The notes under the pieces were generated by a model. The model made no database searches and had not been told where the DNA came from. It saw only the letters and a program-made list of their open reading frames with translations. 64,000 bases of DNA from Fredinandcohnia onubensis (lineage in GTDB: Bacteria > Bacillota > Bacilli > Bacillales > Bacillaceae_L). Shown in pieces: positions 1-64,000 of this stretch (position 1 is the stretch's first letter; every line of letters begins with the position of its first letter). The translations under genes and the position numbers were made by a program. Location of the stretch: positions 186,001-250,000 of the forward strand of contig NZ_JAPSKV010000002.1 of assembly GCF_031181385.1 (NCBI RefSeq), read 5' to 3'.

Positions 1-131
1 AAATCATAAGGCTTGATCCATTGTTGCCAGTCCTTTTCAATAGATTTCCATAATGCCTTACTTAGCTGTGCGATTCTCTGACTAAAAAGGAGCGCTTCTT
101 TGATGGAGGCCATTTTTTCTTCATGTTTCAT
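1..131 (-). CDS. scoC: Transition-state regulator ScoC/Hpr, N-terminal fragment
   Basis: Only the first 43 codons lie in the window; the gene runs off the left edge. The visible residues, including the stretch [20 protein letters not shown], match from memory the N-terminus of B. subtilis Hpr (ScoC). That is a MarR-family winged-helix repressor of protease, sporulation and competence genes. The ATG at 131 is preceded by a modest GTGGGTGA ribosome site. Position next to yhaH agrees with the B. subtilis order. The DNA-binding domain is outside the window, so its integrity cannot be judged. Confidence 0.85.
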
Positions 132-240
132 AGATTCACCCACTTTTCTATTTTCTCTTATTACTATTATGCCAATAAAATAAAAATTAATAAAGATGTA
201 AATTTACGAAATTTTTAAATTAGGTTAAAAAATTTTGATT

Positions 241-600
241 CTATGGGATTGTAACCGCTTTTTCTAATTTTTCTAAAGCGCTTTCTATTTCCGAAAGCTC
301 TTTTTGAATATTTTTTTGATTACCTTCAATCTCTTGTTTCCAATGATTTAGTGAATACTTAATATCACTGGAAACCTCTGTTATTGTATTCACCGCCTGT
401 TTCGTTGATTTAGAAACCTGTTCTGTTAAGGATTTCCCATCTGAAACAACCTGTAACAGGGAATTAGAGATTTGTTTTTGATTATTTTTTAATGCCCTTC
501 TAAATTCCTTGCCTGAAGTAGGCGAACTTAATAGGACGGATACACCACCGATCACACTTCCAATTAATACTCCATATAATAGAGACTTTGTTGATGTCAT
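241..600 (-). CDS. yhaH: YtxH-family small membrane protein YhaH
   Basis: 119 aa. The N-terminus (about residues 7-27, LLYGVLIGSVIGGVSVLLSS) is a single glycine-rich membrane segment followed by a PTSGKEFR motif, the typical start of YtxH/YhaH proteins. The rest is a charged, probably coiled-coil helix rich in Lys, Glu and Gln. Function is not established; family members are linked to general stress and cell-envelope conditions. It lies just downstream of scoC on the other side of a short AT-rich gap, as in B. subtilis. The long helix suggests a membrane-tethered coiled coil facing the cytoplasm or wall, but this is inference. Confidence 0.8.
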   Translation of the reverse strand: MTSTKSLLYGVLIGSVIGGVSVLLSSPTSGKEFRRALKNNQKQISNSLLQVVSDGKSLTEQVSKSTKQAVNTITEVSSDIKYSLNHWKQEIEGNQKNIQKELSEIESALEKLEKAVTIP

Positions 601-687
601 CTTGAATCACTCCAAATCAGAACTAGTATTTACAGAATTCTACAAAAACTGAAGAAATCCTTTTTCAACTTGTTATTTTTTACAAAA

Positions 688-1530
688 TTACAGTTGCTGT
701 AATAAGTCATTTTGTTGGATATACCAACGGTCTACAATACTATTACGGACCAGTACAAAAACGATTCGTTTTCGTTCCTTCCCTTGATTTTCCCGATATA
801 TTTCGACTTCAACTGGGATTTCCATACTTAATAGTCCTTTTAAATCGCTTAACGGTAAATAAGACATGTTTGTTATTGAAAAAATAGTAATTTTATTTAA
901 GGTTTTGTAAAGCTTCTTATTTTTTGAATTCGGTATTACGGTTTGTTTGATTATTTTTCGATCTGATTGGTTAATACCGGCCACAAATATTTCAATTAGG
1001 CGATACGGGTCCGCATTATTAATGTAATCTTCTAACCTTCCTCCCGCCTTTAATAACATGAGATTATGTGCAAAATCTGGTTCCTTTGAGCTGTGGGTAG
1101 TACTTCCTAAGAAATGCACACAAAAATGGCCAGGAAAGCCGTTGCTTAATGCACCTGCACCATGTGGCATACCGTGCATGGAGGCGGCAATCATTTGATC
1201 TCCATATTTCACAATAATCGCCCTTCGCTTCCAGCTCCATTTCCCACTGTAAATTTTCTTCATGATTTTAGTGTCCTCAATTGTGAGTGGTTGTACATCA
1301 GCATGTCTGCTTCCAGCCCTTCTTTGCACTCGAAATTGAAGACCAGTTTCAACATCAATAATCGTAAAGAAGGATTTTCTAGGAAGAATCTCATTAACGA
1401 TGTCCCAAGGAACCATTTCAACTTTAAAGCTTAATGGGCTATCATTCTCATCATATTCATTTGTATCCGCAATGGCTGTATTATGAAAGGTAAATAAAAA
1501 AAGAAAAAATAGAAGTATTGCTTTTGTCAT
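688..1530 (-). CDS. Secreted protein with L,D-transpeptidase-like His/Cys motif
   Basis: 280 aa with a clear signal peptide (residues 1-21: Lys, then a Phe/Leu-rich core, ending TAIA-D). I do not recognise a named family. The conserved-looking core has S74-R-H-A-D78, then H119-G, then G134-H-F-C137-V-H139. The spacing H119-x15-H135-x-C137 recalls the YkuD L,D-transpeptidase signature (H, 14-17 residues, S/T-H-G-C), with Gly for Ser/Thr and Phe for Gly. That suggests a divergent wall-acting cysteine enzyme, but the assignment is only inferred. It sits alone between yhaH and the terminator of yhaM, so it probably has its own promoter. A ribosome site AGGTCC lies just before the ATG. Confidence 0.6.
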   Translation of the reverse strand: MTKAILLFFLFLFTFHNTAIADTNEYDENDSPLSFKVEMVPWDIVNEILPRKSFFTIIDVETGLQFRVQRRAGSRHADVQPLTIEDTKIMKKIYSGKWSWKRRAIIVKYGDQMIAASMHGMPHGAGALSNGFPGHFCVHFLGSTTHSSKEPDFAHNLMLLKAGGRLEDYINNADPYRLIEIFVAGINQSDRKIIKQTVIPNSKNKKLYKTLNKITIFSITNMSYLPLSDLKGLLSMEIPVEVEIYRENQGKERKRIVFVLVRNSIVDRWYIQQNDLLQQL

Positions 1531-1586
1531 TCTTCAGGACCTCTTTTTTTACATAGCTTTCCATAAATGATGAAAATCTATTTATA

Positions 1587-1623
1587 AAAAACTCGACTCA
1601 TTAGAAAAAGTGAGTCGAGTTTT
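1587..1623 (-). terminator. Intrinsic terminator downstream of yhaM
   Basis: Perfect 13-bp inverted repeat (AAAACTCGACTCA at 1587-1600, TGAGTCGAGTTTT at 1611-1623) with flanking A and T tracts. It lies 7 bases past the yhaM stop. The symmetry could let it act on both strands. Confidence 0.85.
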
Positions 1624-1629
1624 AATTGA

Positions 1630-2574
1630 TTATTTATGAAAGGTTGGTTTATAGAAACTTCGATTATCCAATGCAAAAACACGGTCTGAGAATTCGCCTG
1701 GTTTTACACGTTCTAATGCACGATCCAACATGTTCATTTTTGCATCCAGGTTATCTATATAATGGAGAATTTCCGCTTCCTTAATCATTGGTGGCTTAGG
1801 ACTTCCCCATTCTGCTTTCCCATGGTGGCTTAAGATAATATGCTGCAAGACTGTAACTTCTTCACCTTCTATACCAAGCTCTTTTGCAGCTTGTCCGATT
1901 TCATTTACCATAATTGAAATATGGCCTAATAAATTTCCTTCTACTGTATATGTTGTTGATATAGGTCCTGACAGTTCGGTAACCTTGCCTAAGTCATGCA
2001 AAATGATACCTGCGTACAATAAGTCCGTATCAAGTGATGGATATAGATGAGCAATTGCTTTTGCTAAATCAAGCATTGAGACAACATGATAGGCTAAGCC
2101 AGACACGAATTCATGGTGGTTCTTGGTTGCTGCTGGATATTCATAAAACGCAGCTTGATGTTTTTTCAGTAAATGCCTCGTAATTCTCTGGATATTAGAG
2201 TTGTTCATTTCAAATATATATTGTGTGATCTTTGAAGCCATCTCATCCTGCGGCACAGGTGCAACTTCAAGAAAATCAGAAATAGTAACTCCGTCTAAAT
2301 CAGTTATAGGTCGGATATTTCTGATTTTCAACTGATTTCGTCCTCGGTAGCTATTAATTTCACCAGCAAGTCTTACGATTTGTTGAGCAGCATAGTTTGT
2401 CTCATCTTCAGGTGTTGCATCCCAAAGTTTTGCTTCAATTTCTCCACTTTTATCCTGAAATACTAAAGTTAAGAATGGTTTTCCATTACTTGCAATGCCT
2501 TTAGTTGATGATTTAATAAATAAATAGACGTCAACCTGCTGTCCCACCTCATAATGTACAATGCCCTTCACCAT
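1630..2574 (-). CDS. yhaM: 3'-5' exoribonuclease YhaM
   Basis: 314 aa, the usual family length. An N-terminal OB-fold nucleic-acid-binding domain (about 10-95) is followed by an HD hydrolase domain carrying H-x-E-F (about 152) and the diagnostic HDLGK (about 192-196). YhaM is a Mn-dependent cytoplasmic exonuclease that trims RNA, and also single-stranded DNA, from the 3' end; it affects mRNA decay and DNA replication. It is the last gene before a strong terminator and lies 79 bp after yhaN, in the conserved yhaO-yhaN-yhaM order. It is probably co-transcribed with them. No unusual features were seen. Confidence 0.93.
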
Positions 2575-2653
2575 ATTTTCTCCCCCTGCTTATCTATTTA
2601 CTCTCACTTCTATCAAAATGAGGACTATGAAAATATCAAATTTCTTACAAAAA

Positions 2654-5600
2654 TTATAGCATACTTTTATGGTTTTCTATGATAGCCTCATTACCTAGAA
2701 TAATAGGTTTTTCTATACCAAATCCTTCCAAAACATGTTGATGACAAGTAAATAGGAGGACTTGATTTTCACTCGATACCTCTTTAATTAAAGAGATGGC
2801 ATTTGTTAAACGGCCTGAATCAAAATTAACAAAGCTATCATCAATAATAAATGGAAATGATTGACTAGGATGCATCGTATTAGCAAGCGAAAATCTGAGC
2901 GCAATGTACAATTGCTCTGAAGTGGCCTGACTAAGTTCATTCGGCTTATAGCGTACACCCTTTTCATTCTCGACAATAAAACCATCGACTTCATTGTCAA
3001 GGTAGATTCTTTTGTACTTCTTATCTGTGAGAATAGAAAAATAATGCTCAGCCCTTTTCATTACCTTAGGTAAGCGGAGCTTTCGATAGTGATCAACTGT
3101 TTTAGATAGAATATCTTTTGCAACTGCAAGTGTTGCCCAGTTTTTAGCATAGTTTTTTACTAATGAATTACTTGCCTCATAAGAATGAAGTAAATCTGCA
3201 TAGGTTCCACCTTCTTCTAGTTCTTGTATTCGGTGGATTATTGCTGACAGTTGACCTTGCCTTTCTTTTTCAATTGTTTGAAATCGAGTGATTTCAGCTG
3301 ACATCTCTTCAATTAGAACTTCATAATTTGTGCCTATATTACAAGTTTTAACTAACTCCCCAAAGCGTTCGAGTTGCGCCAAAAGTAGACTCATTCGCTC
3401 TTTAAGTTCTTTTGCGGTATCATTTGCTTGTCCCTTTGCCCGAAACTCTTCTTCATTCGAAACTTTCGCGATATCCCATAGAACTTGAAATTCCTTTTGA
3501 AGATGCTCGATTTCCATACTTAGCTTTAAAATCTGTTCTTCTGAATCCTTTATTTTCGCATCAATCTGTAAAAGCTTTTCATATTTCTTTTTTTCTACTT
3601 GCAACCGGTTCGCCATCTGGTCAACTCTGATGGGACCTTGGTCTTCTATGTTTAACTGTTTTGCAACAGTGTAAATTTTAGATTGGAAGTGAGAAATCTC
3701 ATTTTGAAGCTCTACTTTTACTACAGCAAGCTTTTGTTTACTTAATGCTTTCTCCTTGATGGCTTCAAGAATTTGAAAAGCATCCAATAATCGTTCATTT
3801 GAAATTTGCATTGGAAGTCCATATGTTTTCTTGATGTTTGTAGCTTTTTCCTCTAAGGCGTACTCAGATTTCTCCCATTCCTCAAAGTCTTTAAAAACCT
3901 TATCTAATGCACGTTCGTATTGAAGATGTGAGGCTTTTTCAATTTCAATCTGCTGCCTTGCATGCGTATCACGAATAAGAATTGCTGTTACCTCTTCATG
4001 ATCTGAATAGTTGCTATTTGCTAGTTGCTCTTTAATAGCCTCCAATTTTTTTAATAGCCTTTCTCTATCTTCCTGGAGTTCATGAATGAATGAGGAAGAC
4101 ATCTGGGAGGTTACTGTTTTCCCAACTGGCCACATGAGAGCACCTAGGACAGTAAATATCCCACCAATTATCCATTCTTTTGTAACATAGAAATAAATCG
4201 AGATAATCAATAGTGTAAGGCCTATTCCATAAAACAATCGAGTATACTTGTGTTTGTTTTCGGATTCCTTTACTGTAACTCTTTTTATTTTTTGATCGAT
4301 CCTTTTTACCTCTTCCTCAAACAACAGCTTTTCACTTTCTAGGTTATCCCTCGAAGTATATTGGTTTTTCTTTTTTTCATTGCGTTTTCGTTGTTCCTCT
4401 GGGAGAACCTGTTGCTTTAAGTCACTTAACTTTTGTTCGCTATGATCTAGCGCTTCCTTTACTTGCGTAAAGCTATTATCTAAGAAATGCTTCTTTTGCC
4501 TATGTCTTACTGTTTCAGAAACAATTTCAGAAAACATATCTTTTGCAGTAATACCTAGATTTAATTTCAAAACATCTGTCTCTGGTAATGTTAAATTAAT
4601 TTGATCTATTAGTTGTTTTAATTCATCATCTATCTCTTGAAGTTCTTTAGAAATGAGCTGAAATCTGTTTTCCTTTTCAGTAAATAGGCTCTTATTTTCA
4701 ACTAATTCTAAAATCCGTTGTTCGTTATCCATGTATTGTTTGGCCAATCGGATTTCACTTTTTTCCTTGTTCCATTCTAGAATTTGGCCATTTATGGCAG
4801 TTAATTGTGCCTGATACGGTGTTAACTGCGCATATAGTTGTTCTAAGCGTTTCAGCCCATCCTCGGGGTAAGGCTCAAATGCTGGTAAACTTTGCAATCG
4901 ATTTTGTAAGGTTTGATATTCTTCTACAATTGGTTGAATTGATTGGAGTTTCTCTGATTCTTGAATTTTTTGCTTTAAAGAATTTATCTCGGTATCATAG
5001 GATACAAGTTCCTTTTCGATTTGTTGTTGTTCGTTCAGGAGAGATTCATATTCACTATTTTTCTCCTGCCACCTCGTAACTTTTGCATGTTCCTCCTTTA
5101 GTCGGATAAGTTCCATATTAAGTGGTGGATTCTTTCCTTTTGGTTTATATAAACCATCCATTTCCTTCAATAATTTATTTTGTAATTCAAGTAAGGCGTC
5201 TGTTCCAATTGTCCCCGCAGAAAATAAAAACCTTCCTACATCCTCGCTCTTTAAATTATGTACACCTTGTAGTCCATGAATATTGAAGGAATACACATTT
5301 TGAAATAGATTTTTATCCATTCCTTGGAATAGCTCTGATATAAATTCTTCTCCTTTGACTGTTCCATCTGGCATAAATACAGATACGTCTCCTGCAGCTT
5401 TCCCTGGCAATCTTTCAATCATAATTGTTCCGTATTCGTCGGTTTGGAGAATGAGCTTTCCACCATATTTGGTTCCTGTTTTAGGGATATAACGTTGCTC
5501 ATTTTGTTGTTTTGTAGGAAATCCAAATAAAACGCTATGAATAAACGACATAAGCGTTGATTTTCCAGCTTCATTTTGACCAAAAAAGACCTGAATATGT

Positions 5601-5671
5601 GGAGATAGGTCTCCAAGTTCCAAGTTTTCAAGTTTTCCATATCCATAGACCTGAATACCAATGATTTTCAT
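2654..5671 (-). CDS. yhaN: SbcC/SMC-like ATPase YhaN (SbcE)
   Basis: 1005 aa. Walker A GQNEAGKST is at residues 31-39, the ABC-type signature region (ELSQATSEQL) near 910, and Walker B (FIIDDSFVNFD) near 940. Two long coiled-coil arms fill the middle. The arms do not meet at a CxxC zinc hook. At the apex, about residues 478-516, there are two hydrophobic segments that look like a membrane hairpin. B. subtilis YhaN was described as SbcE, acting in double-strand break repair and competence. The partner nuclease YhaO is encoded 4 bp upstream, so the pair resembles a membrane-tethered SbcCD (Mre11-Rad50-like) complex. Confidence 0.9.
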   Translation of the reverse strand: MKIIGIQVYGYGKLENLELGDLSPHIQVFFGQNEAGKSTLMSFIHSVLFGFPTKQQNEQRYIPKTGTKYGGKLILQTDEYGTIMIERLPGKAAGDVSVFMPDGTVKGEEFISELFQGMDKNLFQNVYSFNIHGLQGVHNLKSEDVGRFLFSAGTIGTDALLELQNKLLKEMDGLYKPKGKNPPLNMELIRLKEEHAKVTRWQEKNSEYESLLNEQQQIEKELVSYDTEINSLKQKIQESEKLQSIQPIVEEYQTLQNRLQSLPAFEPYPEDGLKRLEQLYAQLTPYQAQLTAINGQILEWNKEKSEIRLAKQYMDNEQRILELVENKSLFTEKENRFQLISKELQEIDDELKQLIDQINLTLPETDVLKLNLGITAKDMFSEIVSETVRHRQKKHFLDNSFTQVKEALDHSEQKLSDLKQQVLPEEQRKRNEKKKNQYTSRDNLESEKLLFEEEVKRIDQKIKRVTVKESENKHKYTRLFYGIGLTLLIISIYFYVTKEWIIGGIFTVLGALMWPVGKTVTSQMSSSFIHELQEDRERLLKKLEAIKEQLANSNYSDHEEVTAILIRDTHARQQIEIEKASHLQYERALDKVFKDFEEWEKSEYALEEKATNIKKTYGLPMQISNERLLDAFQILEAIKEKALSKQKLAVVKVELQNEISHFQSKIYTVAKQLNIEDQGPIRVDQMANRLQVEKKKYEKLLQIDAKIKDSEEQILKLSMEIEHLQKEFQVLWDIAKVSNEEEFRAKGQANDTAKELKERMSLLLAQLERFGELVKTCNIGTNYEVLIEEMSAEITRFQTIEKERQGQLSAIIHRIQELEEGGTYADLLHSYEASNSLVKNYAKNWATLAVAKDILSKTVDHYRKLRLPKVMKRAEHYFSILTDKKYKRIYLDNEVDGFIVENEKGVRYKPNELSQATSEQLYIALRFSLANTMHPSQSFPFIIDDSFVNFDSGRLTNAISLIKEVSSENQVLLFTCHQHVLEGFGIEKPIILGNEAIIENHKSML

Positions 5672-5675
5672 ATCG

Positions 5676-6908
5676 TCACCTCCTATTGGAAAAATAGAGT
5701 TCGCGTAAAATTAAGTTTTCCGCATCGTGAAGTATTTCCTGTAGTTCTTCACTTGTAAAAGTCTCAATATGCCTTCGGAAGCTTTGATTGTTCCGTAAAG
5801 GGAGTAGTGCCTGTTCAAAGTCCTGATAGGTTTCCATGTTTTCTAATAAATCACCAATAAAATGAGAATCCTGCTTTAATTTTTGACGATTGATTTCTAT
5901 TTGGAAATTTTGTTTAAGTCCTACTACATAAACAAAATTCTTTTCTTCTATCTCATCGTTTAGTAAAGATAGGAGATCTGCTTTTATAGCATTTTCTTGA
6001 AGTTGTGCATGCAGTGGTCCGTTTCCTATATATTCAATCGTTGCAAATAAGCCTTGGGTTTCTTTACGGAGGGAATCAAGATGAGAAAGTGATCTGTCAA
6101 CAAGTTGGTCAAAACTAGTAAGCTCAGAAATATCGATGGTCGTATTTTCCCAAATTAAATCCGATGTTGGAAAAAATGTATATTCTGTTTTAGCTTTTGA
6201 AAGCTTTATAAGATAACCACCCTTTTCACCTGTTTCCTTTTTATGCCTACCTTGAATATTGCCAGGATAAATAATAGGAGGGTCTTCAGATAAAATTTCC
6301 CTTGTGTGAATATGTCCAAGAGCCCAATAGTCAAATCCTTTTTGCTGGAGATCTGATAGCAAAAACGGAGCATAACTGCTATGGGAACTCTCCCCTTCTT
6401 TACTTCCGTGTAAGATGCCTATATGATACGTGGCACCGTCTTTCTTTTCATAGAATTGGGTTTTGTTTTCGAGCACAGCTTTTTTTGCATAGCTAAACCC
6501 ATAAATATTTGCAACGGTTTCTCCATCTTTTTTATAAGGAATGACCTCGACATTTTCATTTTGAAACACATGGACATTGCTTGGCCATTCAAAATGTGGC
6601 CAATTTCCACCAAGATGGTCATGGTTCCCATGGACGATAAAAGCTTCTATGTCATGGTCTTGAAGTCGTTCCATTTCCTTACGAAATCGTGATTGTGCAC
6701 GAAGGCTTCGGTCTTCTCCATCGAATAAATCACCTGCGATGATGATAAAATCAACCTTTTGCTCAATCGCAATGTTGATTAATCTAGCCAAGGAGGTAAA
6801 AGTACTATCTTGTACACGCTTAAAAACTTTCGATGGAAGATTGGTCAATCCTGAAAAAGGGCTGTCCAAATGTAAATCCGCAATATGTAAAAAAGTAAGT
6901 GCATCCAT
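5676..6908 (-). CDS. yhaO: SbcD/Mre11-like metallophosphoesterase YhaO
   Basis: 410 aa. It carries the full calcineurin-type metallophosphoesterase set: D-x-H in HIADLHLDSPF near residue 8, GDLFD near 60, GNHDH near 96, and GHIHT near 195. These residues bind two metal ions, as in the SbcD and Mre11 nucleases. The C-terminal third is a helical capping region that should contact the ATPase YhaN. It starts the yhaO-yhaN-yhaM operon, with only 4 bases before yhaN. The likely role is nuclease of the YhaNO DNA-repair complex; the precise substrate is not known from the sequence. Confidence 0.92.
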   Translation of the reverse strand: MDALTFLHIADLHLDSPFSGLTNLPSKVFKRVQDSTFTSLARLINIAIEQKVDFIIIAGDLFDGEDRSLRAQSRFRKEMERLQDHDIEAFIVHGNHDHLGGNWPHFEWPSNVHVFQNENVEVIPYKKDGETVANIYGFSYAKKAVLENKTQFYEKKDGATYHIGILHGSKEGESSHSSYAPFLLSDLQQKGFDYWALGHIHTREILSEDPPIIYPGNIQGRHKKETGEKGGYLIKLSKAKTEYTFFPTSDLIWENTTIDISELTSFDQLVDRSLSHLDSLRKETQGLFATIEYIGNGPLHAQLQENAIKADLLSLLNDEIEEKNFVYVVGLKQNFQIEINRQKLKQDSHFIGDLLENMETYQDFEQALLPLRNNQSFRRHIETFTSEELQEILHDAENLILRELYFSNRR

Positions 6909-7020
6909 TAAATAGCTCCTTTAGACTCGTTTACCTATATTCTATCACCTACTCAATGCGAATGCACGTTCTTATTTCTATAGAACTATCAGGGTGTTTA
7001 TAGGTTTTAAATCACATAAA

Positions 7021-7044
7021 AACCGAGGGGAATAACCCTCGGTT
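7021..7044 (-). terminator. Intrinsic terminator downstream of yhaP
   Basis: AACCGAGGG (7021-7029) and CCCTCGGTT (7036-7044) form a GC-rich stem. On the minus strand it is followed by a T tract just after the yhaP stop at 7058. Confidence 0.85.
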
Positions 7045-7057
7045 TAATTCTGGTAGC

Positions 7058-8311
7058 TTATTTATCATTCTTTGTAAGTTGTAGTGCTTTTTTGATGTCT
7101 TTGAAGGAGGAAGATTTACCGTACATAAGAACTCCTCCGCGATAGACTCTAGCTCCAAATATCGCTAATAGAGTAATTGTTAAAACGAGTAGCCCAATTG
7201 ATAATGCAATTTCCCACGTTGGAAGTGTTAGCATGCCAACTCGAAGGAACATGATCATTGGTGCGAAAAATGGAATATAAGAAGTGATTGTAATTACGGA
7301 TGATTCTGGTTTTGTTAGCCCAAACATAGCAATCATAAATGCGGCAACGATTAACAAGGTCATCGGTGTGATCATTTGTTGAACATCTTCAATTCGACTA
7401 ACTAGAGAGCCTAAGAAGGCTGCAAGTGTTGCATATAAGAAGTATCCTAGAATGAAGAAAACCCCAGCGTAAACAAAGGTTGATACTGGCAAATCGCCAA
7501 AACCAAACACTTCAAAAAATCCGCCTTCCATTCCACTCATGCTTTGCTTCAAGGAGCCATATCCAACCAATAATATCACAGCAAATTGAGTTAGACTTAA
7601 TAGTGCAATTCCAAGAATCTTACCGAACATTTGCTTAATCGGAGAAACACTTGAAATCAATATTTCCATAACACGAGATGATTTTTCAGTAGCAACTTCC
7701 ATCGCAATCATATTTGCATACATGATGACTGCAAAATAGATAACAAATAAAAGGACATAAACTAAACCACGCGCTTGATTAAGTTCTTCTTCCGTTTTTG
7801 CATTTTCTTCAAGGGCCACTTTATCAAATTGAACAGGTGCATACAGTTGATTAATCTGATCTGGAGTTAATCCCGCTTTTGTGGTTGCGATTGTCACCTT
7901 CAACTGTTGAAGAGCCTGTTCAAGTTGCCCAGTGATTTCTGAATCCGTTATCGACGGTGCCTTATAAACTCCCTCTGGTAGTCCTTCAGGTGTTTCCGTT
8001 AGGATAAGATAACCGGTTAATTCTTCTGCGGTAACCCGTTCTTGCGCATTCTCTTCTGACCCTTCCATCTTTTCAATGACGATATCACTAGACATTGCTG
8101 TTAAAGTCTGCTCATAAGCTTGATAAAGTTCCTCTGACTCGCTTAGAACAGCTACATGGTTTGTTTCATCTTCATCAAACTTTTCAATAATGGATTGAAT
8201 ATTTGCCAGACCAAAGATAATGAGTGCAGTTATCAATGTCGTAATAATAAATGATTTTGTTTTTAATTTACTCACATATGTGTGAAAAAGGATAATCCAA
8301 AACTTATTCAT
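7058..8311 (-). CDS. yhaP: ABC-2 type exporter permease YhaP (NatB-like)
   Basis: About 417 aa from the ATG at 8311, which overlaps the yhaQ stop by 8 bases; an upstream in-frame start would add three residues. The topology is typical of NatB/ABC-2 permeases: one N-terminal membrane segment, a large extracytoplasmic loop (about 45-165), then five or six membrane segments. The motif AMEVATEKSSRVMEILISSV, seen in Na+/drug ABC-2 permeases, is present. It forms an exporter with YhaQ. The substrate is unknown; NatAB relatives pump Na+. Confidence 0.88.
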   Translation of the reverse strand: MNKFWIILFHTYVSKLKTKSFIITTLITALIIFGLANIQSIIEKFDEDETNHVAVLSESEELYQAYEQTLTAMSSDIVIEKMEGSEENAQERVTAEELTGYLILTETPEGLPEGVYKAPSITDSEITGQLEQALQQLKVTIATTKAGLTPDQINQLYAPVQFDKVALEENAKTEEELNQARGLVYVLLFVIYFAVIMYANMIAMEVATEKSSRVMEILISSVSPIKQMFGKILGIALLSLTQFAVILLVGYGSLKQSMSGMEGGFFEVFGFGDLPVSTFVYAGVFFILGYFLYATLAAFLGSLVSRIEDVQQMITPMTLLIVAAFMIAMFGLTKPESSVITITSYIPFFAPMIMFLRVGMLTLPTWEIALSIGLLVLTITLLAIFGARVYRGGVLMYGKSSSFKDIKKALQLTKNDK

Positions 8312-9203
8312 AAGAAGCACCTACCTTTTCGATAAAAATATCATTTAAGGAAGGTTCCTCTAATACAAACTTTCGAACAAAGCCTTTTCCTGCAATAGAA
8401 TCTAGTATTTTTTGTGAAATTTGTTCACTCTCAACCTGTAAATGGAGGCCCTCCGCAGTTTCTTTCGCCCTTGTTACACCTGCTAATGTTTTTAAATGAC
8501 TAATATCAAAATCGGCATGTACAATTACATTTTTCTTTCCAAAAGAACGCTTAATTTCTTTTAGAGAACCATGTACAACTGGTTTACCATGATGCATAAT
8601 GCATAAATGCTCACATAATTCCTCAACATGTTCCATCCGGTGACTTGAAAATACAATTGAGGTCCCCTCATTTTTCAAATCCACAACGGCTTCTTTTAGA
8701 AGCTCTACATTCACGGGATCAAGCCCACTGAATGGTTCATCAAGAATAAGTAACTTCGGCTTATGAATGACAGATGCAATAAACTGTATTTTTTGCTGGT
8801 TCCCTTTTGATAATTCTTCAACTTTTTTCGTTGCATATTCAGGTACTTTAAATCGCTCTAACCAGTAATCAATCTGTTGTAAAATATCTTGTTTTTGCAT
8901 ACCGCGTAGTCTCGCTAGGTACACAAGTTGATCACGCACCTTCATTTTTGGGTAAAGTCCTCTTTCTTCTGGTAAATACCCAATCATATGGCTAGTTTCA
9001 TAATTAATCTTTTTTCCATCCCAACTAATTTTGCCATCACTGGCATCTAGTAATCCGAGAATCATCCGAAATGTTGTTGTCTTTCCTGCCCCATTGGCAC
9101 CTAAAAAACCAAACATTTCACGCTCAGGTATTTCGATTGATAAATTATCTACTGCTGTGAAACTACCGAATCGTTTTGTCACATTTTCTAGCTGTAATGC
9201 CAT
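8304..9203 (-). CDS. yhaQ: ABC exporter ATP-binding protein YhaQ
   Basis: 299 aa from the ATG at 9203, chosen because AGGAGG lies 8 bases upstream; a longer frame reaches 9257 but has no ribosome site. Walker A GANGAGKTT, signature LSKGNQQK, Walker B LLILDEPFSGLDP and the switch-region SSHRMEHVE are all present. A C-terminal extension is typical of the NatA/YhaQ group. It is translationally coupled to yhaP. The two should form a homodimeric-ATPase exporter in the membrane. Confidence 0.92.
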   Translation of the reverse strand: MALQLENVTKRFGSFTAVDNLSIEIPEREMFGFLGANGAGKTTTFRMILGLLDASDGKISWDGKKINYETSHMIGYLPEERGLYPKMKVRDQLVYLARLRGMQKQDILQQIDYWLERFKVPEYATKKVEELSKGNQQKIQFIASVIHKPKLLILDEPFSGLDPVNVELLKEAVVDLKNEGTSIVFSSHRMEHVEELCEHLCIMHHGKPVVHGSLKEIKRSFGKKNVIVHADFDISHLKTLAGVTRAKETAEGLHLQVESEQISQKILDSIAGKGFVRKFVLEEPSLNDIFIEKVGASYE

Positions 9204-9360
9204 TTCGATTCCTCCTTCTCCTGTTGTTTTTACGAATGAGTTAGGAAAAAGTTTCAAAAATTATCATAACACATTATTCATTGTTTTTATTGCGCTGAAT
9301 CTTGCAATCAACTACACTTTAAGTATCTGAATTTTAACTTTATTTATGGGGGACTCTGAC

Positions 9361-9543
9361 ATGAACTATGTGTTAACAGTGTTTGATAAAACGGGAGAAA
9401 AATTACTTGAAGAAACATTCGAAGCTGCTACTGAAAAAGAGGCAAAGGAAATTGGCGAAAGAATTCTGAAGGAAAAAAACTATTTAGAAACGACACATCG
9501 CTGCACAAGCTCATCAGGGAAATTAGTTTTATTTCATCGTTAA
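9361..9543 (+). CDS. yhzD: Small conserved protein, YhzD family
   Basis: 60 aa from the ATG at 9361, chosen because GGGGGA lies 8 bases upstream; an ATG at 9346 falls inside that ribosome site's leader. The ending THRCTSSSGKLVLFHR is characteristic of the YhzD-like family as I remember it. Function is unknown. It is a short soluble alpha/beta protein, divergent from the yhaQP operon and followed by its own terminator. The symbol rests on memory of the family motif. Confidence 0.7.
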   Translation: MNYVLTVFDKTGEKLLEETFEAATEKEAKEIGERILKEKNYLETTHRCTSSSGKLVLFHR

Positions 9544-9544
9544 G

Positions 9545-9575
9545 CAGGTACCTAATTCTGGGTTCCTGTTTTTAT
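9545..9575 (+). terminator. Intrinsic terminator after the yhzD-like gene
   Basis: CAGGTACC and GGTTCCTG arms (one mismatch) with a TTTTTATTT tail follow the stop codon directly. Confidence 0.7.
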
Positions 9576-9585
9576 TTATAAAAAC

Positions 9586-9609
9586 ATCCCGTTGTGTTTT
9601 CAACGGGAT
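9586..9609 (-). terminator. Intrinsic terminator downstream of yhaR
   Basis: Perfect ATCCCGTTG / CAACGGGAT stem with A/T tracts on both sides lies between convergent genes. It can serve yhaR on the minus strand and backs up the plus-strand terminator. Confidence 0.8.
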
Positions 9610-9617
9610 TTTCTTCA

Positions 9618-10406
9618 TTATTCGCCTTTAAAAATTGGCTTTCTTTTTTCTAAAAAGGCTTGAATGCCTTCGCGGTGATCCTTTGTATTTCTCATTGCAT
9701 ACTGTCCGTGTTTTTCTAATTCCAATATTTTTTCAAGCTCTGGTAAGTGCATTTGATTATAGATAGACTTAGTTTGAATCATGGCAAGTACAGGTTTCTT
9801 TTTCCACTTTTTCACCTTATGGATGACAGCTGTTTGCAGTTCTTCCTCTGCAACCTCATCAATTAATCCAATATGTAGAGCTTCTCCTGGTGATAATGGC
9901 TTCCCTTCCCAAATTAAATGTTTTGCTCTTGCTTCGCCAAGTCTTTTTTCAAGAAAGAAATGTGCACCACCGTCAGGAATTAGGCCGATCCCGATAAAGT
10001 TCATAGCTAATCTTGATTGTCGATCGGCGATGATGTAATCCGCACCTAACGCAAAACTTAACCCTAGTCCAGCAGCTGGTCCATTGATTGCACTGAGTAC
10101 TAGTTTCGGTAACAAGTAGAGCGTTTTCATTATTTCTGAAATAAGTTCCATCACAGGTGCAAAAGCACTTTCGTCAGTTGAACTTAACATTGTTTTAATA
10201 TCTCCTCCAGCTGAAAAGCTGCGTCCACTACCAGACAATACAAGGATATCCACTTCATCGTTGGCAGCTACTTCTTTTAAACTATGTAAAATTTGATTAA
10301 GCATTTCAATATCCATCGAATTAAGTGCCTCTGGGCGATTTAGAGTAAGATAGGCTACTCGCCCATCCAAATGAAGAAACACTTTTTCTACTTTTTCGAT
10401 TGCCAT
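9618..10406 (-). CDS. yhaR: Enoyl-CoA hydratase/isomerase family protein YhaR
   Basis: 262 aa crotonase-fold protein. The oxyanion-hole regions SAGGDIKTM (about 66-74) and INGPAAGLGLSFALGADYI (about 109-127) are present, and so is GLIPDGGAHFFL (about 142-153). The usual second catalytic Glu position is occupied by the PDGG type seen in PaaG-like and isomerase members, so hydratase activity is not certain. It probably acts on enoyl-CoA intermediates of fatty-acid or phenylacetate-type degradation. It is transcribed alone, ends at a bidirectional terminator and lies beside the minisatellite array. The position matches B. subtilis yhaR. Confidence 0.85.
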   Translation of the reverse strand: MAIEKVEKVFLHLDGRVAYLTLNRPEALNSMDIEMLNQILHSLKEVAANDEVDILVLSGSGRSFSAGGDIKTMLSSTDESAFAPVMELISEIMKTLYLLPKLVLSAINGPAAGLGLSFALGADYIIADRQSRLAMNFIGIGLIPDGGAHFFLEKRLGEARAKHLIWEGKPLSPGEALHIGLIDEVAEEELQTAVIHKVKKWKKKPVLAMIQTKSIYNQMHLPELEKILELEKHGQYAMRNTKDHREGIQAFLEKRKPIFKGE

Positions 10407-10536
10407 TATAAAGCCCCCTTAGTGGTGTTTCTACTATTATATAATTATATTACTTTAAAAGAAACCGTTTTCAATAAATTAATAAGGTCATCCAGAGTTT
10501 ATTGGATGACCCTTTTGTGTGTTATCTATCTTCTGG

Positions 10537-10856
10537 TTTTATCCGGCTGCGGACCTCTTTACTAGATTTGCGGGTTCGCTATCCCCTAGTTTTATCCAGA
10601 TGCGGACCTCTTTATCGGGTTCGCAGGTTCAGTATCTCCTAATTTTATCCAGCTTCAAACCTCTTTACCATGTTTGCAGGTTCGCCATCTCCTATTTTTA
10701 TCCAATATCGAACCTCTTTACCACGTTTGCGAGTACGCTATCTCCTATTTTTATCCAAATATCGAACCTCTTTACCATCTTTGTGGGTTCGCCATCTCCT
10801 AGTTTTATCCAATCCAAAACCTCTTTACACTATTTGCTGTCAAGGTGCCCTACATG
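10537..10856. repeat. Minisatellite array A: six ~53-bp units
   Basis: The 8-mer TTTTATCC recurs at 10537, 10590, 10643, 10696, 10749 and 10803, so the period is 53, 53, 53, 53 and 54 bases. Each unit also carries a 5'-ACCTCTTTA core and, in several units, a GCGGACC or CGAACC arm that pairs with a downstream GGTTCG(C). These give small hairpins. The array fills the gap between yhaR and the acyl-CoA ligase gene. Long open frames across it are artefacts of the periodicity. No gene is seen here. Confidence 0.85.
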
Positions 10857-10857
10857 T

Positions 10858-12477
10858 TTACTTAATTTGTGATAAATGGTCTTTCAGTTGGTCTCGAAGG
10901 GCTCTTTTAAGAAACTTGCCCACTGATGTTTTCGGGATTTCATCCATGAAGATGATGTCATCTGGCAACCACCATTTCGCAAATTGTGGCTTTAGAAACT
11001 CAAATAGCTCATCCTTTGTGGTTTTTTCCTTTGCAGCATCTTTTAACACTACACATGCAACTGGCCGTTCTTGCCATCTTTCATGCGGTACTGCAATAAC
11101 AGCTGCTTCGAACACTGACTCATGAGCCATGAGTGCATTCTCAATATCAACGGAGGATATCCATTCTCCACCACTCTTGATTAGATCCTTTGTTCGATCC
11201 ACAATCTTCACAATTCCTTCTTCATCTACTGTGACTACATCACCGGTATGCAACCACCCATCTCGGAACGCTTCATTTGTTCTCTCATCTCTATAATACT
11301 CATCAGCAATCCAATTTCCTCTTAACAATAACTCTCCCATTTCTTTACCGTCATTGGCAACCTCTCCATTTGCCCCTACTACCTTCATTTCGACTAGGGG
11401 GACGATAGACCCTTGTTTCGACCGAATTTCTAATTTTTCTTCTTCAGATAGATCATTTTGATAGCTTTTTAGACGAGATAACACAACAAGTGGCGTTGTT
11501 TCTGTCATCCCATAAGCATGGATAAACGGGATTTTGTATTTTGATTCAAACGCTTGAATAAGCCCCTTTGGAGCTGCAGAACCACCACATAATATACGAG
11601 TTAAACTGCTTGTATCGTAGTTGCCTTGCTCTAGTTCATTAAGAAGCCCAAGCCAGATTGTTGGTACACCTGCAGTTATAGTAACTTTCTCAGAATCTAT
11701 TAATTCAGCTAATACCTTTGGGGTAAAATAGGGTCCTGGCATAACGAGAGTCGTTCCAAACCACACCGCCGCAAAAGGTAAGCCCCAGGCATTTACGTGG
11801 AACATTGGAACAACCGGCATTGCAATATCACTTTCAGTCAATCCTGAACTATCAGCTAGACCGAGTGCCATACTATGTAAGACAACTCCGCGGTTTGAAT
11901 AGACAACCCCTTTCGGATTACCTGTTGTTGCAGATGTATAGCACATCCCTACCGGATCATTTTCATCAAGGTCTTTCTTAAATTGGAATGCAGGATTTCC
12001 TTCATTTACAATTTTTTCATAATGATAAAGTGGTTCTAAGTTTGATTCAGGCAATTCATCCTTATCAGTCATAATGACGAACGCCCCAACTGTTTTTAAT
12101 TGATCCTTTACCTTTTCTAATAATGGTAGTAGGTCTTCATCAAAAAGCAGTACCTTATCTTCAGCATGATTGATGATATAGACTATATGCGCGGGTGAAA
12201 GGCGGATATTGATGGTATGAAGAACTGCACCAATACCAGGTATCGCAAAATAAGCTTCTAGATGACGATGATGATTCCATGCTAGTGTTCCAATACGGTC
12301 ACCTTTACTGACCCCGATTTTGTCTAGGGCACTTGATAATCTCCTTGTTCGTTCACCTATCTCTTTATAAGTATGAGTTACAATACCAGTTGAAGTTCTC
12401 GAAACAACGGTTTTGTTTGGAAAATACCTCTCTGCACGCTCGAGCATTGATGAAACTAGCAATGGTACATTCATCAT
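10858..12477 (-). CDS. Medium/long-chain acyl-CoA synthetase
   Basis: 539 aa from the ATG at 12477 (GGGGGA 7 bases upstream). It is an AMP-forming ligase: the P-loop YTSATTGNPKG is near residue 180 with Ala for the usual Gly, HAYGMTETTP follows near 320, and the hinge/adenylate region LHTGDVVTVDEEG comes after that. The C-terminal catalytic lysine lies in PKTSVGKFLKRAL. It activates fatty or branched acids to acyl-CoA in the cytoplasm. It follows the acyl-CoA dehydrogenase by 54 bp, so the two form a beta-oxidation operon. Substrate chain length cannot be read from sequence; YhfT/YngI-like ligases are the nearest types I recall. Confidence 0.88.
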   Translation of the reverse strand: MMNVPLLVSSMLERAERYFPNKTVVSRTSTGIVTHTYKEIGERTRRLSSALDKIGVSKGDRIGTLAWNHHRHLEAYFAIPGIGAVLHTINIRLSPAHIVYIINHAEDKVLLFDEDLLPLLEKVKDQLKTVGAFVIMTDKDELPESNLEPLYHYEKIVNEGNPAFQFKKDLDENDPVGMCYTSATTGNPKGVVYSNRGVVLHSMALGLADSSGLTESDIAMPVVPMFHVNAWGLPFAAVWFGTTLVMPGPYFTPKVLAELIDSEKVTITAGVPTIWLGLLNELEQGNYDTSSLTRILCGGSAAPKGLIQAFESKYKIPFIHAYGMTETTPLVVLSRLKSYQNDLSEEEKLEIRSKQGSIVPLVEMKVVGANGEVANDGKEMGELLLRGNWIADEYYRDERTNEAFRDGWLHTGDVVTVDEEGIVKIVDRTKDLIKSGGEWISSVDIENALMAHESVFEAAVIAVPHERWQERPVACVVLKDAAKEKTTKDELFEFLKPQFAKWWLPDDIIFMDEIPKTSVGKFLKRALRDQLKDHLSQIK

Positions 12478-12531
12478 AATCCATTCCCCCACTTCAAAAT
12501 AATTTGAAATAACCAAGTTACTCTTGTAAAC

Positions 12532-13671
12532 TTATAACCCCATATTTTTCGCGATTATCGTTTTCATGATTTCATTTGTCCCTGCATAAATCGCTGATAC
12601 TGGTGTGTCACGAAACCGTCTCGCAATCTCGTATTCCTCCATATATCCGTATCCACCATGTAGGTGCATACATTCAGCTGCAACTTTTTTTGCCATATCG
12701 GTTAACCACCACTTTGCCATGGAAACCTTTGTCACCACATCCTTTCCTGCGATATGTTTCTCAATCAAATCATCTAAAAAGGTTCTGCCTATTTCAACTT
12801 CAGTTGCCATCTCTGCAAGTCTAAATTGAATATGTTGGAATTTACTAATCGACCGCCCAAAAGCTTCGCGCTCTTTAACATATTTCATTGTTAGCTTTAG
12901 CATTGTCTCAGCTGCAATTTGAGCGGATATTGCAACAATTAGTCGTTCTTGCTGGAGCTGCTGCATTAAGTAATAAAAGCCCTTCCCCTCGATTCCAATA
13001 AGATTTTCCGCAGGAACAAGTGCATCTTCAAAAATCAGTTCTGCCGTATCTTGGGCATGGAGACCAACCTTATCTAATTTCCTTCCCCGAGTAAATCCAG
13101 GGGTATCTTTTTCAATTGCTAACAAACTAATTCCTTTATGTTTTTCTTTCGGATCTGTTTTACAAACAACAACAACTAAATCCGCATGAATGCCATTTGT
13201 TATAAATGTTTTCTGACCGTTTACAATGTAATGGTCACCTTTCCTTACAGCAGTCGTTTTAATCCCTGCCAAATCCGAACCAGCACCTGGCTCTGTCATC
13301 GCTATTGCTGTAATCATTTCACCTGATATACATGTTGGCAGCCATTTTTGTTTTTGTTCCTCTGTGCCATATTCGTTTAAATAAGGGACCACGATATCAC
13401 TATGAAGACCTATTCCTATCATGCTTGCGCCAACTCGTTCAAGTTCCTCGTTAATGACGACAGTATAGCCAAAATCAGCATTAAGGCCTCCATATTTTTC
13501 ATCAACCCATGGACATAAAAATCCATTATCCCCCATTTTTGTCCAAAAAGAACGAGGGATTATCCCGTTTTTTTCCCAATCGTTATAAAAAGGATAAGCT
13601 TCTTTTTCAAGAAACTTTTTAAAGGCATCACGAAAAATATGATGCTCGTCTTGTAAATAACGTGCGGTCAT
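12532..13671 (-). CDS. Acyl-CoA dehydrogenase
   Basis: 379 aa, the standard length. MTEPGAGSDLAGIKTTA (flavin/substrate region, about 125-141), an arginine-rich helix and the C-terminal MHLHGGYGYMEEYEIARRFRD region are all typical of the family. The terminal YAGTNEIMK carries the Glu that acts as base in many acyl-CoA dehydrogenases. It performs FAD-dependent alpha,beta-dehydrogenation of acyl-CoA, passing electrons to ETF. It leads the operon with the acyl-CoA ligase. A cre-like CcpA site about 105 bases upstream suggests glucose repression. Confidence 0.9.
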   Translation of the reverse strand: MTARYLQDEHHIFRDAFKKFLEKEAYPFYNDWEKNGIIPRSFWTKMGDNGFLCPWVDEKYGGLNADFGYTVVINEELERVGASMIGIGLHSDIVVPYLNEYGTEEQKQKWLPTCISGEMITAIAMTEPGAGSDLAGIKTTAVRKGDHYIVNGQKTFITNGIHADLVVVVCKTDPKEKHKGISLLAIEKDTPGFTRGRKLDKVGLHAQDTAELIFEDALVPAENLIGIEGKGFYYLMQQLQQERLIVAISAQIAAETMLKLTMKYVKEREAFGRSISKFQHIQFRLAEMATEVEIGRTFLDDLIEKHIAGKDVVTKVSMAKWWLTDMAKKVAAECMHLHGGYGYMEEYEIARRFRDTPVSAIYAGTNEIMKTIIAKNMGL

Positions 13672-13775
13672 TATTATCCCTCCTAGTAATAAGGGTTTGT
13701 TTTTATCAATGTATGTTTCATGATGGGTAAATATAATGTGGTATTTGTGTGGAAGTCTTGTCTACTAGAAACAAA

Positions 13776-13792
13776 ATAGAAAGCGTTTACAT
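13776..13792 (-). promoter_or_regulatory. cre-like CcpA site upstream of the fatty-acid operon
   Basis: AGAAAGCGTTTACA matches the catabolite-responsive element (TGNAANCGNWNNCA) except for A in place of the first T. Placement upstream of a fatty-acid degradation operon fits CcpA repression, as for mmgABC in B. subtilis. Inferred from the motif only. Confidence 0.5.
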
Positions 13793-13878
13793 TTTAATGA
13801 AAAGGAGTCTATTTAACTTTATGAGTTCCAGTACTTGAATAATTCCTCATCATAAAGAAAAATCCTCCTTTTTGAACG

Positions 13879-13909
13879 AAAAAAAAAGAGGTATAGTTTC
13901 CTATACCCC
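13879..13909 (-). terminator. Intrinsic terminator overlapping the hemZ stop
   Basis: GGGGTATAG, GAAA tetraloop, CTATACCTC, then a run of eight T on the minus strand. The 5' arm includes the hemZ TAG stop codon. Confidence 0.9.
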
Positions 13910-15415
13910 TTTTGCTACACCAAACAAATCGTTTAAAATATCGATTTTTTTGTTCGTGTATTCAATAAAATGATCATTGTAGGATTTCGGATCCTTCGGG
14001 TTTGCAAACTGAGTAATCTTCCCTGTCACAGGATCAATAAATTTGCTAGCTGCTCCACAGCCTAAGCCAATGATTGTTTGCATTTCTTCCATAATCATAA
14101 TATTGTAGATACTCTCTTGCCCTGGTAGTGAATAGCCAACATTCTCTAAGTTTCCAAGTATGTTCTTCATTCGATATAAATAATATGGGACATACCCGTG
14201 TTCCTTTGTCCAAGTTGAAGCATTATTCATCATCTCTGTAATTTCTTCACGGCCGGCAACCTTATATTTTTTCTTGTTTCGGGTCATTTCAGATGCACGC
14301 TTAAAGGATAAAGTATGAACGGTTAATGACTCAGGCATAAGCTTTTCTGTTTCTGAAAGGGTATAATTGAACTCTTCTACCCCTTCACCCGGAAGGCCAA
14401 TGATTAAGTCCATGTTGATATTGTTCATCCCCATATTTCGTGCAAGATGAAACTTTTCAACTGTTTCTTCAACTGTATGATGACGGCCAATCGCTTTTAG
14501 TGTTTCCTGTATATAGGACTGCGGATTAATACTGATACGGTCAATATTCCACTTTTTTAGGACGTCAAGTTTTTCAGGTGTAATCGTGTCCGGTCTTCCT
14601 GCTTCAACTGTGATTTCACGAATGTTTTTCACATTTGGGAAGGACTGGTACATTTCTTCATACAGCATGTCCATTTCTTCTGCCGTGATACTTGTTGGAG
14701 TTCCTCCACCATAATATACAGTTGTAATATTAATATGATTTTCCTTTAACCAACGCCCCATCTCACGCATCTCATAATGAAGTCCACCAAGGAAGGAATT
14801 GACTGATCCTTGTCTTCCATTGATGGCATAGGCAGGGAATGTACAATAGGCACATTTTGTTGGGCAGAACGGAATCCCAATATAAATACTTACTTCATTT
14901 TGTAGTTGATATAAATCAGGAACCATTGTGAGTTGACGGTCGACAATTTGGCGCATTAATTCGAGTTTTTCGTCTGTAATTAAGTAATCTTCTTTCAACT
15001 CTTTGTGTGCTACCTCATGAGATTTTCCCTCTCGAATCTTATTGTGTAACAGCTTTGTTGGGCGTATGCCAGTAAGCATTCCCCATGGCTGAGTAATACC
15101 CGTAAAATCTTGCATGACCATTACATACACATGTGAGACTGCATTTTTTATCTTTTTAAATAGTTCTTTGTCATTCTCAAATGGAGGAAATTCCTTACGA
15201 TAGCTTCCCTTAAATTCGTTGCCGGATTTGATGTCAGTCAGTTTGGCATATGTTGTTATGAAAGGACTATTATATTCATATTGGAAGTCTACTAATAGTT
15301 CAGGATTTTCTAACTCTGTATTTGAGAGTTCACTTTCTTCATAAAAAAGATTCGTGATGAGCTGTAAAGGTCGCATAAACCGGTCATCCTCGAGCCCCTT
15401 GAATAAAATTCGCAT
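13901..15415 (-). CDS. hemZ: Radical SAM coproporphyrinogen III oxidase-like protein HemZ
   Basis: 504 aa from the ATG at 15415, preceded by AAAGGTGA; an in-frame GTG at 15427 is less well placed. The radical-SAM cluster motif is CPTKCAYC (C-x3-C-x2-C) near residue 185. YYGGGTPTS and the HemN-type C-terminal region follow. HemZ is the HemN-related protein of Bacillus with an extra N-terminal domain, implicated in anaerobic haem synthesis, although its exact reaction is debated. It has its own terminator and is separated from yhaX by about 190 bp. Confidence 0.9.
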   Translation of the reverse strand: MRILFKGLEDDRFMRPLQLITNLFYEESELSNTELENPELLVDFQYEYNSPFITTYAKLTDIKSGNEFKGSYRKEFPPFENDKELFKKIKNAVSHVYVMVMQDFTGITQPWGMLTGIRPTKLLHNKIREGKSHEVAHKELKEDYLITDEKLELMRQIVDRQLTMVPDLYQLQNEVSIYIGIPFCPTKCAYCTFPAYAINGRQGSVNSFLGGLHYEMREMGRWLKENHINITTVYYGGGTPTSITAEEMDMLYEEMYQSFPNVKNIREITVEAGRPDTITPEKLDVLKKWNIDRISINPQSYIQETLKAIGRHHTVEETVEKFHLARNMGMNNINMDLIIGLPGEGVEEFNYTLSETEKLMPESLTVHTLSFKRASEMTRNKKKYKVAGREEITEMMNNASTWTKEHGYVPYYLYRMKNILGNLENVGYSLPGQESIYNIMIMEEMQTIIGLGCGAASKFIDPVTGKITQFANPKDPKSYNDHFIEYTNKKIDILNDLFGVAKGV

Positions 15416-15565
15416 AATTTGTATCACCTTTTCAAAAAAATACTTATTTAAGTGTACAGAATGTACCTTTTTTAATCAATATGAGAATTTTGGGTAGTTT
15501 TTGTTTATGGCTGTGGGTGTCGGATCGGCGATAAATCATTTCTATCAAGGTTAACCGTTTTCCCA

Positions 15566-15597
15566 ATAAAAATACCCCCACAAACCGTGGAGGCAAG
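15566..15597 (-). terminator. Intrinsic terminator downstream of yhaX
   Basis: CCTCCAC / GTGGGGG stem followed on the minus strand by TATTTTTATT, eight bases past the yhaX stop. Confidence 0.75.
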
Positions 15598-15604
15598 CCA
15601 AACC

Positions 15605-16468
15605 TTATTTTTCAATCTTTATTTGTTTTAAGAAGTCAATTCTTTGCTGCTTACGGAAATGCTCTTTAATCATGTAGGAGACGCCATTCATATTATTTGA
15701 CCGAGTTACCCAGTCTGCAGCAAATTTCACTTTCTTCGGTGCATTCCACATTGCAACTCCTAAGCCAGCAGATTCAATTATTTCAATATCATCTAGTGAA
15801 TCGCCAATAACAACTGTTTCTTGCAATGGAATATCTAAGTGATCAGCTAAAGTTTTTAATCCATTAAGCTTAGAAACACCAAAAGGAGTAATTTCTAGCT
15901 TATGCGGTTCTGTTAGATCAACTTGAATGTCATTGAAATGCTCATTCACAGTGTCTCTAATTGTCTTCAGTTCATTTTCACTTTGTGCATAGACCTCAAT
16001 CTTAGGTGGTGCTACAGGATTGTCTGTTAAATAATCCCCAAGCGAATCGACAAACTGCATTGGATAAAAAAGTGGATCACCAGAACCAAACATTGCTTTT
16101 GCGATTAAATTACCAGGGAATCTAACGCGATTGCCAATTGAAAACTTTTCATGTTGGAGGCGAATGCTACACTTAAAGTTTTCTAATACCTGGACAATAT
16201 TAAATGTTTTCTCCTCTGAAATTCGTTTTACATAAATAGGTTCATCCAGGTTATCACTGATGAATCCTCCATTATGCGTAATTAGCAATGAGTTCAGCTT
16301 TAGTGCTTTTGCGATTTTTTTCGTCGATGGGAAGTGACGTCTTGTTATGAGAGTCACATAAACTTCCTTTGCACGGACGAAATCGATGGCTTCCTTGGTA
16401 CCACTTTGAAGCCGACCATTTGGACGTAGTAATGTGCCATCAACATTTATTGCTAGTAACCTATACAT
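15605..16468 (-). CDS. yhaX: HAD-superfamily phosphatase YhaX (Cof type)
   Basis: 287 aa from the ATG at 16468, chosen for GAAGGAGGA upstream; the frame stays open to 16573 without a ribosome site. HAD motif I is unusual: INVDGTLL has Asn in place of the nucleophile Asp in DxDGT. Motif II is in LITRR, and motif IV GDSLDDIEII near 235 is intact. It belongs to Cof-type IIB phosphatases acting on sugar phosphates or nucleotides. Loss of the nucleophile Asp suggests reduced or altered catalysis. B. subtilis yhaX is expressed in the sporulating mother cell, but no such promoter was resolved here. Confidence 0.87.
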   Translation of the reverse strand: MYRLLAINVDGTLLRPNGRLQSGTKEAIDFVRAKEVYVTLITRRHFPSTKKIAKALKLNSLLITHNGGFISDNLDEPIYVKRISEEKTFNIVQVLENFKCSIRLQHEKFSIGNRVRFPGNLIAKAMFGSGDPLFYPMQFVDSLGDYLTDNPVAPPKIEVYAQSENELKTIRDTVNEHFNDIQVDLTEPHKLEITPFGVSKLNGLKTLADHLDIPLQETVVIGDSLDDIEIIESAGLGVAMWNAPKKVKFAADWVTRSNNMNGVSYMIKEHFRKQQRIDFLKQIKIEK

Positions 16469-16602
16469 ATGGCAGGTCCTCCTTCTCAGTTGGGCGTCCC
16501 CTATACATATGGTTATGAATAAATGAAACTGATTAGAACAAAAGACTAATATAGAAAAATGGGCGACATACATGTGGTACTTAAAGTTTCACATATATGA
16601 GC

Positions 16603-16640
16603 AAAAAAAAGAACCCTCACCAATTTCGGGTGGGTTCCTA
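16603..16640 (-). terminator. Intrinsic terminator downstream of yheA
   Basis: GAACCCACC ... GGTGAGGGTTC stem followed by eight T on the minus strand, eight bases past the yheA stop. Confidence 0.85.
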
Positions 16641-16647
16641 GAAATTC

Positions 16648-17004
16648 TTATTGTTGGTCCATACTTCCGTATAGTTCTTCAAGTGGCTTAAGCATAATTT
16701 GATTTAATTCGCCGATGACAACGCTCATTCGCTGCTCAGCTTCCATAAGTTTTGCAATTGTATCATGTTGTTGAACAAGTGCAACTTGTCTTTGGGCTTG
16801 TTCTACTTCTTCTTGTGAAATATCTTCACCCATCATTTGTTTTTGTTGAAGGGATAACTGAATGTTCCGGAAGCTTTCAAATAATTTCTTTGCACCTTCG
16901 TCATTATTCACTTGATCATATAATTGCTTTAGTTGTTTAAACTCATCACTCTCACGAATCGCCTTCTCAACACCATAAGCAACATCATATAAATTTACAC
17001 CCAT
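16648..17004 (-). CDS. yheA: YlbF/YmcA-family protein YheA
   Basis: 118 aa, all-helical, Gln/Glu-rich, with the NIQLSLQQKQMMGEDIS and QQHDTIAKLMEAEQRM segments typical of the YlbF/YmcA family. Paralogues YlbF and YmcA form, with YaaT, the Y-complex that directs RNase Y. YheA itself has no established role. It has a good AGGAGG ribosome site and its own terminator, so it is monocistronic. Position next to yheB matches B. subtilis. Confidence 0.88.
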   Translation of the reverse strand: MGVNLYDVAYGVEKAIRESDEFKQLKQLYDQVNNDEGAKKLFESFRNIQLSLQQKQMMGEDISQEEVEQAQRQVALVQQHDTIAKLMEAEQRMSVVIGELNQIMLKPLEELYGSMDQQ

Positions 17005-17145
17005 TTTACCTACCTCCTTTGTCCAGATTTATTACGAGCAAAATGGTTCTTTTCCACTATAACAAACATTTCCATATAATTCACCCTCATCTAGAAATTA
17101 GATAGGTTATTTTAAGATATACAATATAGGGCGTTTTGTTTATGT

Positions 17146-18282
17146 TTATTGTAGAAACTGTGCAATAATTCCTTGAAAAATTCCGATGATTCCACCTAGA
17201 AGCGCTCCTAAATAGGTAATCATTTTGAATTCCCGTTTAGAAATACCTAACACCATTTCCTCTAGGCGCTCTACAGAAAATGTTCCAACTTGATCCTTTA
17301 CAATTTCCTCGATCTTGAGGCTTTTCATCAATTTCTCAATACGATTTACCACAAATTCGCCTGCCATCTCAATTCCTTTAGGAACTATCTGCTCAAGGAT
17401 TCTGTCTTTGTAAGGTAGTAATGCCTCATTTACAGGAGTTTCAAGATACTTCTTAACCGGGAAAATGTTTATAGTTTGTTCCTTTAAGAATGAAAGAACT
17501 TTTTCTGACCCTACCTGCTCGACAACTATATTAACCTCCCAGGCTTTCACCTTATTCCATTCTTTTTCAATTAAAGATTGTAGAAGCTCCTTTGTTCCTG
17601 GATTTGATAGAAATTTTAAAATTTCAGGTTGAATCTTATCTATTAAGCTTGTGTTTCCTAAAAACATTTGTACCATATTTCCAAGCATTCCACGGGTCGC
17701 CAGGAACTCGTCAATCATTCTTTTTAGACGATGTTTCCCTTCCTCACTTTCGAAATAATCTATACCTTTTTCGGTTATATATTCCGCAACCGCTGGAAAT
17801 CTCTTTTCGATAGTTGAAAGTAGCTCTTCTGGAATGACATCGCCTATTTCCTTTTGACCCATTTCATTTATAAGACTTTTAAATTTTGTTTCAATAAAGC
17901 TCTTTAGTTGCTCCTCTGCGCGTTCATCAAGATTATGTATCCCAACTTGTCCAGCTATCTCGACAAAATTTTTCTCAGTATCCAGCAGTTTAGATACCTC
18001 TTCCTTCGCCCAGCCTTCGATGTTTGCTACAAAGCTTTCATCCTGTAATTTTTTCTTTAGGCTTTCTGGTGTTAAAAGATGCTCTACAACGGTTCTTCCC
18101 ATCTGCCTTGCTAGCTCTTCCCTCCGTTTCGGGATTAATCCAGGAGTAAATGGAAGGCGTTTTCCACCAATATAGATGGCTTTATATGGCCGAAATAACA
18201 TCTTGATTGCCAATGAATTCGTAACTCCTCCAATAATGGCTCCAATCACCATCATTAATACAATCATTAAAAAAACGTTCAT
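17146..18282 (-). CDS. yheB: DUF445 membrane protein YheB
   Basis: 378 aa from the ATG at 18282 (AAGGGTGA upstream). Membrane segments lie at both ends (about 3-22 and the last 20 residues, [20 protein letters not shown]), with long amphipathic helices between. The N-terminal [16 protein letters not shown] and [15 protein letters not shown] motifs are diagnostic of the DUF445 family. Function is unknown; the family is found near envelope and sporulation genes. It is divergent from the YheC/D cluster, with a repeat-filled gap between. Confidence 0.88.
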
Positions 18283-18305
18283 ACAGTTCACCCTTTGTTA
18301 ACTTA

Positions 18306-18500
18306 ATATCAAATACGCCTTGGCGTATTTGTGCCCGATTTTTTTTCGAGCTCGCTCGAAAAATTTCCTTTTAAAAATCGTGGCATCCGCCGGAGGCTAA
18401 CTTTATTCAGCCAAGGGATAAGTTACCACTATATTGTGTACTCTAATCTACTTCATCCCACTAATAGAAATAGAGGACTTCCACTGAATAAAGTTAATTT
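18306..18500. repeat. Structured intergenic repeat between yheB and the yheCD cluster
   Basis: This gap has no gene but several inverted repeats. AAATACGCCTTGGCGTATTT (18311-18330) is palindromic. TTTTTCGAG-CTCG-CTCGAAAAA (18342-18363) is a strong hairpin enclosed by CGATTTTT / AAAAATCG. TAACTTTATTCAG (18398-18410) pairs perfectly with CTGAATAAAGTTA (18484-18496), 73 bases away. The composite resembles intergenic repeats that I recall from other Bacillaceae, but no second copy is in the window. Confidence 0.6.
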
Positions 18501-18505
18501 TTTTT

Positions 18506-18534
18506 CACAGTTTTTATTGTCTTTTCATACGATA
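18506..18534 (+). promoter_or_regulatory. SigK-type (late mother-cell) promoter candidate
   Basis: CACA (18506-18509), a 16-base spacer, then CATACGATA (18526-18534) fits the SigK consensus (mACm, N16, CATAnnnTA). Transcription would start near 18542, about 100 bases before the first ATP-grasp gene. This agrees with a spore-envelope role for YheC/YheD. Confidence 0.5.
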
Positions 18535-18642
18535 CGATATCAGGCATTTGCCTATATATTTAAGCAAAACCGTTTTTCTGGATTGAATCATCACCTTATC
18601 AATTATAGTGTTTGAACGTCAAGTTACGCAAATGGGGTTATC

Positions 18643-20004
18643 ATGATGACGGAAAAAATTCTTATCGAGGTGATTCCTGTTTCTGACGATCAGGATTCCT
18701 TTTTACAAATAAAAATGAGTGACATCATCATTAAGAAGTTTGGCTTACAAAAGGAACAGCCAATTGAATTATACTGTAACAGGAATAGTCTTATGGTAAA
18801 AATCGTATCTATTAATGAGAGCGAGCCTGTCATTCAATGTCCAACTTTCATATTAAAGGAATTACAGCTTCCTTCTGAGAATTTTTCTATAACGTTATTC
18901 AAGAAAGCATATAACAAACTAGAAATGGGTCCGGTAATCGGACTATTAACAGAAGCAACTGAAAAAAACAACCAAGTATCATTTGGGGCAATCGGAGAGT
19001 TTTGCGAGGAACTGTCACTCTATGCATGCGAAATCGGAGTACTTTTCTATGTATTCTCCTTAAATACATTTTATGACCACAAAGGGTACATCTTTAACGA
19101 TGGAAAATGGAAAAAGTCGACTGTTCCTTACCCGCATGTGGTTCACAACCGGATTCACTCACGCAAACGAGAACAACACCAGAGTTTTATCGATTTTACA
19201 AATGAACTACAAATAAACAAAGTCCCATATTTTAATGATCATTTTCTAAATAAATGGGAAGTACACGAAATGTTATATGAAAATGAGCATCTCCATTCTT
19301 ATCTACCTGACACCGTGCTTTTAACAAATAAAGATGTTCTCTTTGAAATGCTTGAAAAATATCAATGTGTTTTTGTAAAACCGGTCCATGGGAGCCAGGG
19401 GAGAAATATTTTTCGGATTCAAAAAACGGATGAAGATACGTATTTTTTAGATTATACAACGTTCTCAGGTGACATTGAGACGGTCCATCAAAGCTTCCCA
19501 TCCCTCTTTCAATCCTTACTCTCAAGGCTAAAACAGCATACTTTCATCGTACAACAATGTATTCCGCTTCTTTCCTATAAAGAAAAGCCATTGGATTTTC
19601 GCGTGCTCTGTCAAAAACAATATAGTGAAAAATGGCAACTAACCTCGATTGTTGCCCGTGTATCTTCAAAGGATGAATTTGTTTCCAATCTGGCAAGAGG
19701 TGGAGAAATTCAAAAGATTCATAATGTCCTTCTAGAAAACTTTGAAATGAAGGAGATTCCGCATATTAAGAGATTAATAAAAGACTTGGCACTTGAAGTT
19801 GCTGAAATTATTGATGGAACAGCGGACGGAATATTTGCGGAATTAGGGATTGACCTAGCTCTCGATGAAACTGGAAAGCCAACCATTATAGAGGTTAATA
19901 CGAAACCATCAAAAAATCAGGAACAGGATAAACTATCGACCAAAATTCGCCCAAGCGCAAAAGCGCTTCTGCAGCATTGTGTCTTCCTTTCCAACCTAAC
20001 ATGA
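18643..20004 (+). CDS. yheD: YheC/YheD-type endospore coat-associated ATP-grasp protein (1 of 4)
   Basis: 453 aa, the length of B. subtilis YheD, whose fusions form rings around the forespore. Residues 1-90 form a beta-rich N-terminal domain. MGPVIGLLTE near 105 opens the conserved region. The ATP-grasp domain follows, with VFVKPVHGSQGRNIFRI near 245 (ATP-binding Lys and Gly-rich loop), LDFRVLC near 322, FAELGIDLALD near 405 and EVNTKPSKNQ near 425 (metal-binding Glu/Asn). It should catalyse ATP-dependent ligation to a carboxylate, but no substrate is known. It leads four tandem paralogues behind a SigK-like promoter. Assignment to yheD rather than yheC is by length. Confidence 0.85.
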   Translation: MMTEKILIEVIPVSDDQDSFLQIKMSDIIIKKFGLQKEQPIELYCNRNSLMVKIVSINESEPVIQCPTFILKELQLPSENFSITLFKKAYNKLEMGPVIGLLTEATEKNNQVSFGAIGEFCEELSLYACEIGVLFYVFSLNTFYDHKGYIFNDGKWKKSTVPYPHVVHNRIHSRKREQHQSFIDFTNELQINKVPYFNDHFLNKWEVHEMLYENEHLHSYLPDTVLLTNKDVLFEMLEKYQCVFVKPVHGSQGRNIFRIQKTDEDTYFLDYTTFSGDIETVHQSFPSLFQSLLSRLKQHTFIVQQCIPLLSYKEKPLDFRVLCQKQYSEKWQLTSIVARVSSKDEFVSNLARGGEIQKIHNVLLENFEMKEIPHIKRLIKDLALEVAEIIDGTADGIFAELGIDLALDETGKPTIIEVNTKPSKNQEQDKLSTKIRPSAKALLQHCVFLSNLT

Positions 20005-20041
20005 TCAATCAAAAATAGTATAAAAGAAAGGGGAGAATCTT

Positions 20042-21103
20042 GTGATTTCACTGGGATTTGTTACGCTTTATCCGAACCAGGAAAAAGGTTATGCAACGGA
20101 ACTTGCTAAACGTGCACCTGATTTTGGGATTCAACTTTTCCGATTTACACCAACCTCCATCGAACCAGCCTCTGAAATGATTCAAGGAGAAAAATACAAT
20201 GCGATTTCACATACTTGGGAAAAATGTAAATTTGAAATTCCAACCTATTTATATGACCGCTGTTTTTACTCAGATGATGAAGTCTCTAAGAAAAGTCAGC
20301 CGATTATGAACTGGTTAAAAAGGAGGCCGGGCAATCTATTTTTAGGGCAAGGTCTTCCAAGTAAATGGGAGATTTATAAAATTTTAAGTCAAGATGAGAA
20401 ATTATCACCTTATATCCCTTCAACTGAACAAGCACTCTCTTCACCCGCTATCCTTCGAACCCTAATGAAAAAACATCAACTCATTCTAAAACCAGAAAAA
20501 GGTTCGATGGGAAAAGGGATTATTGGTCTCTTTCTTCACCAGGATTATGTTGAAGCAATCTATAAAGATGCTAATCAACTAAAAAAGCAGCAGTTTACAA
20601 CAAGAAGGGATTTAAAAAAGTGGCTTGATATGATCATTTCTAACCAGCCCTATTTATCTCAAACCTATTTGCCTCTCCATGATGCAGACAACCGCCCTTT
20701 TGATATTCGAATTCTACTTCAAAAAAATGGGCATGGAGTATGGATTGAGCAAGGTCGTGGAATCCGTCTAGGATTGCCTGAGCATCTCATTTCAAATTTA
20801 GGTGGCGGTGGGGAAACTCATTCCATTGAGAGTTGGACAGAAAAAATGTCTTTCAATCAAAGGCAATTACTTTCGGATAATATTCATACAATTATTAATA
20901 GGTTACCAGAGGTTCTTGAAGAACATTTTGATCCATTATTCGAACTTGGAGTTGATTTAGGTCTTACAAAGGACGGTGCCATCTGGATATTAGATACAAA
21001 TTCAAAACCAGGTAGAAAGGTAGTTATAGAAACGAGTCCGGAACAAGAAGAAACCCTTTATAAGACATTATTAGAATATTGCACACATCTACATTCTACT
21101 TAG
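20042..21103 (+). CDS. yheC: YheC/YheD-type ATP-grasp protein (2 of 4), short form
   Basis: 353 aa, close to B. subtilis YheC. It starts with GTG (GGGGAGAA upstream) and lacks the beta-rich N-terminal domain, opening directly with SLGFVTLYP. ATP-grasp elements: LILKPEKGSMGKGIIGL near 145, FDIRILLQ near 221, LGGGGETHS near 255, FELGVDLGL near 301 and ILDTNSKPGRK near 318. The acceptor substrate is unknown. It lies 37 bp after the first paralogue and is probably co-transcribed with it. Confidence 0.83.
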   Translation: MISLGFVTLYPNQEKGYATELAKRAPDFGIQLFRFTPTSIEPASEMIQGEKYNAISHTWEKCKFEIPTYLYDRCFYSDDEVSKKSQPIMNWLKRRPGNLFLGQGLPSKWEIYKILSQDEKLSPYIPSTEQALSSPAILRTLMKKHQLILKPEKGSMGKGIIGLFLHQDYVEAIYKDANQLKKQQFTTRRDLKKWLDMIISNQPYLSQTYLPLHDADNRPFDIRILLQKNGHGVWIEQGRGIRLGLPEHLISNLGGGGETHSIESWTEKMSFNQRQLLSDNIHTIINRLPEVLEEHFDPLFELGVDLGLTKDGAIWILDTNSKPGRKVVIETSPEQEETLYKTLLEYCTHLHST

Positions 21104-21106
21104 AAA

Positions 21107-21223
21107 AGCACAAGGCGCCCGCTAATCGGCGACAAGCATAAGACGAGCGCTGACAGAAGGTGTCTTTTACCTTCAGAAGCGATTGGCTTATGACCTCGAA
21201 CCGATGGCGCCTGAAGCTAGACA
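21107..21223. repeat. Structured Bacillaceae-type intergenic repeat
   Basis: A GC-richer block between ATP-grasp genes 2 and 3. AGGCGCC, ATCGG and CATAAG in the left half are complementary in order to CTTATG, CCGAT and GGCGCCT in the right half. GAAGG ... CCTTC forms an inner hairpin. The ending GGCGCCTGAAGCTAGACA recalls a repeat commonly seen between Bacillus genes (from memory). It lies inside a putative operon, so it could modulate read-through or mRNA stability. Confidence 0.6.
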
Positions 21224-21246
21224 CTTTTAAAAAGGAGCTGTAAAAA

Positions 21247-22605
21247 ATGCGTACACCGCTACCACTGAAAATTACGGAACAAGTAAATGGAACCGTGAAT
21301 ATTCCTAAAACATTCAAACTAAAAACACCAATCAAGCGTATCTTTTTTGGTACGTCCTCCTGTGAATGTAAGGTCGTCCAAACTGACCAACAGGAAATTA
21401 AAATGTCCCAGGATATTTTTACAGACTTAAAAATTCCCTATACAAGTACAACTCAAGTGATCATCCATGAGGATCATCTCTATATTGGGCCTTTGGTCGG
21501 AATTTTCACAGCTGGTTTTAGTGAGTCGATGATTCGCCCAATTGGTGAACGAACACTGTTTTTTGCGAAGCTTTTGGCCCAAGAAAAAACTGTCGGAGCA
21601 TACGTTTTTATTTTTGGTGCGAAACATATTGATTGGGATAAGGGTACCATTCATGGACTTTTTCATAGCCATAATGGCTGGGAAACGATTGAAATTCCGT
21701 TTCCTAATGTTGTCTATGACCGTCTTCCAAACCGTCGTACTGAAAAACATAAAACATTAAGTGAAATTAAACAACGTTTACATCATGAATACTTAATTCC
21801 ATGGTTTAATCCTGGATTTTTTGATAAATGGGAAATTCATCAGTTATTAGAGGGTGACCACCGCGTTGCTACGTATTTACCAGAAACCCATAAAAACCCG
21901 ACCTTTTCGCTAATTGAACGAATGCTTTCGAAGTATCAGCATGTATACATTAAACCAGCAAACGGAAGCCTTGGTTTAGGAATCTATCAAATTCTATTTG
22001 ATCGTGAAACAGATGAATATTATTGTCGATTTCGGGATTCGGACGGAAAAAATCGTCTCCAACGTTTTTCTTCCATTGAGGCATTTGTCAACACTCATTT
22101 CCGTAATAGACGATTGGAGCATTATATTGTCCAACAAGGCATTCATCTAATCCGGAGTGATCATAAAACGATTGATTTTCGTATTCATACGAATAAAGAT
22201 GAAAAAGGAAAATGGCAGGTTAGCGTGATGGCTGGAAAAATTGCAGGTCGTGGCAGTGTTACAACGCATTTAAATAATGGTGGTGTGGTCCGAACACTTA
22301 CTGAAGTATTCCCTGATGTTGAAGAGTGCAAAAAAGTCACTGATTCACTAAGCCAGGCGGCCCTTTTATTAAGTGAAGTTATTGATTCTCGGCAAAAAGG
22401 GCATATCGGGGAACTTGGTTTTGATTTAGGTATTGATAAAAATGGAAGTGTATGGCTTTTCGAAGCGAATTCAAAGCCGGGTCGCTCGATTTTTTCTCAT
22501 CCAAAGCTAAGAAAATACGATAAACTCTCAAGTAGACTACCACTACAATACGCTGTTTACTTAACGGAAACGACGATTAAGGCCCCTGAGGAAGTGTTCA
22601 AATGA
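21247..22605 (+). CDS. YheC/YheD-type ATP-grasp protein (3 of 4)
   Basis: 452 aa full-length paralogue: beta-rich N-terminal domain (1-90), IGPLVGIFTAGF near 81, YDRLPNRR near 158, VYIKPANGSLGLGIYQI near 236, IDFRIHTNKDEKG near 309, and EANSKPGRS near 412. Its ribosome site AAAAGGAGC follows the repeat at 21107-21223 immediately. It overlaps the fourth paralogue by 4 bases (ATGA), which implies translational coupling. A spore-envelope ligase role is inferred from the family; the substrate is unknown. Confidence 0.83.
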   Translation: MRTPLPLKITEQVNGTVNIPKTFKLKTPIKRIFFGTSSCECKVVQTDQQEIKMSQDIFTDLKIPYTSTTQVIIHEDHLYIGPLVGIFTAGFSESMIRPIGERTLFFAKLLAQEKTVGAYVFIFGAKHIDWDKGTIHGLFHSHNGWETIEIPFPNVVYDRLPNRRTEKHKTLSEIKQRLHHEYLIPWFNPGFFDKWEIHQLLEGDHRVATYLPETHKNPTFSLIERMLSKYQHVYIKPANGSLGLGIYQILFDRETDEYYCRFRDSDGKNRLQRFSSIEAFVNTHFRNRRLEHYIVQQGIHLIRSDHKTIDFRIHTNKDEKGKWQVSVMAGKIAGRGSVTTHLNNGGVVRTLTEVFPDVEECKKVTDSLSQAALLLSEVIDSRQKGHIGELGFDLGIDKNGSVWLFEANSKPGRSIFSHPKLRKYDKLSSRLPLQYAVYLTETTIKAPEEVFK

Positions 22606-23786
22606 GCACCATTTACTATCACATCGAAAAACAGGAATGGTATCAATGTGAGGAGGAAAATGGACTTTTAATCGGAACGGAAAATACAATCATTTCTTAT
22701 GTTGGGAGCAGGCAGGAGCATTCGCTCCCTTTTTCTGTTACTAAAAGTGGAAAGCGTGTTGGGCCATTAATTGGAATTCTCACCGGCTCTTCAAAGGACA
22801 ATACCTTTATTGGAAATCTCAAAGATTTAAAAAGGATTCTTTCATCCTTACAGGCCGAAGATGCCTTAGGAATCGTTATGACACCAAATTCCTTACAGGA
22901 ACATTCAGTTGAATGCTTTACCTTTTACCAGCCTATACAAAAATGGATCAAACTCCGGACACCACTTCCAGACGTAGTCTATAATCGTGTTCCTTATCGT
23001 CGCATGGAGAAATCAAAGCATTTCATGGATATAGTTTCTTTTTTTAGAACAAAGGGTATCCCCTTTTTTAACCCGTCCTTTTTTTCAAAATGGACTGTTT
23101 ATCAAATTTTACGAAAAAATGAATTTGTTTCATCCTTTCTTCCTGATACCATACTTCTTAAACAAAAAAGCGACCTTGAACAAATGATAACAAAACATCA
23201 GGACCTCTATATAAAGAGTTCTGCTGGACATAAAGGCATTGGCCTTTACCGGATAAAAAAATGGAAGAATCTTTTTATTGTAGAAACACCAAACGAAAAA
23301 CAAAGCTATTCATCCCTTACCTCATTCTGGGAGAAAAATGAAGAATCTTTTATACAAGAGGAATATCTATTGCAAAAAGCCATACAGGCTGACACATTTA
23401 AAGGCAAGCGGTACGACATACGTCTATTATGTCATTATGACGAAAGTGGGTATATCATAAGCGGTATTGGAGTCCGAGTTGCAGGCGAGAATGAGGTTAC
23501 TACACATGTTCCAAATGGGGGGTCAATTATTCCATATGAATCTGTAAGTAGCCGTTTTAACGAAGCCATTTTACAACAGCTTGTTTTTGAGATTGGAAAA
23601 GAGCTTGTAGAGCAAACCGGCGAATTTATCGGAGAATTCTCAATTGACCTTGGGCGTTCTGTGGATGGCGAAATTATCATATACGAAATTAATTCAAAAC
23701 CGATGGTATTTGATGAGACGTATATTCGTGAGAAAGGACTTGAAAATTTAACCAGACTCCTTATAATGAAAGGGACAAAAGTGTAA
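22602..23786 (+). CDS. YheC/YheD-type ATP-grasp protein (4 of 4)
   Basis: 394 aa paralogue with a shortened N-terminal domain. VGPLIGILTGSS lies near 50, YNRVPYRRMEKSK near 126, LYIKSSAGHKGIGLYRI near 203 with Ser where the others have Pro, YDIRLLCHYD near 274, and IYEINSKPM near 367. It starts within the stop of the third paralogue. The four copies are clearly divergent in sequence, so the duplication is old and the products probably have separate acceptors. Function is not established. Confidence 0.82.
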   Translation: MSTIYYHIEKQEWYQCEEENGLLIGTENTIISYVGSRQEHSLPFSVTKSGKRVGPLIGILTGSSKDNTFIGNLKDLKRILSSLQAEDALGIVMTPNSLQEHSVECFTFYQPIQKWIKLRTPLPDVVYNRVPYRRMEKSKHFMDIVSFFRTKGIPFFNPSFFSKWTVYQILRKNEFVSSFLPDTILLKQKSDLEQMITKHQDLYIKSSAGHKGIGLYRIKKWKNLFIVETPNEKQSYSSLTSFWEKNEESFIQEEYLLQKAIQADTFKGKRYDIRLLCHYDESGYIISGIGVRVAGENEVTTHVPNGGSIIPYESVSSRFNEAILQQLVFEIGKELVEQTGEFIGEFSIDLGRSVDGEIIIYEINSKPMVFDETYIREKGLENLTRLLIMKGTKV

Positions 23787-23841
23787 GCGCCTTAAACAGC
23801 TTATACGAATCGTTCAAATACTACCTAAGGAGAGCTAATTG

Positions 23842-24054
23842 ATGATCTCACATTTTCAGTGGAAACCTCTATATAAAAGCAGGAAAATTCCTGGTTGGAG
23901 CTTTTCCTTCTATTATCAAGGAACGAAGTATAATGGAAACTATAATAAGGATGGAAGCATCGATTGGCATGGCACTCATCCAGATTTAAAAGTAATAAAC
24001 GATATAACCAAACAAATTCATGAATTAATGCTTTTTCATGTTTACGATAATTAA
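23842..24054 (+). CDS. yheE: Small conserved protein YheE (DUF5342 type)
   Basis: 70 aa from the ATG at 23842, with AAGGAGAG upstream; a TTG one codon earlier is possible. It is aromatic-rich, with FQWKPLYKSRKIPGWSFSFY followed by a YNGNYNKDGSIDWHG segment. This matches B. subtilis YheE, the next gene after yheC/yheD, from memory. No catalytic motif was seen. Its place at the end of the ATP-grasp cluster suggests a spore-related role. Confidence 0.75.
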   Translation: MISHFQWKPLYKSRKIPGWSFSFYYQGTKYNGNYNKDGSIDWHGTHPDLKVINDITKQIHELMLFHVYDN

Positions 24055-24101
24055 CAGGATATTCTATTCACCTCCTTCACAGACTAAGACTACAATTGCG
24101 T

Positions 24102-24244
24102 GTTCAAAAAGGAGGATGAAAAGGACCAAGAAGTTCGAGGCGGTGCAGTTTTGAGTAGCGGAACGTATGTAGTTAATACGTGAGCAACGGAAAAACAAGC
24201 CAACGAAGAAATCCGATGTGTCATTTTCACCGGACTTTTTGAAC
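24102..24244. repeat. MITE-like element, copy 1
   Basis: 143 bp bounded by inverted GTTCAAAAAG (24102-24111) and CTTTTTGAAC (24235-24244). A second copy, inverted and about 75-80% identical by eye, is at 34269-34410. It has no coding capacity of its own; open frames across it are incidental. No target-site duplication was visible. A non-autonomous miniature inverted-repeat element is the best description. Confidence 0.75.
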
Positions 24245-24268
24245 ATCCGCTATAAAGGAGGTTTTTTT

Positions 24269-24454
24269 ATGGCTGAAAAAGGAAAAGAGCGCGAAGACCT
24301 TCAATATGAAGGTAAAGATGAGGCATTCATGGATGTCGATCGCTTCATAAACGAAGGGATGGCTGGTGGAAGTGTTCATCGCTTTCATGGTCAAACAAAT
24401 ATAGAAGAAGCACGGGATTTTGTTGAGGAAGAACCACCAAAAGAACTTGAATAG
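24269..24454 (+). CDS. Small acidic protein of unknown function
   Basis: 61 aa from the ATG at 24269, chosen for the strong AAAGGAGG 8 bases upstream; the frame is open further up into the MITE-like repeat, which is not credible as coding. It is highly charged, with an acidic C-terminus (FVEEEPPKELE). No domain is recognised. It starts 24 bases after the repeat and is followed at once by a terminator, so it is monocistronic. The small acidic hydrophilic character is common among sporulation proteins in Bacillaceae, but that is speculation. Confidence 0.7.
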   Translation: MAEKGKEREDLQYEGKDEAFMDVDRFINEGMAGGSVHRFHGQTNIEEARDFVEEEPPKELE

Positions 24455-24468
24455 CAGTTAGCCACACT

Positions 24469-24501
24469 TTCTCCTTCTGTTATAATAGAAGGAGATTTTT
24501 T
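24469..24501 (+). terminator. Intrinsic terminator with a promoter-like loop
   Basis: CTCCTTCT (24471-24478) and AGAAGGAG (24487-24494) are followed by TTTTTTA. The loop contains TATAAT, and the 3' arm contains AAGGAG, so the stretch could double as a -10 box and ribosome site for the next gene. Confidence 0.65.
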
Positions 24502-24528
24502 ATGCTGCGATATAAGGAGTATTTTAAA

Positions 24529-25437
24529 ATGATTAATAATTTAAAGAATCACTATAAGGATGCGTTTGTAACGTCTGAATCGCCATACAATACTGAGACA
24601 TATATGTGGTTTCTAACAGATTCTGGACCTTTGTTTGGGATAAAAAAGGAGCAACTTTCTTCAAAAGAGGCCTCCCTTCTATCTTCTCTTTTTACACCAT
24701 ACGGCACTCATGAAAAAGATATGACGGATACTCAGGCATTCTGGTATAACCTTTTGTTTTTGCAACAAGGAAACCTTTCCCCTGATCAACTGTCTTTTAC
24801 ACAATGCCGGTTTATTCAATTTCATGCTGACCAACCAATTACCGACAAACTTGAATTCCAGGAAGCTATTCAAGCGCTATTACCACGGGATACGATCTTT
24901 TTATGGGAAAATGACTCGAGTGGAGTTCTAATTGAAACCAGAAATGAGGAAGTGGTTGAGGATGTCATTTACGATGAAATTACCGTTACATTAACTAGTG
25001 ATTTCTATACCGATATGAATTTATTCATCGGACAAACCCATCCCCTTTCAGACAATATCGGCTCACTTTTTCAAAATGAAAGAGAATGGTTTCGTAAAGG
25101 AATACATTTTTTACATAAACAGAAAGTCTATCGACTTCACGATATTTTGCCTTTTTTACTATTAGAAGGATTGGATAATGGTTTTCGAAACCAACTTAAA
25201 AATATAATACCCGTGGAACTTCAAGGTGACCATGAATTACTAGAAACAATCAAGGTTTTCTTTGAAAGTGATTTAAACGTGTCTAATGCAGCTAAACGGT
25301 TATACATGCATCGAAATAGCTTACAATATCGTATTGAGAAATTCATCGAAAAGTCGGGAGTCGATATAAAACATTTCCATGGTGCTGTTACGACGTATTT
25401 AGCAATTCTAGAATTAGAGCACTATTCAGATTTGTAG
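24529..25437 (+). CDS. PucR-type helix-turn-helix transcriptional regulator
   Basis: 302 aa from the ATG at 24529 (AAGGAG 9 bases upstream). An alternative ATG at 24502 uses an AAGGAG buried in the terminator stem and would add nine residues. The C-terminal ~60 residues form the PucR/CdaR HTH: SDLNVSNAAKRLYMHRNSLQYRIEKF, ending in a helix with YLAILELE. The N-terminal two thirds have no recognised ligand domain. It lies directly upstream of msmX, in the same orientation, so it may sense carbon status, but that is inference. Confidence 0.8.
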   Translation: MINNLKNHYKDAFVTSESPYNTETYMWFLTDSGPLFGIKKEQLSSKEASLLSSLFTPYGTHEKDMTDTQAFWYNLLFLQQGNLSPDQLSFTQCRFIQFHADQPITDKLEFQEAIQALLPRDTIFLWENDSSGVLIETRNEEVVEDVIYDEITVTLTSDFYTDMNLFIGQTHPLSDNIGSLFQNEREWFRKGIHFLHKQKVYRLHDILPFLLLEGLDNGFRNQLKNIIPVELQGDHELLETIKVFFESDLNVSNAAKRLYMHRNSLQYRIEKFIEKSGVDIKHFHGAVTTYLAILELEHYSDL

Positions 25438-25440
25438 ACA

Positions 25441-25470
25441 TGCACGAAAACCCTTTCAAAGTTTTGTGCA
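25441..25470 (+). promoter_or_regulatory. Inverted repeat between the PucR-type gene and msmX
   Basis: TGCACGAAAAC ... GTTTTGTGCA, ten paired bases with one G/A mismatch. No T tract follows, so it is either a weak terminator or an operator. Confidence 0.45.
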
Positions 25471-25515
25471 ATTTACACATTTACGATTTTGGCCTCTCTA
25501 AAGTAAACTTTAACT

Positions 25516-25532
25516 ATCGAAAACGTTTACAC
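25516..25532 (+). promoter_or_regulatory. cre-like CcpA site just before msmX
   Basis: CGAAAACGTTTACA matches the cre consensus except at the first T. It sits between the presumed promoter and the ribosome site, where CcpA could act as a roadblock. Confidence 0.45.
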
Positions 25533-25546
25533 TAGGAGGAGAAACA

Positions 25547-26644
25547 ATGGCTGAATTAGTATTAGACCATATTTACAAAGTATATGACAATAAAGTAACA
25601 GCAGTAGAAGATTTTAACCTTCACATTCAAGATAAAGAATTCATCGTATTCGTAGGTCCATCTGGTTGTGGTAAATCTACAACATTACGTATGATTGCAG
25701 GACTAGAAGAAATTTCCCAAGGTGATTTCTTCATAGATGATAAACGTGTGAATGATGTTGCTCCTAAAGATCGTGACATCGCGATGGTATTCCAAAACTA
25801 TGCATTATATCCACATATGAGTGTATATGATAACATGGCTTTCGGATTAAAGCTTCGTAAATTCCCTAAAGACGAAATTGATCGTCGTGTGAAAGAAGCA
25901 GCAAAAATTCTTGGCCTAGAAGAATACTTAACTCGTAAGCCAAAAGCTTTATCAGGTGGTCAGCGTCAGCGTGTTGCACTAGGTCGTGCGATTGTTCGTG
26001 ACGCAAAGGTATTCTTAATGGACGAACCTTTATCAAACCTTGATGCTAAGCTTCGTGTACAAATGCGTGCTGAAATTTCTAAACTACACCAACGTCTGCA
26101 AACAACTACTATTTACGTAACTCATGACCAAACAGAAGCGATGACAATGGCTACTCGTCTTGTTGTTATGAAAGATGGTATTATTCAACAAGTTGGTGCA
26201 CCAAAAGATGTTTATGACAACCCTGAAAACGTATTCGTTGCTGGTTTCATTGGATCTCCTGCGATGAACTTCTTCCCAGGTACTTTACAAGATGGTACAT
26301 TTACAATCGGTAATGTAAATATTGCTGTTCCTGAAGGTAAAATGAAAGTTCTACGTGAGCAAGGCTATGTAAACAAAGACATCATCCTTGGTATTCGTCC
26401 TGAGGACATCCATGATGAGCCTGTATTCATCGAGTCTTCTCAAGGATCTAAAATTAATGCACTAATTGAAGTATCCGAATTAACTGGTGCAGAAACAATG
26501 CTTTATTCACAGCTTGGAAATACGGATTTCGTTGCACGTGTAGATTCTCGTACACAAGCAAAACCAGGTGAAACAATTGAACTTGCATTTGATATGAACA
26601 AATCCCACTTCTTCGATGCTGAAACTGAAAAAAGAATTCGTTAA
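25547..26644 (+). CDS. msmX: Multi-sugar ABC transporter ATPase MsmX
   Basis: 365 aa, the MsmX/UgpC length. Walker A GPSGCGKST (about 38-46), Q-loop, signature LSGGQRQRVALG (about 134-145), Walker B VFLMDEPLSNLD and switch THDQTEAM are followed by a C-terminal TOBE/OB regulatory domain. MsmX is a shared ATPase that energises several CUT1 sugar importers (maltodextrin, arabino-oligosaccharides and others); none of those permeases is in this window. Codon choice is more biased than in neighbours, consistent with strong expression. A strong AGGAGG precedes it and a perfect terminator follows. Confidence 0.93.
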   Translation: MAELVLDHIYKVYDNKVTAVEDFNLHIQDKEFIVFVGPSGCGKSTTLRMIAGLEEISQGDFFIDDKRVNDVAPKDRDIAMVFQNYALYPHMSVYDNMAFGLKLRKFPKDEIDRRVKEAAKILGLEEYLTRKPKALSGGQRQRVALGRAIVRDAKVFLMDEPLSNLDAKLRVQMRAEISKLHQRLQTTTIYVTHDQTEAMTMATRLVVMKDGIIQQVGAPKDVYDNPENVFVAGFIGSPAMNFFPGTLQDGTFTIGNVNIAVPEGKMKVLREQGYVNKDIILGIRPEDIHDEPVFIESSQGSKINALIEVSELTGAETMLYSQLGNTDFVARVDSRTQAKPGETIELAFDMNKSHFFDAETEKRIR

Positions 26645-26655
26645 TCTTAAAATTG

Positions 26656-26682
26656 AAAGTCGCCCACTTGGGCGACTTTTTT
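26656..26682 (+). terminator. Intrinsic terminator of msmX
   Basis: AAAGTCGCCC-ACTT-GGGCGACTTT followed by a T tract 12 bases past the stop. Confidence 0.92.
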
Positions 26683-26699
26683 ACATTGGTCCAGCTTTG

Positions 26700-26942
26700 C
26701 TATTCGTTAATAAGGATCGTTTCTTGGTTATGACAGTTCGGACAATAAAATAGATGAGCACATTCATTGTTTTGAAAGGTTGTTTGGATGCCGTCTATTT
26801 TTTTCATGTCATCAATTGGCATATATGCACTATAATCATCAAAATAATCGATAATACGTCCTGAATCCTCTAAGGAATTCCCACATTGTGCACATGAGAA
26901 GCTAGCATTGTTAAAGCCATTACATAATGGACAAATTGGCAT
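26700..26942 (-). CDS. Small zinc-ribbon protein
   Basis: 80 aa with three C-x2-C pairs: CPLC at 4-7, CAQC at 17-20 and CPNC near 68-71. They suggest two zinc knuckles, one split across the chain. Between them is an acidic, Tyr/Asp-rich linker. No named family is recognised. It is convergent with msmX and divergent from the SASP gene, so it is transcribed alone; AGAGAAGA lies upstream of the ATG. A nucleic-acid or protein-binding role is possible. Confidence 0.75.
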   Translation of the reverse strand: MPICPLCNGFNNASFSCAQCGNSLEDSGRIIDYFDDYSAYMPIDDMKKIDGIQTTFQNNECAHLFYCPNCHNQETILINE

Positions 26943-27043
26943 GATCTTCTCTCCTATATTCTTAATTACTTACCGATAGTTTTTGATGAAACTATACTGT
27001 TATGCTTTCTTTTTCATAGGAATTAATTGGTAGATAAATTTTC

Positions 27044-27072
27044 GAATATAATCTTCTCTTCGTCACATAATA
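27044..27072 (+). promoter_or_regulatory. SigG-type forespore promoter of the SASP gene
   Basis: GAATA (27044-27048), 17-base spacer, CATAATA (27066-27072), an excellent match to the SigG consensus. Transcription would begin near 27079, leaving a leader of about 154 nt before the SASP start codon. Confidence 0.75.
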
Positions 27073-27140
27073 CTTAGTACAAACACAGCAACAACAACTC
27101 ACCAAGCAACACCGAAACAATCTTTAAACAGTTTTTACTC

Positions 27141-27200
27141 GGGTTAGCCTAGAGGCTAAGGAAACCCTTATATCTGGTGCAATTCCGGAGTAACCCACCA
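27141..27200 (+). ncRNA. Structured 5' leader of the SASP mRNA
   Basis: TTAGCC-TAGA-GGCTAA (27144-27159) forms a tetraloop hairpin. TGGTG (27175-27179) pairs with CACCA (27196-27200). GGGTTA (27141-27146) is the exact complement of TAACCC (27191-27196), so the region can fold as a closed multi-branched structure or in alternative forms. It ends about 20 nt before AAGGAG. No known riboswitch class is matched. Confidence 0.5.
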
Positions 27201-27232
27201 AATAAAAATCAGTTTAAGGAGATGAAGGAAAA

Positions 27233-27442
27233 ATGGCAAACAACAATAGCAACAACAGTAACCAATTATTAGTACCAGGTGCAGAACAAGCTATCGACCA
27301 AATGAAGTATGAAATTGCTCAAGAATTTGGTGTTAACTTAGGTGCTGACACTACATCTCGCGCAAACGGATCAGTTGGTGGAGAAATTACAAAACGTTTA
27401 GTATCTTTCGCTCAACAATCTATGAGTGGTCGTCAAGGTTAA
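27233..27442 (+). CDS. Alpha/beta-type small acid-soluble spore protein
   Basis: 69 aa. The sequence has the SASP signature: an Asn/Ser-rich start, [20 protein letters not shown] (the GPR protease site lies at the Glu-Ile-Ala region) and [18 protein letters not shown]. It binds and converts spore DNA to an A-like form, protecting it from UV and heat, and is degraded by GPR in germination. A SigG promoter, AAGGAG ribosome site and strong terminator surround it. The leader is unusually long and structured. Which ssp paralogue it corresponds to cannot be decided. Confidence 0.93.
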
Positions 27443-27464
27443 TAAAAATTAAATAATTTGGCTT

Positions 27465-27497
27465 AAGAGGCACCCTTTAAGGGTGTCTCTTGTTTTT
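27465..27497 (+). terminator. Intrinsic terminator of the SASP gene
   Basis: AAGAGGCACCC (27465-27475) and GGGTGTCTCTT (27481-27491), then TGTTTTTA. Confidence 0.9.
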
Positions 27498-27591
27498 ATA
27501 TAAGGATAATGTTCCAACTTTTGACTTGATTTATTAGATACTTTTGTTGGGATACTAAGCTAGAAGATATTATTTTTAGGAGGGTTTTGCT

Positions 27592-27810
27592 TTGAAGGAT
27601 AAAATACAAAACAGTACTGATGAATTAGCTGCAAGACATTATCAACCAGAAGATTATGGTAAAAATGATCAATTATCTTCCGGATTAGCTACAACTCATG
27701 AACAAGTAAGTGATTCTTATATGGAAGGCGAGATTACAGCCCCTTTCAATAGCACGAATGAAAAAAAGGCTGAATCATCTAATGAAGGCTACCAGGATTA
27801 CTATTCATAA
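27592..27810 (+). CDS. Small protein of YozQ/DUF4025 type
   Basis: 72 aa from a TTG start with AGGAGGG 8 bases upstream. The motif YQPEDYGKNDQLSSGLATTHEQVSDSYMEG resembles the YozQ (DUF4025) family of small Bacillus proteins (from memory; more than one residue differs between members). It is hydrophilic and Asp/Glu/Ser-rich. Function is unknown; the neighbouring SASP gene hints at spore expression. It probably shares a transcript with the following 129-aa gene, which starts 31 bases after its stop. Confidence 0.7.
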   Translation: MKDKIQNSTDELAARHYQPEDYGKNDQLSSGLATTHEQVSDSYMEGEITAPFNSTNEKKAESSNEGYQDYYS

Positions 27811-27841
27811 GACTAGAAATTCCTATTAGGAGAGATCCGCT

Positions 27842-28231
27842 TTGAGTGAAGTAAATCAAATTATTCGGGATATAACAACAAAGGCAAAAGATACGTTGAC
27901 AACAACATCCCAAATGGTAAAAGAAAAAATAAACACTGTCTTGAATCGGCCAATGTCAACGATAGATGAACTTGCAGAGTATATTTCGACCCACCCAGAC
28001 ACGAGTTTTGATGTCAAAGAATTTCTTGGATTCCAGTATCATTTTTATCATTTAAAGATTGCAGATACTACCTTTTATCTAGAGACAAAGGGCGATCATG
28101 GTGACTATATTCTGGAGCTTACCGTGTCTTCATCCGAAGGGATACTTTTTGAATATCACTCTTTTGAGAAGAAATATGGTGCTGATGACAAAGTCCCCAT
28201 ACCCCAGACTGTGGCAAGTATCATCCAATAA
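27842..28231 (+). CDS. Conserved hypothetical protein, 129 aa
   Basis: A TTG start with AGGAGAG upstream. The N-terminal 40 residues form a Thr/Lys-rich amphipathic helix. From about residue 55 a compact alpha/beta region follows, with the FYLETKGDHGDYILELTVSS strands. I recognise no family and see no catalytic motif or membrane segment. It follows the YozQ-like gene closely and converges on the CNNM gene, separated by an imperfect stem-loop. Confidence 0.6.
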   Translation: MSEVNQIIRDITTKAKDTLTTTSQMVKEKINTVLNRPMSTIDELAEYISTHPDTSFDVKEFLGFQYHFYHLKIADTTFYLETKGDHGDYILELTVSSSEGILFEYHSFEKKYGADDKVPIPQTVASIIQ

Positions 28232-28240
28232 AGTACAAAG

Positions 28241-28290
28241 GGGGCGGTTCTACAGGTTTCCACTTTCATGAAAACCAAGAGAACCTCCCC
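28241..28290. terminator. Stem-loop between convergent genes
   Basis: GGGGCGGTTC (28241-28250) and GAACCTCCCC (28281-28290) pair with one mismatch across a 30-base loop. T tracts are weak on both strands, so it is a probable but imperfect bidirectional terminator. Confidence 0.5.
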
Positions 28291-28298
28291 TGAATATT

Positions 28299-29567
28299 TT
28301 AATTTTCGATATCTAATATAGGTTGGTTTACTTCTACGAAAACCTTTCTAGTGCGGCGGTTTTCAACCTCTGTGACTTTTATTGTGAGATGCATGTAATC
28401 AAAGGTATCTCCGACAACTGGAATTTTTTCAAATGATTCAAATATCCAACCGCCTACTGAATAGTGTGAGCTTTCAGGCTCTTTAATTCCAATGATATCA
28501 GCAAAATCATCAAGTGGCATATCTGCATTTATTTCATAAGTATTTTCATCTATTTGTGTAATATATTTAATCTTTTCATCATGTTCATCCCAAATTTCTC
28601 CTACAATTTCCTCTAGAATGTCCTCTAGAGTAATCAAACCTGAAGTTCCACCAAATTCATCCACAACAATTGCTAGATGTGTTTTACTTTTTTGAAGTTC
28701 AGGGAGTAGAGTTGAGATTTTCATTGACTCGACTACAAAGAATGGTTTACGAATAATTGAACGGACATTAATGTTCTTTTGTTGAACGAGAAGGCTTAAA
28801 AATTCACGTTCTGATAAAATCCCAATAATATTATCAATGTTGTCCTCATAAACCGGTACACGTGAAAAGCGTTCCTCTAAAAACATATCTCGAATATTTT
28901 CAATCGAATCATTGACTTCAACCGCAACCATGTCAATACGTGGTGTTAAAATTTCTCCCACTAAAATATCATTAAAGTCGAGTGATCGATGTACTAGCTC
29001 TTTTTCTTTATTGTCAATAACTCCTTCTTCCTCACTTAAATCAACCATTACTTTGATTTCTTCTTCTGTAAAGGACGGAGTCTCATTATTACTTTTAATG
29101 AGTTTAGCTGCCAATGCTTTTAGTAGTCCAAATAGATATGTAATTGGTGTCAGAATCTTCATTAATGTAAATAAAATACCGGAGACTCTTAATGAGAAGC
29201 TTTCCGCATTTTCTTTTGCAAATGACTTTGGAAGAACCTCCCCAAATATTAATATAAGTAATGTCATCACAAATGTACTGACAACAAGTCCCGTATTCCC
29301 ACCAAAAAGATCTGTTGCTACTTTTGAGGCTATTGATGCAGCAGCAATATTAACGATATTATTTCCAACTAATATTGTTGAAAGGGCGTTATCAAAGTTC
29401 TCAGTAATAAAAAATGCTTTCTTACTTCCACGTCGGTTTTCATCCACATAATTCTTCAGTCTTATTCGGTTAACACTTGAATAAGCTGTTTCACTTGCTG
29501 AGAAAAACGCTGATAACATGATAAGAATGAGTAACAAAATAATGGTACTCAGTGGCAAATCGTCCAC
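28299..29567 (-). CDS. CNNM/CorC-type cation exporter with CBS pair
   Basis: 422 aa from a GTG start. The N-terminal DUF21/CNNM membrane domain (about 1-190) has four hydrophobic segments with the [15 protein letters not shown] motif. The CBS-pair domain (about 205-330) contains [14 protein letters not shown] and [31 protein letters not shown] in substance, and the C-terminal CorC_HlyC domain has [11 protein letters not shown]. Family members such as MpfA export Mg2+. It is monocistronic. Which of the several Bacillus paralogues (YhdP, YqhB, YugS, YrkA) it matches is not clear. Confidence 0.88.
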   Translation of the reverse strand: [422 protein letters not shown]

Positions 29568-29709
29568 GTAATTTTCACACTCCTAATTGTAATTACCTTT
29601 GTATTTGTTTAAGATAAAACAAAGGAATTTGTTAAATGTTAATACAAATTCTTCCGGTTATTTTTATAATAGCAAACATTCTTTTATATGGGAATCATTA
29701 TCTATGACC

Positions 29710-29725
29710 TATGATTCAAATCACA
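29710..29725 (+). promoter_or_regulatory. Fnr/CRP-like box upstream of the truncated globin
   Basis: TATGA-N6-TCACA differs at one base from the Bacillus Fnr consensus TGTGA-N6-TCACA. It lies about 60 bases before the start codon region's presumed promoter (TTGTTT at 29731, TTATAA at 29755). Spacing is slightly long for a classical class II site. Confidence 0.35.
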
Positions 29726-29785
29726 CCATATTGTTTTTAGTATTGATATAGTACTTATAAAGAAAAATTAGCGGCAGGTGATCCT

Positions 29786-30169
29786 ATGGACTTCAAACTT
29801 AATACTGTATATGAAGAGATTGGTGGCGCAGAAGCCATTCATAATTTAGTAAATGCATTTTATCCAAAGGTATATGCAGATCCAGATTTAGCTCCTTTAT
29901 TCGAAGGAGATATTGAGGAAATTAAACGAAAGCAATATATGTTCTTAACTCAGTTTCTAGGTGGACCCACATTATATAGTAATGAATTTGGACCTCCAGC
30001 CATGAGACATCGTCATATGCCTTTTGAAGTTACATCGACTCGTGCAAAAGCTTGGCTACGTTGCATGAAAGAGGCATTCGAGGAAACGGAGCTTACTGGT
30101 GAGGTAGCAGAGGCCTTCTATGCTAGACTTCAACAAGTAGCAGGCATTATGGTAAATACACCAGACTAA
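29786..30169 (+). CDS. Truncated haemoglobin (group II, YjbI type)
   Basis: 127 aa. It has YEEIGGAEAIHNLVNAFY at the N-terminus, LTQFLGGPTLYS in the middle, and the proximal His in MRHRHMPFEVT, with a Trp in KAWLRCM, the group II trHb pattern. YjbI-type globins bind haem O2/NO and may act in redox or nitrosative stress; in B. subtilis the gene is near spx/yjbH, unlike here. A good GGTGATCC site precedes the ATG and a terminator follows. Confidence 0.9.
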   Translation: MDFKLNTVYEEIGGAEAIHNLVNAFYPKVYADPDLAPLFEGDIEEIKRKQYMFLTQFLGGPTLYSNEFGPPAMRHRHMPFEVTSTRAKAWLRCMKEAFEETELTGEVAEAFYARLQQVAGIMVNTPD

Positions 30170-30198
30170 AAAAATCCACGATAATCGTGGATTTTTTT
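30168..30198 (+). terminator. Intrinsic terminator after the globin gene
   Basis: AAAAAATCCACGA-TAA-TCGTGGATTTTTT, symmetrical and likely bidirectional. It also overlaps the stop of the tiny minus-strand gene. Confidence 0.88.
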
Positions 30199-30280
30199 AT
30201 GATTCGATCAATATTGCACCGATAAAGAAAACTAAAACTAATGCTGCAGCAATATTAAATGTAATTGATAATTCTTCCAC
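30197..30280 (-). CDS. Predicted 27-aa membrane miniprotein
   Basis: GTG start at 30280 with GGGGGAG five bases upstream. The product begins MEELSIT and continues as one hydrophobic helix (FNIAAALVLVFFIGAILI) ending in Glu-Ser. Its stop lies in the shared terminator. A perfect 9-bp inverted repeat (TTAGATGAT / ATCATCTAA, 30300-30325) lies just upstream. The strong ribosome site, membrane helix and terminator support a real small gene; function is unknown. Confidence 0.55.
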   Translation of the reverse strand: MEELSITFNIAAALVLVFFIGAILIES

Positions 30281-30395
30281 ATTGACTCCCCCATTATCTT
30301 TAGATGATTTTATAGTATCATCTAATGTGGAAAAATCAGGCTAATTTTATGGCGGATTTTTGTCAAAGGAATGAACATTTTCTGACTCCTTTTTC

Positions 30396-32411
30396 TTAGC
30401 CTGCGATTGAATTCTTACCTTGCTGCAGCTGATACATTTGATAGTACTTCCCTTTCCTTTGCATCAGTCCGTCATGGTTTCCTTGTTCGACGATTTGTCC
30501 TCGGTCAAGAACAAGAATTTGATCCGCATTTTTTATTGTCGACAAGCGATGAGCAATAATGAAGGTTGTTCGTCCCTTCTTTAATACCTCTAACGCATCT
30601 TGGATAATTGCCTCTGTTTCTGTATCAATACTGGCCGTTGCTTCATCAAGAATGAGAATGGCAGGATCGAAGGCAAGTGCTCGCGCGAAGGAAATAAGCT
30701 GCCTTTGTCCTGATGACAATGTACTTCCTTTCTCGATCACGGGCTCATCATATCCTTTGGGCAAGCTTTTCAGCAGTTGGTCTGCCCCAACATCCTTTAA
30801 TGCCTTTTCAACCTTTTCTCTTGATATTGAAGGGTCATCTAGACTCACATTCGTTGCAATCGTTCCAGTAAAGAGGTAAGGATCCTGCAACACAATTCCC
30901 ATGTGCTTACGCAGTTGCTGTTTCGGAATATCATTTATATTTTTCCCGTCAATCAATATTTGACCTTCCTTTATATCATAAAAACGGAACAGTAAATTCA
31001 TGATTGAGCTCTTTCCAGAACCCGTATGACCAACAAGCGCTACGGTCTCTCCTTGCTTTGCTTCAAAGGAAATATCTTTTAAAACATATTCCCCTTCTTT
31101 GTAACCAAAGTTAACATGATTAAACGCAACATTTCCTTTGTAGCGAGATATCTTCTCCTCATTCACATCGACACCTTCTAAGTCAAGAAGCGTAAAGACT
31201 CGTTCACCCGCTACCAATGATTGTTCTAAAATCGCCAATTGGTTGACCATTCCAGTAATCGGCTGAAAGAGTCGGTTCAAATAATCAACAAAAGCATATA
31301 AAACACCTAAAGAAATAACGCTGTTTGCTGACAAGGATGATCCTCCAAAATACCAGATTAATGCAACGAATGAGACATTTCGGAGAACCCCAACAAGGTT
31401 AAAAGATGTTAAAGCATTTAAGCTTAGTAGTTTATTTTGATAAGAAAAATGTTTCTCATTAAGCTCTTCAAATTCCTTACGGGATTCTTCCTGCCTCTTA
31501 AAGGCCTGGATAATGCTTATCCCTTGGATGGACTCATTGATCATTCCATTGATTTCACTTAACAGTGAGCGAATCTTATGATTGTACTTTGAAGCATATT
31601 TCCGGTAGACCTTAATCCAAATAACTAAGATTGGAATGAGGATTAAGCAAATTAGAGCAAGCTTTACCTCTAATAAAAATAACGCAATAAATATCCCAGT
31701 GATGTAAATAATACTTGAGAAAAAATTAGCTAAAACTGTTACATACAGTTCTCGGATCGCTTCGGTATCATTCGTGATTCTTGAGACCACTTTACCAGCT
31801 GGCAAATTATCAAAATACTGTATTGGTAACCGCTGAATTTGTGCAAATACATCCTGACGCATCTTTTGAATAATACGATTTGAGGAAGTCTGTAATAAAA
31901 AGCGTTGCCCAAAGTGAAAAATGGATGCAACTACTAAGAGACCAAAATAGGCCACTATTAATTTAATGAGCTTTGGAATCTCAGGTCGATAAAAAGCGAG
32001 TAACTCATCAACGGATAATTTTGATGCAGGGTATATTAGTGTTTCACCATTTCTTGTAATTTCAAGATTCCCGTTTTTTACTGTTCGTTCCCCATCAAAT
32101 TCGATTGCCCTATCCACAAAATAATAAGAACGACCAACCTGTAAAATACGGGATTCTTCCCCCTTATCCTCACCCTCTGAAAAATTATCAGAACGTTTAT
32201 ACCAAGTGTTGTTGTATTCTACAGCTTCGGTACTTTCAGTCGTTACATACCATTTATTCTCAATTCCTAAAATATGGTCATCAATCATGGTCTTTGCAAT
32301 GAATGGACCCGTTAATTCAGCTGCTACTGCGAGCGACAGCATTAATAGCGCTGAAATAATCATTTTCTTATAAAGAAGTGCATAAGTTACGAGACGTTTA
32401 CCTACGTTCAT
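30396..32411 (-). CDS. bmrD: Heterodimeric multidrug ABC exporter subunit BmrD-like
   Basis: 671 aa. Six membrane segments with a long insertion between the first two (about residues 50-130, Tyr/Asp/Glu-rich), matching the extracytoplasmic domain of B. subtilis BmrD. NBD: Walker A GHTGSGKSS, signature LSSGQRQLISFARAL, Walker B ILILDEATASID with the catalytic Glu, and AHRLST. It overlaps the bmrC stop by four bases. With BmrC it exports drugs such as Hoechst 33342 and doxorubicin and is induced by ribosome-targeting antibiotics in B. subtilis. Confidence 0.9.
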   Translation of the reverse strand: MNVGKRLVTYALLYKKMIISALLMLSLAVAAELTGPFIAKTMIDDHILGIENKWYVTTESTEAVEYNNTWYKRSDNFSEGEDKGEESRILQVGRSYYFVDRAIEFDGERTVKNGNLEITRNGETLIYPASKLSVDELLAFYRPEIPKLIKLIVAYFGLLVVASIFHFGQRFLLQTSSNRIIQKMRQDVFAQIQRLPIQYFDNLPAGKVVSRITNDTEAIRELYVTVLANFFSSIIYITGIFIALFLLEVKLALICLILIPILVIWIKVYRKYASKYNHKIRSLLSEINGMINESIQGISIIQAFKRQEESRKEFEELNEKHFSYQNKLLSLNALTSFNLVGVLRNVSFVALIWYFGGSSLSANSVISLGVLYAFVDYLNRLFQPITGMVNQLAILEQSLVAGERVFTLLDLEGVDVNEEKISRYKGNVAFNHVNFGYKEGEYVLKDISFEAKQGETVALVGHTGSGKSSIMNLLFRFYDIKEGQILIDGKNINDIPKQQLRKHMGIVLQDPYLFTGTIATNVSLDDPSISREKVEKALKDVGADQLLKSLPKGYDEPVIEKGSTLSSGQRQLISFARALAFDPAILILDEATASIDTETEAIIQDALEVLKKGRTTFIIAHRLSTIKNADQILVLDRGQIVEQGNHDGLMQRKGKYYQMYQLQQGKNSIAG

Positions 32412-34165
32412 GCTGTCACCCCACTTTCTGTTAGTTCTTCCACTTGTTGTCGGTCAAATTGTTCTTTGTACCAACCGTTCATGGCTAATAACTGTAAGTG
32501 TGTTCCCTCTTCAATTATTCGACCATCATCAAACACAACAATCCAATCCGCGTGCTCTACGGCTGATAATCGGTGAGTCGTAATAATAGTTGTTTTTCCA
32601 GCACGCTCTTTTTGAATATTCTCGATGATTTTTGTTTCTGTTTTCGCATCAACTGCTGATAATGAATCATCTAAAATAAGAATTTCCGGATTAATGAGTA
32701 ATGCACGTGCTATTGAGATTCTTTGCTTTTGCCCACCTGATAACGCTACCCCTTTTTCACCAACAAGAGTCTGCAAACCTTCGGGTAGCATTGTTAAATC
32801 TTTGGTAAACGCTGCAAGTTCGATCGCCTTTTCAAGCTCAGCATTTGTTGCATCCTTATTGCCAAATAGGATATTCTCACGAACTGATCGCGAAAATAAA
32901 ATATGGTCCTGTGGTACATAGCCAATCCAACCGTGAAGTGTCTCCATTGGAATGCGGTCAATTGGTGTCCCGGAAATCATAAGTTCGCCTTTGCCAACAG
33001 GATATTCACGAAGCAACTGCTTAACAAGTGTTGTCTTACCGCTTCCTGTTTTACCTACAACCCCTAATGTGCCCCCCTTATTTAATGTAAGAGTAACATC
33101 TTCAAGGTTTTTCACTGTTGATGTAGGGTATTGAAAAGTCACTTGACGATATTCGATTTGTTCAGGCAACTTAATTTCTATTGTATTTTTGTGATTAGCA
33201 ACATCTGGCTGATAGGCCAGTGTTTCATTCACACGGTCGAGTGATGCATTTCCCCGCTGCATGATGTTGATGAGTTCACCGATTGCTAACATCGGCCAAA
33301 TCATCATTCCAAGATATACGTTGAAAGAAACAAGTTCCCCAAGGGTAATTACATTATGAAACACGAGATAGGCCCCATATCCAAGGCCAATTAAATAACT
33401 TAATCCAACCAATATCTTCATTGTTGGATCAAACAAAGCATCAATTTTTGCTACCTTAATATTTTTTTGAAAAACATCTTCAGTCAAATGACTGAAACGT
33501 TGTTCATCTGCTTTTTCTTGTACATAGGCTCGAATTACACGAATTCCAGCAATCGATTCGAGTACTTGGTCATTCAAGGCTCCAAACGAGTCCTGAGCTT
33601 CCATAAACCGTTGATGAATTTTCTTTCCGTAAATATTCATAATGATCGCCATAATCGGAAGTGGAATCAGTGCAGCAAATGTTAGCTTCCAGCTTATTAA
33701 AAATCCCATCGTAAGAAGGATTGTCAGCATAAAAATACTGGAATCCACTAAAGTTAAGATCCCAAACCCGGCTGTTTGAGAAACAGATTTTAAGTCATTC
33801 GTTGCACGAGCCATCAAGTCACCGGTTCTATTTTTCTCATAGAAACTGGGCTTCATGATTAACAAATGCCTCATAAATCGCCCTCTCAAAATTCTTTCGA
33901 CGAGATAGGCACCGCCAAATAATTGATACATCCAAATATAGGTGATTCCGTAAATAACAAGAGCTAAAGCTACTAAAAATAATAGGTATTGAACTATTTT
34001 TTCAGAGGTTAGTGTTCCGATATGAATTTCATCAATCGCAAGGCCTATAATCTTTGGAGGTATGATTTCTAAAATACCTACAATTGTTAGCAATATAATT
34101 GCCACGGTGTATCTTTTCCAATATTGTTTAAAAAACCATCTTAATTTTCCTAAAACTGAAAACAT
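32408..34165 (-). CDS. bmrC: Heterodimeric multidrug ABC exporter subunit BmrC-like
   Basis: 585 aa, the BmrC length. Six membrane helices followed by an NBD: Walker A GKTGSGKTT, signature LSGGQKQRISIARAL, and Walker B ILILDDSLSAVD, where Asp replaces the catalytic Glu. That degenerate site is the hallmark of the BmrC half of the heterodimer, leaving one full ATPase site in the complex. It starts about 535 bases downstream of the promoter and leader described below. Confidence 0.9.
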   Translation of the reverse strand: MFSVLGKLRWFFKQYWKRYTVAIILLTIVGILEIIPPKIIGLAIDEIHIGTLTSEKIVQYLLFLVALALVIYGITYIWMYQLFGGAYLVERILRGRFMRHLLIMKPSFYEKNRTGDLMARATNDLKSVSQTAGFGILTLVDSSIFMLTILLTMGFLISWKLTFAALIPLPIMAIIMNIYGKKIHQRFMEAQDSFGALNDQVLESIAGIRVIRAYVQEKADEQRFSHLTEDVFQKNIKVAKIDALFDPTMKILVGLSYLIGLGYGAYLVFHNVITLGELVSFNVYLGMMIWPMLAIGELINIMQRGNASLDRVNETLAYQPDVANHKNTIEIKLPEQIEYRQVTFQYPTSTVKNLEDVTLTLNKGGTLGVVGKTGSGKTTLVKQLLREYPVGKGELMISGTPIDRIPMETLHGWIGYVPQDHILFSRSVRENILFGNKDATNAELEKAIELAAFTKDLTMLPEGLQTLVGEKGVALSGGQKQRISIARALLINPEILILDDSLSAVDAKTETKIIENIQKERAGKTTIITTHRLSAVEHADWIVVFDDGRIIEEGTHLQLLAMNGWYKEQFDRQQVEELTESGVTA

Positions 34166-34195
34166 AGGTATCCTCTCCCTTCACGTTCCAGTGTT

Positions 34196-34246
34196 CTAGC
34201 CGCTTTCTGGATCTCCGAAATATTTAATTGCAATAATCACATTCAT
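34196..34246 (-). CDS. 16-codon ORF before bmrC
   Basis: ATG at 34246 with a near-perfect AAGGAGG eight bases upstream; the product ends YFGDPESG. The ribosome site sits eight bases outside the MITE-like element, and the stop is 30 bases before the bmrC ATG. It could be a second leader peptide, or a remnant of a longer bmrB-type ORF cut by the insertion. The quality of the ribosome site is the main support. Confidence 0.45.
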   Translation of the reverse strand: MNVIIAIKYFGDPESG

Positions 34247-34268
34247 TTCAACTTCCTCCTTAGTTGTT

Positions 34269-34410
34269 GTTCAAAAAGTGCGGTGAATATGACGCTTCGA
34301 ATTTCTGCGTTGTCTAGCTTTTCCGTTCCTCACGTATTAACTGCATACGCTCCGGTACTCAAAGCTGCGTCGCCTTGAAATTCTTGGTCCTCTTCATCCT
34401 CCTTTTGAAC
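34269..34410. repeat. MITE-like element, copy 2
   Basis: 142 bp, inverted relative to copy 1 at 24102-24244. Ends are GTTCAAAAAG (34269-34278) and CCTTTTGAAC (34401-34410). Shared internal blocks include GGTCCTCTTCATCCTCC, TCACGTATTAACTGCATACG and GTCATATTCACCG on the appropriate strands. It lies between the attenuator-like terminators and bmrC. No coding potential of its own. Confidence 0.75.
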
Positions 34411-34475
34411 ACTTATTCTTTTTGTAATTTTATAGTAAACAACCTTGTAGTTGTTGTACCCAAATAGGCCCAAAA

Positions 34476-34506
34476 AGGGCATACCGGCGTAAGCGCGATA
34501 TGCCCT
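34476..34506 (-). terminator. Second leader terminator upstream of bmrC
   Basis: AGGGCATA / TATGCCCT stem (34499-34506 and 34476-34483) with GC-rich loop and TTTTTGG tail on the minus strand. It follows the first terminator by about 15 bases and lies far from any upstream gene's stop, so it should regulate bmrCD. Confidence 0.75.
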
Positions 34507-34521
34507 AAAAAGCACATAAAA

Positions 34522-34549
34522 ACACAAGTCCGCATAGCGTGACCTGTGT
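34522..34549 (-). terminator. First leader terminator upstream of bmrC
   Basis: ACACAGGTC / GACTTGTGT stem (one G-U pair) with TTTTTAT tail on the minus strand. Its 5' arm GGTCACG (34544-34538) is the exact complement of CGTGACC inside the leader peptide gene (34619-34613), giving an alternative antiterminator pairing. Confidence 0.78.
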
Positions 34550-34588
34550 ATCCTTTGTGTAAAACTTATTTTTGATAATCGTGGATTA

Positions 34589-34660
34589 TCAAACTATATT
34601 TACAATAGGAAGGGTCACGAATTGTATAAAGTTAATTGGAAAAACATTTAGCTTTTTCAT
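34589..34660 (-). CDS. Leader peptide of the bmrCD operon, 23 aa
   Basis: ATG at 34660 with GGAAGGG upstream; the product starts MKKLNVFPINF and ends in VNIV. A perfect 10-bp hairpin (TTTGATAATC-CAC-GATTATCAAA) begins at the stop codon. The coding segment holds CGTGACC, which can pair with the downstream terminator. This is the expected layout of ribosome-mediated attenuation, as shown for B. subtilis bmrB (a different, 54-codon leader). Sequence similarity to BmrB was not evident to me. Confidence 0.6.
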   Translation of the reverse strand: MKKLNVFPINFIQFVTLPIVNIV

Positions 34661-34705
34661 TTCGTTACCATCCCTTCCATTTTATAGTAATCTTAATACT
34701 TTGTT

Positions 34706-34735
34706 AGATTACCACCGTGGACATGTTATTGTCAA
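34706..34735 (-). promoter_or_regulatory. SigA-type promoter of the bmr leader
   Basis: TTGACA (34735-34730), 18-base spacer, TAATCT (34711-34706). Transcription would start near 34699, about 39 bases before the leader peptide. Confidence 0.65.
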
Positions 34736-34769
34736 TCACTAGTTTTTCGACAAGTTTCTCAATTTAAAA

Positions 34770-35789
34770 TTATCCCAAATATCGATGGTAAAGGCTTTTA
34801 GCTTCTGATACATCCTTTGTTCCATGAATGAGAACACGTCCATCTTTGAAAATGACCATTCGGTTTTGACCTTTTTGAAATGATAGTAAGTATGGGTTGC
34901 TTTCGACTTTTCCTCCTTGAGCGGATAAAAGTTCGGCAAGAGAATGTAAATCTCTTTCGATTTTTTCACTAGGTCGGATTTGAACAGAATCCCTTCCACA
35001 TAAAACAGCTGACTTTGTTTGATTTTCATAGGATAAAAAAGGATAGGTTGGATTTTTTCCACATGAAAGGCAGCTTTCCTTTTTCACACGATCAACCTTA
35101 ATTGCGGTATGTTGATTTTTCCATAAATCAAATGAAACTAATTTACTGCGTAATGCATCGTAATCCTCAACCAATAATTTAAGGGCTTCGGTTACCTGAT
35201 AGGCTACCACCATCTGTACAGCTGGGCTGATGATCCCCACCGTATCACATGTTAGTCCTCCCATCGGTACAGTTTCTAAGAGGCAATGCAGACATGGTGA
35301 TTGACCAGGAAGGATTGCATAACTAATTCCATAGCTCCCTACGCATGCCCCGTAAATCCAAGGAATTTTATATTTTTGTGAAGCATCATTTAAGATCATT
35401 CTTATGTCAAAATTGTCGGTCGCATCAATTATTAAATCAACATGATCAATGATATTTTCAATCTCTTGAATGGAAACATCCATGACATGAGCCCGAATAT
35501 CAACCTCTGAATTTATTTTTTCTAAGCGTTGTTTTGCCGCAACTGCTTTTGGTAAACGATTGGCTGCATCTTCTTCACTATATAACTGCTGTCTTTGTAA
35601 ATTTGTCCATTCTACATAGTCCCTGTCCACGATTGTTAACTTTCCGATACCTGCACGAACCAGTCCCTCAGCGCTGCCCGTACCAAGTGCACCAGCACCT
35701 ACAATTAACACATGCTTACTTCTGATCTTCTTTTGTCCTTCCAATCCAATTGGAGTAAATAACTCTTGACGAGAATAGCGTTCAGTCAC
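34770..35789 (-). CDS. thiF: ThiF/MoeB-family adenylyltransferase
   Basis: 339 aa E1-like enzyme. GAGALGTGSAEGLVRAGIG (nucleotide loop, about 32-50), WTNLQRQQLY near 66, DATDNFDIR near 124, and two zinc CxxC pairs, CLHC near 165 and CLSC near 247. It adenylates the C-terminal Gly of a small sulfur carrier (ThiS or MoaD). It lies 109 bp after ykoC, downstream of the TPP-controlled operon, so ThiF (thiazole synthesis) is favoured by context; MoeB cannot be excluded. About 90 residues follow the second CxxC. Confidence 0.82.
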   Translation of the reverse strand: MTERYSRQELFTPIGLEGQKKIRSKHVLIVGAGALGTGSAEGLVRAGIGKLTIVDRDYVEWTNLQRQQLYSEEDAANRLPKAVAAKQRLEKINSEVDIRAHVMDVSIQEIENIIDHVDLIIDATDNFDIRMILNDASQKYKIPWIYGACVGSYGISYAILPGQSPCLHCLLETVPMGGLTCDTVGIISPAVQMVVAYQVTEALKLLVEDYDALRSKLVSFDLWKNQHTAIKVDRVKKESCLSCGKNPTYPFLSYENQTKSAVLCGRDSVQIRPSEKIERDLHSLAELLSAQGGKVESNPYLLSFQKGQNRMVIFKDGRVLIHGTKDVSEAKSLYHRYLG

Positions 35790-35898
35790 CCCATATCATT
35801 CCTTCCTTTAAACTCCTGTAAATCCCAAAATATAATTTTATTTTTAGCTTGAAATTATCGTAACACATCTAGTTCCTTTCCATGAAGTAACGGGACTT

Positions 35899-36669
35899 CT
35901 AAATTATGAATAATGGACTGGAGAGATAATAGCCAAGACTTAACATAATCACGAAATAAAGAATAAAAATCAAATCATACTTTGAAAGAGTTAGTTCATA
36001 GTAAAAGGTACGATTTCTATGGTTCAAAAAGCGCTTTGTCTCCATTGCAACTGCAATCCGATGTGCCCGCCTAATACTTTGTGATAATAACGGAATCGAA
36101 TAAGCTTTCAGTTTAAAAAAGATAGAGCGAATCCCTTTTTGGTGCTCAATCCCACGAACGCGTAATGCATTTTGAATCGTTTGGAACTCCTCCATCATAA
36201 TAGGAATCAACCGTAATCCAGCCATAAAGCTATATGCATATTTAGGCGGCAACTTTAGTTGCTGCATCAATGAATAAAAAAGAAACACGGGCCGTGTAGT
36301 TAAAGCGAACGTTAAGCCTAGACCCGCAAATATAATTCCTCTAAAACCAACAACTAGTCCTTTATTAATACTTTCCTCTGATATTGTAATGAGTCCCCAC
36401 TTAAAAAGTACCGTCTCTCCTTTACCAAATAGAATCATAGATGATGATGTTGAGAGAAAAATAAGCAAAAATGGTAAAGTAAATAGAATGATTCGTTTAA
36501 ATGAATGTCCTGTGAATCCAAAAAATAAGATAAAAACGACCAATGAGATATGAATAAGTAGTTGAAGAGTATCAATGAATAATACTGCAATACATAAACT
36601 GACTAGCACGAACAGCTTAATACTTGGATTTATTCGATGTAGCCATGTATCTTTACTTAAAATTTCCAT
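35899..36669 (-). CDS. ykoC: ECF transporter T component YkoC
   Basis: 256 aa integral membrane protein with about six helices. The EcfT signature appears: MRVRG-like LRVRGIEHQKG near 149 and AHRIAVAMETKRF near 199, which couple to the ATPase. With YkoD and YkoE it forms the energy-coupling factor importer of the thiamine precursor HMP. Gene order tenA-ykoE-ykoD-ykoC under a TPP riboswitch supports this. ykoF, the HMP-binding partner in B. subtilis, is absent here. Confidence 0.88.
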   Translation of the reverse strand: MEILSKDTWLHRINPSIKLFVLVSLCIAVLFIDTLQLLIHISLVVFILFFGFTGHSFKRIILFTLPFLLIFLSTSSSMILFGKGETVLFKWGLITISEESINKGLVVGFRGIIFAGLGLTFALTTRPVFLFYSLMQQLKLPPKYAYSFMAGLRLIPIMMEEFQTIQNALRVRGIEHQKGIRSIFFKLKAYSIPLLSQSIRRAHRIAVAMETKRFLNHRNRTFYYELTLSKYDLIFILYFVIMLSLGYYLSSPLFII

Positions 36670-36689
36670 GAGTAAATTCCTTTCCCTTA

Positions 36690-38153
36690 CTACACTTGCA
36701 CGAGGCTAAGATTTACTTTTGCCTGATTTAACAATTGATCTTTTATTAATCTCCCATTTTCAATGGTCCAACTTCTAGTCGCAAAATACTCTTCAATTTT
36801 TTCATCATGAGTAACCATAATGATCGTCTTGTTCTTGTGTCTATAATTTTCTAGTAAAGTAAGAAGTGCAAACGTATTTTTTGAGTCAAGTCCAAATGTA
36901 GGCTCATCTAGTAGAAGTATTTGCTGACCTCTTACAATCGAGGCTGCTACACTTAATCTTCTTTTTTGCCCCATAGATAACTGGTAAGGATGTTTGTTTT
37001 GATGCTCTATGAGGTGAAAGATTCGAAGTAGTTCCTCTACGGTCTCAGATATTTCTCGTTCATTTCGTTTATCAATTCTTAATGAATACGCAATTTCTTC
37101 ATAAACAGAGTTTGTTACAAATTGAAGCTCAGGGTTTTGAAAAACAAAGGTCATGAGTTGATCGAGCTTCTTTGAAGTTGTAACTACTTCTCCAAATAAT
37201 GAATAGTGACCTTTTGTTTGTATGAATTGCATTAGGGAGTGAAGCAAGGTACTTTTACCAGCACCATTTCTCCCCTTGACCACAATCCACTCTCCTTCAT
37301 GAACTTGAACATCGTTAACATATATCTTTTCCTTTTTCTGTCTATATCCCCTAAATTCCTCTAGGCGAATAAATGGATGATTATAACCTTCTTTATTTAC
37401 ATATTCCATCCATTTAAAGTCTTGAACAAATTGATCCCAGACCCCAGGATACCAAATACCTTGCTCTTTGATGAGCGTTTTATAACTTGAGAAAATTTCA
37501 GATTTTGAACCATCAGCAATGATTTCTCCAGCTTCATTGAAAAGGATGATTCGATCAACAATTGGAAGGACATGGTCCAGTTTGTGCTCTACGATAACTA
37601 CTGTTTTATCCTCCACAACATTTCTTATAACTTCCCAAATTTCCTTTGTCCCCTCCGGATCAAGCATGGATGAAGGCTCATCTAAAAATAATACATCTGG
37701 CTCTAATGCCAAGACAGATGCTATGGCTAAACGTTGTTTCATGCCTCCAGACAAAGTTTGAATGTTTGTGTGGATATCTTCTAAATCTAATCCAACTTGC
37801 TCTAAAAGGCTTTTTATCCGTTCGTCCATTTGGTCCCTAGGAATTTGTAGATTTTCTAAGACAAATGCAAGTTCTTCATCAACAAAAGGCATGCAAAACT
37901 GTGAATCAGGATCCTGAAAAACATAGCCCCATTGTTCGGGAATCTGTAATTTATTTACCTTCATTGGTAATTCTATTGAGTTTGGAATAATCCCGCTTAA
38001 TACTTGAAGGAGTGTCGATTTCCCACATCCTGAAGGTCCGAGAATTAATATCTTCTCTCCTTTTTTAATATGGCAAGATAAGTCCTTAAAAAGCAAGGAC
38101 TTATCCCCAGGAAATATTAAACGAAGGTTTTCTACAAAGGCAATTGATTCCAT
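36690..38153 (-). CDS. ykoD: ECF transporter double ATPase YkoD
   Basis: 487 aa containing two ABC domains. NBD1: Walker A GPSGCGKST near 37, LSGGMKQRLAIAS near 138, Walker B VLFLDEPSSMLDP. NBD2: Walker A GRNGAGKST near 296, SMGQKRRLSVAASI near 395, Walker B ILLLDEPTFGLDS. Fused A-A' ATPases are typical of YkoD-type ECF systems. It powers HMP/thiamine precursor uptake with YkoE and YkoC, which flank it with 12-20 base gaps. Confidence 0.9.
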   Translation of the reverse strand: MESIAFVENLRLIFPGDKSLLFKDLSCHIKKGEKILILGPSGCGKSTLLQVLSGIIPNSIELPMKVNKLQIPEQWGYVFQDPDSQFCMPFVDEELAFVLENLQIPRDQMDERIKSLLEQVGLDLEDIHTNIQTLSGGMKQRLAIASVLALEPDVLFLDEPSSMLDPEGTKEIWEVIRNVVEDKTVVIVEHKLDHVLPIVDRIILFNEAGEIIADGSKSEIFSSYKTLIKEQGIWYPGVWDQFVQDFKWMEYVNKEGYNHPFIRLEEFRGYRQKKEKIYVNDVQVHEGEWIVVKGRNGAGKSTLLHSLMQFIQTKGHYSLFGEVVTTSKKLDQLMTFVFQNPELQFVTNSVYEEIAYSLRIDKRNEREISETVEELLRIFHLIEHQNKHPYQLSMGQKRRLSVAASIVRGQQILLLDEPTFGLDSKNTFALLTLLENYRHKNKTIIMVTHDEKIEEYFATRSWTIENGRLIKDQLLNQAKVNLSLVQV

Positions 38154-38165
38154 ATTCTACCCCTT

Positions 38166-38750
38166 TTATTTTTGATCTAGTGAATCAAAATCACTGTTGG
38201 ATAGTGGGCGTACAAGTTTTGTTACTCCTGTCATTTCCAGCGCACTTACTAGATAATAAGCAAATATACCGGCAAAAAGAATAGAACCTACGAATCTAGC
38301 AACAAGCAACAAAGTGAGGTTCCATGCAGTTAAGTCACCTATTTCCCCATAAGCAAAATCCATTATTACTGATCCTAGACAAGAAGATAGAGCTGCCAAG
38401 ACGACCACAGCAAGATTATATTTCTTATATCGAAAAAGCATAAACACTGCTTCAGCACACAGCCCTTGTACAACACCGTACAGCAGAACCGTTAAGCCCC
38501 ATGGAGAGCCTAAAATAAATTCACCTGAGGCAGCTGCAATTTCCGCCAATAATGCAACACCAGGTTTACGAATCACAAGATACGCAACAGTCGCCGCAAT
38601 AAACCACATTCCATAGATTAACTGATCAGCATGTAGCCCAATTGGCTTTACAACATAATATAAAGATCCCCAAACAATATAAACAATTCCGAATGCAATG
38701 GCGATTACGATTGTAACCAAAATATCAGTTAGTTTTAATCCTTTGCTCAT
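38166..38750 (-). CDS. ykoE: ECF transporter substrate component YkoE (HMP/thiamine)
   Basis: 194 aa with five or six membrane helices. The YkoE-family features GSPWGLTVLLYGVVQGLCAEA near 80-100 and FGIVYIVWGSLYYVVKPIG near 20-38 are visible. It is the S component that recognises hydroxymethylpyrimidine or thiamine. It follows tenA by 25 bp in the riboswitch operon. Confidence 0.88.
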   Translation of the reverse strand: MSKGLKLTDILVTIVIAIAFGIVYIVWGSLYYVVKPIGLHADQLIYGMWFIAATVAYLVIRKPGVALLAEIAAASGEFILGSPWGLTVLLYGVVQGLCAEAVFMLFRYKKYNLAVVVLAALSSCLGSVIMDFAYGEIGDLTAWNLTLLLVARFVGSILFAGIFAYYLVSALEMTGVTKLVRPLSNSDFDSLDQK

Positions 38751-38775
38751 TAATACCTCTCCTCTTCTTCTTTGT

Positions 38776-39456
38776 TTATACAGACAGTTTTGGTTGAACT
38801 GGCCAGTTCTCTAATTGGTACGCCATTTCCCAAAAGGAGTACTCATATTGACTGCTAATCATAAAATGTTCCTTCATGCGATCACGATCCTCTTGTGTAG
38901 CTTTTTCTGCTAATTCATCTACTCTATCAATCTGTTCTTCAACTAGTTCTTTAAACCAGTCCCCACCATACGCCGCAATCCACTCCTGGTAAATCGGCTC
39001 TTCTGGTTTGCAATCTTTAAGTCTTTCACCAATTTCATAATATAGCCAATAACAAGGTAATAAAGCAGCAATTATATCACCCAAATGACCAGAATAAGCA
39101 GCTCTATACAAGTGTGATGTATATGCATATGCTGTCGGTGCGGGTTTAAAGTTTTTTCTTTCTTCCTCCGTAATCCCAAGTCTTTCCGAAAAACTTTTAT
39201 GCAGCGCTAGTTCGGCTTCATAAGTTCCTTGAGCATGAATAGCAAGCCGGTTTGTCGTATGTAAGTCCTCTGCCTTTGCTGCACCTAAAGACTGCACTTT
39301 TGCAAAATGAGTTAAGTAATAGGCATCCTGCATGACATAGTAGCGGAAGCACTTAATTGGTAATGTACCGTCTCCAATCCCTTTGACAAATGGATGATCA
39401 AAGCTTGCCTCCCAAATATGGTTTGCCTCTTTACGTATTTCTTCTGAAAATAACAT
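38776..39456 (-). CDS. tenA: Thiaminase II / aminopyrimidine aminohydrolase TenA
   Basis: 226 aa from the ATG at 39456 (GGGAGGAG upstream); the frame runs further into the riboswitch, which is not coding. RYYVMQDAYYL near 38, the catalytic Cys in LLPCYWLYYEIGE near 134, and the Glu in SQYEYSFWEMAY near 205 are conserved. It salvages degraded thiamine by hydrolysing aminopyrimidine to HMP, which the YkoEDC transporter in the same operon imports or supplies. First gene after the TPP riboswitch. Confidence 0.93.
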   Translation of the reverse strand: MLFSEEIRKEANHIWEASFDHPFVKGIGDGTLPIKCFRYYVMQDAYYLTHFAKVQSLGAAKAEDLHTTNRLAIHAQGTYEAELALHKSFSERLGITEEERKNFKPAPTAYAYTSHLYRAAYSGHLGDIIAALLPCYWLYYEIGERLKDCKPEEPIYQEWIAAYGGDWFKELVEEQIDRVDELAEKATQEDRDRMKEHFMISSQYEYSFWEMAYQLENWPVQPKLSV

Positions 39457-39497
39457 TTTCAATTCTCCTCCCTTTACTGTTATTTGCAAAATAAAAA

Positions 39498-39531
39498 ACC
39501 ACCTTCTTTTACAACGTAAAGAAAGTGGTTT
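39498..39531 (-). terminator. Expression-platform terminator of the TPP riboswitch
   Basis: AACCACTTTCTTT / AAAGAAGGTGGTT stem followed by TTTTTTATTTT on the minus strand. The 5' arm CCACTTT can pair with AAGTGG of the riboswitch P1 3' strand, giving the expected antiterminator when TPP is absent. Confidence 0.88.
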
Positions 39532-39568
39532 GGATTTAGACATATAAAAATAAAGAGACCCGTCTACC

Positions 39569-39710
39569 CACTTCCCTACGCTGGCATCAACCAGATCAGG
39601 TTCTAAGGGTCTCAAGGTTATGATAAATCAATCCTCAATCTCAGCCTTACAGTAAACGATTCAAAGGTATAAACCCAATACATTTACTTATTTAAAGGCA
39701 CCCCTAGTGG
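39569..39710 (-). promoter_or_regulatory. TPP (thi-box) riboswitch
   Basis: On the minus strand: CCACTAGGGGTGCC at the 5' side, GGCTGAGA, then ACCCTTAGAACCTGATCTGG and GCGTAGGGAAGTGG at the 3' side, the canonical thi-box. The segment between GGGGTGCC and GGCTGAGA is extended (about 45 nt), a common long P3 arm. It controls tenA-ykoEDC by premature termination. Confidence 0.95.
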
Positions 39711-39745
39711 AATTACAATTATTTATGCAATTTTTCTTATTTCCT

Positions 39746-39773
39746 ATCATAACATGTTGGAAATAATTATCAA
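39746..39773 (-). promoter_or_regulatory. SigA-type promoter of the tenA operon
   Basis: TTGATA (39773-39768), 16-base spacer, TATGAT (39751-39746), placing the start near 39738, about 28 bases ahead of the aptamer. Confidence 0.6.
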
Positions 39774-39794
39774 GGCTTTTCTAAGGTTTACTTG

Positions 39795-40109
39795 TTACTC
39801 TACATAAACTGCTGTTCCATATGCAATAATTTCAGATGCATTTTGCATAACAGCTGAGGTTTGTAGTCGCATCCCAATTACCGCATTTGCTCCTTTTGCG
39901 TTTGCATCTTCCACCATTCTACCAATTGCTTTTTGGCGAGCTTCTTCCAGCATTTCAGTATAGTCGGAGATTTCTCCTCCTACGATTGTTTTTAATCCTG
40001 CCATTATGTCTTTTCCAATATGCTTTGACTGAACAGTCCCCCCTCTTACAAACCCTTTTAGTTCTTTTACTTCTTTGCCTGGTACAAAATCAGTAGTCAC
40101 GATAATCAT
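39795..40109 (-). CDS. YbjQ/UPF0145 family protein
   Basis: 104 aa from the ATG at 40109, with GAGGAGG upstream and a 20-base overlap with the yxlE-like gene. It has the YbjQ pattern: MIIVTTDFVPGKE, FVRGGTV, ARQKAIGRMVEDANAKGANAVIGMR and AYGTAVYVE. The family forms pentameric rings and is sometimes called heavy-metal binding, but function is unproven. It ends the sigY operon at the place where B. subtilis has the yxlFG ABC transporter. Confidence 0.85.
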   Translation of the reverse strand: MIIVTTDFVPGKEVKELKGFVRGGTVQSKHIGKDIMAGLKTIVGGEISDYTEMLEEARQKAIGRMVEDANAKGANAVIGMRLQTSAVMQNASEIIAYGTAVYVE

Positions 40110-40299
40110 TTTCGTCATCCTCCTCTTTCTCACGCTTTCGTTCCCATACTAATAGGGCAAATAATAGAATAATGGCAACCATGTAAAAGGCATAGAATGT
40201 CAGCGCCTTTGAAATATCAATGAACAAAAATACAATTCCTACGATTTGTCCAACAATGGCTATCATTAATACAATATATTTTGCAATATCTCTCATCAT
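40090..40299 (-). CDS. yxlE: YxlE-like small membrane protein
   Basis: 69 aa with two hydrophobic helices (about 7-27 and 33-52) and a strongly charged C-terminus (WERKREKEEDDENDYRDY). It overlaps yxlD by four bases. Assigned by position and size in the sigY operon; the sequence similarity to B. subtilis YxlE is from memory and modest. It may take part in controlling SigY at the membrane. Confidence 0.65.
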   Translation of the reverse strand: MMRDIAKYIVLMIAIVGQIVGIVFLFIDISKALTFYAFYMVAIILLFALLVWERKREKEEDDENDYRDY

Positions 40300-40505
40300 T
40301 CCCTACCTGCTTTACGTCGATAAATTTTTCTAGCAAAAATGAGATAAAAAATAAGTGGTAGTGGCGTTTGGATTAATCCCCATATTCCCCAAAACCAATA
40401 ATTATGTCCCCGCTTTCTAGCATCTAAAAACAACCAAAAGCTTTGAATAAGTAGGATAATCACTGCCACTATAAAAAGTAGAGTATCATTCGTATTCATG
40501 TGCAA
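40296..40505 (-). CDS. yxlD: YxlD-like PLDc_N membrane protein
   Basis: 69 aa. Two membrane helices separated by LDARKRGHNYWFWGIWGL, the PLDc_N motif. In B. subtilis YxlD helps restrain SigY together with YxlC. It overlaps yxlC by 20 bases and yxlE by 4 bases, so translation is coupled through the operon. Confidence 0.75.
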   Translation of the reverse strand: MHMNTNDTLLFIVAVIILLIQSFWLFLDARKRGHNYWFWGIWGLIQTPLPLIFYLIFARKIYRRKAGRE

Positions 40506-40845
40506 TCACCCGTTTTCGATAACGAAAGAAGCTATATACTGGCATGCTAATGGTGGCAATACCTTGAATCACAATAAAGGCAAGAGGAAGACGGAAAAAT
40601 GCCGTTATTAAAGCCGTCAGGATGAACAATGCAATCAAAATAAATACGGTCAACTCTCGTCTAAACTTCTTCTTTTGTTTTTTTTGTGTGGTAGCTACCA
40701 TTTGTTCAAATACTTGCAGGTCCGGAGTGAAAACCGAGTAATGATGATCTATTTTAGTAAGAGCATCATTTATATCTTGAATCGTTTCTATATCCTCTTC
40801 ATGTTGTTGTTTGTTGTTTAGTAGGACTAGCTTGTTTTTCTTCAT
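40486..40845 (-). CDS. yxlC: YxlC-like anti-sigma factor
   Basis: 119 aa. A soluble N-terminal part (1-60) is followed by two membrane helices (about 68-110). AAAGGAG lies upstream of the ATG. The gene overlaps the end of sigY by 47 bases. In B. subtilis YxlC is the negative regulator of SigY. Position, topology and size support the same role here; no RsiW-type zinc motif is present. Confidence 0.75.
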   Translation of the reverse strand: MKKNKLVLLNNKQQHEEDIETIQDINDALTKIDHHYSVFTPDLQVFEQMVATTQKKQKKKFRRELTVFILIALFILTALITAFFRLPLAFIVIQGIATISMPVYSFFRYRKRVIAHEYE

Positions 40846-41362
40846 GAGGTCTCAGCTCCTTTCTTACTGTATGGATTCCATTATGTATTCTTGATTTAAC
40901 AGTACCAATGGCGATATGAAGCATATCAGCAATTTCTTCATACGAATATCCATAATAATGTTTGAGAACTATTGGAATCCGAATTTCATCAGAAAGCCTT
41001 CCTAGTGCATTAAGAACATCATTCCAATCCTCAGATTGGTTCTCGAATTGCCACTTCATTTTGCGTAATGCTTGCTCCTGTTGCTGATAATTCTGTTCGC
41101 GTTTCTTTTTACGAATATCGTCTATGTATAAGTTCGTCGCAATTGTTATGAGCCATGAGGAGAATTTTGCTTTACCGTTATACATTTTGATTTTTTCCAT
41201 GCTTTTCATCATTGCCTCTTGTGCGATGTCTTCAGCAATATCAGGTTTCATTGTAACTTTTATTAAATACTTAACTAAAAAAGGATAATGCTCTTTAAAA
41301 AGCATCGCAAACGCGAGTGAGTCACCACGCTTTGCACTGCGAATTAGTTCCTTTTCATCCAT
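40799..41362 (-). CDS. sigY: ECF RNA polymerase sigma factor SigY
   Basis: 187 aa. Region 2 has DIAQEAMMKSMEKI and WLITIATNLYIDDIRK (about 45-85). Region 4 has VLKHYYGYSYEEIADMLHIAIGTVKSRIHNG (about 128-158). It directs RNA polymerase to a small regulon, mainly its own operon in B. subtilis. An ECF-type promoter 54-80 bases upstream supports autoregulation. It heads the overlapping sigY-yxlC-yxlD-yxlE-ybjQ operon. Confidence 0.88.
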   Translation of the reverse strand: MDEKELIRSAKRGDSLAFAMLFKEHYPFLVKYLIKVTMKPDIAEDIAQEAMMKSMEKIKMYNGKAKFSSWLITIATNLYIDDIRKKKREQNYQQQEQALRKMKWQFENQSEDWNDVLNALGRLSDEIRIPIVLKHYYGYSYEEIADMLHIAIGTVKSRIHNGIHTVRKELRPHEEKQASPTKQQTTT

Positions 41363-41415
41363 GCATTGAATTCTCCCCCGAGAAAATTTGGTTATTTTTT
41401 ATTTTTCGCTAATAA

Positions 41416-41441
41416 TACGTATGAAGTCATTAAAAAGTTCA
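41416..41441 (-). promoter_or_regulatory. ECF-type promoter of the sigY operon
   Basis: TGAAC (41441-41437), 17-base spacer, CGTA (41419-41416), the form recognised by many Bacillus ECF sigma factors including SigY. It suggests positive autoregulation. Confidence 0.65.
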
Positions 41442-41529
41442 CTTTCAGTTTTTAAAAAATTTAATATGTTCATTTTCTACAGTTTAACCCATCCTATAGA
41501 AAATTACATTCACTCATTTTGACTCAATA

Positions 41530-41865
41530 ATGGAGTTTTCCTCTGAGTTTGTCCGAATCATGCTATCATTCGGACTCTATTTTGGCGTTTCTCCTTTGGC
41601 ATTGTCACAATCACACCCTCTTTCGGACTCATGCTTGGAGATTTCCTTTGGCATTGTCACAATCACACCCTCTTTCGGACTCTACCTTGGAATATCTCCA
41701 CTGACCTTGTCAGAATCACACCCTCATTCAGACTCAAGCCCAGAGATTTCCTCTAGCCTTGTCACAATCACACCCTCATTCGGACTCAAGCCCGAAGATT
41801 TCCTCTCACCTTGTCAGAATCACACCCTCTTTCAGACTCAGTCCTGCTGTTTTTCACTATCCTAT
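41530..41865. repeat. Minisatellite array B: six ~52-bp hairpin units
   Basis: The anchor TTGT recurs at 41549, 41602, 41654, 41707, 41759 and 41811, a period of 53, 52, 53, 52 and 52 bases. The first unit contains a perfect hairpin, GTCCGAAT ... ATTCGGAC. The others are decayed forms such as GTCAGAAT ... ATTCAGAC. The array occupies the gap between sigY and the flotillin terminator. Spurious open frames cross it. No gene is present. Confidence 0.85.
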
Positions 41866-41901
41866 ACGCAATAGCACCTTGCACAAAAACTGACCAAAAA
41901 G

Positions 41902-41931
41902 AAAAGCAGCTCTTTTCAGTAAGCTGCTTTT
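41902..41931 (-). terminator. Intrinsic terminator of the flotillin operon
   Basis: AAAAGCAGCT / AGCTGCTTTT with TTTCTTTTT on the minus strand, ten bases past the floT stop. Confidence 0.88.
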
Positions 41932-41940
41932 CAATTCAAA

Positions 41941-43476
41941 TTATTCTTTTTCTGTTGACTCTGCTTTTCTCGTTTGGACTAATTCATCTGTTAACTGTTC
42001 GATGCTGTTTTTCACATTACCTTTACCAGATAGGTTTTCGATAATTTCTTTTACATCAATACCTGACGATGCTTTTAACGACTCTTGAAGAGTTGACATC
42101 AAGTTAGTAGCATAACCGGTTACCTTATTGGCTCCGCTATTTTCCCCATTACTACCAGTATCCACAACTGTAATTTTGTCGATATTTGATAATGGTGCTG
42201 CCACTTCTTTCGCATATTGAGGAAGCATTTTAATAACCATATCGAGGATAGCCGCTTTCCCATATTGCTCGAATGCTTCTGCAATTTTTTGTTTTGCTTC
42301 CGCTTCTGCAAGACCTTTCAAACGGATAATATCTGCTTCAGATTCCCCTTGTGCACGCTGGGCTTCTGCTTTTGCAAGACCATCAATACGGATTTTTTCT
42401 GCTTCCGCTTTTGCCATTGCTTCAATTCGATATTTATTTGCATCTGCTTCAGCTAACTGCTTCGCTTTTTCAGCTTCGGCCGCTTGAACAACGGAGTAAC
42501 GGTCAGCATCTGCTTTCTTCTTAACTTCTGAATCGTATTGCTTTTCACGACGTAAGATCTCTTTTTCTTCGAGTTCAATTTGCTTCTGTCTTTCAATGAT
42601 TTGGATTTGCATTTGCTGTTCAGTTACCTCTTGTTTCGCTCTCGCTTCTTCTAGGTGGTATGCCTGGTCAGCACGTGCTTTTGCAATATCCTGCTCTCTA
42701 CGGTACTCAGCCATTTTTAATTGGTTGATTTTTTCAGCCTCTGCTACTTCTGTTGCGCGCTCTAGCTCAGATTTTTTTGCTTCTTTGTCTGCTTCCGCCC
42801 GTTTAATACGAGTTTCTTTATCAGCTTCTGCAGTTGCAATATCCGCATCACGTTTTACCTGAGCAATTCTTGGCTTACCTAGTGAATCGAGGTAACCGTT
42901 CTTATCCCGAACATCCTTGATTGTAAACGATACAATAATAAGACCCATTTTTGCTAAATCCTGTGATGCAACACGTTGTACTTCTTGTGAAAATTTTTCA
43001 CGATTTTTATAGATTTCTTCAACGGTCATTGAACCTAGGATTGAACGAAGATGTCCTTCTAACACTTCTCTTGCTTCATTTTCTCTATCTTCTTTTCGTT
43101 TTCCTAAAAATTGTTCTGCTGCTGTTGCTATTTCAGAAATGGAACCACCGATTTTAATAATTGCTGTTCCATCGGCCATTACCGGTACACCTTGCTCTGT
43201 GTATACTTCAGGTGTTTGGACATCTAGTTTACTAGATAAGAGACTTAGTGGTTCAGCCTGTTGGAAGACTGGAAGTACAAAAGTACCGCCACCACGGACA
43301 ATTTTTATTCGGTTACCGGCTTCGTCCACATGAACATTCTTTCCTCCTAAATAACTACCCGTTACAATTAGTGCTTCATCAGGGCCTGCTGTTCTGTACT
43401 TTGTTACAAAGACTCCAATAAGTGCAAGTAGTAAAAATGCGACAACTCCAATTACAATCCAAATTCCTGTTGTCAT
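41941..43476 (-). CDS. floT: Flotillin FloT (YuaG)
   Basis: 511 aa. An N-terminal membrane hairpin segment (about 5-25) is followed by the SPFH/PHB domain (about 30-190) and a long Ala/Glu/Lys-rich coiled coil with repeated AEAEK motifs (about 200-420). It scaffolds functional membrane microdomains that influence membrane fluidity, signalling and sporulation. It overlaps the nfeD gene upstream by four bases, the standard arrangement. Confidence 0.92.
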   Translation of the reverse strand: MTTGIWIVIGVVAFLLLALIGVFVTKYRTAGPDEALIVTGSYLGGKNVHVDEAGNRIKIVRGGGTFVLPVFQQAEPLSLLSSKLDVQTPEVYTEQGVPVMADGTAIIKIGGSISEIATAAEQFLGKRKEDRENEAREVLEGHLRSILGSMTVEEIYKNREKFSQEVQRVASQDLAKMGLIIVSFTIKDVRDKNGYLDSLGKPRIAQVKRDADIATAEADKETRIKRAEADKEAKKSELERATEVAEAEKINQLKMAEYRREQDIAKARADQAYHLEEARAKQEVTEQQMQIQIIERQKQIELEEKEILRREKQYDSEVKKKADADRYSVVQAAEAEKAKQLAEADANKYRIEAMAKAEAEKIRIDGLAKAEAQRAQGESEADIIRLKGLAEAEAKQKIAEAFEQYGKAAILDMVIKMLPQYAKEVAAPLSNIDKITVVDTGSNGENSGANKVTGYATNLMSTLQESLKASSGIDVKEIIENLSGKGNVKNSIEQLTDELVQTRKAESTEKE

Positions 43477-44018
43477 AGTTGATTTCCCCCTTTAATCATC
43501 ATACTTTGGTAAGGTAAGACGTAAGCAACGCCTTCTTTAATATCTATAATAAGAACCTTTTCATCATAAGGAATTGGTTCATTATTAAAGCTTTTTGCAG
43601 ATTTAGAGATTGTTCCACTGATTCCTTCAATGACAACCTCACCGAAGCCATCAATCGGGATTGAAGTAATGACTTTGCCTATTCTCCCCTTCAAATCCTC
43701 CTCCTTGTATACCATCGATTCTTCCGCAGAAGACAACGGGATTAATACAAAAACATTTAATAATGTGACTAAAATAAGTGCTAATACGAGTGAAATAACA
43801 AAAATTAATAAACTATGAAAGGAAAGCAATTTTTCAAAAATGTACCCAGATGCGCTTAAAAAGGTGAGGAATGAGAAAATTAGTGTTGGGCTTAAAGAAC
43901 TTTCTGGAAAAATCCCCTCTAAAAAATCGCCAAATAGGATAAAAAGAAGGGTACCAACTCCACTAATGACTAAGCCAATCAAATAAATCGTTTCAATGTC
44001 ATATCCGAATAATTCCAT
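43473..44018 (-). CDS. yuaF: NfeD-family membrane protein (YuaF type)
   Basis: 181 aa. Three or four membrane helices (about 10-100) precede a C-terminal OB-fold domain, with LKGRIGKVITSIPIDGFGEVVIEG near 108-131. The partner of flotillin in Bacillus. No protease domain is present, so it is the short NfeD class. AGGTGAAG precedes the ATG, and it is translationally coupled to floT. Confidence 0.88.
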   Translation of the reverse strand: MELFGYDIETIYLIGLVISGVGTLLFILFGDFLEGIFPESSLSPTLIFSFLTFLSASGYIFEKLLSFHSLLIFVISLVLALILVTLLNVFVLIPLSSAEESMVYKEEDLKGRIGKVITSIPIDGFGEVVIEGISGTISKSAKSFNNEPIPYDEKVLIIDIKEGVAYVLPYQSMMIKGGNQL

Positions 44019-44120
44019 AACTTCACCTCCAAATCCAACGTAATAATTTTGAAATTTTCTTTACATTCTCATTTACGGAAAATACTTGAAAAAGGTTTCA
44101 TTTTTTTGCAATTTTTTCAA

Positions 44121-44152
44121 AAAAAGAAAGATCCCGTCATCCGGGACCTTTC
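44121..44152 (-). terminator. Intrinsic terminator of the penicillin-binding protein gene
   Basis: GAAAGGTCCCG-GATGA-CGGGATCTTTC followed by TTTTTTTG on the minus strand, a few bases past the stop. Confidence 0.9.
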
Positions 44153-44154
44153 TC

Positions 44155-46197
44155 TTAGTCATCATTATCCTTATCTCTCTTTTTTTCTTCCTTTTTACGC
44201 TCTTTCTCTTTTTCTTTCCTTTTTTTCTCTTCTTCTTTCCTCTCTTTTTGCTCCTCTTTCCACTTATCTTTATCTTTTTTCTTATCTTCCGACCTCCACT
44301 CATTCTCCTTTTTCTGAACAGGAGCCTGATAGGTTGGGAGATTGAATGAAGTAGGTGGAACATTACTTAATGACTGTTGCATTATTTCTTTAAAAATTGT
44401 TGCAGCCGTTGAACTTGTAGTTGTCAAATAATGTTCTGCATCAGTCTTGTCATATCCAAGCCAGACTGCACCGACAAGTTCAGGCGTATATCCGACCATC
44501 CAAATATCCTTTGCTCCATTGATACCATCAATAGCTACCTGAGTTGAACCGGTCTTACCAGCTACTTCTCTTCCTTCTATTTTTGCATCTCGGCCAGATC
44601 CATTTTCAACAGCACCCTTCAGCAAGAATGTCATTCTTTTAGCAACCTCAGGGGTTGTAACTTGTACAGGCTCTTCATTCCACTCGGCAATGACCTCACC
44701 GTTTGTATCAACAATTTTTGAAATTGCATGTGCCTTCGTCTTTTTTCCTTCGTTTGGAAAAGTTGTATAAGCTTCAGCCATGTGAATGGGGGCAACCCCC
44801 TGATCAAGACCTCCAAGAGCAAGACTCAAGTTATGATCATTTTCTGTTATCGGAAGACCAAATTCATTTACAGCATCAATCCCGCTTTTAAGTCCAATTT
44901 CATTCAACAACCAAACTGCTGGAACATTATCTGAATTCCTCACTGCATCATATATGGTGACACTGCCTTTAAATCTTCCACTAACATTTGATGGTTGGTA
45001 GCCATTGAAACTCATTGGTTTATCAGGTAGTACATCATATATGCTGTAGCCACGTTCCAATGCTGGCGTGTATACAGAAAGTGGTTTGATTGTTGAACCC
45101 GGCTGCCTTTTTAATTGAGTTGCATGATTGAAACCACGAAATACATGCTCCCCACGACCTCCAACTAAGGCGTTTATTCCACCAGTCTTTGGGTCTACTA
45201 AAATAGCACCACTTTGTAGCAATTGATCTTCTGGACTAGTAGGAAATAGGCTGTCATTTTTATATACATTTTCGACAGATTCCTGCATATGAGGATCAAG
45301 CTCTGTATAAATTTCCAAGCCACCAGACATCACCTCATTTTGGGTGAGTCCATATTTTTCAATTGCTTCTTCAATTATATAATCGACGTAATATGGGTAT
45401 TTTCCTTCATATGGATCAAGTTGGCGCCCTTTGAACACGATTTCTTGTGCCTTAGCTTCCTGCACTTGGTTAGAAGTTAAATATCCCTGTTCCTCCATCG
45501 CTGCTAATACAAGATCCCTGCGGCTAAGCGATTTTTCCTCGTTAATTAATGGGTTCATTGTAGAAGGTGCTTTAATTATACCGGCAAGAATAGCTCCTTC
45601 ACTAACTGTTAGTTCATTAACCTCTTTGCCAAAATAAGTTCTTGAAGCATTTTTTATGCCCCATGCCCCTTCACCAAAATAGATTTGATTCAAATACATT
45701 TCAATAATTTTTTCCTTTGAAAATGTACGCTCTATTTTTTGAGCAAGAAAGAATTCGTCTATTTTCCGTTTCAGTGTTTGCTCATGAGTTAGAAAGACGT
45801 TCTTCGTCAATTGCTGGGTAATCGTACTTCCACCTTCAACTATTTCACCCGCTTTTAAATTTCGGAAAAGCGCACGAAAAATACCGATATAATCCACCCC
45901 TGGATGTTTGTAAAATCGGCGGTCTTCAATGGCAACTAAGGCATTAATGACATGTGGCGGAATTTTTTCATAGCTTACACCTTCGATTTTAGGTCCAGGT
46001 ACCTTACTGGCGATATCTCCATTTTTATCATAGATAATAGTTGGTTCCGGCAATGGATTGTTCAAAGCACTAACATCCCGAGAATTGATATACATGTTGA
46101 GCCCAATAGCAATAAATAAAATAAAAACCAACCCAATTAACAGGATGATTTTTACTTTTCCTACTTCGGACAAAGTCTTCATGAAGTTTTTTCCCAT
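44155..46197 (-). CDS. Class A penicillin-binding protein (transglycosylase/transpeptidase)
   Basis: 680 aa from the ATG at 46197 (GGAGGG upstream; an earlier in-frame ATG exists at 46215). N-terminal membrane anchor, then GT51 transglycosylase motifs AIEDRRFYKHPGVD near 92, GGSTITQQLTKN and RKIDEFFLAQKIE. Transpeptidase motifs: STIK near 370, SDN near 422 and KTGS near 545. The last ~50 residues are almost entirely Lys, Glu, Asp and Arg. It polymerises and cross-links peptidoglycan. It resembles the PbpF/PbpG sporulation group, but the exact paralogue is uncertain. Confidence 0.9.
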   Translation of the reverse strand: MGKNFMKTLSEVGKVKIILLIGLVFILFIAIGLNMYINSRDVSALNNPLPEPTIIYDKNGDIASKVPGPKIEGVSYEKIPPHVINALVAIEDRRFYKHPGVDYIGIFRALFRNLKAGEIVEGGSTITQQLTKNVFLTHEQTLKRKIDEFFLAQKIERTFSKEKIIEMYLNQIYFGEGAWGIKNASRTYFGKEVNELTVSEGAILAGIIKAPSTMNPLINEEKSLSRRDLVLAAMEEQGYLTSNQVQEAKAQEIVFKGRQLDPYEGKYPYYVDYIIEEAIEKYGLTQNEVMSGGLEIYTELDPHMQESVENVYKNDSLFPTSPEDQLLQSGAILVDPKTGGINALVGGRGEHVFRGFNHATQLKRQPGSTIKPLSVYTPALERGYSIYDVLPDKPMSFNGYQPSNVSGRFKGSVTIYDAVRNSDNVPAVWLLNEIGLKSGIDAVNEFGLPITENDHNLSLALGGLDQGVAPIHMAEAYTTFPNEGKKTKAHAISKIVDTNGEVIAEWNEEPVQVTTPEVAKRMTFLLKGAVENGSGRDAKIEGREVAGKTGSTQVAIDGINGAKDIWMVGYTPELVGAVWLGYDKTDAEHYLTTTSSTAATIFKEIMQQSLSNVPPTSFNLPTYQAPVQKKENEWRSEDKKKDKDKWKEEQKERKEEEKKRKEKEKERKKEEKKRDKDNDD

Positions 46198-46294
46198 TAT
46201 TCGAATGCCCTCCAAATGTGCATATATGTGTTAAAAATTGCGTTACATATATAGATTCGAACGGGAATAATTTTTATGGGGATACCAAACTTAT

Positions 46295-46981
46295 TTATTT
46301 ACAGTCACGAACAAATTCTAATATGTCAGTATACATCCTAGAGTGATAGTACATCCCAAATTCTAGACCACGTTCAATAATTCTTTTTTGTTCTCCTTCA
46401 TAGCCTTGAGACACTACTTCATATATTTCGTTGGCATGTTGCACATCAAGTACCTCATGATCTGTAAAATGAACGAGTGACTTGTTTTCGCTCCCATAGG
46501 TGTTTTTCGCAAATTGGCCCACTAATGGCGAAACACGTGCAACGATTTCTTCAATTACACCAAGTGCGGCCAGCCCTTCCAAATAGTGATAGTGAAGACA
46601 AAGATCAGTTAATGCACGGTTGTATGCAAGAACAGGTATGCATGGTTCGCTTTCGTACATTTCTTCTTCAGATATTCCAATACCTTTTAAAAACTGTTTA
46701 TAAGTCTCGCTATGAACATACTTTTCGTTCATTTTCCCATGCTCTTCAAATAGGTTTTCCACAAGTGGCATCCTCATTCGAAAGTCTGACATATTCGTTA
46801 AAATCGCTGATAAAAAACGCGGAAAGTAAAGAACGACATGATAAATTTGAAGTGCAATTTCCTTTTGCTGTTCTTCTGAAAATTCCCCTTTCGCCAAAGC
46901 CACAAATAATGGATGTCGTTCAATTTTCTCAACTTGAAACATACCATCTGTCACATTCTTTAACTCTACAAATTTCTCCAT
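46295..46981 (-). CDS. Heme-oxygenase-like diiron oxidase (HDO) family protein
   Basis: 228 aa all-helical protein of the TenA/PqqC/UndA fold. Candidate diiron ligands are E80 and H90 (in NLFEEHGKMNEKYVHSE), E145 (GVIEE), and H175, D179 and H182 (HEVLDVQH). The E-x9-H and H-x3-D-x2-H spacing is as I remember for SznF. Related enzymes desaturate, cleave or N-oxygenate amino-acid or fatty-acid substrates with O2. It is the last gene of a four-gene operon, 15 bases after the GNAT-like gene, with AGGAGGA upstream. Substrate unknown; the partner genes suggest an aminocarboxypropyl product. Confidence 0.78.
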   Translation of the reverse strand: MEKFVELKNVTDGMFQVEKIERHPLFVALAKGEFSEEQQKEIALQIYHVVLYFPRFLSAILTNMSDFRMRMPLVENLFEEHGKMNEKYVHSETYKQFLKGIGISEEEMYESEPCIPVLAYNRALTDLCLHYHYLEGLAALGVIEEIVARVSPLVGQFAKNTYGSENKSLVHFTDHEVLDVQHANEIYEVVSQGYEGEQKRIIERGLEFGMYYHSRMYTDILEFVRDCK

Positions 46982-46996
46982 TCTTACATCATCCTC

Positions 46997-48013
46997 CTAA
47001 ATAAGTGTTATTTCATGAAAATTCATTGAAAGGTTTGCAGGAATATCCCCGTACGCAAATGTTGTTGATGAGAGTTGTATACTAAAAGGGTTATTTCGAT
47101 ATTGCTCTGTTTCTTTGGAAGATACTCCAAAAAACAAATAGGTGTATCGCTGCCTATAGGTCCTTTGAATATAGGAGATACATTCCTTTCGATATCTCTC
47201 TGGTTTTTCCCTGGCCGCAAAAAATGCCATATAGCCATGCCGAAATTCCTCACCTTGATCAGGCAATAGTGGGCAACCAACTGCCCGACAAATCAAATTT
47301 ACTATCTTAAACATGAAAGGAAGTCTCTTAGAAAGTCGAAGCTTTCTAGCATCTGATTGATTCACAAGTTTACAGATTGCTAGGTCGCCCTTCTCATCTC
47401 TAACAACCAAGAACAAACCATTTTCTTTTAAAAATATCCTCTTATCACATAGTGCAAAGTCTTGAGACCTAGCTAAGCTCTTGTAAATCTGCCATGCCTT
47501 TTCCCCTTCAATTTCAATTACATCAACACGATTGTTCCGATATTTTAAGAACATTGGTACTCCAATATGAAACGTTCTTCCAAGTTCAATTCCACCTGGA
47601 AGGAGCCCATTACCTTTTGTCATGGATGCTTTGTTTGAATTGGTATCAAGAACGGTGGAATACATCCATTTGACTGTACCTTCATTTTGATAAAGAGATA
47701 CTAAATGTTGTGTCAATCGATAGTATGCAAAGGTCCGATGGAAGTCAGGATGAATCCTTAAGTCATTTAAGTAATATACATGTTTACAGGCACCATCAAT
47801 TACCCGCTTTTGCTGACTCACTGCAACACAGCCAATTAATGTACGCCCTTTAAACAATCCAAAGTGCCTTGTCCTTCCAAATTCCTCTGACAGTTCAAAA
47901 AAATTCGGAGATCGATCAACATAAAAGAGCTCGCTACCTGTACTTGTTTCATTTGATAACTGAAGCAGTTGTGATCCGTATGATTCATCAAGTTCCATAA
48001 ATGAATAGGTCAT
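46997..48013 (-). CDS. GNAT-like acyltransferase, 338 aa
   Basis: The N-terminal half resembles a GNAT fold: FGLFKGRTLIGCVAVSQQ (about 52-69), YYLNDLRIHPDFHRT (about 80-94, the beta4/CoA-loop region, although the usual Q/RxxGxG/A is not clear). The C-terminal half repeats a similar length without a recognised domain, so a tandem GNAT is possible. It starts inside the stop of the DUF3419 gene (ATGA), implying coupling. It may acylate or acetylate the product of the neighbouring transferase; this is inference. Confidence 0.65.
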   Translation of the reverse strand: MTYSFMELDESYGSQLLQLSNETSTGSELFYVDRSPNFFELSEEFGRTRHFGLFKGRTLIGCVAVSQQKRVIDGACKHVYYLNDLRIHPDFHRTFAYYRLTQHLVSLYQNEGTVKWMYSTVLDTNSNKASMTKGNGLLPGGIELGRTFHIGVPMFLKYRNNRVDVIEIEGEKAWQIYKSLARSQDFALCDKRIFLKENGLFLVVRDEKGDLAICKLVNQSDARKLRLSKRLPFMFKIVNLICRAVGCPLLPDQGEEFRHGYMAFFAAREKPERYRKECISYIQRTYRQRYTYLFFGVSSKETEQYRNNPFSIQLSSTTFAYGDIPANLSMNFHEITLI

Positions 48014-49083
48014 ACCAATTGCCCCACTGTTATTTTTTGATACAACATCGAACGCTCTAATCCTTCACAACTTTTTGACAGCTCCTCATCGCGAATAAAC
48101 CGATCCACAAAAAAATCAGGTAATTTACTCGTACTAAGCATATTTCGGAACAACAATACAGCTTTTTCCGATTTTGATTGAATCATACTGTTACATATCG
48201 CTTCCTTTCCTTTTTCATCAGCCCAGTCAAATACATTTGACAAATAAAAAGCATCAATCGAATTTTCCTTCCCTAATAGATCTTGGATACTCATTGGATA
48301 AATTAACAGTTTATCAATATTTCTTTTTACTTCTTCATATCCTTCTGGAGTTAAATATAATGGAACTCCCTCGACCTGATGATACAAATAAGTAGAAAAT
48401 AATATTTGGCTTAAAAAGTAATTATTGTGAATCTGCTTTGTTTTCACTTCCTTCTCAAATTGACTTAAGAAGAAATTCCCAAAATCATTTTCACTGGCAT
48501 TCTTAAACATATAGCTAGGAAAAAATTGTAGGTGTGTCGTTTTACTTAACAATATTTTCACAGCTGTTCGCCATTGGGCAGTTGTTAGATATTCTTCATA
48601 AAATTTCTGTTGCTCAGCAAGGTTTTTGGCAGAAAACAAGTGATTCCAAACAGTCTCGTCATATACATTCCGGCAAATGTTTTCCCCTAAAAATCTATAA
48701 AAACGCTCATTTACACCACAATGATTAATTCCATTTTCTATTTCACTACGATGCAACTTCCAAAATTGTCTCGCATAATCTGGCAATTCTTCAGCAATCT
48801 CCTCATACATTTCATTTCGGTTTTCACTATCCATTTCCCCGATAAAAGCAAGAAAATCATTCAGAGCAAACTGCTGAATCGCTACCTTTTTCAACTCAAT
48901 CAAAGCACATTGCGCGGGATTTACATCAACACAGAGAACTTGGTTAATCGTGTCAGTCAGAATGGAAAATGCCGTACATCCACCTGAACCAACTACAAGC
49001 ACTTTCTGTGGCCCTACTATCCTTGAAATCTCTCTTTCTACCAAACTGTCTTCTCTGATTTGCGAAAAATAAATGTCAGACAT
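48010..49083 (-). CDS. DUF3419/BtaA-like SAM aminocarboxypropyl transferase
   Basis: 357 aa. The SAM-binding motif KVLVVGSGGCTAFSIL is near 28-43 and the acidic motif CVDVNPAQCALIELKKVA near 51-68. These match BtaA/DUF3419 proteins, which move the 3-amino-3-carboxypropyl group of SAM to diacylglycerol to start betaine-lipid synthesis. Tracts such as YSSNVFDW-like FYLSNVFDWADEKGK near 295 are typical of the family's acceptor region. No BtaB N-methyltransferase accompanies it. It overlaps both neighbours (8 and 4 bases). Acceptor unknown. Confidence 0.72.
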   Translation of the reverse strand: MSDIYFSQIREDSLVEREISRIVGPQKVLVVGSGGCTAFSILTDTINQVLCVDVNPAQCALIELKKVAIQQFALNDFLAFIGEMDSENRNEMYEEIAEELPDYARQFWKLHRSEIENGINHCGVNERFYRFLGENICRNVYDETVWNHLFSAKNLAEQQKFYEEYLTTAQWRTAVKILLSKTTHLQFFPSYMFKNASENDFGNFFLSQFEKEVKTKQIHNNYFLSQILFSTYLYHQVEGVPLYLTPEGYEEVKRNIDKLLIYPMSIQDLLGKENSIDAFYLSNVFDWADEKGKEAICNSMIQSKSEKAVLLFRNMLSTSKLPDFFVDRFIRDEELSKSCEGLERSMLYQKITVGQLV

Positions 49084-49816
49084 TACTTACAACCCCTCCT
49101 TCAAATAAATCCAAGACTTCTTTTTTTCCTTCTTTCCAATTCAGCATTCTTTTTCTTCCAATTTCCAGCTGCTGATTGAATGTATCTCTAGCATTTGGAT
49201 TATCCGGTATTGCGGAATATAGGACGACATTCATTCCTTGTGATAGATCGACTTTTCTGGAACAAAGCCAATTCTCCACTGCTGGATAAGTTGATTTATA
49301 TTGATAAAGTGAATCTATTGATTTTGAGGTTAGTTGTTCAATATCTAGCTCATATATATGTGAAAGCTTTTTTGAGAAAATTTGAACCTTCTCCTTTACT
49401 TCTTCAGGAACATCGGATACCTGGAAGTTCGGGTAAGCGCAATCATCAAACAACGCTTTAAAAAGCACCAAAACCTCTGGATTTTCAATTTCTGCAAGAA
49501 GGTGTATTTTTCTACCTATATTTTCATCCATTAATCCTTCAATATAAGACATGAAAAGGTCTAGAAAACAGCTCATCCTCGAAAACAAGGGACCGAAGTA
49601 TACAAACTTGTCATCTCCTTGTTCAAAGGTTTGAACTAGTTGGAAGGCGAAAAGCTTTTGATTTCGTCTTAAGCATACAGCCTGTTCGTATCTCTCAAAT
49701 CTCGGAATAAGGTATTCCTCCCCCACCTTGCTTACTCGCCTCGAAAACGAAAGCAATTCTTCTTTGTGTTTTATAAGTAATTGATTTGTCTCGATAATCT
49801 CTAATAATTGAGTCAC
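49076..49816 (-). CDS. Unrecognised protein, possible acyltransferase fold
   Basis: 246 aa from a GTG start with a weak ribosome site. The central part (about 40-125: VCLRRNQKLFAFQLVQTF, FVYFGPLFSR, IHLLAEIENPEVLVLFKALF) has the alternation of strands and helices seen in GNAT-related acyltransferases, but no diagnostic motif. It is the first gene of the operon, coupled by an 8-base overlap to the DUF3419 gene. Twin palindromes lie in its promoter region. Function is unknown. Confidence 0.6.
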   Translation of the reverse strand: MTQLLEIIETNQLLIKHKEELLSFSRRVSKVGEEYLIPRFERYEQAVCLRRNQKLFAFQLVQTFEQGDDKFVYFGPLFSRMSCFLDLFMSYIEGLMDENIGRKIHLLAEIENPEVLVLFKALFDDCAYPNFQVSDVPEEVKEKVQIFSKKLSHIYELDIEQLTSKSIDSLYQYKSTYPAVENWLCSRKVDLSQGMNVVLYSAIPDNPNARDTFNQQLEIGRKRMLNWKEGKKEVLDLFEGGVVSNV

Positions 49817-49837
49817 TCATCACACCAACCAATTCCT

Positions 49838-49884
49838 ATAGTGTAAAATTACACCATTTATTCTTTAGTGTAATTTTACACTAT
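49838..49884. promoter_or_regulatory. Twin palindromic operators in a divergent promoter region
   Basis: GTGTAAAATTACAC (49841-49854) and GTGTAATTTTACAC (49868-49881) are each perfect 6-bp palindromes (GTGTAA-N2-TTACAC). They are exact reverse complements of one another, extended to 17-bp arms, 13 bases apart. They lie about 25-65 bases upstream of the biosynthetic operon and over 190 bases before the DUF47 gene. A dimeric repressor or activator is expected; neither arm is followed by a T tract. Confidence 0.7.
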
Positions 49885-50075
49885 TCGAAATAAACTTCAA
49901 GTATATTTCCTTAATTTTCTATAGATAATAAAAGAGCCTAGTTTATAAATTATCCAGATGTAGAGTTGTATTTATGTTGCATCTTGTAAACTAAAATTTT
50001 TATTGTAATTTCGACAAATTTAGATAAAAGTATTCTTTTTGTGTTTTTATATTTCATTATTGGAGGAACCATACA

Positions 50076-50696
50076 ATGTTTGGAAACAAGAAAAAAGACG
50101 TGTTTTTTGATGCCCTGACTTCAATCTCTTCAAATTTAAAAGAAGCGGCAGATTATTTCGTACAGTTTAAAATTAAAAATGTAAGTGACTTGAAAGAATT
50201 TTCGAGTCAAATGAAAGAGTATGAGAGAAAAGGTGATGATGTCATTCATGGCTTAATTGCTCAACTTAATAAATCTTTCATCACACCGATTGAGCGAGAG
50301 GATATTCTACAGTTGGCTATGAAAATGGATGATGTTTTAGATGGAATGGAGCAATGTGCAGCACGTTTTGAGATGTATTCTTTGACTACTACAGACGAAT
50401 ACATGACTTCTTATGCTGACTATATACATAAAAGTACGATTGAGATCTTTCATGCCATTGAACTTCTTTCAAATAAAAAGCTTCTAGAGATGCGTACACA
50501 CGCGATTAAAATCAATGATTATGAATCACAATGTGACGAAATCCTAAGGGTTTCAATAAAACAGCTTTTCCAAACTGAAAAAGACCCTATAAAAATTATT
50601 CAGGTGAAGGAGATTTATGAGATTCTTGAAGGCATTTCGGACTTCTGTGAGGATGTTGCGGATACTTTAGAGACCATCATTATGAGAAATGCATAA
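50076..50696 (+). CDS. DUF47 family phosphate-transport accessory protein (YkaA type)
   Basis: 206 aa, all-helical, PhoU-like. It starts MFGNKKKDVFFDAL and includes FSSQMKEYERKGDDVIHGL and ILEGISDFCEDVADTLE near the end, typical DUF47. Such proteins regulate the adjacent Pit phosphate permease. Its gene precedes pit by 15 bases and has a good GGAGG ribosome site. Confidence 0.88.
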   Translation: MFGNKKKDVFFDALTSISSNLKEAADYFVQFKIKNVSDLKEFSSQMKEYERKGDDVIHGLIAQLNKSFITPIEREDILQLAMKMDDVLDGMEQCAARFEMYSLTTTDEYMTSYADYIHKSTIEIFHAIELLSNKKLLEMRTHAIKINDYESQCDEILRVSIKQLFQTEKDPIKIIQVKEIYEILEGISDFCEDVADTLETIIMRNA

Positions 50697-50711
50697 GGGA
50701 GAATCTTCTTA

Positions 50712-51710
50712 ATGGATATTTTACTATTATTAACGGTATTAATTGTTTTTTTTGCGTTAGCATTTGACTTCATTAATGGATTTCATGATACGGCTAATGC
50801 AATAGCGACAAGTGTTTCAACAAAGGCACTAAAGCCAAGAGTTGCTATTGTCCTTGCAGCCTCCATGAACTTTATTGGTGCCATTACATTTACGGGGGTT
50901 GCGAAAACTATTACAAAAGATATTGTTGACCCTTTTGCGATTGAAAATGGAACAGTCGTTATCTTAGCAGCCCTACTTTCCGCAATTGCTTGGAATTTGA
51001 TAACGTGGTACTACGGGATACCAAGTAGTTCCTCTCATGCTTTAATTGGGTCCATTGCTGGTGCAGCAATTTCTGCTGCAGGTATTGGGATTTTGAATTA
51101 TGGCGGCTTTATAAAAATCTTACAGGCGCTCATTCTTTCCCCTTTTATAGCATTAGCGGTTGGATTTCTAATGATGAGCCTTTTTAAAATCATCTTTAAA
51201 AACACTAATCTTTACAGGACAAATAAGGGGTTCAGGACCTTTCAGATTTTCACAGCTGCCCTTCAATCTTTTACCCATGGAACGAATGACGCTCAAAAAG
51301 CGATGGGTATCATCACAATGGCTTTGATTGCTGGTGGTTTTACAACCTCTACCGATATACCACTATGGGTAAGAATTTCTGCTGCAACTGCGATGGGGCT
51401 CGGTACATCTGTTGGCGGCTGGAAAATCATTAAAACTGTAGGTGGTAAGATTATGAAAATCCGTCCTATTAATGGGGCGGCGGCTGACCTGTCTTCAGCA
51501 CTCATCATATTTGGAGCGACCTATATTCATTTACCAGTTAGTACAACACATGTGATTTCATCCGCAATCATGGGTGTCGGTTCCGCTCAACGTGTAAAAG
51601 GCGTTAAATGGGGTGTTGCCCGTAAAATCGTCCTCACATGGGTGATTACACTTCCAATCTCAGCATTGCTTGCAGGTATCATTTTTCAAATCCTTAACCT
51701 ATTTTTCTAA
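50712..51710 (+). CDS. pit: Low-affinity inorganic phosphate transporter Pit
   Basis: 332 aa with about ten membrane helices and the duplicated Pit signatures: GFHDTANAIATSVSTKAL near 25-42 and FTHGTNDAQKAMGIITMAL near 188-206. It imports metal-phosphate by proton symport. It is co-transcribed with the DUF47 gene (ykaA-ykaB in B. subtilis) and ends in a strong terminator. It is divergent from the DUF3419 operon. Confidence 0.92.
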   Translation: MDILLLLTVLIVFFALAFDFINGFHDTANAIATSVSTKALKPRVAIVLAASMNFIGAITFTGVAKTITKDIVDPFAIENGTVVILAALLSAIAWNLITWYYGIPSSSSHALIGSIAGAAISAAGIGILNYGGFIKILQALILSPFIALAVGFLMMSLFKIIFKNTNLYRTNKGFRTFQIFTAALQSFTHGTNDAQKAMGIITMALIAGGFTTSTDIPLWVRISAATAMGLGTSVGGWKIIKTVGGKIMKIRPINGAAADLSSALIIFGATYIHLPVSTTHVISSAIMGVGSAQRVKGVKWGVARKIVLTWVITLPISALLAGIIFQILNLFF

Positions 51711-51737
51711 AAGGTGGCTACTGCCACCTTTTTTATT
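51709..51737 (+). terminator. Intrinsic terminator of the pit operon
   Basis: AAAAGGTGGC-TACT-GCCACCTTTTTT overlapping the end of pit. Confidence 0.92.
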
Positions 51738-51781
51738 TGTTATAATAAAATTGTAAAAAGATGACATAAGGAGGTATTCCT

Positions 51782-52867
51782 ATTGGGCACTCACTCAAGA
51801 AGAACAGATCAATTTATATTTTTATTATCTTGGCACTATTGATCACTAGCTCAAATTATACAGTGATGGTCATTCAGCCATTTGAGCCTGTCACAGATAC
51901 ATTGATTCTCGCATCCTTGTTTGATTTAACAATCGTATTACCTCTTTTCTTCTATTTATTTGTGGTTCGAAATCGTTTTTCCATGATTACTCTTCTTCCT
52001 GTTGTGATTGGTTGCTTTTGGTTTGCATACTTCATTGTTCCCCATCATGATATCGCTGTTTTTAATTACGCAAAATACGGAATCTTTCTAATCGAAGGCC
52101 TCTTTATTGCAATTGAATTATTTCTTGCCGTCTTGTTAATTCGTAAAATTCCAACTCTCATCCAGAATTACAAACTACAAAAAGAAAACTCTTTTTATTA
52201 TCCTTCTACTATACGTGCTGCCTTAAATCAAACATTTGGAGAGAAAAAACTTCTTGATATCCTTGTGTTCGATTTTTCCATTTTCTATTATGCATTTTTC
52301 GTTTGGAAGAAAAAATGGGAAAATAAAGCCGACACTCATGTTTTTACCATCCATACAAAATCAGGTTATTTTGGGTTGTTTATCATGTTGGTTCATGCGA
52401 TGATCATCGAGGTAATCGGGGTTCACTTTTTAATTGCCCACTTCTGGAGTCCAATTGCAGCATGGATTTTTACAATTTTTGATTTATATGCATTGCTTTG
52501 GATTATTGCAGACTACCAGGCCGTACGACTCTCGCCAATTGTAGTTAAAGATGGTAAGCTCTTTGCACAGGTTGGAATAAGACGTGAAATTGAAGTTGAT
52601 TTAGACAATTTCAAATCAATTCAAGCAACAATTACCGATAAAAAAGCAAGATCAAAAGAAAAAGATAGTTTTGCTATCACTCTTCCAGATTTCTTTGAAG
52701 AAGATCCACAATTTGAGATTGAATTAATCACCCCAGTTGTTGCTTATCTGCCATTTGGAAAGAAAAAAAAGATCACCAAACTTTATGTAACAGTTGATGA
52801 AAAAGAAACATTCTTTAAAGAATTGAATAGCTTTATCAAAGAAAATCATACTGTAATCCAACATTAA
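51782..52867 (+). CDS. Integral membrane protein, probable ATT start
   Basis: 361 aa if initiated at ATT 51782. AAGGAGG ends seven bases before it, and the extension GHSLKKNRSIYIFIILALL completes a positively charged N-terminus plus first membrane helix. The next in-frame start, TTG at 51830, has no ribosome site and cuts the helix. Seven or so membrane segments are followed by a cytoplasmic C-terminal domain (about 250-361) ending in VTVDEKETFFKELNSFIKE. Similar Bacillus proteins are sometimes mislabelled as beta-carotene monooxygenase; no such motif is present. Function unknown. Confidence 0.65.
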   Translation: MGHSLKKNRSIYIFIILALLITSSNYTVMVIQPFEPVTDTLILASLFDLTIVLPLFFYLFVVRNRFSMITLLPVVIGCFWFAYFIVPHHDIAVFNYAKYGIFLIEGLFIAIELFLAVLLIRKIPTLIQNYKLQKENSFYYPSTIRAALNQTFGEKKLLDILVFDFSIFYYAFFVWKKKWENKADTHVFTIHTKSGYFGLFIMLVHAMIIEVIGVHFLIAHFWSPIAAWIFTIFDLYALLWIIADYQAVRLSPIVVKDGKLFAQVGIRREIEVDLDNFKSIQATITDKKARSKEKDSFAITLPDFFEEDPQFEIELITPVVAYLPFGKKKKITKLYVTVDEKETFFKELNSFIKENHTVIQH

Positions 52868-52882
52868 TCAGATAAATGTATT

Positions 52883-52908
52883 TTACTCGGCATCTTTGCC
52901 GAGTTTTT
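52883..52908 (+). terminator. Intrinsic terminator
   Basis: ACTCGGC-ATCTT-TGCCGAGTTTTTT after the membrane-protein gene. Confidence 0.85.
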
Positions 52909-52995
52909 TCATTCTAAAGGAGAATTGAAGGCTAGTCTATTCTACTAACTTTTTAATATACATATTATAAGGCTGGCCTTAAGGATGTGAAGCTT

Positions 52996-53364
52996 TTGAA
53001 ATCGTTTATTCACGGAAAAAAGACACTATATCGCGGCTTAATTTTTATTGTTGTGTATCTTAATACATTGTTAACTTTTGCTATTATATATATCTTTTTA
53101 GATTTACTAGATCTTGGAGCGGTACATGACCATTATGCATCAGATTCGCACCAAGAACAGTCACTAGATATTGTGACTCGGTCGTTATATTTTAGTGCAA
53201 TTACTCTCTTATCAGTTGGGTATGGGGATGTAACTCCATTCGGAATCTCAAGGGCTGTAGCGATTGTTGAAGCATTAATCGGTTATTTGTTACCTGTGGT
53301 CATCGTGATTCAGTTTCTCCCTCCTTTTCGTAATACAGAAGGTGATAATTATCCGTATGATTAA
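52996..53364 (+). CDS. Two-TM potassium channel
   Basis: 122 aa from TTG 52996, which has AAGGA ten bases upstream; a GTG at 52987 is too close to that site. Two membrane helices flank a pore loop with the selectivity filter SVGYGDVTPFG (about 72-82). No cytoplasmic RCK domain is attached, so the channel would be a KcsA-like minimal pore. It ends in a terminator shared with the convergent gene. Confidence 0.85.
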   Translation: MKSFIHGKKTLYRGLIFIVVYLNTLLTFAIIYIFLDLLDLGAVHDHYASDSHQEQSLDIVTRSLYFSAITLLSVGYGDVTPFGISRAVAIVEALIGYLLPVVIVIQFLPPFRNTEGDNYPYD

Positions 53365-53403
53365 AAATGAGCTAGTCCATCAATGGGCTAGCTCCTCATT
53401 TTA
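53364..53403. terminator. Bidirectional terminator between convergent genes
   Basis: AAAATGAGCTAGTCCA ... TGGGCTAGCTCCTCATTTT, a long near-perfect stem with A and T tracts on both sides. Confidence 0.85.
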
Positions 53404-54147
53404 AAAAGGTTGTTCATCTTGCGCCATTTCAACTAGATGGCCGGCTCTTTCTACTTTTGTTTTTAGGTATTTTTGGTTAAACTCTGACACATCTCCCCAA
53501 ATTGGCATCCGTTCTGAAACATTCATTCCTGAATTTTTAAGGGCATCGATTTTTTTGGGGTTGTTTGTTATTAAGGAAACAGGTTTTGTCCGTAACGCCT
53601 TCAAGACACGAATCGCGTCGTCGTAGTTTCTAGCATCATCCTTAAACCCTAGTTGGATATTTGCTTCAACTGTATCTAGGCCATTCTCTTGAAGGATGTA
53701 AGCCATCGCTTTACTAAATAAACCTATTCCTCGACCCTCATGATTCGCTAAATAAAATAAAGCTCCTGCCCCATGGTCTACAATGATTCTCATTGATTGT
53801 TTTAGTTGATATCCACAATCACAACGTTTGCTTCCAAAAATATCACCCGTATGACAAATACTGTGCATCCGAATTAAAGCCTCGTCTGCATTTTCAAAAT
53901 CTCCATATACTAAAACACTGGACTGCTGTTTTTCAGCAAGGTTTGTTGATGAAAGCTTTTCAATAATTCGATTTGCATCCAACGTTACCTCATCACAAAG
54001 GAGCCAGCAATACCACTCAAAAATGACTGTCTCTCCATCTAAATTCACAGGAAGTTTAATTGGCCCAACTAAGTATATTGCTTTATCTCCTCTTTCAATA
54101 AGTTTAATTTTTTCTTGTAAAATTGATATAATTTCTTTAGAAATCAT
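53401..54147 (-). CDS. Stand-alone GTP cyclohydrolase II homologue
   Basis: 248 aa RibA domain without the RibB half. The zinc motif is ICHTGDIFGSKRCDCG near 92-107, where typical RibA has ECLTGDVFGS. GTP-site motif NHEGRGIGL near 132 replaces the usual QEGRGIGL, and ITNNPKK near 195 is conserved. It would open the GTP imidazole ring to start riboflavin or a related deazapurine pathway. No other rib gene is nearby, and the substitutions suggest a specialised paralogue. Divergent from the MarR gene. Confidence 0.8.
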   Translation of the reverse strand: MISKEIISILQEKIKLIERGDKAIYLVGPIKLPVNLDGETVIFEWYCWLLCDEVTLDANRIIEKLSSTNLAEKQQSSVLVYGDFENADEALIRMHSICHTGDIFGSKRCDCGYQLKQSMRIIVDHGAGALFYLANHEGRGIGLFSKAMAYILQENGLDTVEANIQLGFKDDARNYDDAIRVLKALRTKPVSLITNNPKKIDALKNSGMNVSERMPIWGDVSEFNQKYLKTKVERAGHLVEMAQDEQPF

Positions 54148-54267
54148 GAATAATCCCCCTTGCTCATTTGGTTACAAGTAGTTTTTGATTAATATCATTT
54201 ATTTATCCACCCTAACTTTCTCGTTATTAATGCTTTTGGACTTGCTTTTTATAGATAAAAAGTGATA

Positions 54268-54285
54268 TAGTTACCTAGGTAACTA
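54268..54285 (+). promoter_or_regulatory. Perfect 18-bp palindrome, probable MarR operator
   Basis: TAGTTACCTAGGTAACTA overlaps a likely -10 box (TTGCTT at 54242, GATATA at 54264) and lies about 30 bases before the MarR gene. Autorepression and efflux-pump control are expected. Confidence 0.75.
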
Positions 54286-54316
54286 ATTATAAAAAAATAT
54301 GCATTGAGGTGTTTTT

Positions 54317-54736
54317 ATGCAAACTGGCCATAATCTATTTCACGCAGTGCATCAGTTATCTCGACAGCTTACGAAACATGTGAATGAAACGTTAGAACCC
54401 TTCGGACTATTTGGCGCGCAATGGTCCGTTTTATTTGTTTTAAAAACAAAAGGGATATCAACACAATCTGAGCTATGTGACTATTTAACTGTTGAGGCTC
54501 CACCGATGACTCGAAATATTCAAAAGCTAGTTAAGCTTGGGTATGTCAGACAGATTCAAGGAACTGACAAGCGTACCAAGCAAATTGAATTAACGGAAAA
54601 GGCACTAACTGAGTATCCACAATGGGAACAAGCTATGATTGAAATGAATGAAAAGCTCGTAGAAAATTTCCCAACAGAATTGCAGGACCAGTTATATGAT
54701 CTTTTAAACCATTGGTTCCATCAGATTAAGAATTAA
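54317..54736 (+). CDS. MarR-family transcriptional regulator
   Basis: 139 aa winged-helix repressor. The recognition region TQSELCDYLTVEAPPMTRNIQKLVKLGYV and wing VRQIQGTDKRTKQIELTEKA are typical. It presumably binds the palindrome upstream and represses itself and the MFS gene 17 bases downstream, being released by a small phenolic or drug ligand. The inducer is unknown. Confidence 0.88.
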   Translation: MQTGHNLFHAVHQLSRQLTKHVNETLEPFGLFGAQWSVLFVLKTKGISTQSELCDYLTVEAPPMTRNIQKLVKLGYVRQIQGTDKRTKQIELTEKALTEYPQWEQAMIEMNEKLVENFPTELQDQLYDLLNHWFHQIKN

Positions 54737-54753
54737 CACCAGGGAGGAAAACT

Positions 54754-55977
54754 ATGGGGAAACAAAAACTTTGGACAAAGGATTTCATTAATCTTTCGGT
54801 TAGTAACTTTTTTGTATTTTTGACGTTTTATTATTTATTAGTTTCGTTGCCGGTATACACGTTGAATGATTTGGACGGAAATGAATTAGAAGCAGGGCTC
54901 ATGGTTACTGTATTTTTATTCTCTGCAATCATCGTCCGTCCATTTGCGGGTCAATGGTTAAATACCATTGGTAAAAAGAAGGTTCTTACGCTTTCATTAC
55001 TTATTTTCATGATTTCATCGCTATTCTATTTCTTCACTCCATCCATCTACTCGGTTTTATTGTTACGTTTATTCCATGGAATTGGTTTCGGAATGGCAAC
55101 AACCGCTGCTGGAGGTATTGTTGCAGATATTATCCCCGATTCTCGAAAAGGAGAAGGCATGGGATATTTTATTATGTCAAACAACTTAGCGATGGTTATT
55201 GGTCCATTCTTAGGGTTAACACTACTGAATAGAACCGGAATGAACAGCGTGTTTTTTGTTGGAGCGATTTGTTCGATTCTTGCATTGGTAACAGGCTATT
55301 TTGTAAAAGTTCCTGAAAGAGCACAAGAAGAATTAATACAACAAAAAGCAGTAAAAACAAAATTGTCTTTCGGGGATCTGTTCGAGGTTCCTGCGATAAA
55401 AATTTCGATTGTCGGTGGACTATTAGGGATTGTATACTCTTCCCTCTTATCCTTCGTTTCCGTATATGCCCAAGAAATTGGATTGTTTGAGGTTTCAAGC
55501 TTCTTTTTTGTGGTATATGCAGTTGTACTTTTAGTATCTAGACCTTTCACTGGAAGATGGTTTGATCAATACGGTGCAAATAAAATTGTCTATCCATCCA
55601 TCGTAGTGTTTGCAATTGGAATGTTGTTTCTCGGAACTTCATCAACTTCCTTTATGTTTTTATTAGCTGCTGCCTTAATCGGTTTAGGCTGGGGAACATT
55701 ATTCCCAAGCTTCCAAACAATAGCTGTTCAAGCTGCAGCCCCTACACGTAGAGGAACAGCAACCGCTACATTCTTATCCATTTATGACACTGGAATCGGT
55801 TTAGGTTCATCAATAGTCGGCCTTCTAAGTGCACAAATCGGGCTCGGCACGTTTTATTTCTTCAGTGGCTTTTATGTGTTATTCGGGATTATACTTTATT
55901 ATTTTCTTCATGATCGAAAAACAAAATTTGATGTACAAAAGGAACAAACTTATCATCAAACATCAGAATCAATCTAG
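54754..55977 (+). CDS. MFS efflux transporter
   Basis: 407 aa, 12 membrane segments. The loop 2-3 motif A (GQWLNTIGKKKVL, about 69-81) and its repeat in the C-terminal half (GRWFDQYGANKI) are present, and the middle holds a short cytoplasmic loop. AGGGAGG precedes the ATG. Pairing with a MarR repressor and operator points to drug or metabolite efflux; the substrate cannot be read from sequence. Confidence 0.88.
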   Translation: MGKQKLWTKDFINLSVSNFFVFLTFYYLLVSLPVYTLNDLDGNELEAGLMVTVFLFSAIIVRPFAGQWLNTIGKKKVLTLSLLIFMISSLFYFFTPSIYSVLLLRLFHGIGFGMATTAAGGIVADIIPDSRKGEGMGYFIMSNNLAMVIGPFLGLTLLNRTGMNSVFFVGAICSILALVTGYFVKVPERAQEELIQQKAVKTKLSFGDLFEVPAIKISIVGGLLGIVYSSLLSFVSVYAQEIGLFEVSSFFFVVYAVVLLVSRPFTGRWFDQYGANKIVYPSIVVFAIGMLFLGTSSTSFMFLLAAALIGLGWGTLFPSFQTIAVQAAAPTRRGTATATFLSIYDTGIGLGSSIVGLLSAQIGLGTFYFFSGFYVLFGIILYYFLHDRKTKFDVQKEQTYHQTSESI

Positions 55978-56012
55978 GATAGAAGGGATTTTCCTTTTCT
56001 GTCCTTTTTTTA
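55975..56012 (+). terminator. Intrinsic terminator of the MarR-MFS operon
   Basis: AGGATAGAAGG ... CCTTTTCTGTCCT followed by TTTTTT; the 5' arm starts at the MFS stop codon. Confidence 0.8.
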
Positions 56013-56115
56013 TTAAACAGATTATGTATTTCTAATAAGCAGATGATTAGATTGGCATGATGTTAATGGGTATAATTATGATTGAATACTATTTTACATA
56101 AGGAGTGATTGTACA

Positions 56116-56679
56116 ATGTTTGATGTTATTATTGTCGGCGCTGGTCCTGCTGGCGCAAGTGCAGCTTTATTTACATCTAAGGCTGGTAAAAAAACATTAC
56201 TTTTAGATAGTGATAAAGGTATGACCAAGCGTGCTTGGGTTGAAAACCATTATGGCGTTACGGAAATTGAAGGCCCTGAACTAGTTGAAATTGGCCAAAA
56301 ACAAGCTGCAAAATTTGGTGCTGAAGTTGTACAACAGGCGGTTACTACTGTTGAAAAAACTGAAAACGGTTTTAAGGTTGTAACGGATAACGGTGATTAC
56401 GAAGGAAAATACGTGGTTTTTGCAACTGGAGCTTTAACGGACGTAGCTGCTGCTGCAGGAGTTGCTACTAAAGAAGGCACTGAGCCTCGTATTAAAACAG
56501 TTCTAAATGTTGATGCATCTGGTAAAACAAATGTTGAGGGTATCTGGGCCGCTGGTACATGTGCAGGTGTAAGTGTTCATACAATTATTACGGCTGGTGA
56601 CGGTGCAAAAGTTGCAATTAATATCATCAGTGAAATCAATGGTGAGCGTTATGTTGACCATGACGTGTTAAAAAAATAA
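56116..56679 (+). CDS. Minimal thioredoxin-reductase-like flavoprotein
   Basis: 187 aa. FAD-binding DVIIVGAGPAGASAAL (about 3-18), VVFATGALTDV near 98 and the C-terminal FAD motif GIWAAGTCAGVSVHTIITAGDGAKVA near 147-172 are present. The whole NAD(P)H domain and redox CxxC of thioredoxin reductase are missing, so this is a single-domain FAD protein. It may pair with another protein for electron supply. Own promoter region and terminator. Confidence 0.8.
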   Translation: MFDVIIVGAGPAGASAALFTSKAGKKTLLLDSDKGMTKRAWVENHYGVTEIEGPELVEIGQKQAAKFGAEVVQQAVTTVEKTENGFKVVTDNGDYEGKYVVFATGALTDVAAAAGVATKEGTEPRIKTVLNVDASGKTNVEGIWAAGTCAGVSVHTIITAGDGAKVAINIISEINGERYVDHDVLKK

Positions 56680-56692
56680 AATGTCATTATAA

Positions 56693-56726
56693 AGCCAGGT
56701 GAATAAATTTTCACCTGGTTTTTTTT
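56693..56726 (+). terminator. Intrinsic terminator of the flavoprotein gene
   Basis: CCAGGTGAA (56695-56703) and TTCACCTGG (56710-56718), then eight T. Confidence 0.92.
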
Positions 56727-56857
56727 CATAAGGATGTGACTACCAATAAAGGCTAAAATTGTACAGAATAAGGTCGATGCCAGTAATCATTATCTGAAAC
56801 TATTTTTAAATATGAACGTAATACATAATAGGAATAAAAACAGAAAGAGGCATGCAA

Positions 56858-57667
56858 ATGGAATCGAAACATATACTTGAAAGTGAACTAAAAAAGATAG
56901 AAGCATGGGAAAAAGACCAGAGTGGTTTATGGTTTTGGGAACGAATTGGTCGACTCCCATTTAAGCTTCTAGATAAACTAACTCCTAAGTTTATCCATGA
57001 AAAAATCGGCATTTTGCTTGATGAAATTGGAAGCTACATACAAAACGGTGGTAAATATCTCATCCAGGAAAAAGCCATTTTTAATCTAATTGAAAAAAAA
57101 GCAAATACGCCCATTGAAAAGATTGCAGATATCGAACAAATCCCGCTTCAAAAAATGATGGAAGTCAGCCAAGAGCATTCAGAAAAATGGGCAAAAGTAG
57201 CCACCCTGCAAGGAGCAACAACGGGGGTCGGAGGTATATTTACACTTGCAATCGATATTCCTGCTTTGCTCGGAATGTCATTAAAAACACTTCAAGAGAT
57301 CGCAATTATACATGGATTTGATCCAAACGATAAAAACGAGCGAATTTTTATTATAAAATGTTTACAGTTCTCTTCTGCTGATGTAGTTGGGAAGCAGGCG
57401 ATTCTAAAGGAACTTTCCTCCTTTTATCAAGGCAGAAATTCTTCGAATGAAATGATGTCACAACTCCAAGGTTGGCGTGAGGTTGTGTACACCTATCGCG
57501 ACTCATTTGGATGGAAGAAACTTTTTCAAATGATACCAATTGCAGGGATTCTTTTTGGAGCTGTCTCCAATCGCTCGATGATTCAAGATCTCACGGAGAC
57601 TGGAAATATGTTATACCGAAAAAGAAGAATTCTGGAAAGATTACAAGATGAAGCTCCAGCATCCTAA
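56858..57667 (+). CDS. EcsC-family protein
   Basis: 269 aa from the ATG at 56858, for which AAAGAGG is well spaced; an ATG two codons earlier is too close. The EcsC-family core TLQGATTGVGGIFTLAIDIPALLGMSLKTLQEIA (seen in two overlapping parts, about 119-152) and a membrane-associated tail are present. EcsC is a peripheral membrane protein of unknown biochemical role, named from the ecsABC operon; here it stands alone. Confidence 0.83.
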   Translation: MESKHILESELKKIEAWEKDQSGLWFWERIGRLPFKLLDKLTPKFIHEKIGILLDEIGSYIQNGGKYLIQEKAIFNLIEKKANTPIEKIADIEQIPLQKMMEVSQEHSEKWAKVATLQGATTGVGGIFTLAIDIPALLGMSLKTLQEIAIIHGFDPNDKNERIFIIKCLQFSSADVVGKQAILKELSSFYQGRNSSNEMMSQLQGWREVVYTYRDSFGWKKLFQMIPIAGILFGAVSNRSMIQDLTETGNMLYRKRRILERLQDEAPAS

Positions 57668-57692
57668 AAGTCCCATTTTTATGGGTCTTTTT
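57666..57692 (+). terminator. Intrinsic terminator of the EcsC-family gene
   Basis: AAAGTCCCAT-TTTT-ATGGGTCTTTTTT with one mismatch, starting at the stop codon. Confidence 0.78.
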
Positions 57693-57786
57693 TAGGATTA
57701 AGTACTCCCTCACAACTAGTCGGTCACATTTTTTATTAAAGTCGAATAAGATACTCAAGAGACTAACACAAAGGAGTTATCAACTT

Positions 57787-58446
57787 ATGAAATGGAAAAA
57801 TTACGGATTATGGGTCTCTCTTGGATCGATTTTATATATGGTATTTAAAGACTTAGGTATGCAAATAGATTTAACTGAATGGGAAACATACGTGACTGCA
57901 ATATTAGGATTACTGGGAGCTTTAGGGATTATTTCAAATCCGGATAAAGGTAAAGGCTTCTTTGACAAAATACCTGATACACCTGTTGAGGCAGTTGCAC
58001 AAGTTACAGAACAATTGCAGAACCAGCCTCCTAACGGTCATGACGGAAATACACCACAAAACCACATACAGAATCCAACTAATCTCCACCAGAACCAAAG
58101 CTATACGTCAAAACAAACAATGGGCAACACACCGCAACAGCAACCACCGAATCAAATGGAACCCGTTCAATCTCAATATCAAGTAAACCAATTCCAAAAT
58201 GAATACCAAGATTACGAAAACCAAACAAATCATACTCAACAATTCCAACAACACCAAGAATATCAAAATCAAAGTAATGTAAATAATGCGACTTATACGC
58301 AAGAACTCGAACCAGCACAGGTTCAATCTGAAGTTAATATAGACTCTAATCAGTATGCCGAAGTGTCTAGTCAAGAGCAGACACCAAGTAATTTTGACAG
58401 AAGCTCTATTCACGGAATGCCAGCACCGCCAAATGAGCATATGTAG
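57787..58446 (+). CDS. Holin-like membrane protein with Q/N-rich tail
   Basis: 219 aa. Residues 1-62 hold two hydrophobic segments and end in ALGIISNPDKGKGFFD, closely resembling the phi-LC3 type phage holin domain (usually LGIVNDPTTKGLSDS). Residues 70-219 are a disordered region of about 150 residues dominated by Gln, Asn, Pro, Tyr and His. No other phage gene is nearby. Some Bacillus holin-like proteins act in spores or in cell lysis; the prion-like tail is unusual. Start ATG with AAGGAG upstream. Confidence 0.75.
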   Translation: MKWKNYGLWVSLGSILYMVFKDLGMQIDLTEWETYVTAILGLLGALGIISNPDKGKGFFDKIPDTPVEAVAQVTEQLQNQPPNGHDGNTPQNHIQNPTNLHQNQSYTSKQTMGNTPQQQPPNQMEPVQSQYQVNQFQNEYQDYENQTNHTQQFQQHQEYQNQSNVNNATYTQELEPAQVQSEVNIDSNQYAEVSSQEQTPSNFDRSSIHGMPAPPNEHM

Positions 58447-58457
58447 TAAGTTTTTCC

Positions 58458-58484
58458 AAGCACCTGGTCAGCAGGTGCTTTTTC
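58458..58484 (+). terminator. Intrinsic terminator of the holin-like gene
   Basis: AAGCACCTG-GTCAG-CAGGTGCTT followed by TTT. Confidence 0.88.
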
Positions 58485-58563
58485 ATTAAAATAATATGAA
58501 TAATTAACTGGGAAATATAAGAAAATAGATATATAGAAATTGAAGTGTGGTGGATAAAACGAT

Positions 58564-59031
58564 GTGAAAGCAGTAGAACGTATATTTTGGAGTATCGCAT
58601 TACCAGGGTTCGGACAATTATTAAATAAACAATATGTGAAGGGGCTAACTTTTATTTTCTTAGAGTTTTTGGTCAATACCTTCGCAAATTTTAATCATGC
58701 CATTATGTTAAGCTTTTTAGGAGAAACACAGCGAGCGCTTACATCAATCAATTATGGATGGCTCATGTTTTACCCTTGTCTCTACTTTTTCGCCATGTGG
58801 GATGCGTTTAAAGAGGCTGGTGGGGGAAAAGCACCGTACTCCTTTTTACCGTTTGCATTTTGTGCCTATTTTGTTACCGTTGGCCTAATGGTCGCACCTA
58901 AGGCGATTTTTTGGGGAATTACATTTGGACCTGTCTTTTTCCCAATGATGTGTGTAATTCCAGGATTAATTGTTGGCTTTCTCTTAAGAAAAATTATCCT
59001 AGTCTTTAGTAAAGAGGACGCCCTCGTGTAA
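58564..59031 (+). CDS. Small multi-pass membrane protein, 155 aa
   Basis: GTG start; GGTGG lies ten bases upstream. The opening IALPGFGQLLNKQYVKGL resembles TM2/YidC-associated small membrane proteins. Four hydrophobic stretches follow (about 25-45, 60-80, 92-115, 120-145), with FAMWDAFKEAGGG between the second and third. Function is unknown. It is followed by a bidirectional terminator and converges on the CheR gene. Confidence 0.7.
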   Translation: MKAVERIFWSIALPGFGQLLNKQYVKGLTFIFLEFLVNTFANFNHAIMLSFLGETQRALTSINYGWLMFYPCLYFFAMWDAFKEAGGGKAPYSFLPFAFCAYFVTVGLMVAPKAIFWGITFGPVFFPMMCVIPGLIVGFLLRKIILVFSKEDALV

Positions 59032-59042
59032 TACATATAGCA

Positions 59043-59074
59043 AAAGGTTGCTGACTATATTAACAGCAACCTTT
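59043..59074. terminator. Bidirectional terminator
   Basis: AAAGGTTGCTG (59043-59053) and CAGCAACCTTT (59064-59074), perfect arms between convergent genes. Confidence 0.9.
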
Positions 59075-59079
59075 ACCAT

Positions 59080-59940
59080 TTATTTCACCTTTTTATACAA
59101 TTTTTGTTTTTTACTAATTTCCTCGTAATAATCGTCTTTGTCCGTATAATAAATGGTTTCCTTATCACCCAGACCTAGTATGCCAAACATTGCTAAGCTC
59201 TCATAGAACAAATTATGAACCCGCTTCTGTAATTCTTTATTAAAATAAATGAGAACATTTCTGCACAAAATGACATGGAACTCATTGAATGATCGGTCTG
59301 TCACTAAATTGTGCTGTGCAAATACGACATTACTAGATAAATGCGAATGGAATTTCACACCATTATCGGTAACCGTGTAGTAGTCTGAAAAAGCATTATT
59401 TCCACCAGCCTGCAAATAGTTCTTCGTATACTTCTTCATATTCTCTAACGGGTATCTACCTGATTTGGCAATCTTTAATACATCGGCATTAATATCTGTC
59501 GCATAAATTTTGGTCTTCTCATAGAGTCCCTCTTCAAGAAGAAGTATTGCCATCGAGTATACCTCTTCACCTGTAGAACATCCCGCATGCCAAATACGGA
59601 TTGATGGATATGTTCGCAATAATGGAACAACCTTTTCTCGAAAATCTAAAAAGAATAAGGGATCCCTGAACATCTCTGTTACATTAATCGAGAAATCAGC
59701 AATCAATCTGCGCAAACATGCAGGATCATGAAGAATTTTCTCAAGTAGCCCTGTTATACTTGAAAGCTTTTCAGCCTCTACTCGATGCTGGACTCTTCTT
59801 CTTATCGAATTGTATGCATAGCTTCGAAAGTCATAGCCACACCACTTATAAAGACCTTGCAGTAATAATTCGATTTCAATTCTCTCAAGATTTGAGTTTT
59901 CCTTTGTTTCAAGACTTATTTCATCAAATTGAGTATTCAT
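59080..59940 (-). CDS. CheR-type protein-glutamate methyltransferase
   Basis: 286 aa. N-terminal helical CheR domain (about 20-85, with FSINVTEMFRDPLFF) followed by the SAM-binding fold: IWHAGCSTGEEVYSMAIL near 114-131, IYATDINADVLKIAKSG near 143-159 and ILCRNVLIYFN near 223-233. It methylates glutamates of receptor proteins. No chemoreceptor or CheB is visible; it lies 18 bases after the hybrid kinase, so it may act on that kinase or serve a separate receptor. Confidence 0.88.
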   Translation of the reverse strand: MNTQFDEISLETKENSNLERIEIELLLQGLYKWCGYDFRSYAYNSIRRRVQHRVEAEKLSSITGLLEKILHDPACLRRLIADFSINVTEMFRDPLFFLDFREKVVPLLRTYPSIRIWHAGCSTGEEVYSMAILLLEEGLYEKTKIYATDINADVLKIAKSGRYPLENMKKYTKNYLQAGGNNAFSDYYTVTDNGVKFHSHLSSNVVFAQHNLVTDRSFNEFHVILCRNVLIYFNKELQKRVHNLFYESLAMFGILGLGDKETIYYTDKDDYYEEISKKQKLYKKVK

Positions 59941-59958
59941 AGTTTAAGGAGTCCCTTC

Positions 59959-62900
59959 CTATTGATATAACCAAACCTTCATTAAAGAAATCAGTTGATC
60001 AGGATTTATCGGTTTGACAATATAATCAGATGCTCCTACCTCCATACACTTTTCACGATCTTCTTTCATTGCTTTTGCCGTCAACGCAATAATAGGTAAA
60101 CTAGAAAATTGTGTTTTCTCTCTTATTTTTTTAATCGCCTCATAGCCATCCATCTCAGGCATCATAATATCCATTAATATGAGGTCAGTATCTGGTTGTT
60201 GTTGCAATAATTCAATTCCTTCAATCCCATTCTCAGCAAAGGTTACATTCATACCGTACATTTCAAGAATACTTGAAATCGCATATACGTTTCGTACATC
60301 ATCATCAACAAGGAGGATTTTCTTACCGAGTAGGCCCGTTTGATCTTTAACAGAACTAGTTGAAGGTATACCTGTTATTTCATTCATTGATTCGTTGCAA
60401 TCTACTAACAATGAAATCTCTTCCTTCAACCTTTGCGGAGAGTGTTCGTCCTTAATGATAATTCGATGAACATATTTGTTTAGGAAAATTTCCTCTTTTG
60501 ATGATAGGTCACGCCCTGTATAAACTAATACCTTCACATCTTCATGATGATGTGAATTCTTTATTTTCTCCAATAAATCAAAACCGTTTGTGTCTCTTAA
60601 TCCTAGATCCAGTATAATAAAATCAAACGAATTTACCTTTAATTCTTCAATCGCTTCATAGCCTGAAGATACTGCTTTGATAATGACATCCATATTACCT
60701 ATAAACTCCATAAGGGTATTTCGTTGTAGCAGATCATCATCAATGATTAAAAGCCGTTTAATATGACTATTTTCATCAACACTCGGGGTTTCTTTAAATA
60801 CTACAGAAGTTTCAAAACTACTTCTCTGGTTTGAAATTTGCTTTTCGGTAGATACCGCAACTTCATTTATAGCATTTTGATGTTCAATTTCATGTTGAAA
60901 TTCACCAACAGTAAAGGTAAATGTACTACCTTTTCCTTCTTCACTCTGGAGGACTATTTTGCCACCAAGCAATGCGGCAATTTCTCTACTGATTGACAAT
61001 CCTAGGCCAGTTCCCCCATATTTTCGGCTTGTAGTACCATCTGCTTGCTGGAATGCTTCAAAAATAAGTTGCTGCTTTTCAGTTGGAATTCCAATCCCAC
61101 TATCGATTACTGAAAAGGAAAAAGCAGGCTTGCTATTGTGTTCTAGGTAGGAGGAAATTTCTAGTTTAATCTCCCCTACTCGGGTGAATTTAAAAGCATT
61201 TGATAATAGATTTCGTAAAACCTGTTGAATTTTTTGTTCATCATTATAAAGGAAAGTTGGAAGGCCCTTTTCCACATTGATTGAAAATTGCAGACCTTTT
61301 TCATTCGCAACTGGTCTAAAGCTTCTTTCAACGTAATCAGCTAAATCCTCGATTGTTATTTTGCTAGGATTCACTTCCATTTTTCCAGATTCAATTTTTG
61401 CTAAATCTAAAATATCGTTAATTAGTGCTAATAAATCATTTCCAGCGGAGTAGATTGTCTTTGAATATTCTACTTGTTTAGTAGATAGATTTCCTTCCGT
61501 ATTGTCCGATAGGAGCCTAGATAAAATAAGTAAGCTATTTAATGGTGTTCGTAATTCATGGGACATATTTGCTAGGAACTCGGATTTATATTTTGAACTT
61601 AATGCAAGTTGTTTTGCTTTTTCCTCGAGTTCCGCTCTTGCTGCCTCTACCTCTTTATTCGTTTGTTCAAATCTCTTATTTTGATCCGCAAGGCTCTTCG
61701 CTTTTTCTTCAAGATCAGCGTTTGTTTGTTCCAGCTCTTCTTGCTGAACTTGAAGTTTTTCCTCTGATTGACGAAGGGCTTGTGTCTGTTCCTCAAGCTC
61801 TTCATTGGTAGCTCTAAGTTCCTCTTGCTGCGCTTGTAATTCTTCAGATTGGGCTTGAACCTCTTCCATTAAGGTTTGAGATTCCTCCAATAATTTAGCT
61901 AACCTGATTCTTCCCATTACGCTTTCAATAATGATGCCTAGACCATTCAGTAGTTCTTCTAGAAAATCCTGTTGAGTTTTACTGAATGACTTGAAGGAAG
62001 CAATTTCGATTACGGCTTTTACATCCCCCTCAAAAACAATCGGTAATACGTATATATTTAAAGGAGAAGCTTCTCCTAACCCTGAACTTATCCGTACATA
62101 GTCTGAAGGTACATTTGTTAAAATGATCGGAGATTTTTCAAGGACAGCTTGTCCAATAAGTCCTTCACCCAAACGGATTGTGTTAGATAAACTCTTTCGT
62201 TCTTTAAAAGCATAGGACGCGAGCAGTTTAAAACGCGCTTCCACATCATCAGCGTTTTCTATATCCTTGATATAAAATACAGCATGGCTAGAGTCGACTA
62301 AAGGAACTGTCTTAGACAGAAAAGTTTGTGCTAATGTTTCTAAGTCGTTTATTCCCGTTAGGCTCGTAGTAATTTCCGCAATATTAGAATTCAACCAAGT
62401 CAATTCTTGTTCTCTATTTATTTGCTGTTGTAAGGAATCTGTCATTATATTAAATGAGCTTGCGACATCACCTATTTCATCACTTGAATCGATCTCAACC
62501 TTTGTATTGAGGTCAGCACTACCGTTTGCCACCTGTTTCATTACAGTTGAAACTTTATTTAACCTATTTGATAGTGTCCAGATACTTTTAGAAAGAAGAC
62601 CCATGATTAAAATGACGCAAATAAGGATTATAATTGCACTGATTATTAGTTCTTTCTTAAACTCTGAAACACTAACATGCAATGATGATTCCATGCTTAC
62701 TTCAAAAGATTTTGTTATGTCGGAAAGAACGGTAAAGAATTCTTCATGAAGTTCGGCTGAATTCTCATCAATTAAAGCAAGAGCTTCATCTTTGCTACCA
62801 GCGTTGACAAGGTTGATTAACTCATTTTGATATAGATTGAACTCACTATTTATTCCTTTAAGTTCCTTTATTAAGTTATTTTGTTCTGCAGTATTCGCCT

Positions 62901-63195
62901 TTTCTTCAATTAAAGTAATATTTTCTACAATGGATTGATTTTCTTCCTGTAACTTTACCAATTCTTGTTGGATCATTTTTTCATCATTAAATAAAACGAG
63001 GTTTCGTAGTCGGATCCCTTCATCCTTTATATCCCGATGAATTTTTTCTGCTAGTATAGTTAACTCATAGTTTGATTGTATTGTGGTACTCATTTTATTA
63101 AGACTAGCGATCTGAGTCCAGCCAATACCTATGAGAACAATAAGCAAGATTGGTAATGTACTAAGCCCTAATAATAATTTTGTTCTTAATTTCAT
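59959..63195 (-). CDS. Hybrid histidine kinase with HAMP, GAF and two receiver domains
   Basis: 1078 aa. Domains in order: membrane segment (about 7-30), periplasmic helical sensor, second membrane segment (about 185-207), HAMP, GAF-like domain (about 285-435), long Gln/Glu-rich coiled coil (about 440-540), HisKA with the phospho-His in SHELRTPLNSL near 548, HATPase (NLLSNAFKF near 660, GTGLGLSIS near 728), REC1 with the phospho-Asp in FIILDLGLRDTNG near 861, and REC2 with LILMDIMMPEMDG near 1005. It lies between the EAL-LuxR gene and cheR. The sensed signal is unknown. Confidence 0.92.
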   Translation of the reverse strand: MKLRTKLLLGLSTLPILLIVLIGIGWTQIASLNKMSTTIQSNYELTILAEKIHRDIKDEGIRLRNLVLFNDEKMIQQELVKLQEENQSIVENITLIEEKANTAEQNNLIKELKGINSEFNLYQNELINLVNAGSKDEALALIDENSAELHEEFFTVLSDITKSFEVSMESSLHVSVSEFKKELIISAIIILICVILIMGLLSKSIWTLSNRLNKVSTVMKQVANGSADLNTKVEIDSSDEIGDVASSFNIMTDSLQQQINREQELTWLNSNIAEITTSLTGINDLETLAQTFLSKTVPLVDSSHAVFYIKDIENADDVEARFKLLASYAFKERKSLSNTIRLGEGLIGQAVLEKSPIILTNVPSDYVRISSGLGEASPLNIYVLPIVFEGDVKAVIEIASFKSFSKTQQDFLEELLNGLGIIIESVMGRIRLAKLLEESQTLMEEVQAQSEELQAQQEELRATNEELEEQTQALRQSEEKLQVQQEELEQTNADLEEKAKSLADQNKRFEQTNKEVEAARAELEEKAKQLALSSKYKSEFLANMSHELRTPLNSLLILSRLLSDNTEGNLSTKQVEYSKTIYSAGNDLLALINDILDLAKIESGKMEVNPSKITIEDLADYVERSFRPVANEKGLQFSINVEKGLPTFLYNDEQKIQQVLRNLLSNAFKFTRVGEIKLEISSYLEHNSKPAFSFSVIDSGIGIPTEKQQLIFEAFQQADGTTSRKYGGTGLGLSISREIAALLGGKIVLQSEEGKGSTFTFTVGEFQHEIEHQNAINEVAVSTEKQISNQRSSFETSVVFKETPSVDENSHIKRLLIIDDDLLQRNTLMEFIGNMDVIIKAVSSGYEAIEELKVNSFDFIILDLGLRDTNGFDLLEKIKNSHHHEDVKVLVYTGRDLSSKEEIFLNKYVHRIIIKDEHSPQRLKEEISLLVDCNESMNEITGIPSTSSVKDQTGLLGKKILLVDDDVRNVYAISSILEMYGMNVTFAENGIEGIELLQQQPDTDLILMDIMMPEMDGYEAIKKIREKTQFSSLPIIALTAKAMKEDREKCMEVGASDYIVKPINPDQLISLMKVWLYQ

Positions 63196-63218
63196 GAATG
63201 GGTTCCTTTCATGTACAT

Positions 63219-64000
63219 TTATTTACTAATCGTTGAGTCGTTGAAATCAAAACATGTTTGATATACTAGTGCAATTGCTTGAACTCGATCAGTAACATTC
63301 ATTTTTTGGAAAATCCTTGTAATATGGTTTTTTACGGTATGCTCACTAATAAATAATTTTTCCGAAATTTCCTTATTGGTTAATCCCGATAATAGAAGCT
63401 CAAAAACATCCAATTCTCTTGAGGAAAGGCCAAAAACTTCCTTTGTTACCTGAATGGTACCTTTTATTTCTCTTGGATGTTCGAATATCTCAGGTTCTGT
63501 ATTAGAAGATATAGTTCCTTGATAGGAAGATGAAGTTTTATTCTTTTCAGCAATAAAGTCTATTTCGTTATGGCCTAAGAGAAACGCCTCAAATTTTTCC
63601 TTTATTAATGGAGGGCTTAATAAGTATCCCTGAATCTCTTCACATTTAAACTGCTGTAAAACAGCCAACTGTTTCTCAGTCTCTACTCCTTCGGCAATTA
63701 CGGACATATTTAAATTATGTGCTAATGATATGATTGTTTCTGTTAATACAGTTTCGGCAGGGGAGCCGTTAGAAATTTCTTGAATAAAAGTCCTATCAAT
63801 TTTCAGCGCATGGATTGGGAAACGTCGCAAATAGCTTAGAGACGAGTAGCCAGTCCCGAAGTCATCGATACTTACCTGTATCCCCATATCCTTTAATTCT
63901 TGAAGAGTCTTGGAAATCACAGTCTCATTTCCCAATATAACCGATTCAGTAATTTCAATTTCTAGTAAACTTGGATTTACATTGTGCTCAGATAAAATTC
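63219..64000 (-). CDS. EAL-domain c-di-GMP phosphodiesterase fused to LuxR HTH, partial
   Basis: C-terminal ~260 residues; the N-terminus is beyond the right edge. Reading in the same frame from 64000, LEIEITES, IDDFGTGYSSLSYL, ALKIDRTFI, IAEGVET and IQGYLLSPP are present, all the EAL-domain residues in view. A linker (about 90 residues) leads to a LuxR-type HTH, LSSRELDVFELLLSGLTNKE ... EHTVKNHITRIFQKM. EAL with a C-terminal DNA-binding domain is an uncommon fusion, suggesting c-di-GMP-coupled transcription control. 23 bases separate it from the kinase. Confidence 0.85.
   Translation of the reverse strand, partial: ILSEHNVNPSLLEIEITESVILGNETVISKTLQELKDMGIQVSIDDFGTGYSSLSYLRRFPIHALKIDRTFIQEISNGSPAETVLTETIISLAHNLNMSVIAEGVETEKQLAVLQQFKCEEIQGYLLSPPLIKEKFEAFLLGHNEIDFIAEKNKTSSSYQGTISSNTEPEIFEHPREIKGTIQVTKEVFGLSSRELDVFELLLSGLTNKEISEKLFISEHTVKNHITRIFQKMNVTDRVQAIALVYQTCFDFNDSTISK

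Follow-up and report, generated by a model that had tools for sequence, protein, structure and literature searches.

What could a haem-oxygenase-like diiron oxidase (HDO), a DUF3419 protein and two acyltransferase-like proteins make together? The question is raised by four minus-strand genes, A to D, in the 64,000-nt stretch of Fredinandcohnia onubensis DNA that we analysed (the window; Table 1). All four reading frames lie where a sequence-only reading had placed them, with the overlaps and the gap that it had described: A and B overlap by 8 bases and B and C by 4, and 15 bases separate C from D. The upstream region that the genes were said to share does contain the claimed twin palindromes. 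The four-gene operon A-B-C-D is real. Note that the interval 46000-50200 showed no terminator-like site, and that in Bacilli no transporter gene lies inside the operon.

Table 1. Features of the A-B-C-D locus; coordinates are positions within the 64,000-nt window.
Feature	Position	Strand	Description
Gene A	49816-49076	minus	GTG start, 246 aa; first operon gene; GNAT-like, no named family
Gene B	49083-48010	minus	357 aa; DUF3419 (BtaA-like); predicted SAM 3-amino-3-carboxypropyl transferase
Gene C	48013-46997	minus	338 aa; predicted tandem GNAT acyltransferase
Gene D	46981-46295	minus	228 aa; haem-oxygenase-like diiron oxidase (HDO)
Palindrome 1, TAGTGTAAAATTACACTA	49866-49883		Predicted operator over the -10; pattern scan
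Palindrome 2	49839-49856		Second predicted operator copy; pattern scan
Sigma-A-like promoter, TTGAAG-N16-TAAAAT	49900-49873	minus	Motif scan

A-B-C-D was found in identical order in 14 genomes from four families of Bacilli. Across the 14 loci read, the B-C overlap is always exactly 4 bases and the C-D gap spans 9-16 bases; in 12 loci the A-B overlap is 4 or 8 bases, and in the remaining two (L022 and L023) A or B was not read as an intact gene. A is in place in 13 related loci, in one of which (L023) it is broken. When flanks of ~6-8 kb were compared, with a minimum of 60 aa that places shorter peptides outside the scope of the comparison, no gene cluster other than A-D spanned all four families. 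In a class sample of 398 genomes, full-length matches to C occurred in exactly six, and these are the six genomes with the B clade. The distance matrices of A, B, C and D correlate at 0.948 or above (66 pairs from 12 loci; these are related sequences and not independent). Recurrence across genera, the test proposed with the sequence-only reading, was thus observed, both for the full operon and for an HDO-DUF3419-GNAT trio in three other settings (see below); the contrary outcomes, placement of the proteins in unrelated families and absence of co-occurrence elsewhere, did not occur. As a separate observation, in the window's own family (f1) the operon adjoins two genes that we take to encode a PhoU-like protein and a Pit-like phosphate transporter. 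A phosphate link through these neighbours was rejected, as they are not kept outside f1.

B belongs to DUF3419 (PF11899, E 2e-49; 169.2 bits against a cut-off of 28.2), which is still classed as being of unknown function. It shares with BtaA the domain and a set of core residues: E11, D12, G35, D53 and D277 are present in each of the 13 DUF3419 sequences compared, one of them rhizobial. In the DUF3419 tree, however, B sits in a clade of its own. The ABCD proteins (support 97/99) and the rhizobial BtaA-like proteins (100/100) are separated by long branches, BtaA being represented by only two rhizobial sequences, which we presume to be BtaA, and B does not group with the methyltransferase-paired (btaA-btaB-like) genes. 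The DUF3419 gene of Rhizobium leguminosarum is neighboured by a class I methyltransferase gene; no BtaB methyltransferase is present among the four operon genes, as the sequence-only reading had noted, and the operon adds HDO and GNAT proteins to the DUF3419 protein. By analogy with BtaA, B may transfer an aminocarboxypropyl (ACP) group, an assumption to be read in light of the breadth of DUF3419 and the distance of B from BtaA.

D is a Haem_oxygenas_2 protein (PF14518, E 2.2e-23; 83.4 bits against a cut-off of 28.9), with CADD (1rcw, E 1e-17) and BesC (7twa, E 6.7e-6) as relatives of solved structure; the NCBIfam BesC model was not reached (30.7 bits against a cut-off of 500). Aligned on the metal ligands of CADD, the 3H/3C set E80, H90, E144, H175, D179 and H182 is invariant in 14 sequences. 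According to PMC13108848, only about a dozen HDOs have a known function, their substrates are mainly fatty acids and amino acids, and the substrate ligates Fe1 in the five 3H/3C HDOs that have a substrate-bound structure. D resembles the HDOs of the UndA, BesC, FlcE/FlcD, PolF and MboA clusters in having this ligand set within a small gene cluster and, as we propose, in acting on an amino acid. In contrast to D, none of these is reported, in the literature consulted, as paired with or fused to a SAM ACP transferase.

C has a weak match to PF00583 (GNAT; E 0.0049, below the Pfam cut-off). Its AlphaFold model (pLDDT 84.3) retrieved the acetyltransferase 3n7z (E 8.2e-13, TMq 0.53), N-myristoyltransferase (E 2.1e-12, TMq 0.59) and Eis2 (E 9.9e-12, TMq 0.52) in Foldseek. 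As modelled, C is two GNAT domains in tandem, like N-myristoyltransferases and Eis, but with ~10% identity. With regard to the catalytic C-terminal carboxylate of N-myristoyltransferases, the 14 C proteins share a single end column in their alignment, but the B proteins do so too, and the last residues of the C model are of low confidence. A matched no Pfam or NCBIfam family; its model (pLDDT 89.8) gave weak acetyltransferase matches (best NatD, E 2.7e-5, TMq 0.37), pointing weakly to a GNAT-like fold. The one or two acyltransferase-like proteins suspected earlier are therefore borne out at the level of fold, although, unlike the N-myristoyltransferase, Eis and FeeM-type GNATs, A and C belong to no named family.

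Outside Bacilli, HDO, DUF3419 and GNAT genes occur together on a Mycobacterium riyadhense plasmid, adjoining an MMPL-family transporter gene, and on a Deefgea piscis plasmid, where the GNAT is weakly FeeM-like (below the cut-off). The latter also carries SpeD, a SAM decarboxylase, so that aminopropyl transfer is possible there. On an IMG/VR contig, recovered in one scan of viral contigs (A3), HDO and DUF3419 form one fused protein, followed by a GNAT. All six HDO ligand positions are retained in the ABCD, fusion, Deefgea and Mycobacterium proteins. C matches the GNATs of Mycobacterium and the IMG/VR contig weakly (16.9 and 18.1 bits), the Deefgea GNAT is unlike C, the plasmid search with C gave no match, and the A profile found none in the trio loci of other lineages. 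Another scan of viral contigs (A4) and a phage search with the fusion yielded nothing, and the branch of the fusion's DUF3419 half was too long to be placed in the tree. No HDO lies near DUF3419 in any of 16 other DUF3419 neighbourhoods examined. D-like HDOs also exist without the partner genes: they occur in seven plasmid records, and two of the three neighbourhoods opened lack DUF3419 and GNAT.

How is the operon controlled? The palindrome pattern has four strand-wise matches in the window, a number reached in none of 100 shuffles, and palindrome 1 contains the promoter's -10 hexamer (TAAAAT). The promoter scan found no excess of sites (12 against a shuffle mean of 15.3), and support for the promoter thus comes from conservation; at several other palindrome sites a TTGAC-like hexamer was seen by eye upstream, with a spacing of 16-17 bases to a -10 that lies within the palindrome. 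A related palindrome lies upstream of A in three families (f1, f6 and f63), in two copies at all eight f1 loci read. It also precedes an XRE-type regulator gene, which suggests an autoregulating XRE-family repressor with predicted binding to the palindromes. The regulator was rejected as a member of the core module, since the four ABCD genomes of family f68 have neither an XRE match at E 1e-10 nor an exact palindrome, and the regulator occurs in three genomes (G126, G051 and G623) that gave no match to B. Eight palindrome sites are followed within 50 bp by the start of a gene in which a crude hydropathy scan shows a hydrophobic segment, against a background of 23 of the 58 window ORFs; four of these sites belong to one family, leaving five families. 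The gene after the G126:C40 site (71 bp) lacks such a segment, the L100 and L105 sites are ambiguous, and no gene was read within 400 bp of G228:C16. A bias of the other sites toward membrane-protein genes is suggestive only.

We consider it fairly probable that A-D form a dedicated biosynthetic operon for an amphiphilic metabolite. We infer that B would transfer the ACP group of SAM to an acceptor, giving a new C4 amino acid unit; that C, helped by A, would use an acyl donor to acylate an amine or hydroxyl group on either the acceptor or the C4 unit; and that D would oxidise the acylated product, most likely by desaturation or by oxidative C-C cleavage beside the amino-acid carboxylate, which could ligate its iron. 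Steps in this order would yield a small metabolite that is acylated, oxidised and probably amphiphilic, with transcription presumably kept low by the XRE-family repressor on the palindromes. This scheme builds on what sequence comparison established, namely the conserved operon, the families of B and D, the recurring trio, the HDO-DUF3419 fusion and the palindrome, and on the GNAT folds modelled for C and, less clearly, for A. A literature search found no described pathway that combines a SAM ACP transferase, an HDO and a GNAT.

Other products were weighed. A 4-alkoxyvinylglycine-type antimetabolite, which would resemble rhizobitoxine and AVG, is unlikely. Here B would make an O-alkyl homoserine by ACP transfer, desaturation by D would turn this into an enol ether, and N-acylation by the GNATs would serve self-protection; an ether linkage to the ACP unit is what BtaA forms. 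The side chains of amino acids are among the groups that HDOs can desaturate (MboA and PolF; PMC13108848). However, the operon has no exporter or target gene, and acyltransferases that served self-protection alone would not be expected as core genes of all ABCD loci.

A homoserine- or betaine-type membrane lipid, with B acting as BtaA on diacylglycerol, is quite unlikely. It would fit the DUF3419 membership of B, the MMPL gene beside the M. riyadhense trio and the phosphate-related neighbours in f1, betaine lipids being phosphate-stress lipids. Those neighbours are not shared outside f1, however, and such a lipid needs neither HDO nor GNAT. The classical betaine lipid is not favoured, given the separate clade of B and the lack of BtaB among the four genes, in contrast to the arrangement in R. 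leguminosarum.

We regard it as very unlikely that the operon modifies proteins, peptides or RNA instead of a small molecule. RNA is a known ACP acceptor (PMC10491745), the Foldseek matches include GNATs that act on proteins, and HDOs are described as modifying peptides (MboA; ribosomal peptides), but no precursor gene of 60 aa or more is common to the neighbourhoods in the four families. A nicotianamine/staphylopine-like metallophore is highly improbable: those pathways centre on aminocarboxypropyl transfer, but their transferases are reported not to be homologous to BtaA (PMC10491745 for both), the operon has no dehydrogenase, exporter or uptake gene, and the linked regulator is XRE-type. 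Folate-linked 4-aminobenzoate (pABA) synthesis by D as a CADD-type self-sacrificing enzyme is already contradicted, for although CADD/NePabS are the nearest solved relatives of D, the sacrificial CADD residues Tyr27 and Lys152 (PMC11965152) align with F26 and V154 in D, the NCBIfam CADD model is not reached (84.7 bits against a cut-off of 200) and the genomic setting differs.

Returning to the acylated, oxidised metabolite, a broader and more tentative reading is that the operon represents an undescribed class of system that spans Bacillota, Actinomycetota and Pseudomonadota: a coupled SAM transferase-HDO pair, once a single fused enzyme, would work with a GNAT to make an acylated, oxidised amino-acid amphiphile. 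The transferase would be aminocarboxypropyl-specific, or aminopropyl-specific where a SAM decarboxylase is present, and the amphiphile might be exported, form an envelope component or act as a signal. In some Bacilli the system may have come under the control of an XRE repressor that existed already and whose remaining sites are located mainly ahead of genes for predicted membrane proteins. With a compact operon and a natural HDO-DUF3419 fusion as guide, the functions of both families become testable with four genes in a laboratory host, and the system could lead to a novel class of lipids or signals derived from SAM.

The four minus-strand genes A to D lie where the sequence-only reading had placed them, with an 8-base overlap, a 4-base overlap and a 15-base gap between successive genes, and its assignment of B to the DUF3419 family and of D to the haem-oxygenase type was upheld (see table). 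The twin palindromes that it had claimed upstream of the operon were both found before A, a count matched in 0 of 100 shuffles; the -10 element of a sigma-A-like promoter lies inside the first. Beside the operon, at 50076-51710, are divergent genes that we read from their sequence as PhoU-like and Pit-like phosphate transporter genes, retained only in f1, the family of this genome.

Genes of the operon, with positions in the window and family matches
Gene	Position	Strand	Family match
A	49816-49076	-	no family in Pfam/NCBIfam
B	49083-48010	-	DUF3419 PF11899, E 2e-49
C	48013-46997	-	GNAT, sub-threshold match, E 0.0049
D	46981-46295	-	haem-oxygenase-type iron-containing redox enzyme, PF14518, E 2.2e-23

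Recurrence of the four genes across genera, proposed as a check by the earlier reading, was observed. The order A-B-C-D on a single strand is kept in 14/14 distinct loci from four Bacilli families (eight in f1 with the window counted, four in f68 and one each in f6 and f63). In the tree, the B proteins of these loci form a single clade (97/99), apart from the R. leguminosarum/Sinorhizobium clade and other DUF3419 clades; a methyltransferase gene adjoins the R. leguminosarum DUF3419 gene. With B as query, matches at E ≤1e-5 were obtained in 11 of 396 genomes of an order sample (8 of these with at least 48% identity). The class sample gave matches in 12 of 398 genomes (6 with at least 42%, counting the window genome) and the phylum sample in 3 of 398 (two with 26% besides the window's own genome). 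Single-family searches, which overlap with these samples, gave 9/39 genomes in f68 (4 of these 9 in the B clade), 1/23 in f63 and 1/7 in f6. B was found at 72% at least in 7 of the 8 same-genus genomes from the order-sample search, the exception being G126. Named relatives are Fredinandcohnia onubensis (L012, L013) and Bacillus sinesaloumensis (L014), the latter assigned to f1 on 71% B identity and tree position. Gene A is broken in one locus (L023), and another (L022) is without any usual start codon at B's normal position. Among the 25 largest gene clusters in the flanks of ~6-8 kb, none but those of the four operon genes are found in every one of the four families; one further cluster, a 407-aa protein, is shared by f1 and f6.

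A profile of C, with five candidates at most scored per genome, gave full-length matches (E 6e-140 or better) in six of the 398 class-sample genomes, exactly the six with a B-clade protein, and two weak partial matches elsewhere (E 1e-6 and 3.6e-6). Between the four proteins, pairwise distances correlate at 0.948-0.986 (66 pairs among 12 loci, with L022 and L023 left out; the sequences are related, so no significance value is attached). This correlation shows joint inheritance of the four genes.

We found HDO (haem-oxygenase-like diiron oxidase), DUF3419 and GNAT genes together outside Bacilli as well. A Mycobacterium riyadhense plasmid (NZ_OY970457.1, L141) has the order DUF3419, HDO, GNAT and RND/MMPL-family transporter (PF03176, E 5.7e-204). 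Its HDO scored 101.7 bits with the D profile, its DUF3419 protein 44.3 with B and its GNAT protein 16.9 with C, in a scoring whose E-values refer to four proteins only. Note that this DUF3419 protein as annotated (L141 4700-5865) is short at the N-terminal end, the conserved N-terminal motif lying just upstream in a different frame. The IMG/VR contig IMGVR_UViG_3300031133_000383 (L137), whose genes look bacterial, encodes a 520-aa fusion of an HDO half (PF14518, E 1e-14; 46.1 bits with D) and a DUF3419 half (PF11899, E 1.4e-12; 24.9 bits with B), followed after 46 bases by a GNAT gene (PF00583, E 1e-5; 18.1 bits with C). The Deefgea piscis plasmid NZ_CP054144.1 (L115) carries, in this order, a FeeM-like GNAT gene (E 0.0039, below cut-off), an HDO gene (E 1.8e-17) with only remote likeness to D, a DUF3419 gene (E 3.8e-29), a SAM decarboxylase gene and two further genes. 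The A profile had no match in these three loci.

Either family also occurs without the other. D-like HDOs were found in seven plasmid records; of the three neighbourhoods opened, two from Streptomyces had no DUF3419 or GNAT match. This Streptomyces plasmid HDO (L139, L140), 60% identical to that of M. riyadhense, follows an EF-hand protein gene, without DUF3419. Scanning with the D profile and a wider HDO profile at E 0.1 detected no HDO in 16 DUF3419 neighbourhoods of 5.6-18 kb without ABCD (L015, L017, L018, L019, L042-L046, L063, L064, L112-L114, L142, L143). The same scan recovered the HDOs of L115, L137 and L141, that of L115 by the wider profile alone, whose own building set included the Deefgea and fusion HDOs. 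Thus, HDO pairing, with four independent cases in this analysis, is one of several DUF3419 settings. In a second Bacilli setting (L042, assigned by Pfam; L044, L017 and L019, by eye) a Glu/Leu-type dehydrogenase adjoins DUF3419, in three of the four together with a class III aminotransferase that bears a long extension; this looks like another undescribed pathway. Common to Bacteroidota, Bacillota and Alphaproteobacteria is a set of UbiA, PEP/pyruvate-binding protein, DUF3419 and AMP-binding enzyme (L015, read by eye; L045, with a GNAT too; L143). In L063 and L064 (Pfam for L064 only), the gene immediately before DUF3419 encodes HMG-CoA reductase fused to a kinase-like domain (918 aa). A Rhizobium plasmid (CP041205.1, L112) combines DUF3419 with ketoacyl-ACP synthase III, an oxidoreductase, an MBL-fold protein, CoF synthetase and a 368-aa protein of unrecognised function.

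Using residue numbers that we take to be those of the six CADD ligands, we aligned these with E80, H90, E144, H175, D179 and H182 of D, which are invariant in 14 sequences; all six are also present in the fusion, Deefgea and Mycobacterium HDOs. CADD is described as sacrificing Tyr27 and Lys152 in making pABA (PMC11965152). D has F26 and V154 at these positions, ruling out a CADD-type synthase. In B, residues E11, D12, G35, D53 and D277 are common to 13/13 DUF3419 rows compared, fusion included; a search found no solved DUF3419 structure.

The AlphaFold model of C (mean pLDDT 84.3) gave as top Foldseek matches tandem-type acetyltransferases (3n7z, 2i00) and N-myristoyltransferases (NMT; TMq 0.56-0.61), with Eis2 lower down and identity of about 10% throughout. 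The base used by NMT is reported to be its own C-terminal carboxylate (PMC7048800). In the alignment every C protein ends at the same column, which is a lead only, because the B proteins likewise share an end column. The model of A (pLDDT 89.8) had 85 Foldseek matches at E ≤0.001; among the 50 listed, nearly all are acetyltransferases by title (TMq 0.28-0.44).

The window's genome contains one further perfect palindrome copy, 63 bases upstream of a gene for a 155-aa XRE-type regulator (HTH_3, E 2.4e-7); this copy could also belong to a terminator of the preceding gene. An XRE orthologue (E 1e-10) was present in 12 of 18 genomes searched, 5 of the 18 being without ABCD. The palindrome, searched with one pattern in 17 genomes and a slightly longer one in the window's, occurred in exactly these 12 and in 0/6 others (Fisher p 5.4e-5, kinship uncorrected). 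It lies ≤75 bases from the regulator gene in 10 of the 12; in G051 it precedes a likely two-gene unit containing the regulator, and G005 has no exact copy there. Upstream of A it is found in f1, f6 and f63; f68 genomes contain no exact palindrome. We infer an autoregulating predicted repressor which, in some lineages, acquired control of ABCD. Other palindrome sites (L061 7963; L096, L097, L099, L101, L106-L109) mostly stand just before predicted membrane-protein genes, the L131 site not, and possibly form a predicted XRE regulon.

The sequence-only reading knew of no described pathway with this combination, and in open-licence literature we likewise found none: combined terms returned no paper, none of the papers listed contained both BtaA and a haem-oxygenase-like term, and the 4 papers in it that mention DUF3419 concern, by title, algae, plant betaine lipids, a smut fungus and Ostreococcus. 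BtaA is reported to transfer 3-amino-3-carboxypropyl (ACP) from SAM (PMC10491745), and B is assumed to do the same. Once C had acylated the C4 amino acid unit so formed, D would have a natural substrate in it. Most characterised HDOs are described as acting on fatty or amino acids, and in 3H/3C HDOs solved with substrate the latter ligates Fe1 directly (PMC13108848). The HDO-DUF3419 fusion argues that both enzymes may act in one pathway, perhaps on a shared intermediate. That the product may be acylated and amphiphilic is suggested by the MMPL gene next to the Mycobacterium genes and by the FeeM-like and NMT-like acyltransferases. The SAM decarboxylase (SpeD) of the Deefgea cluster suggests that an aminopropyl unit may replace ACP there. 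Overall, the observation holds, and the idea of a pathway gains strength and now reaches across phyla.
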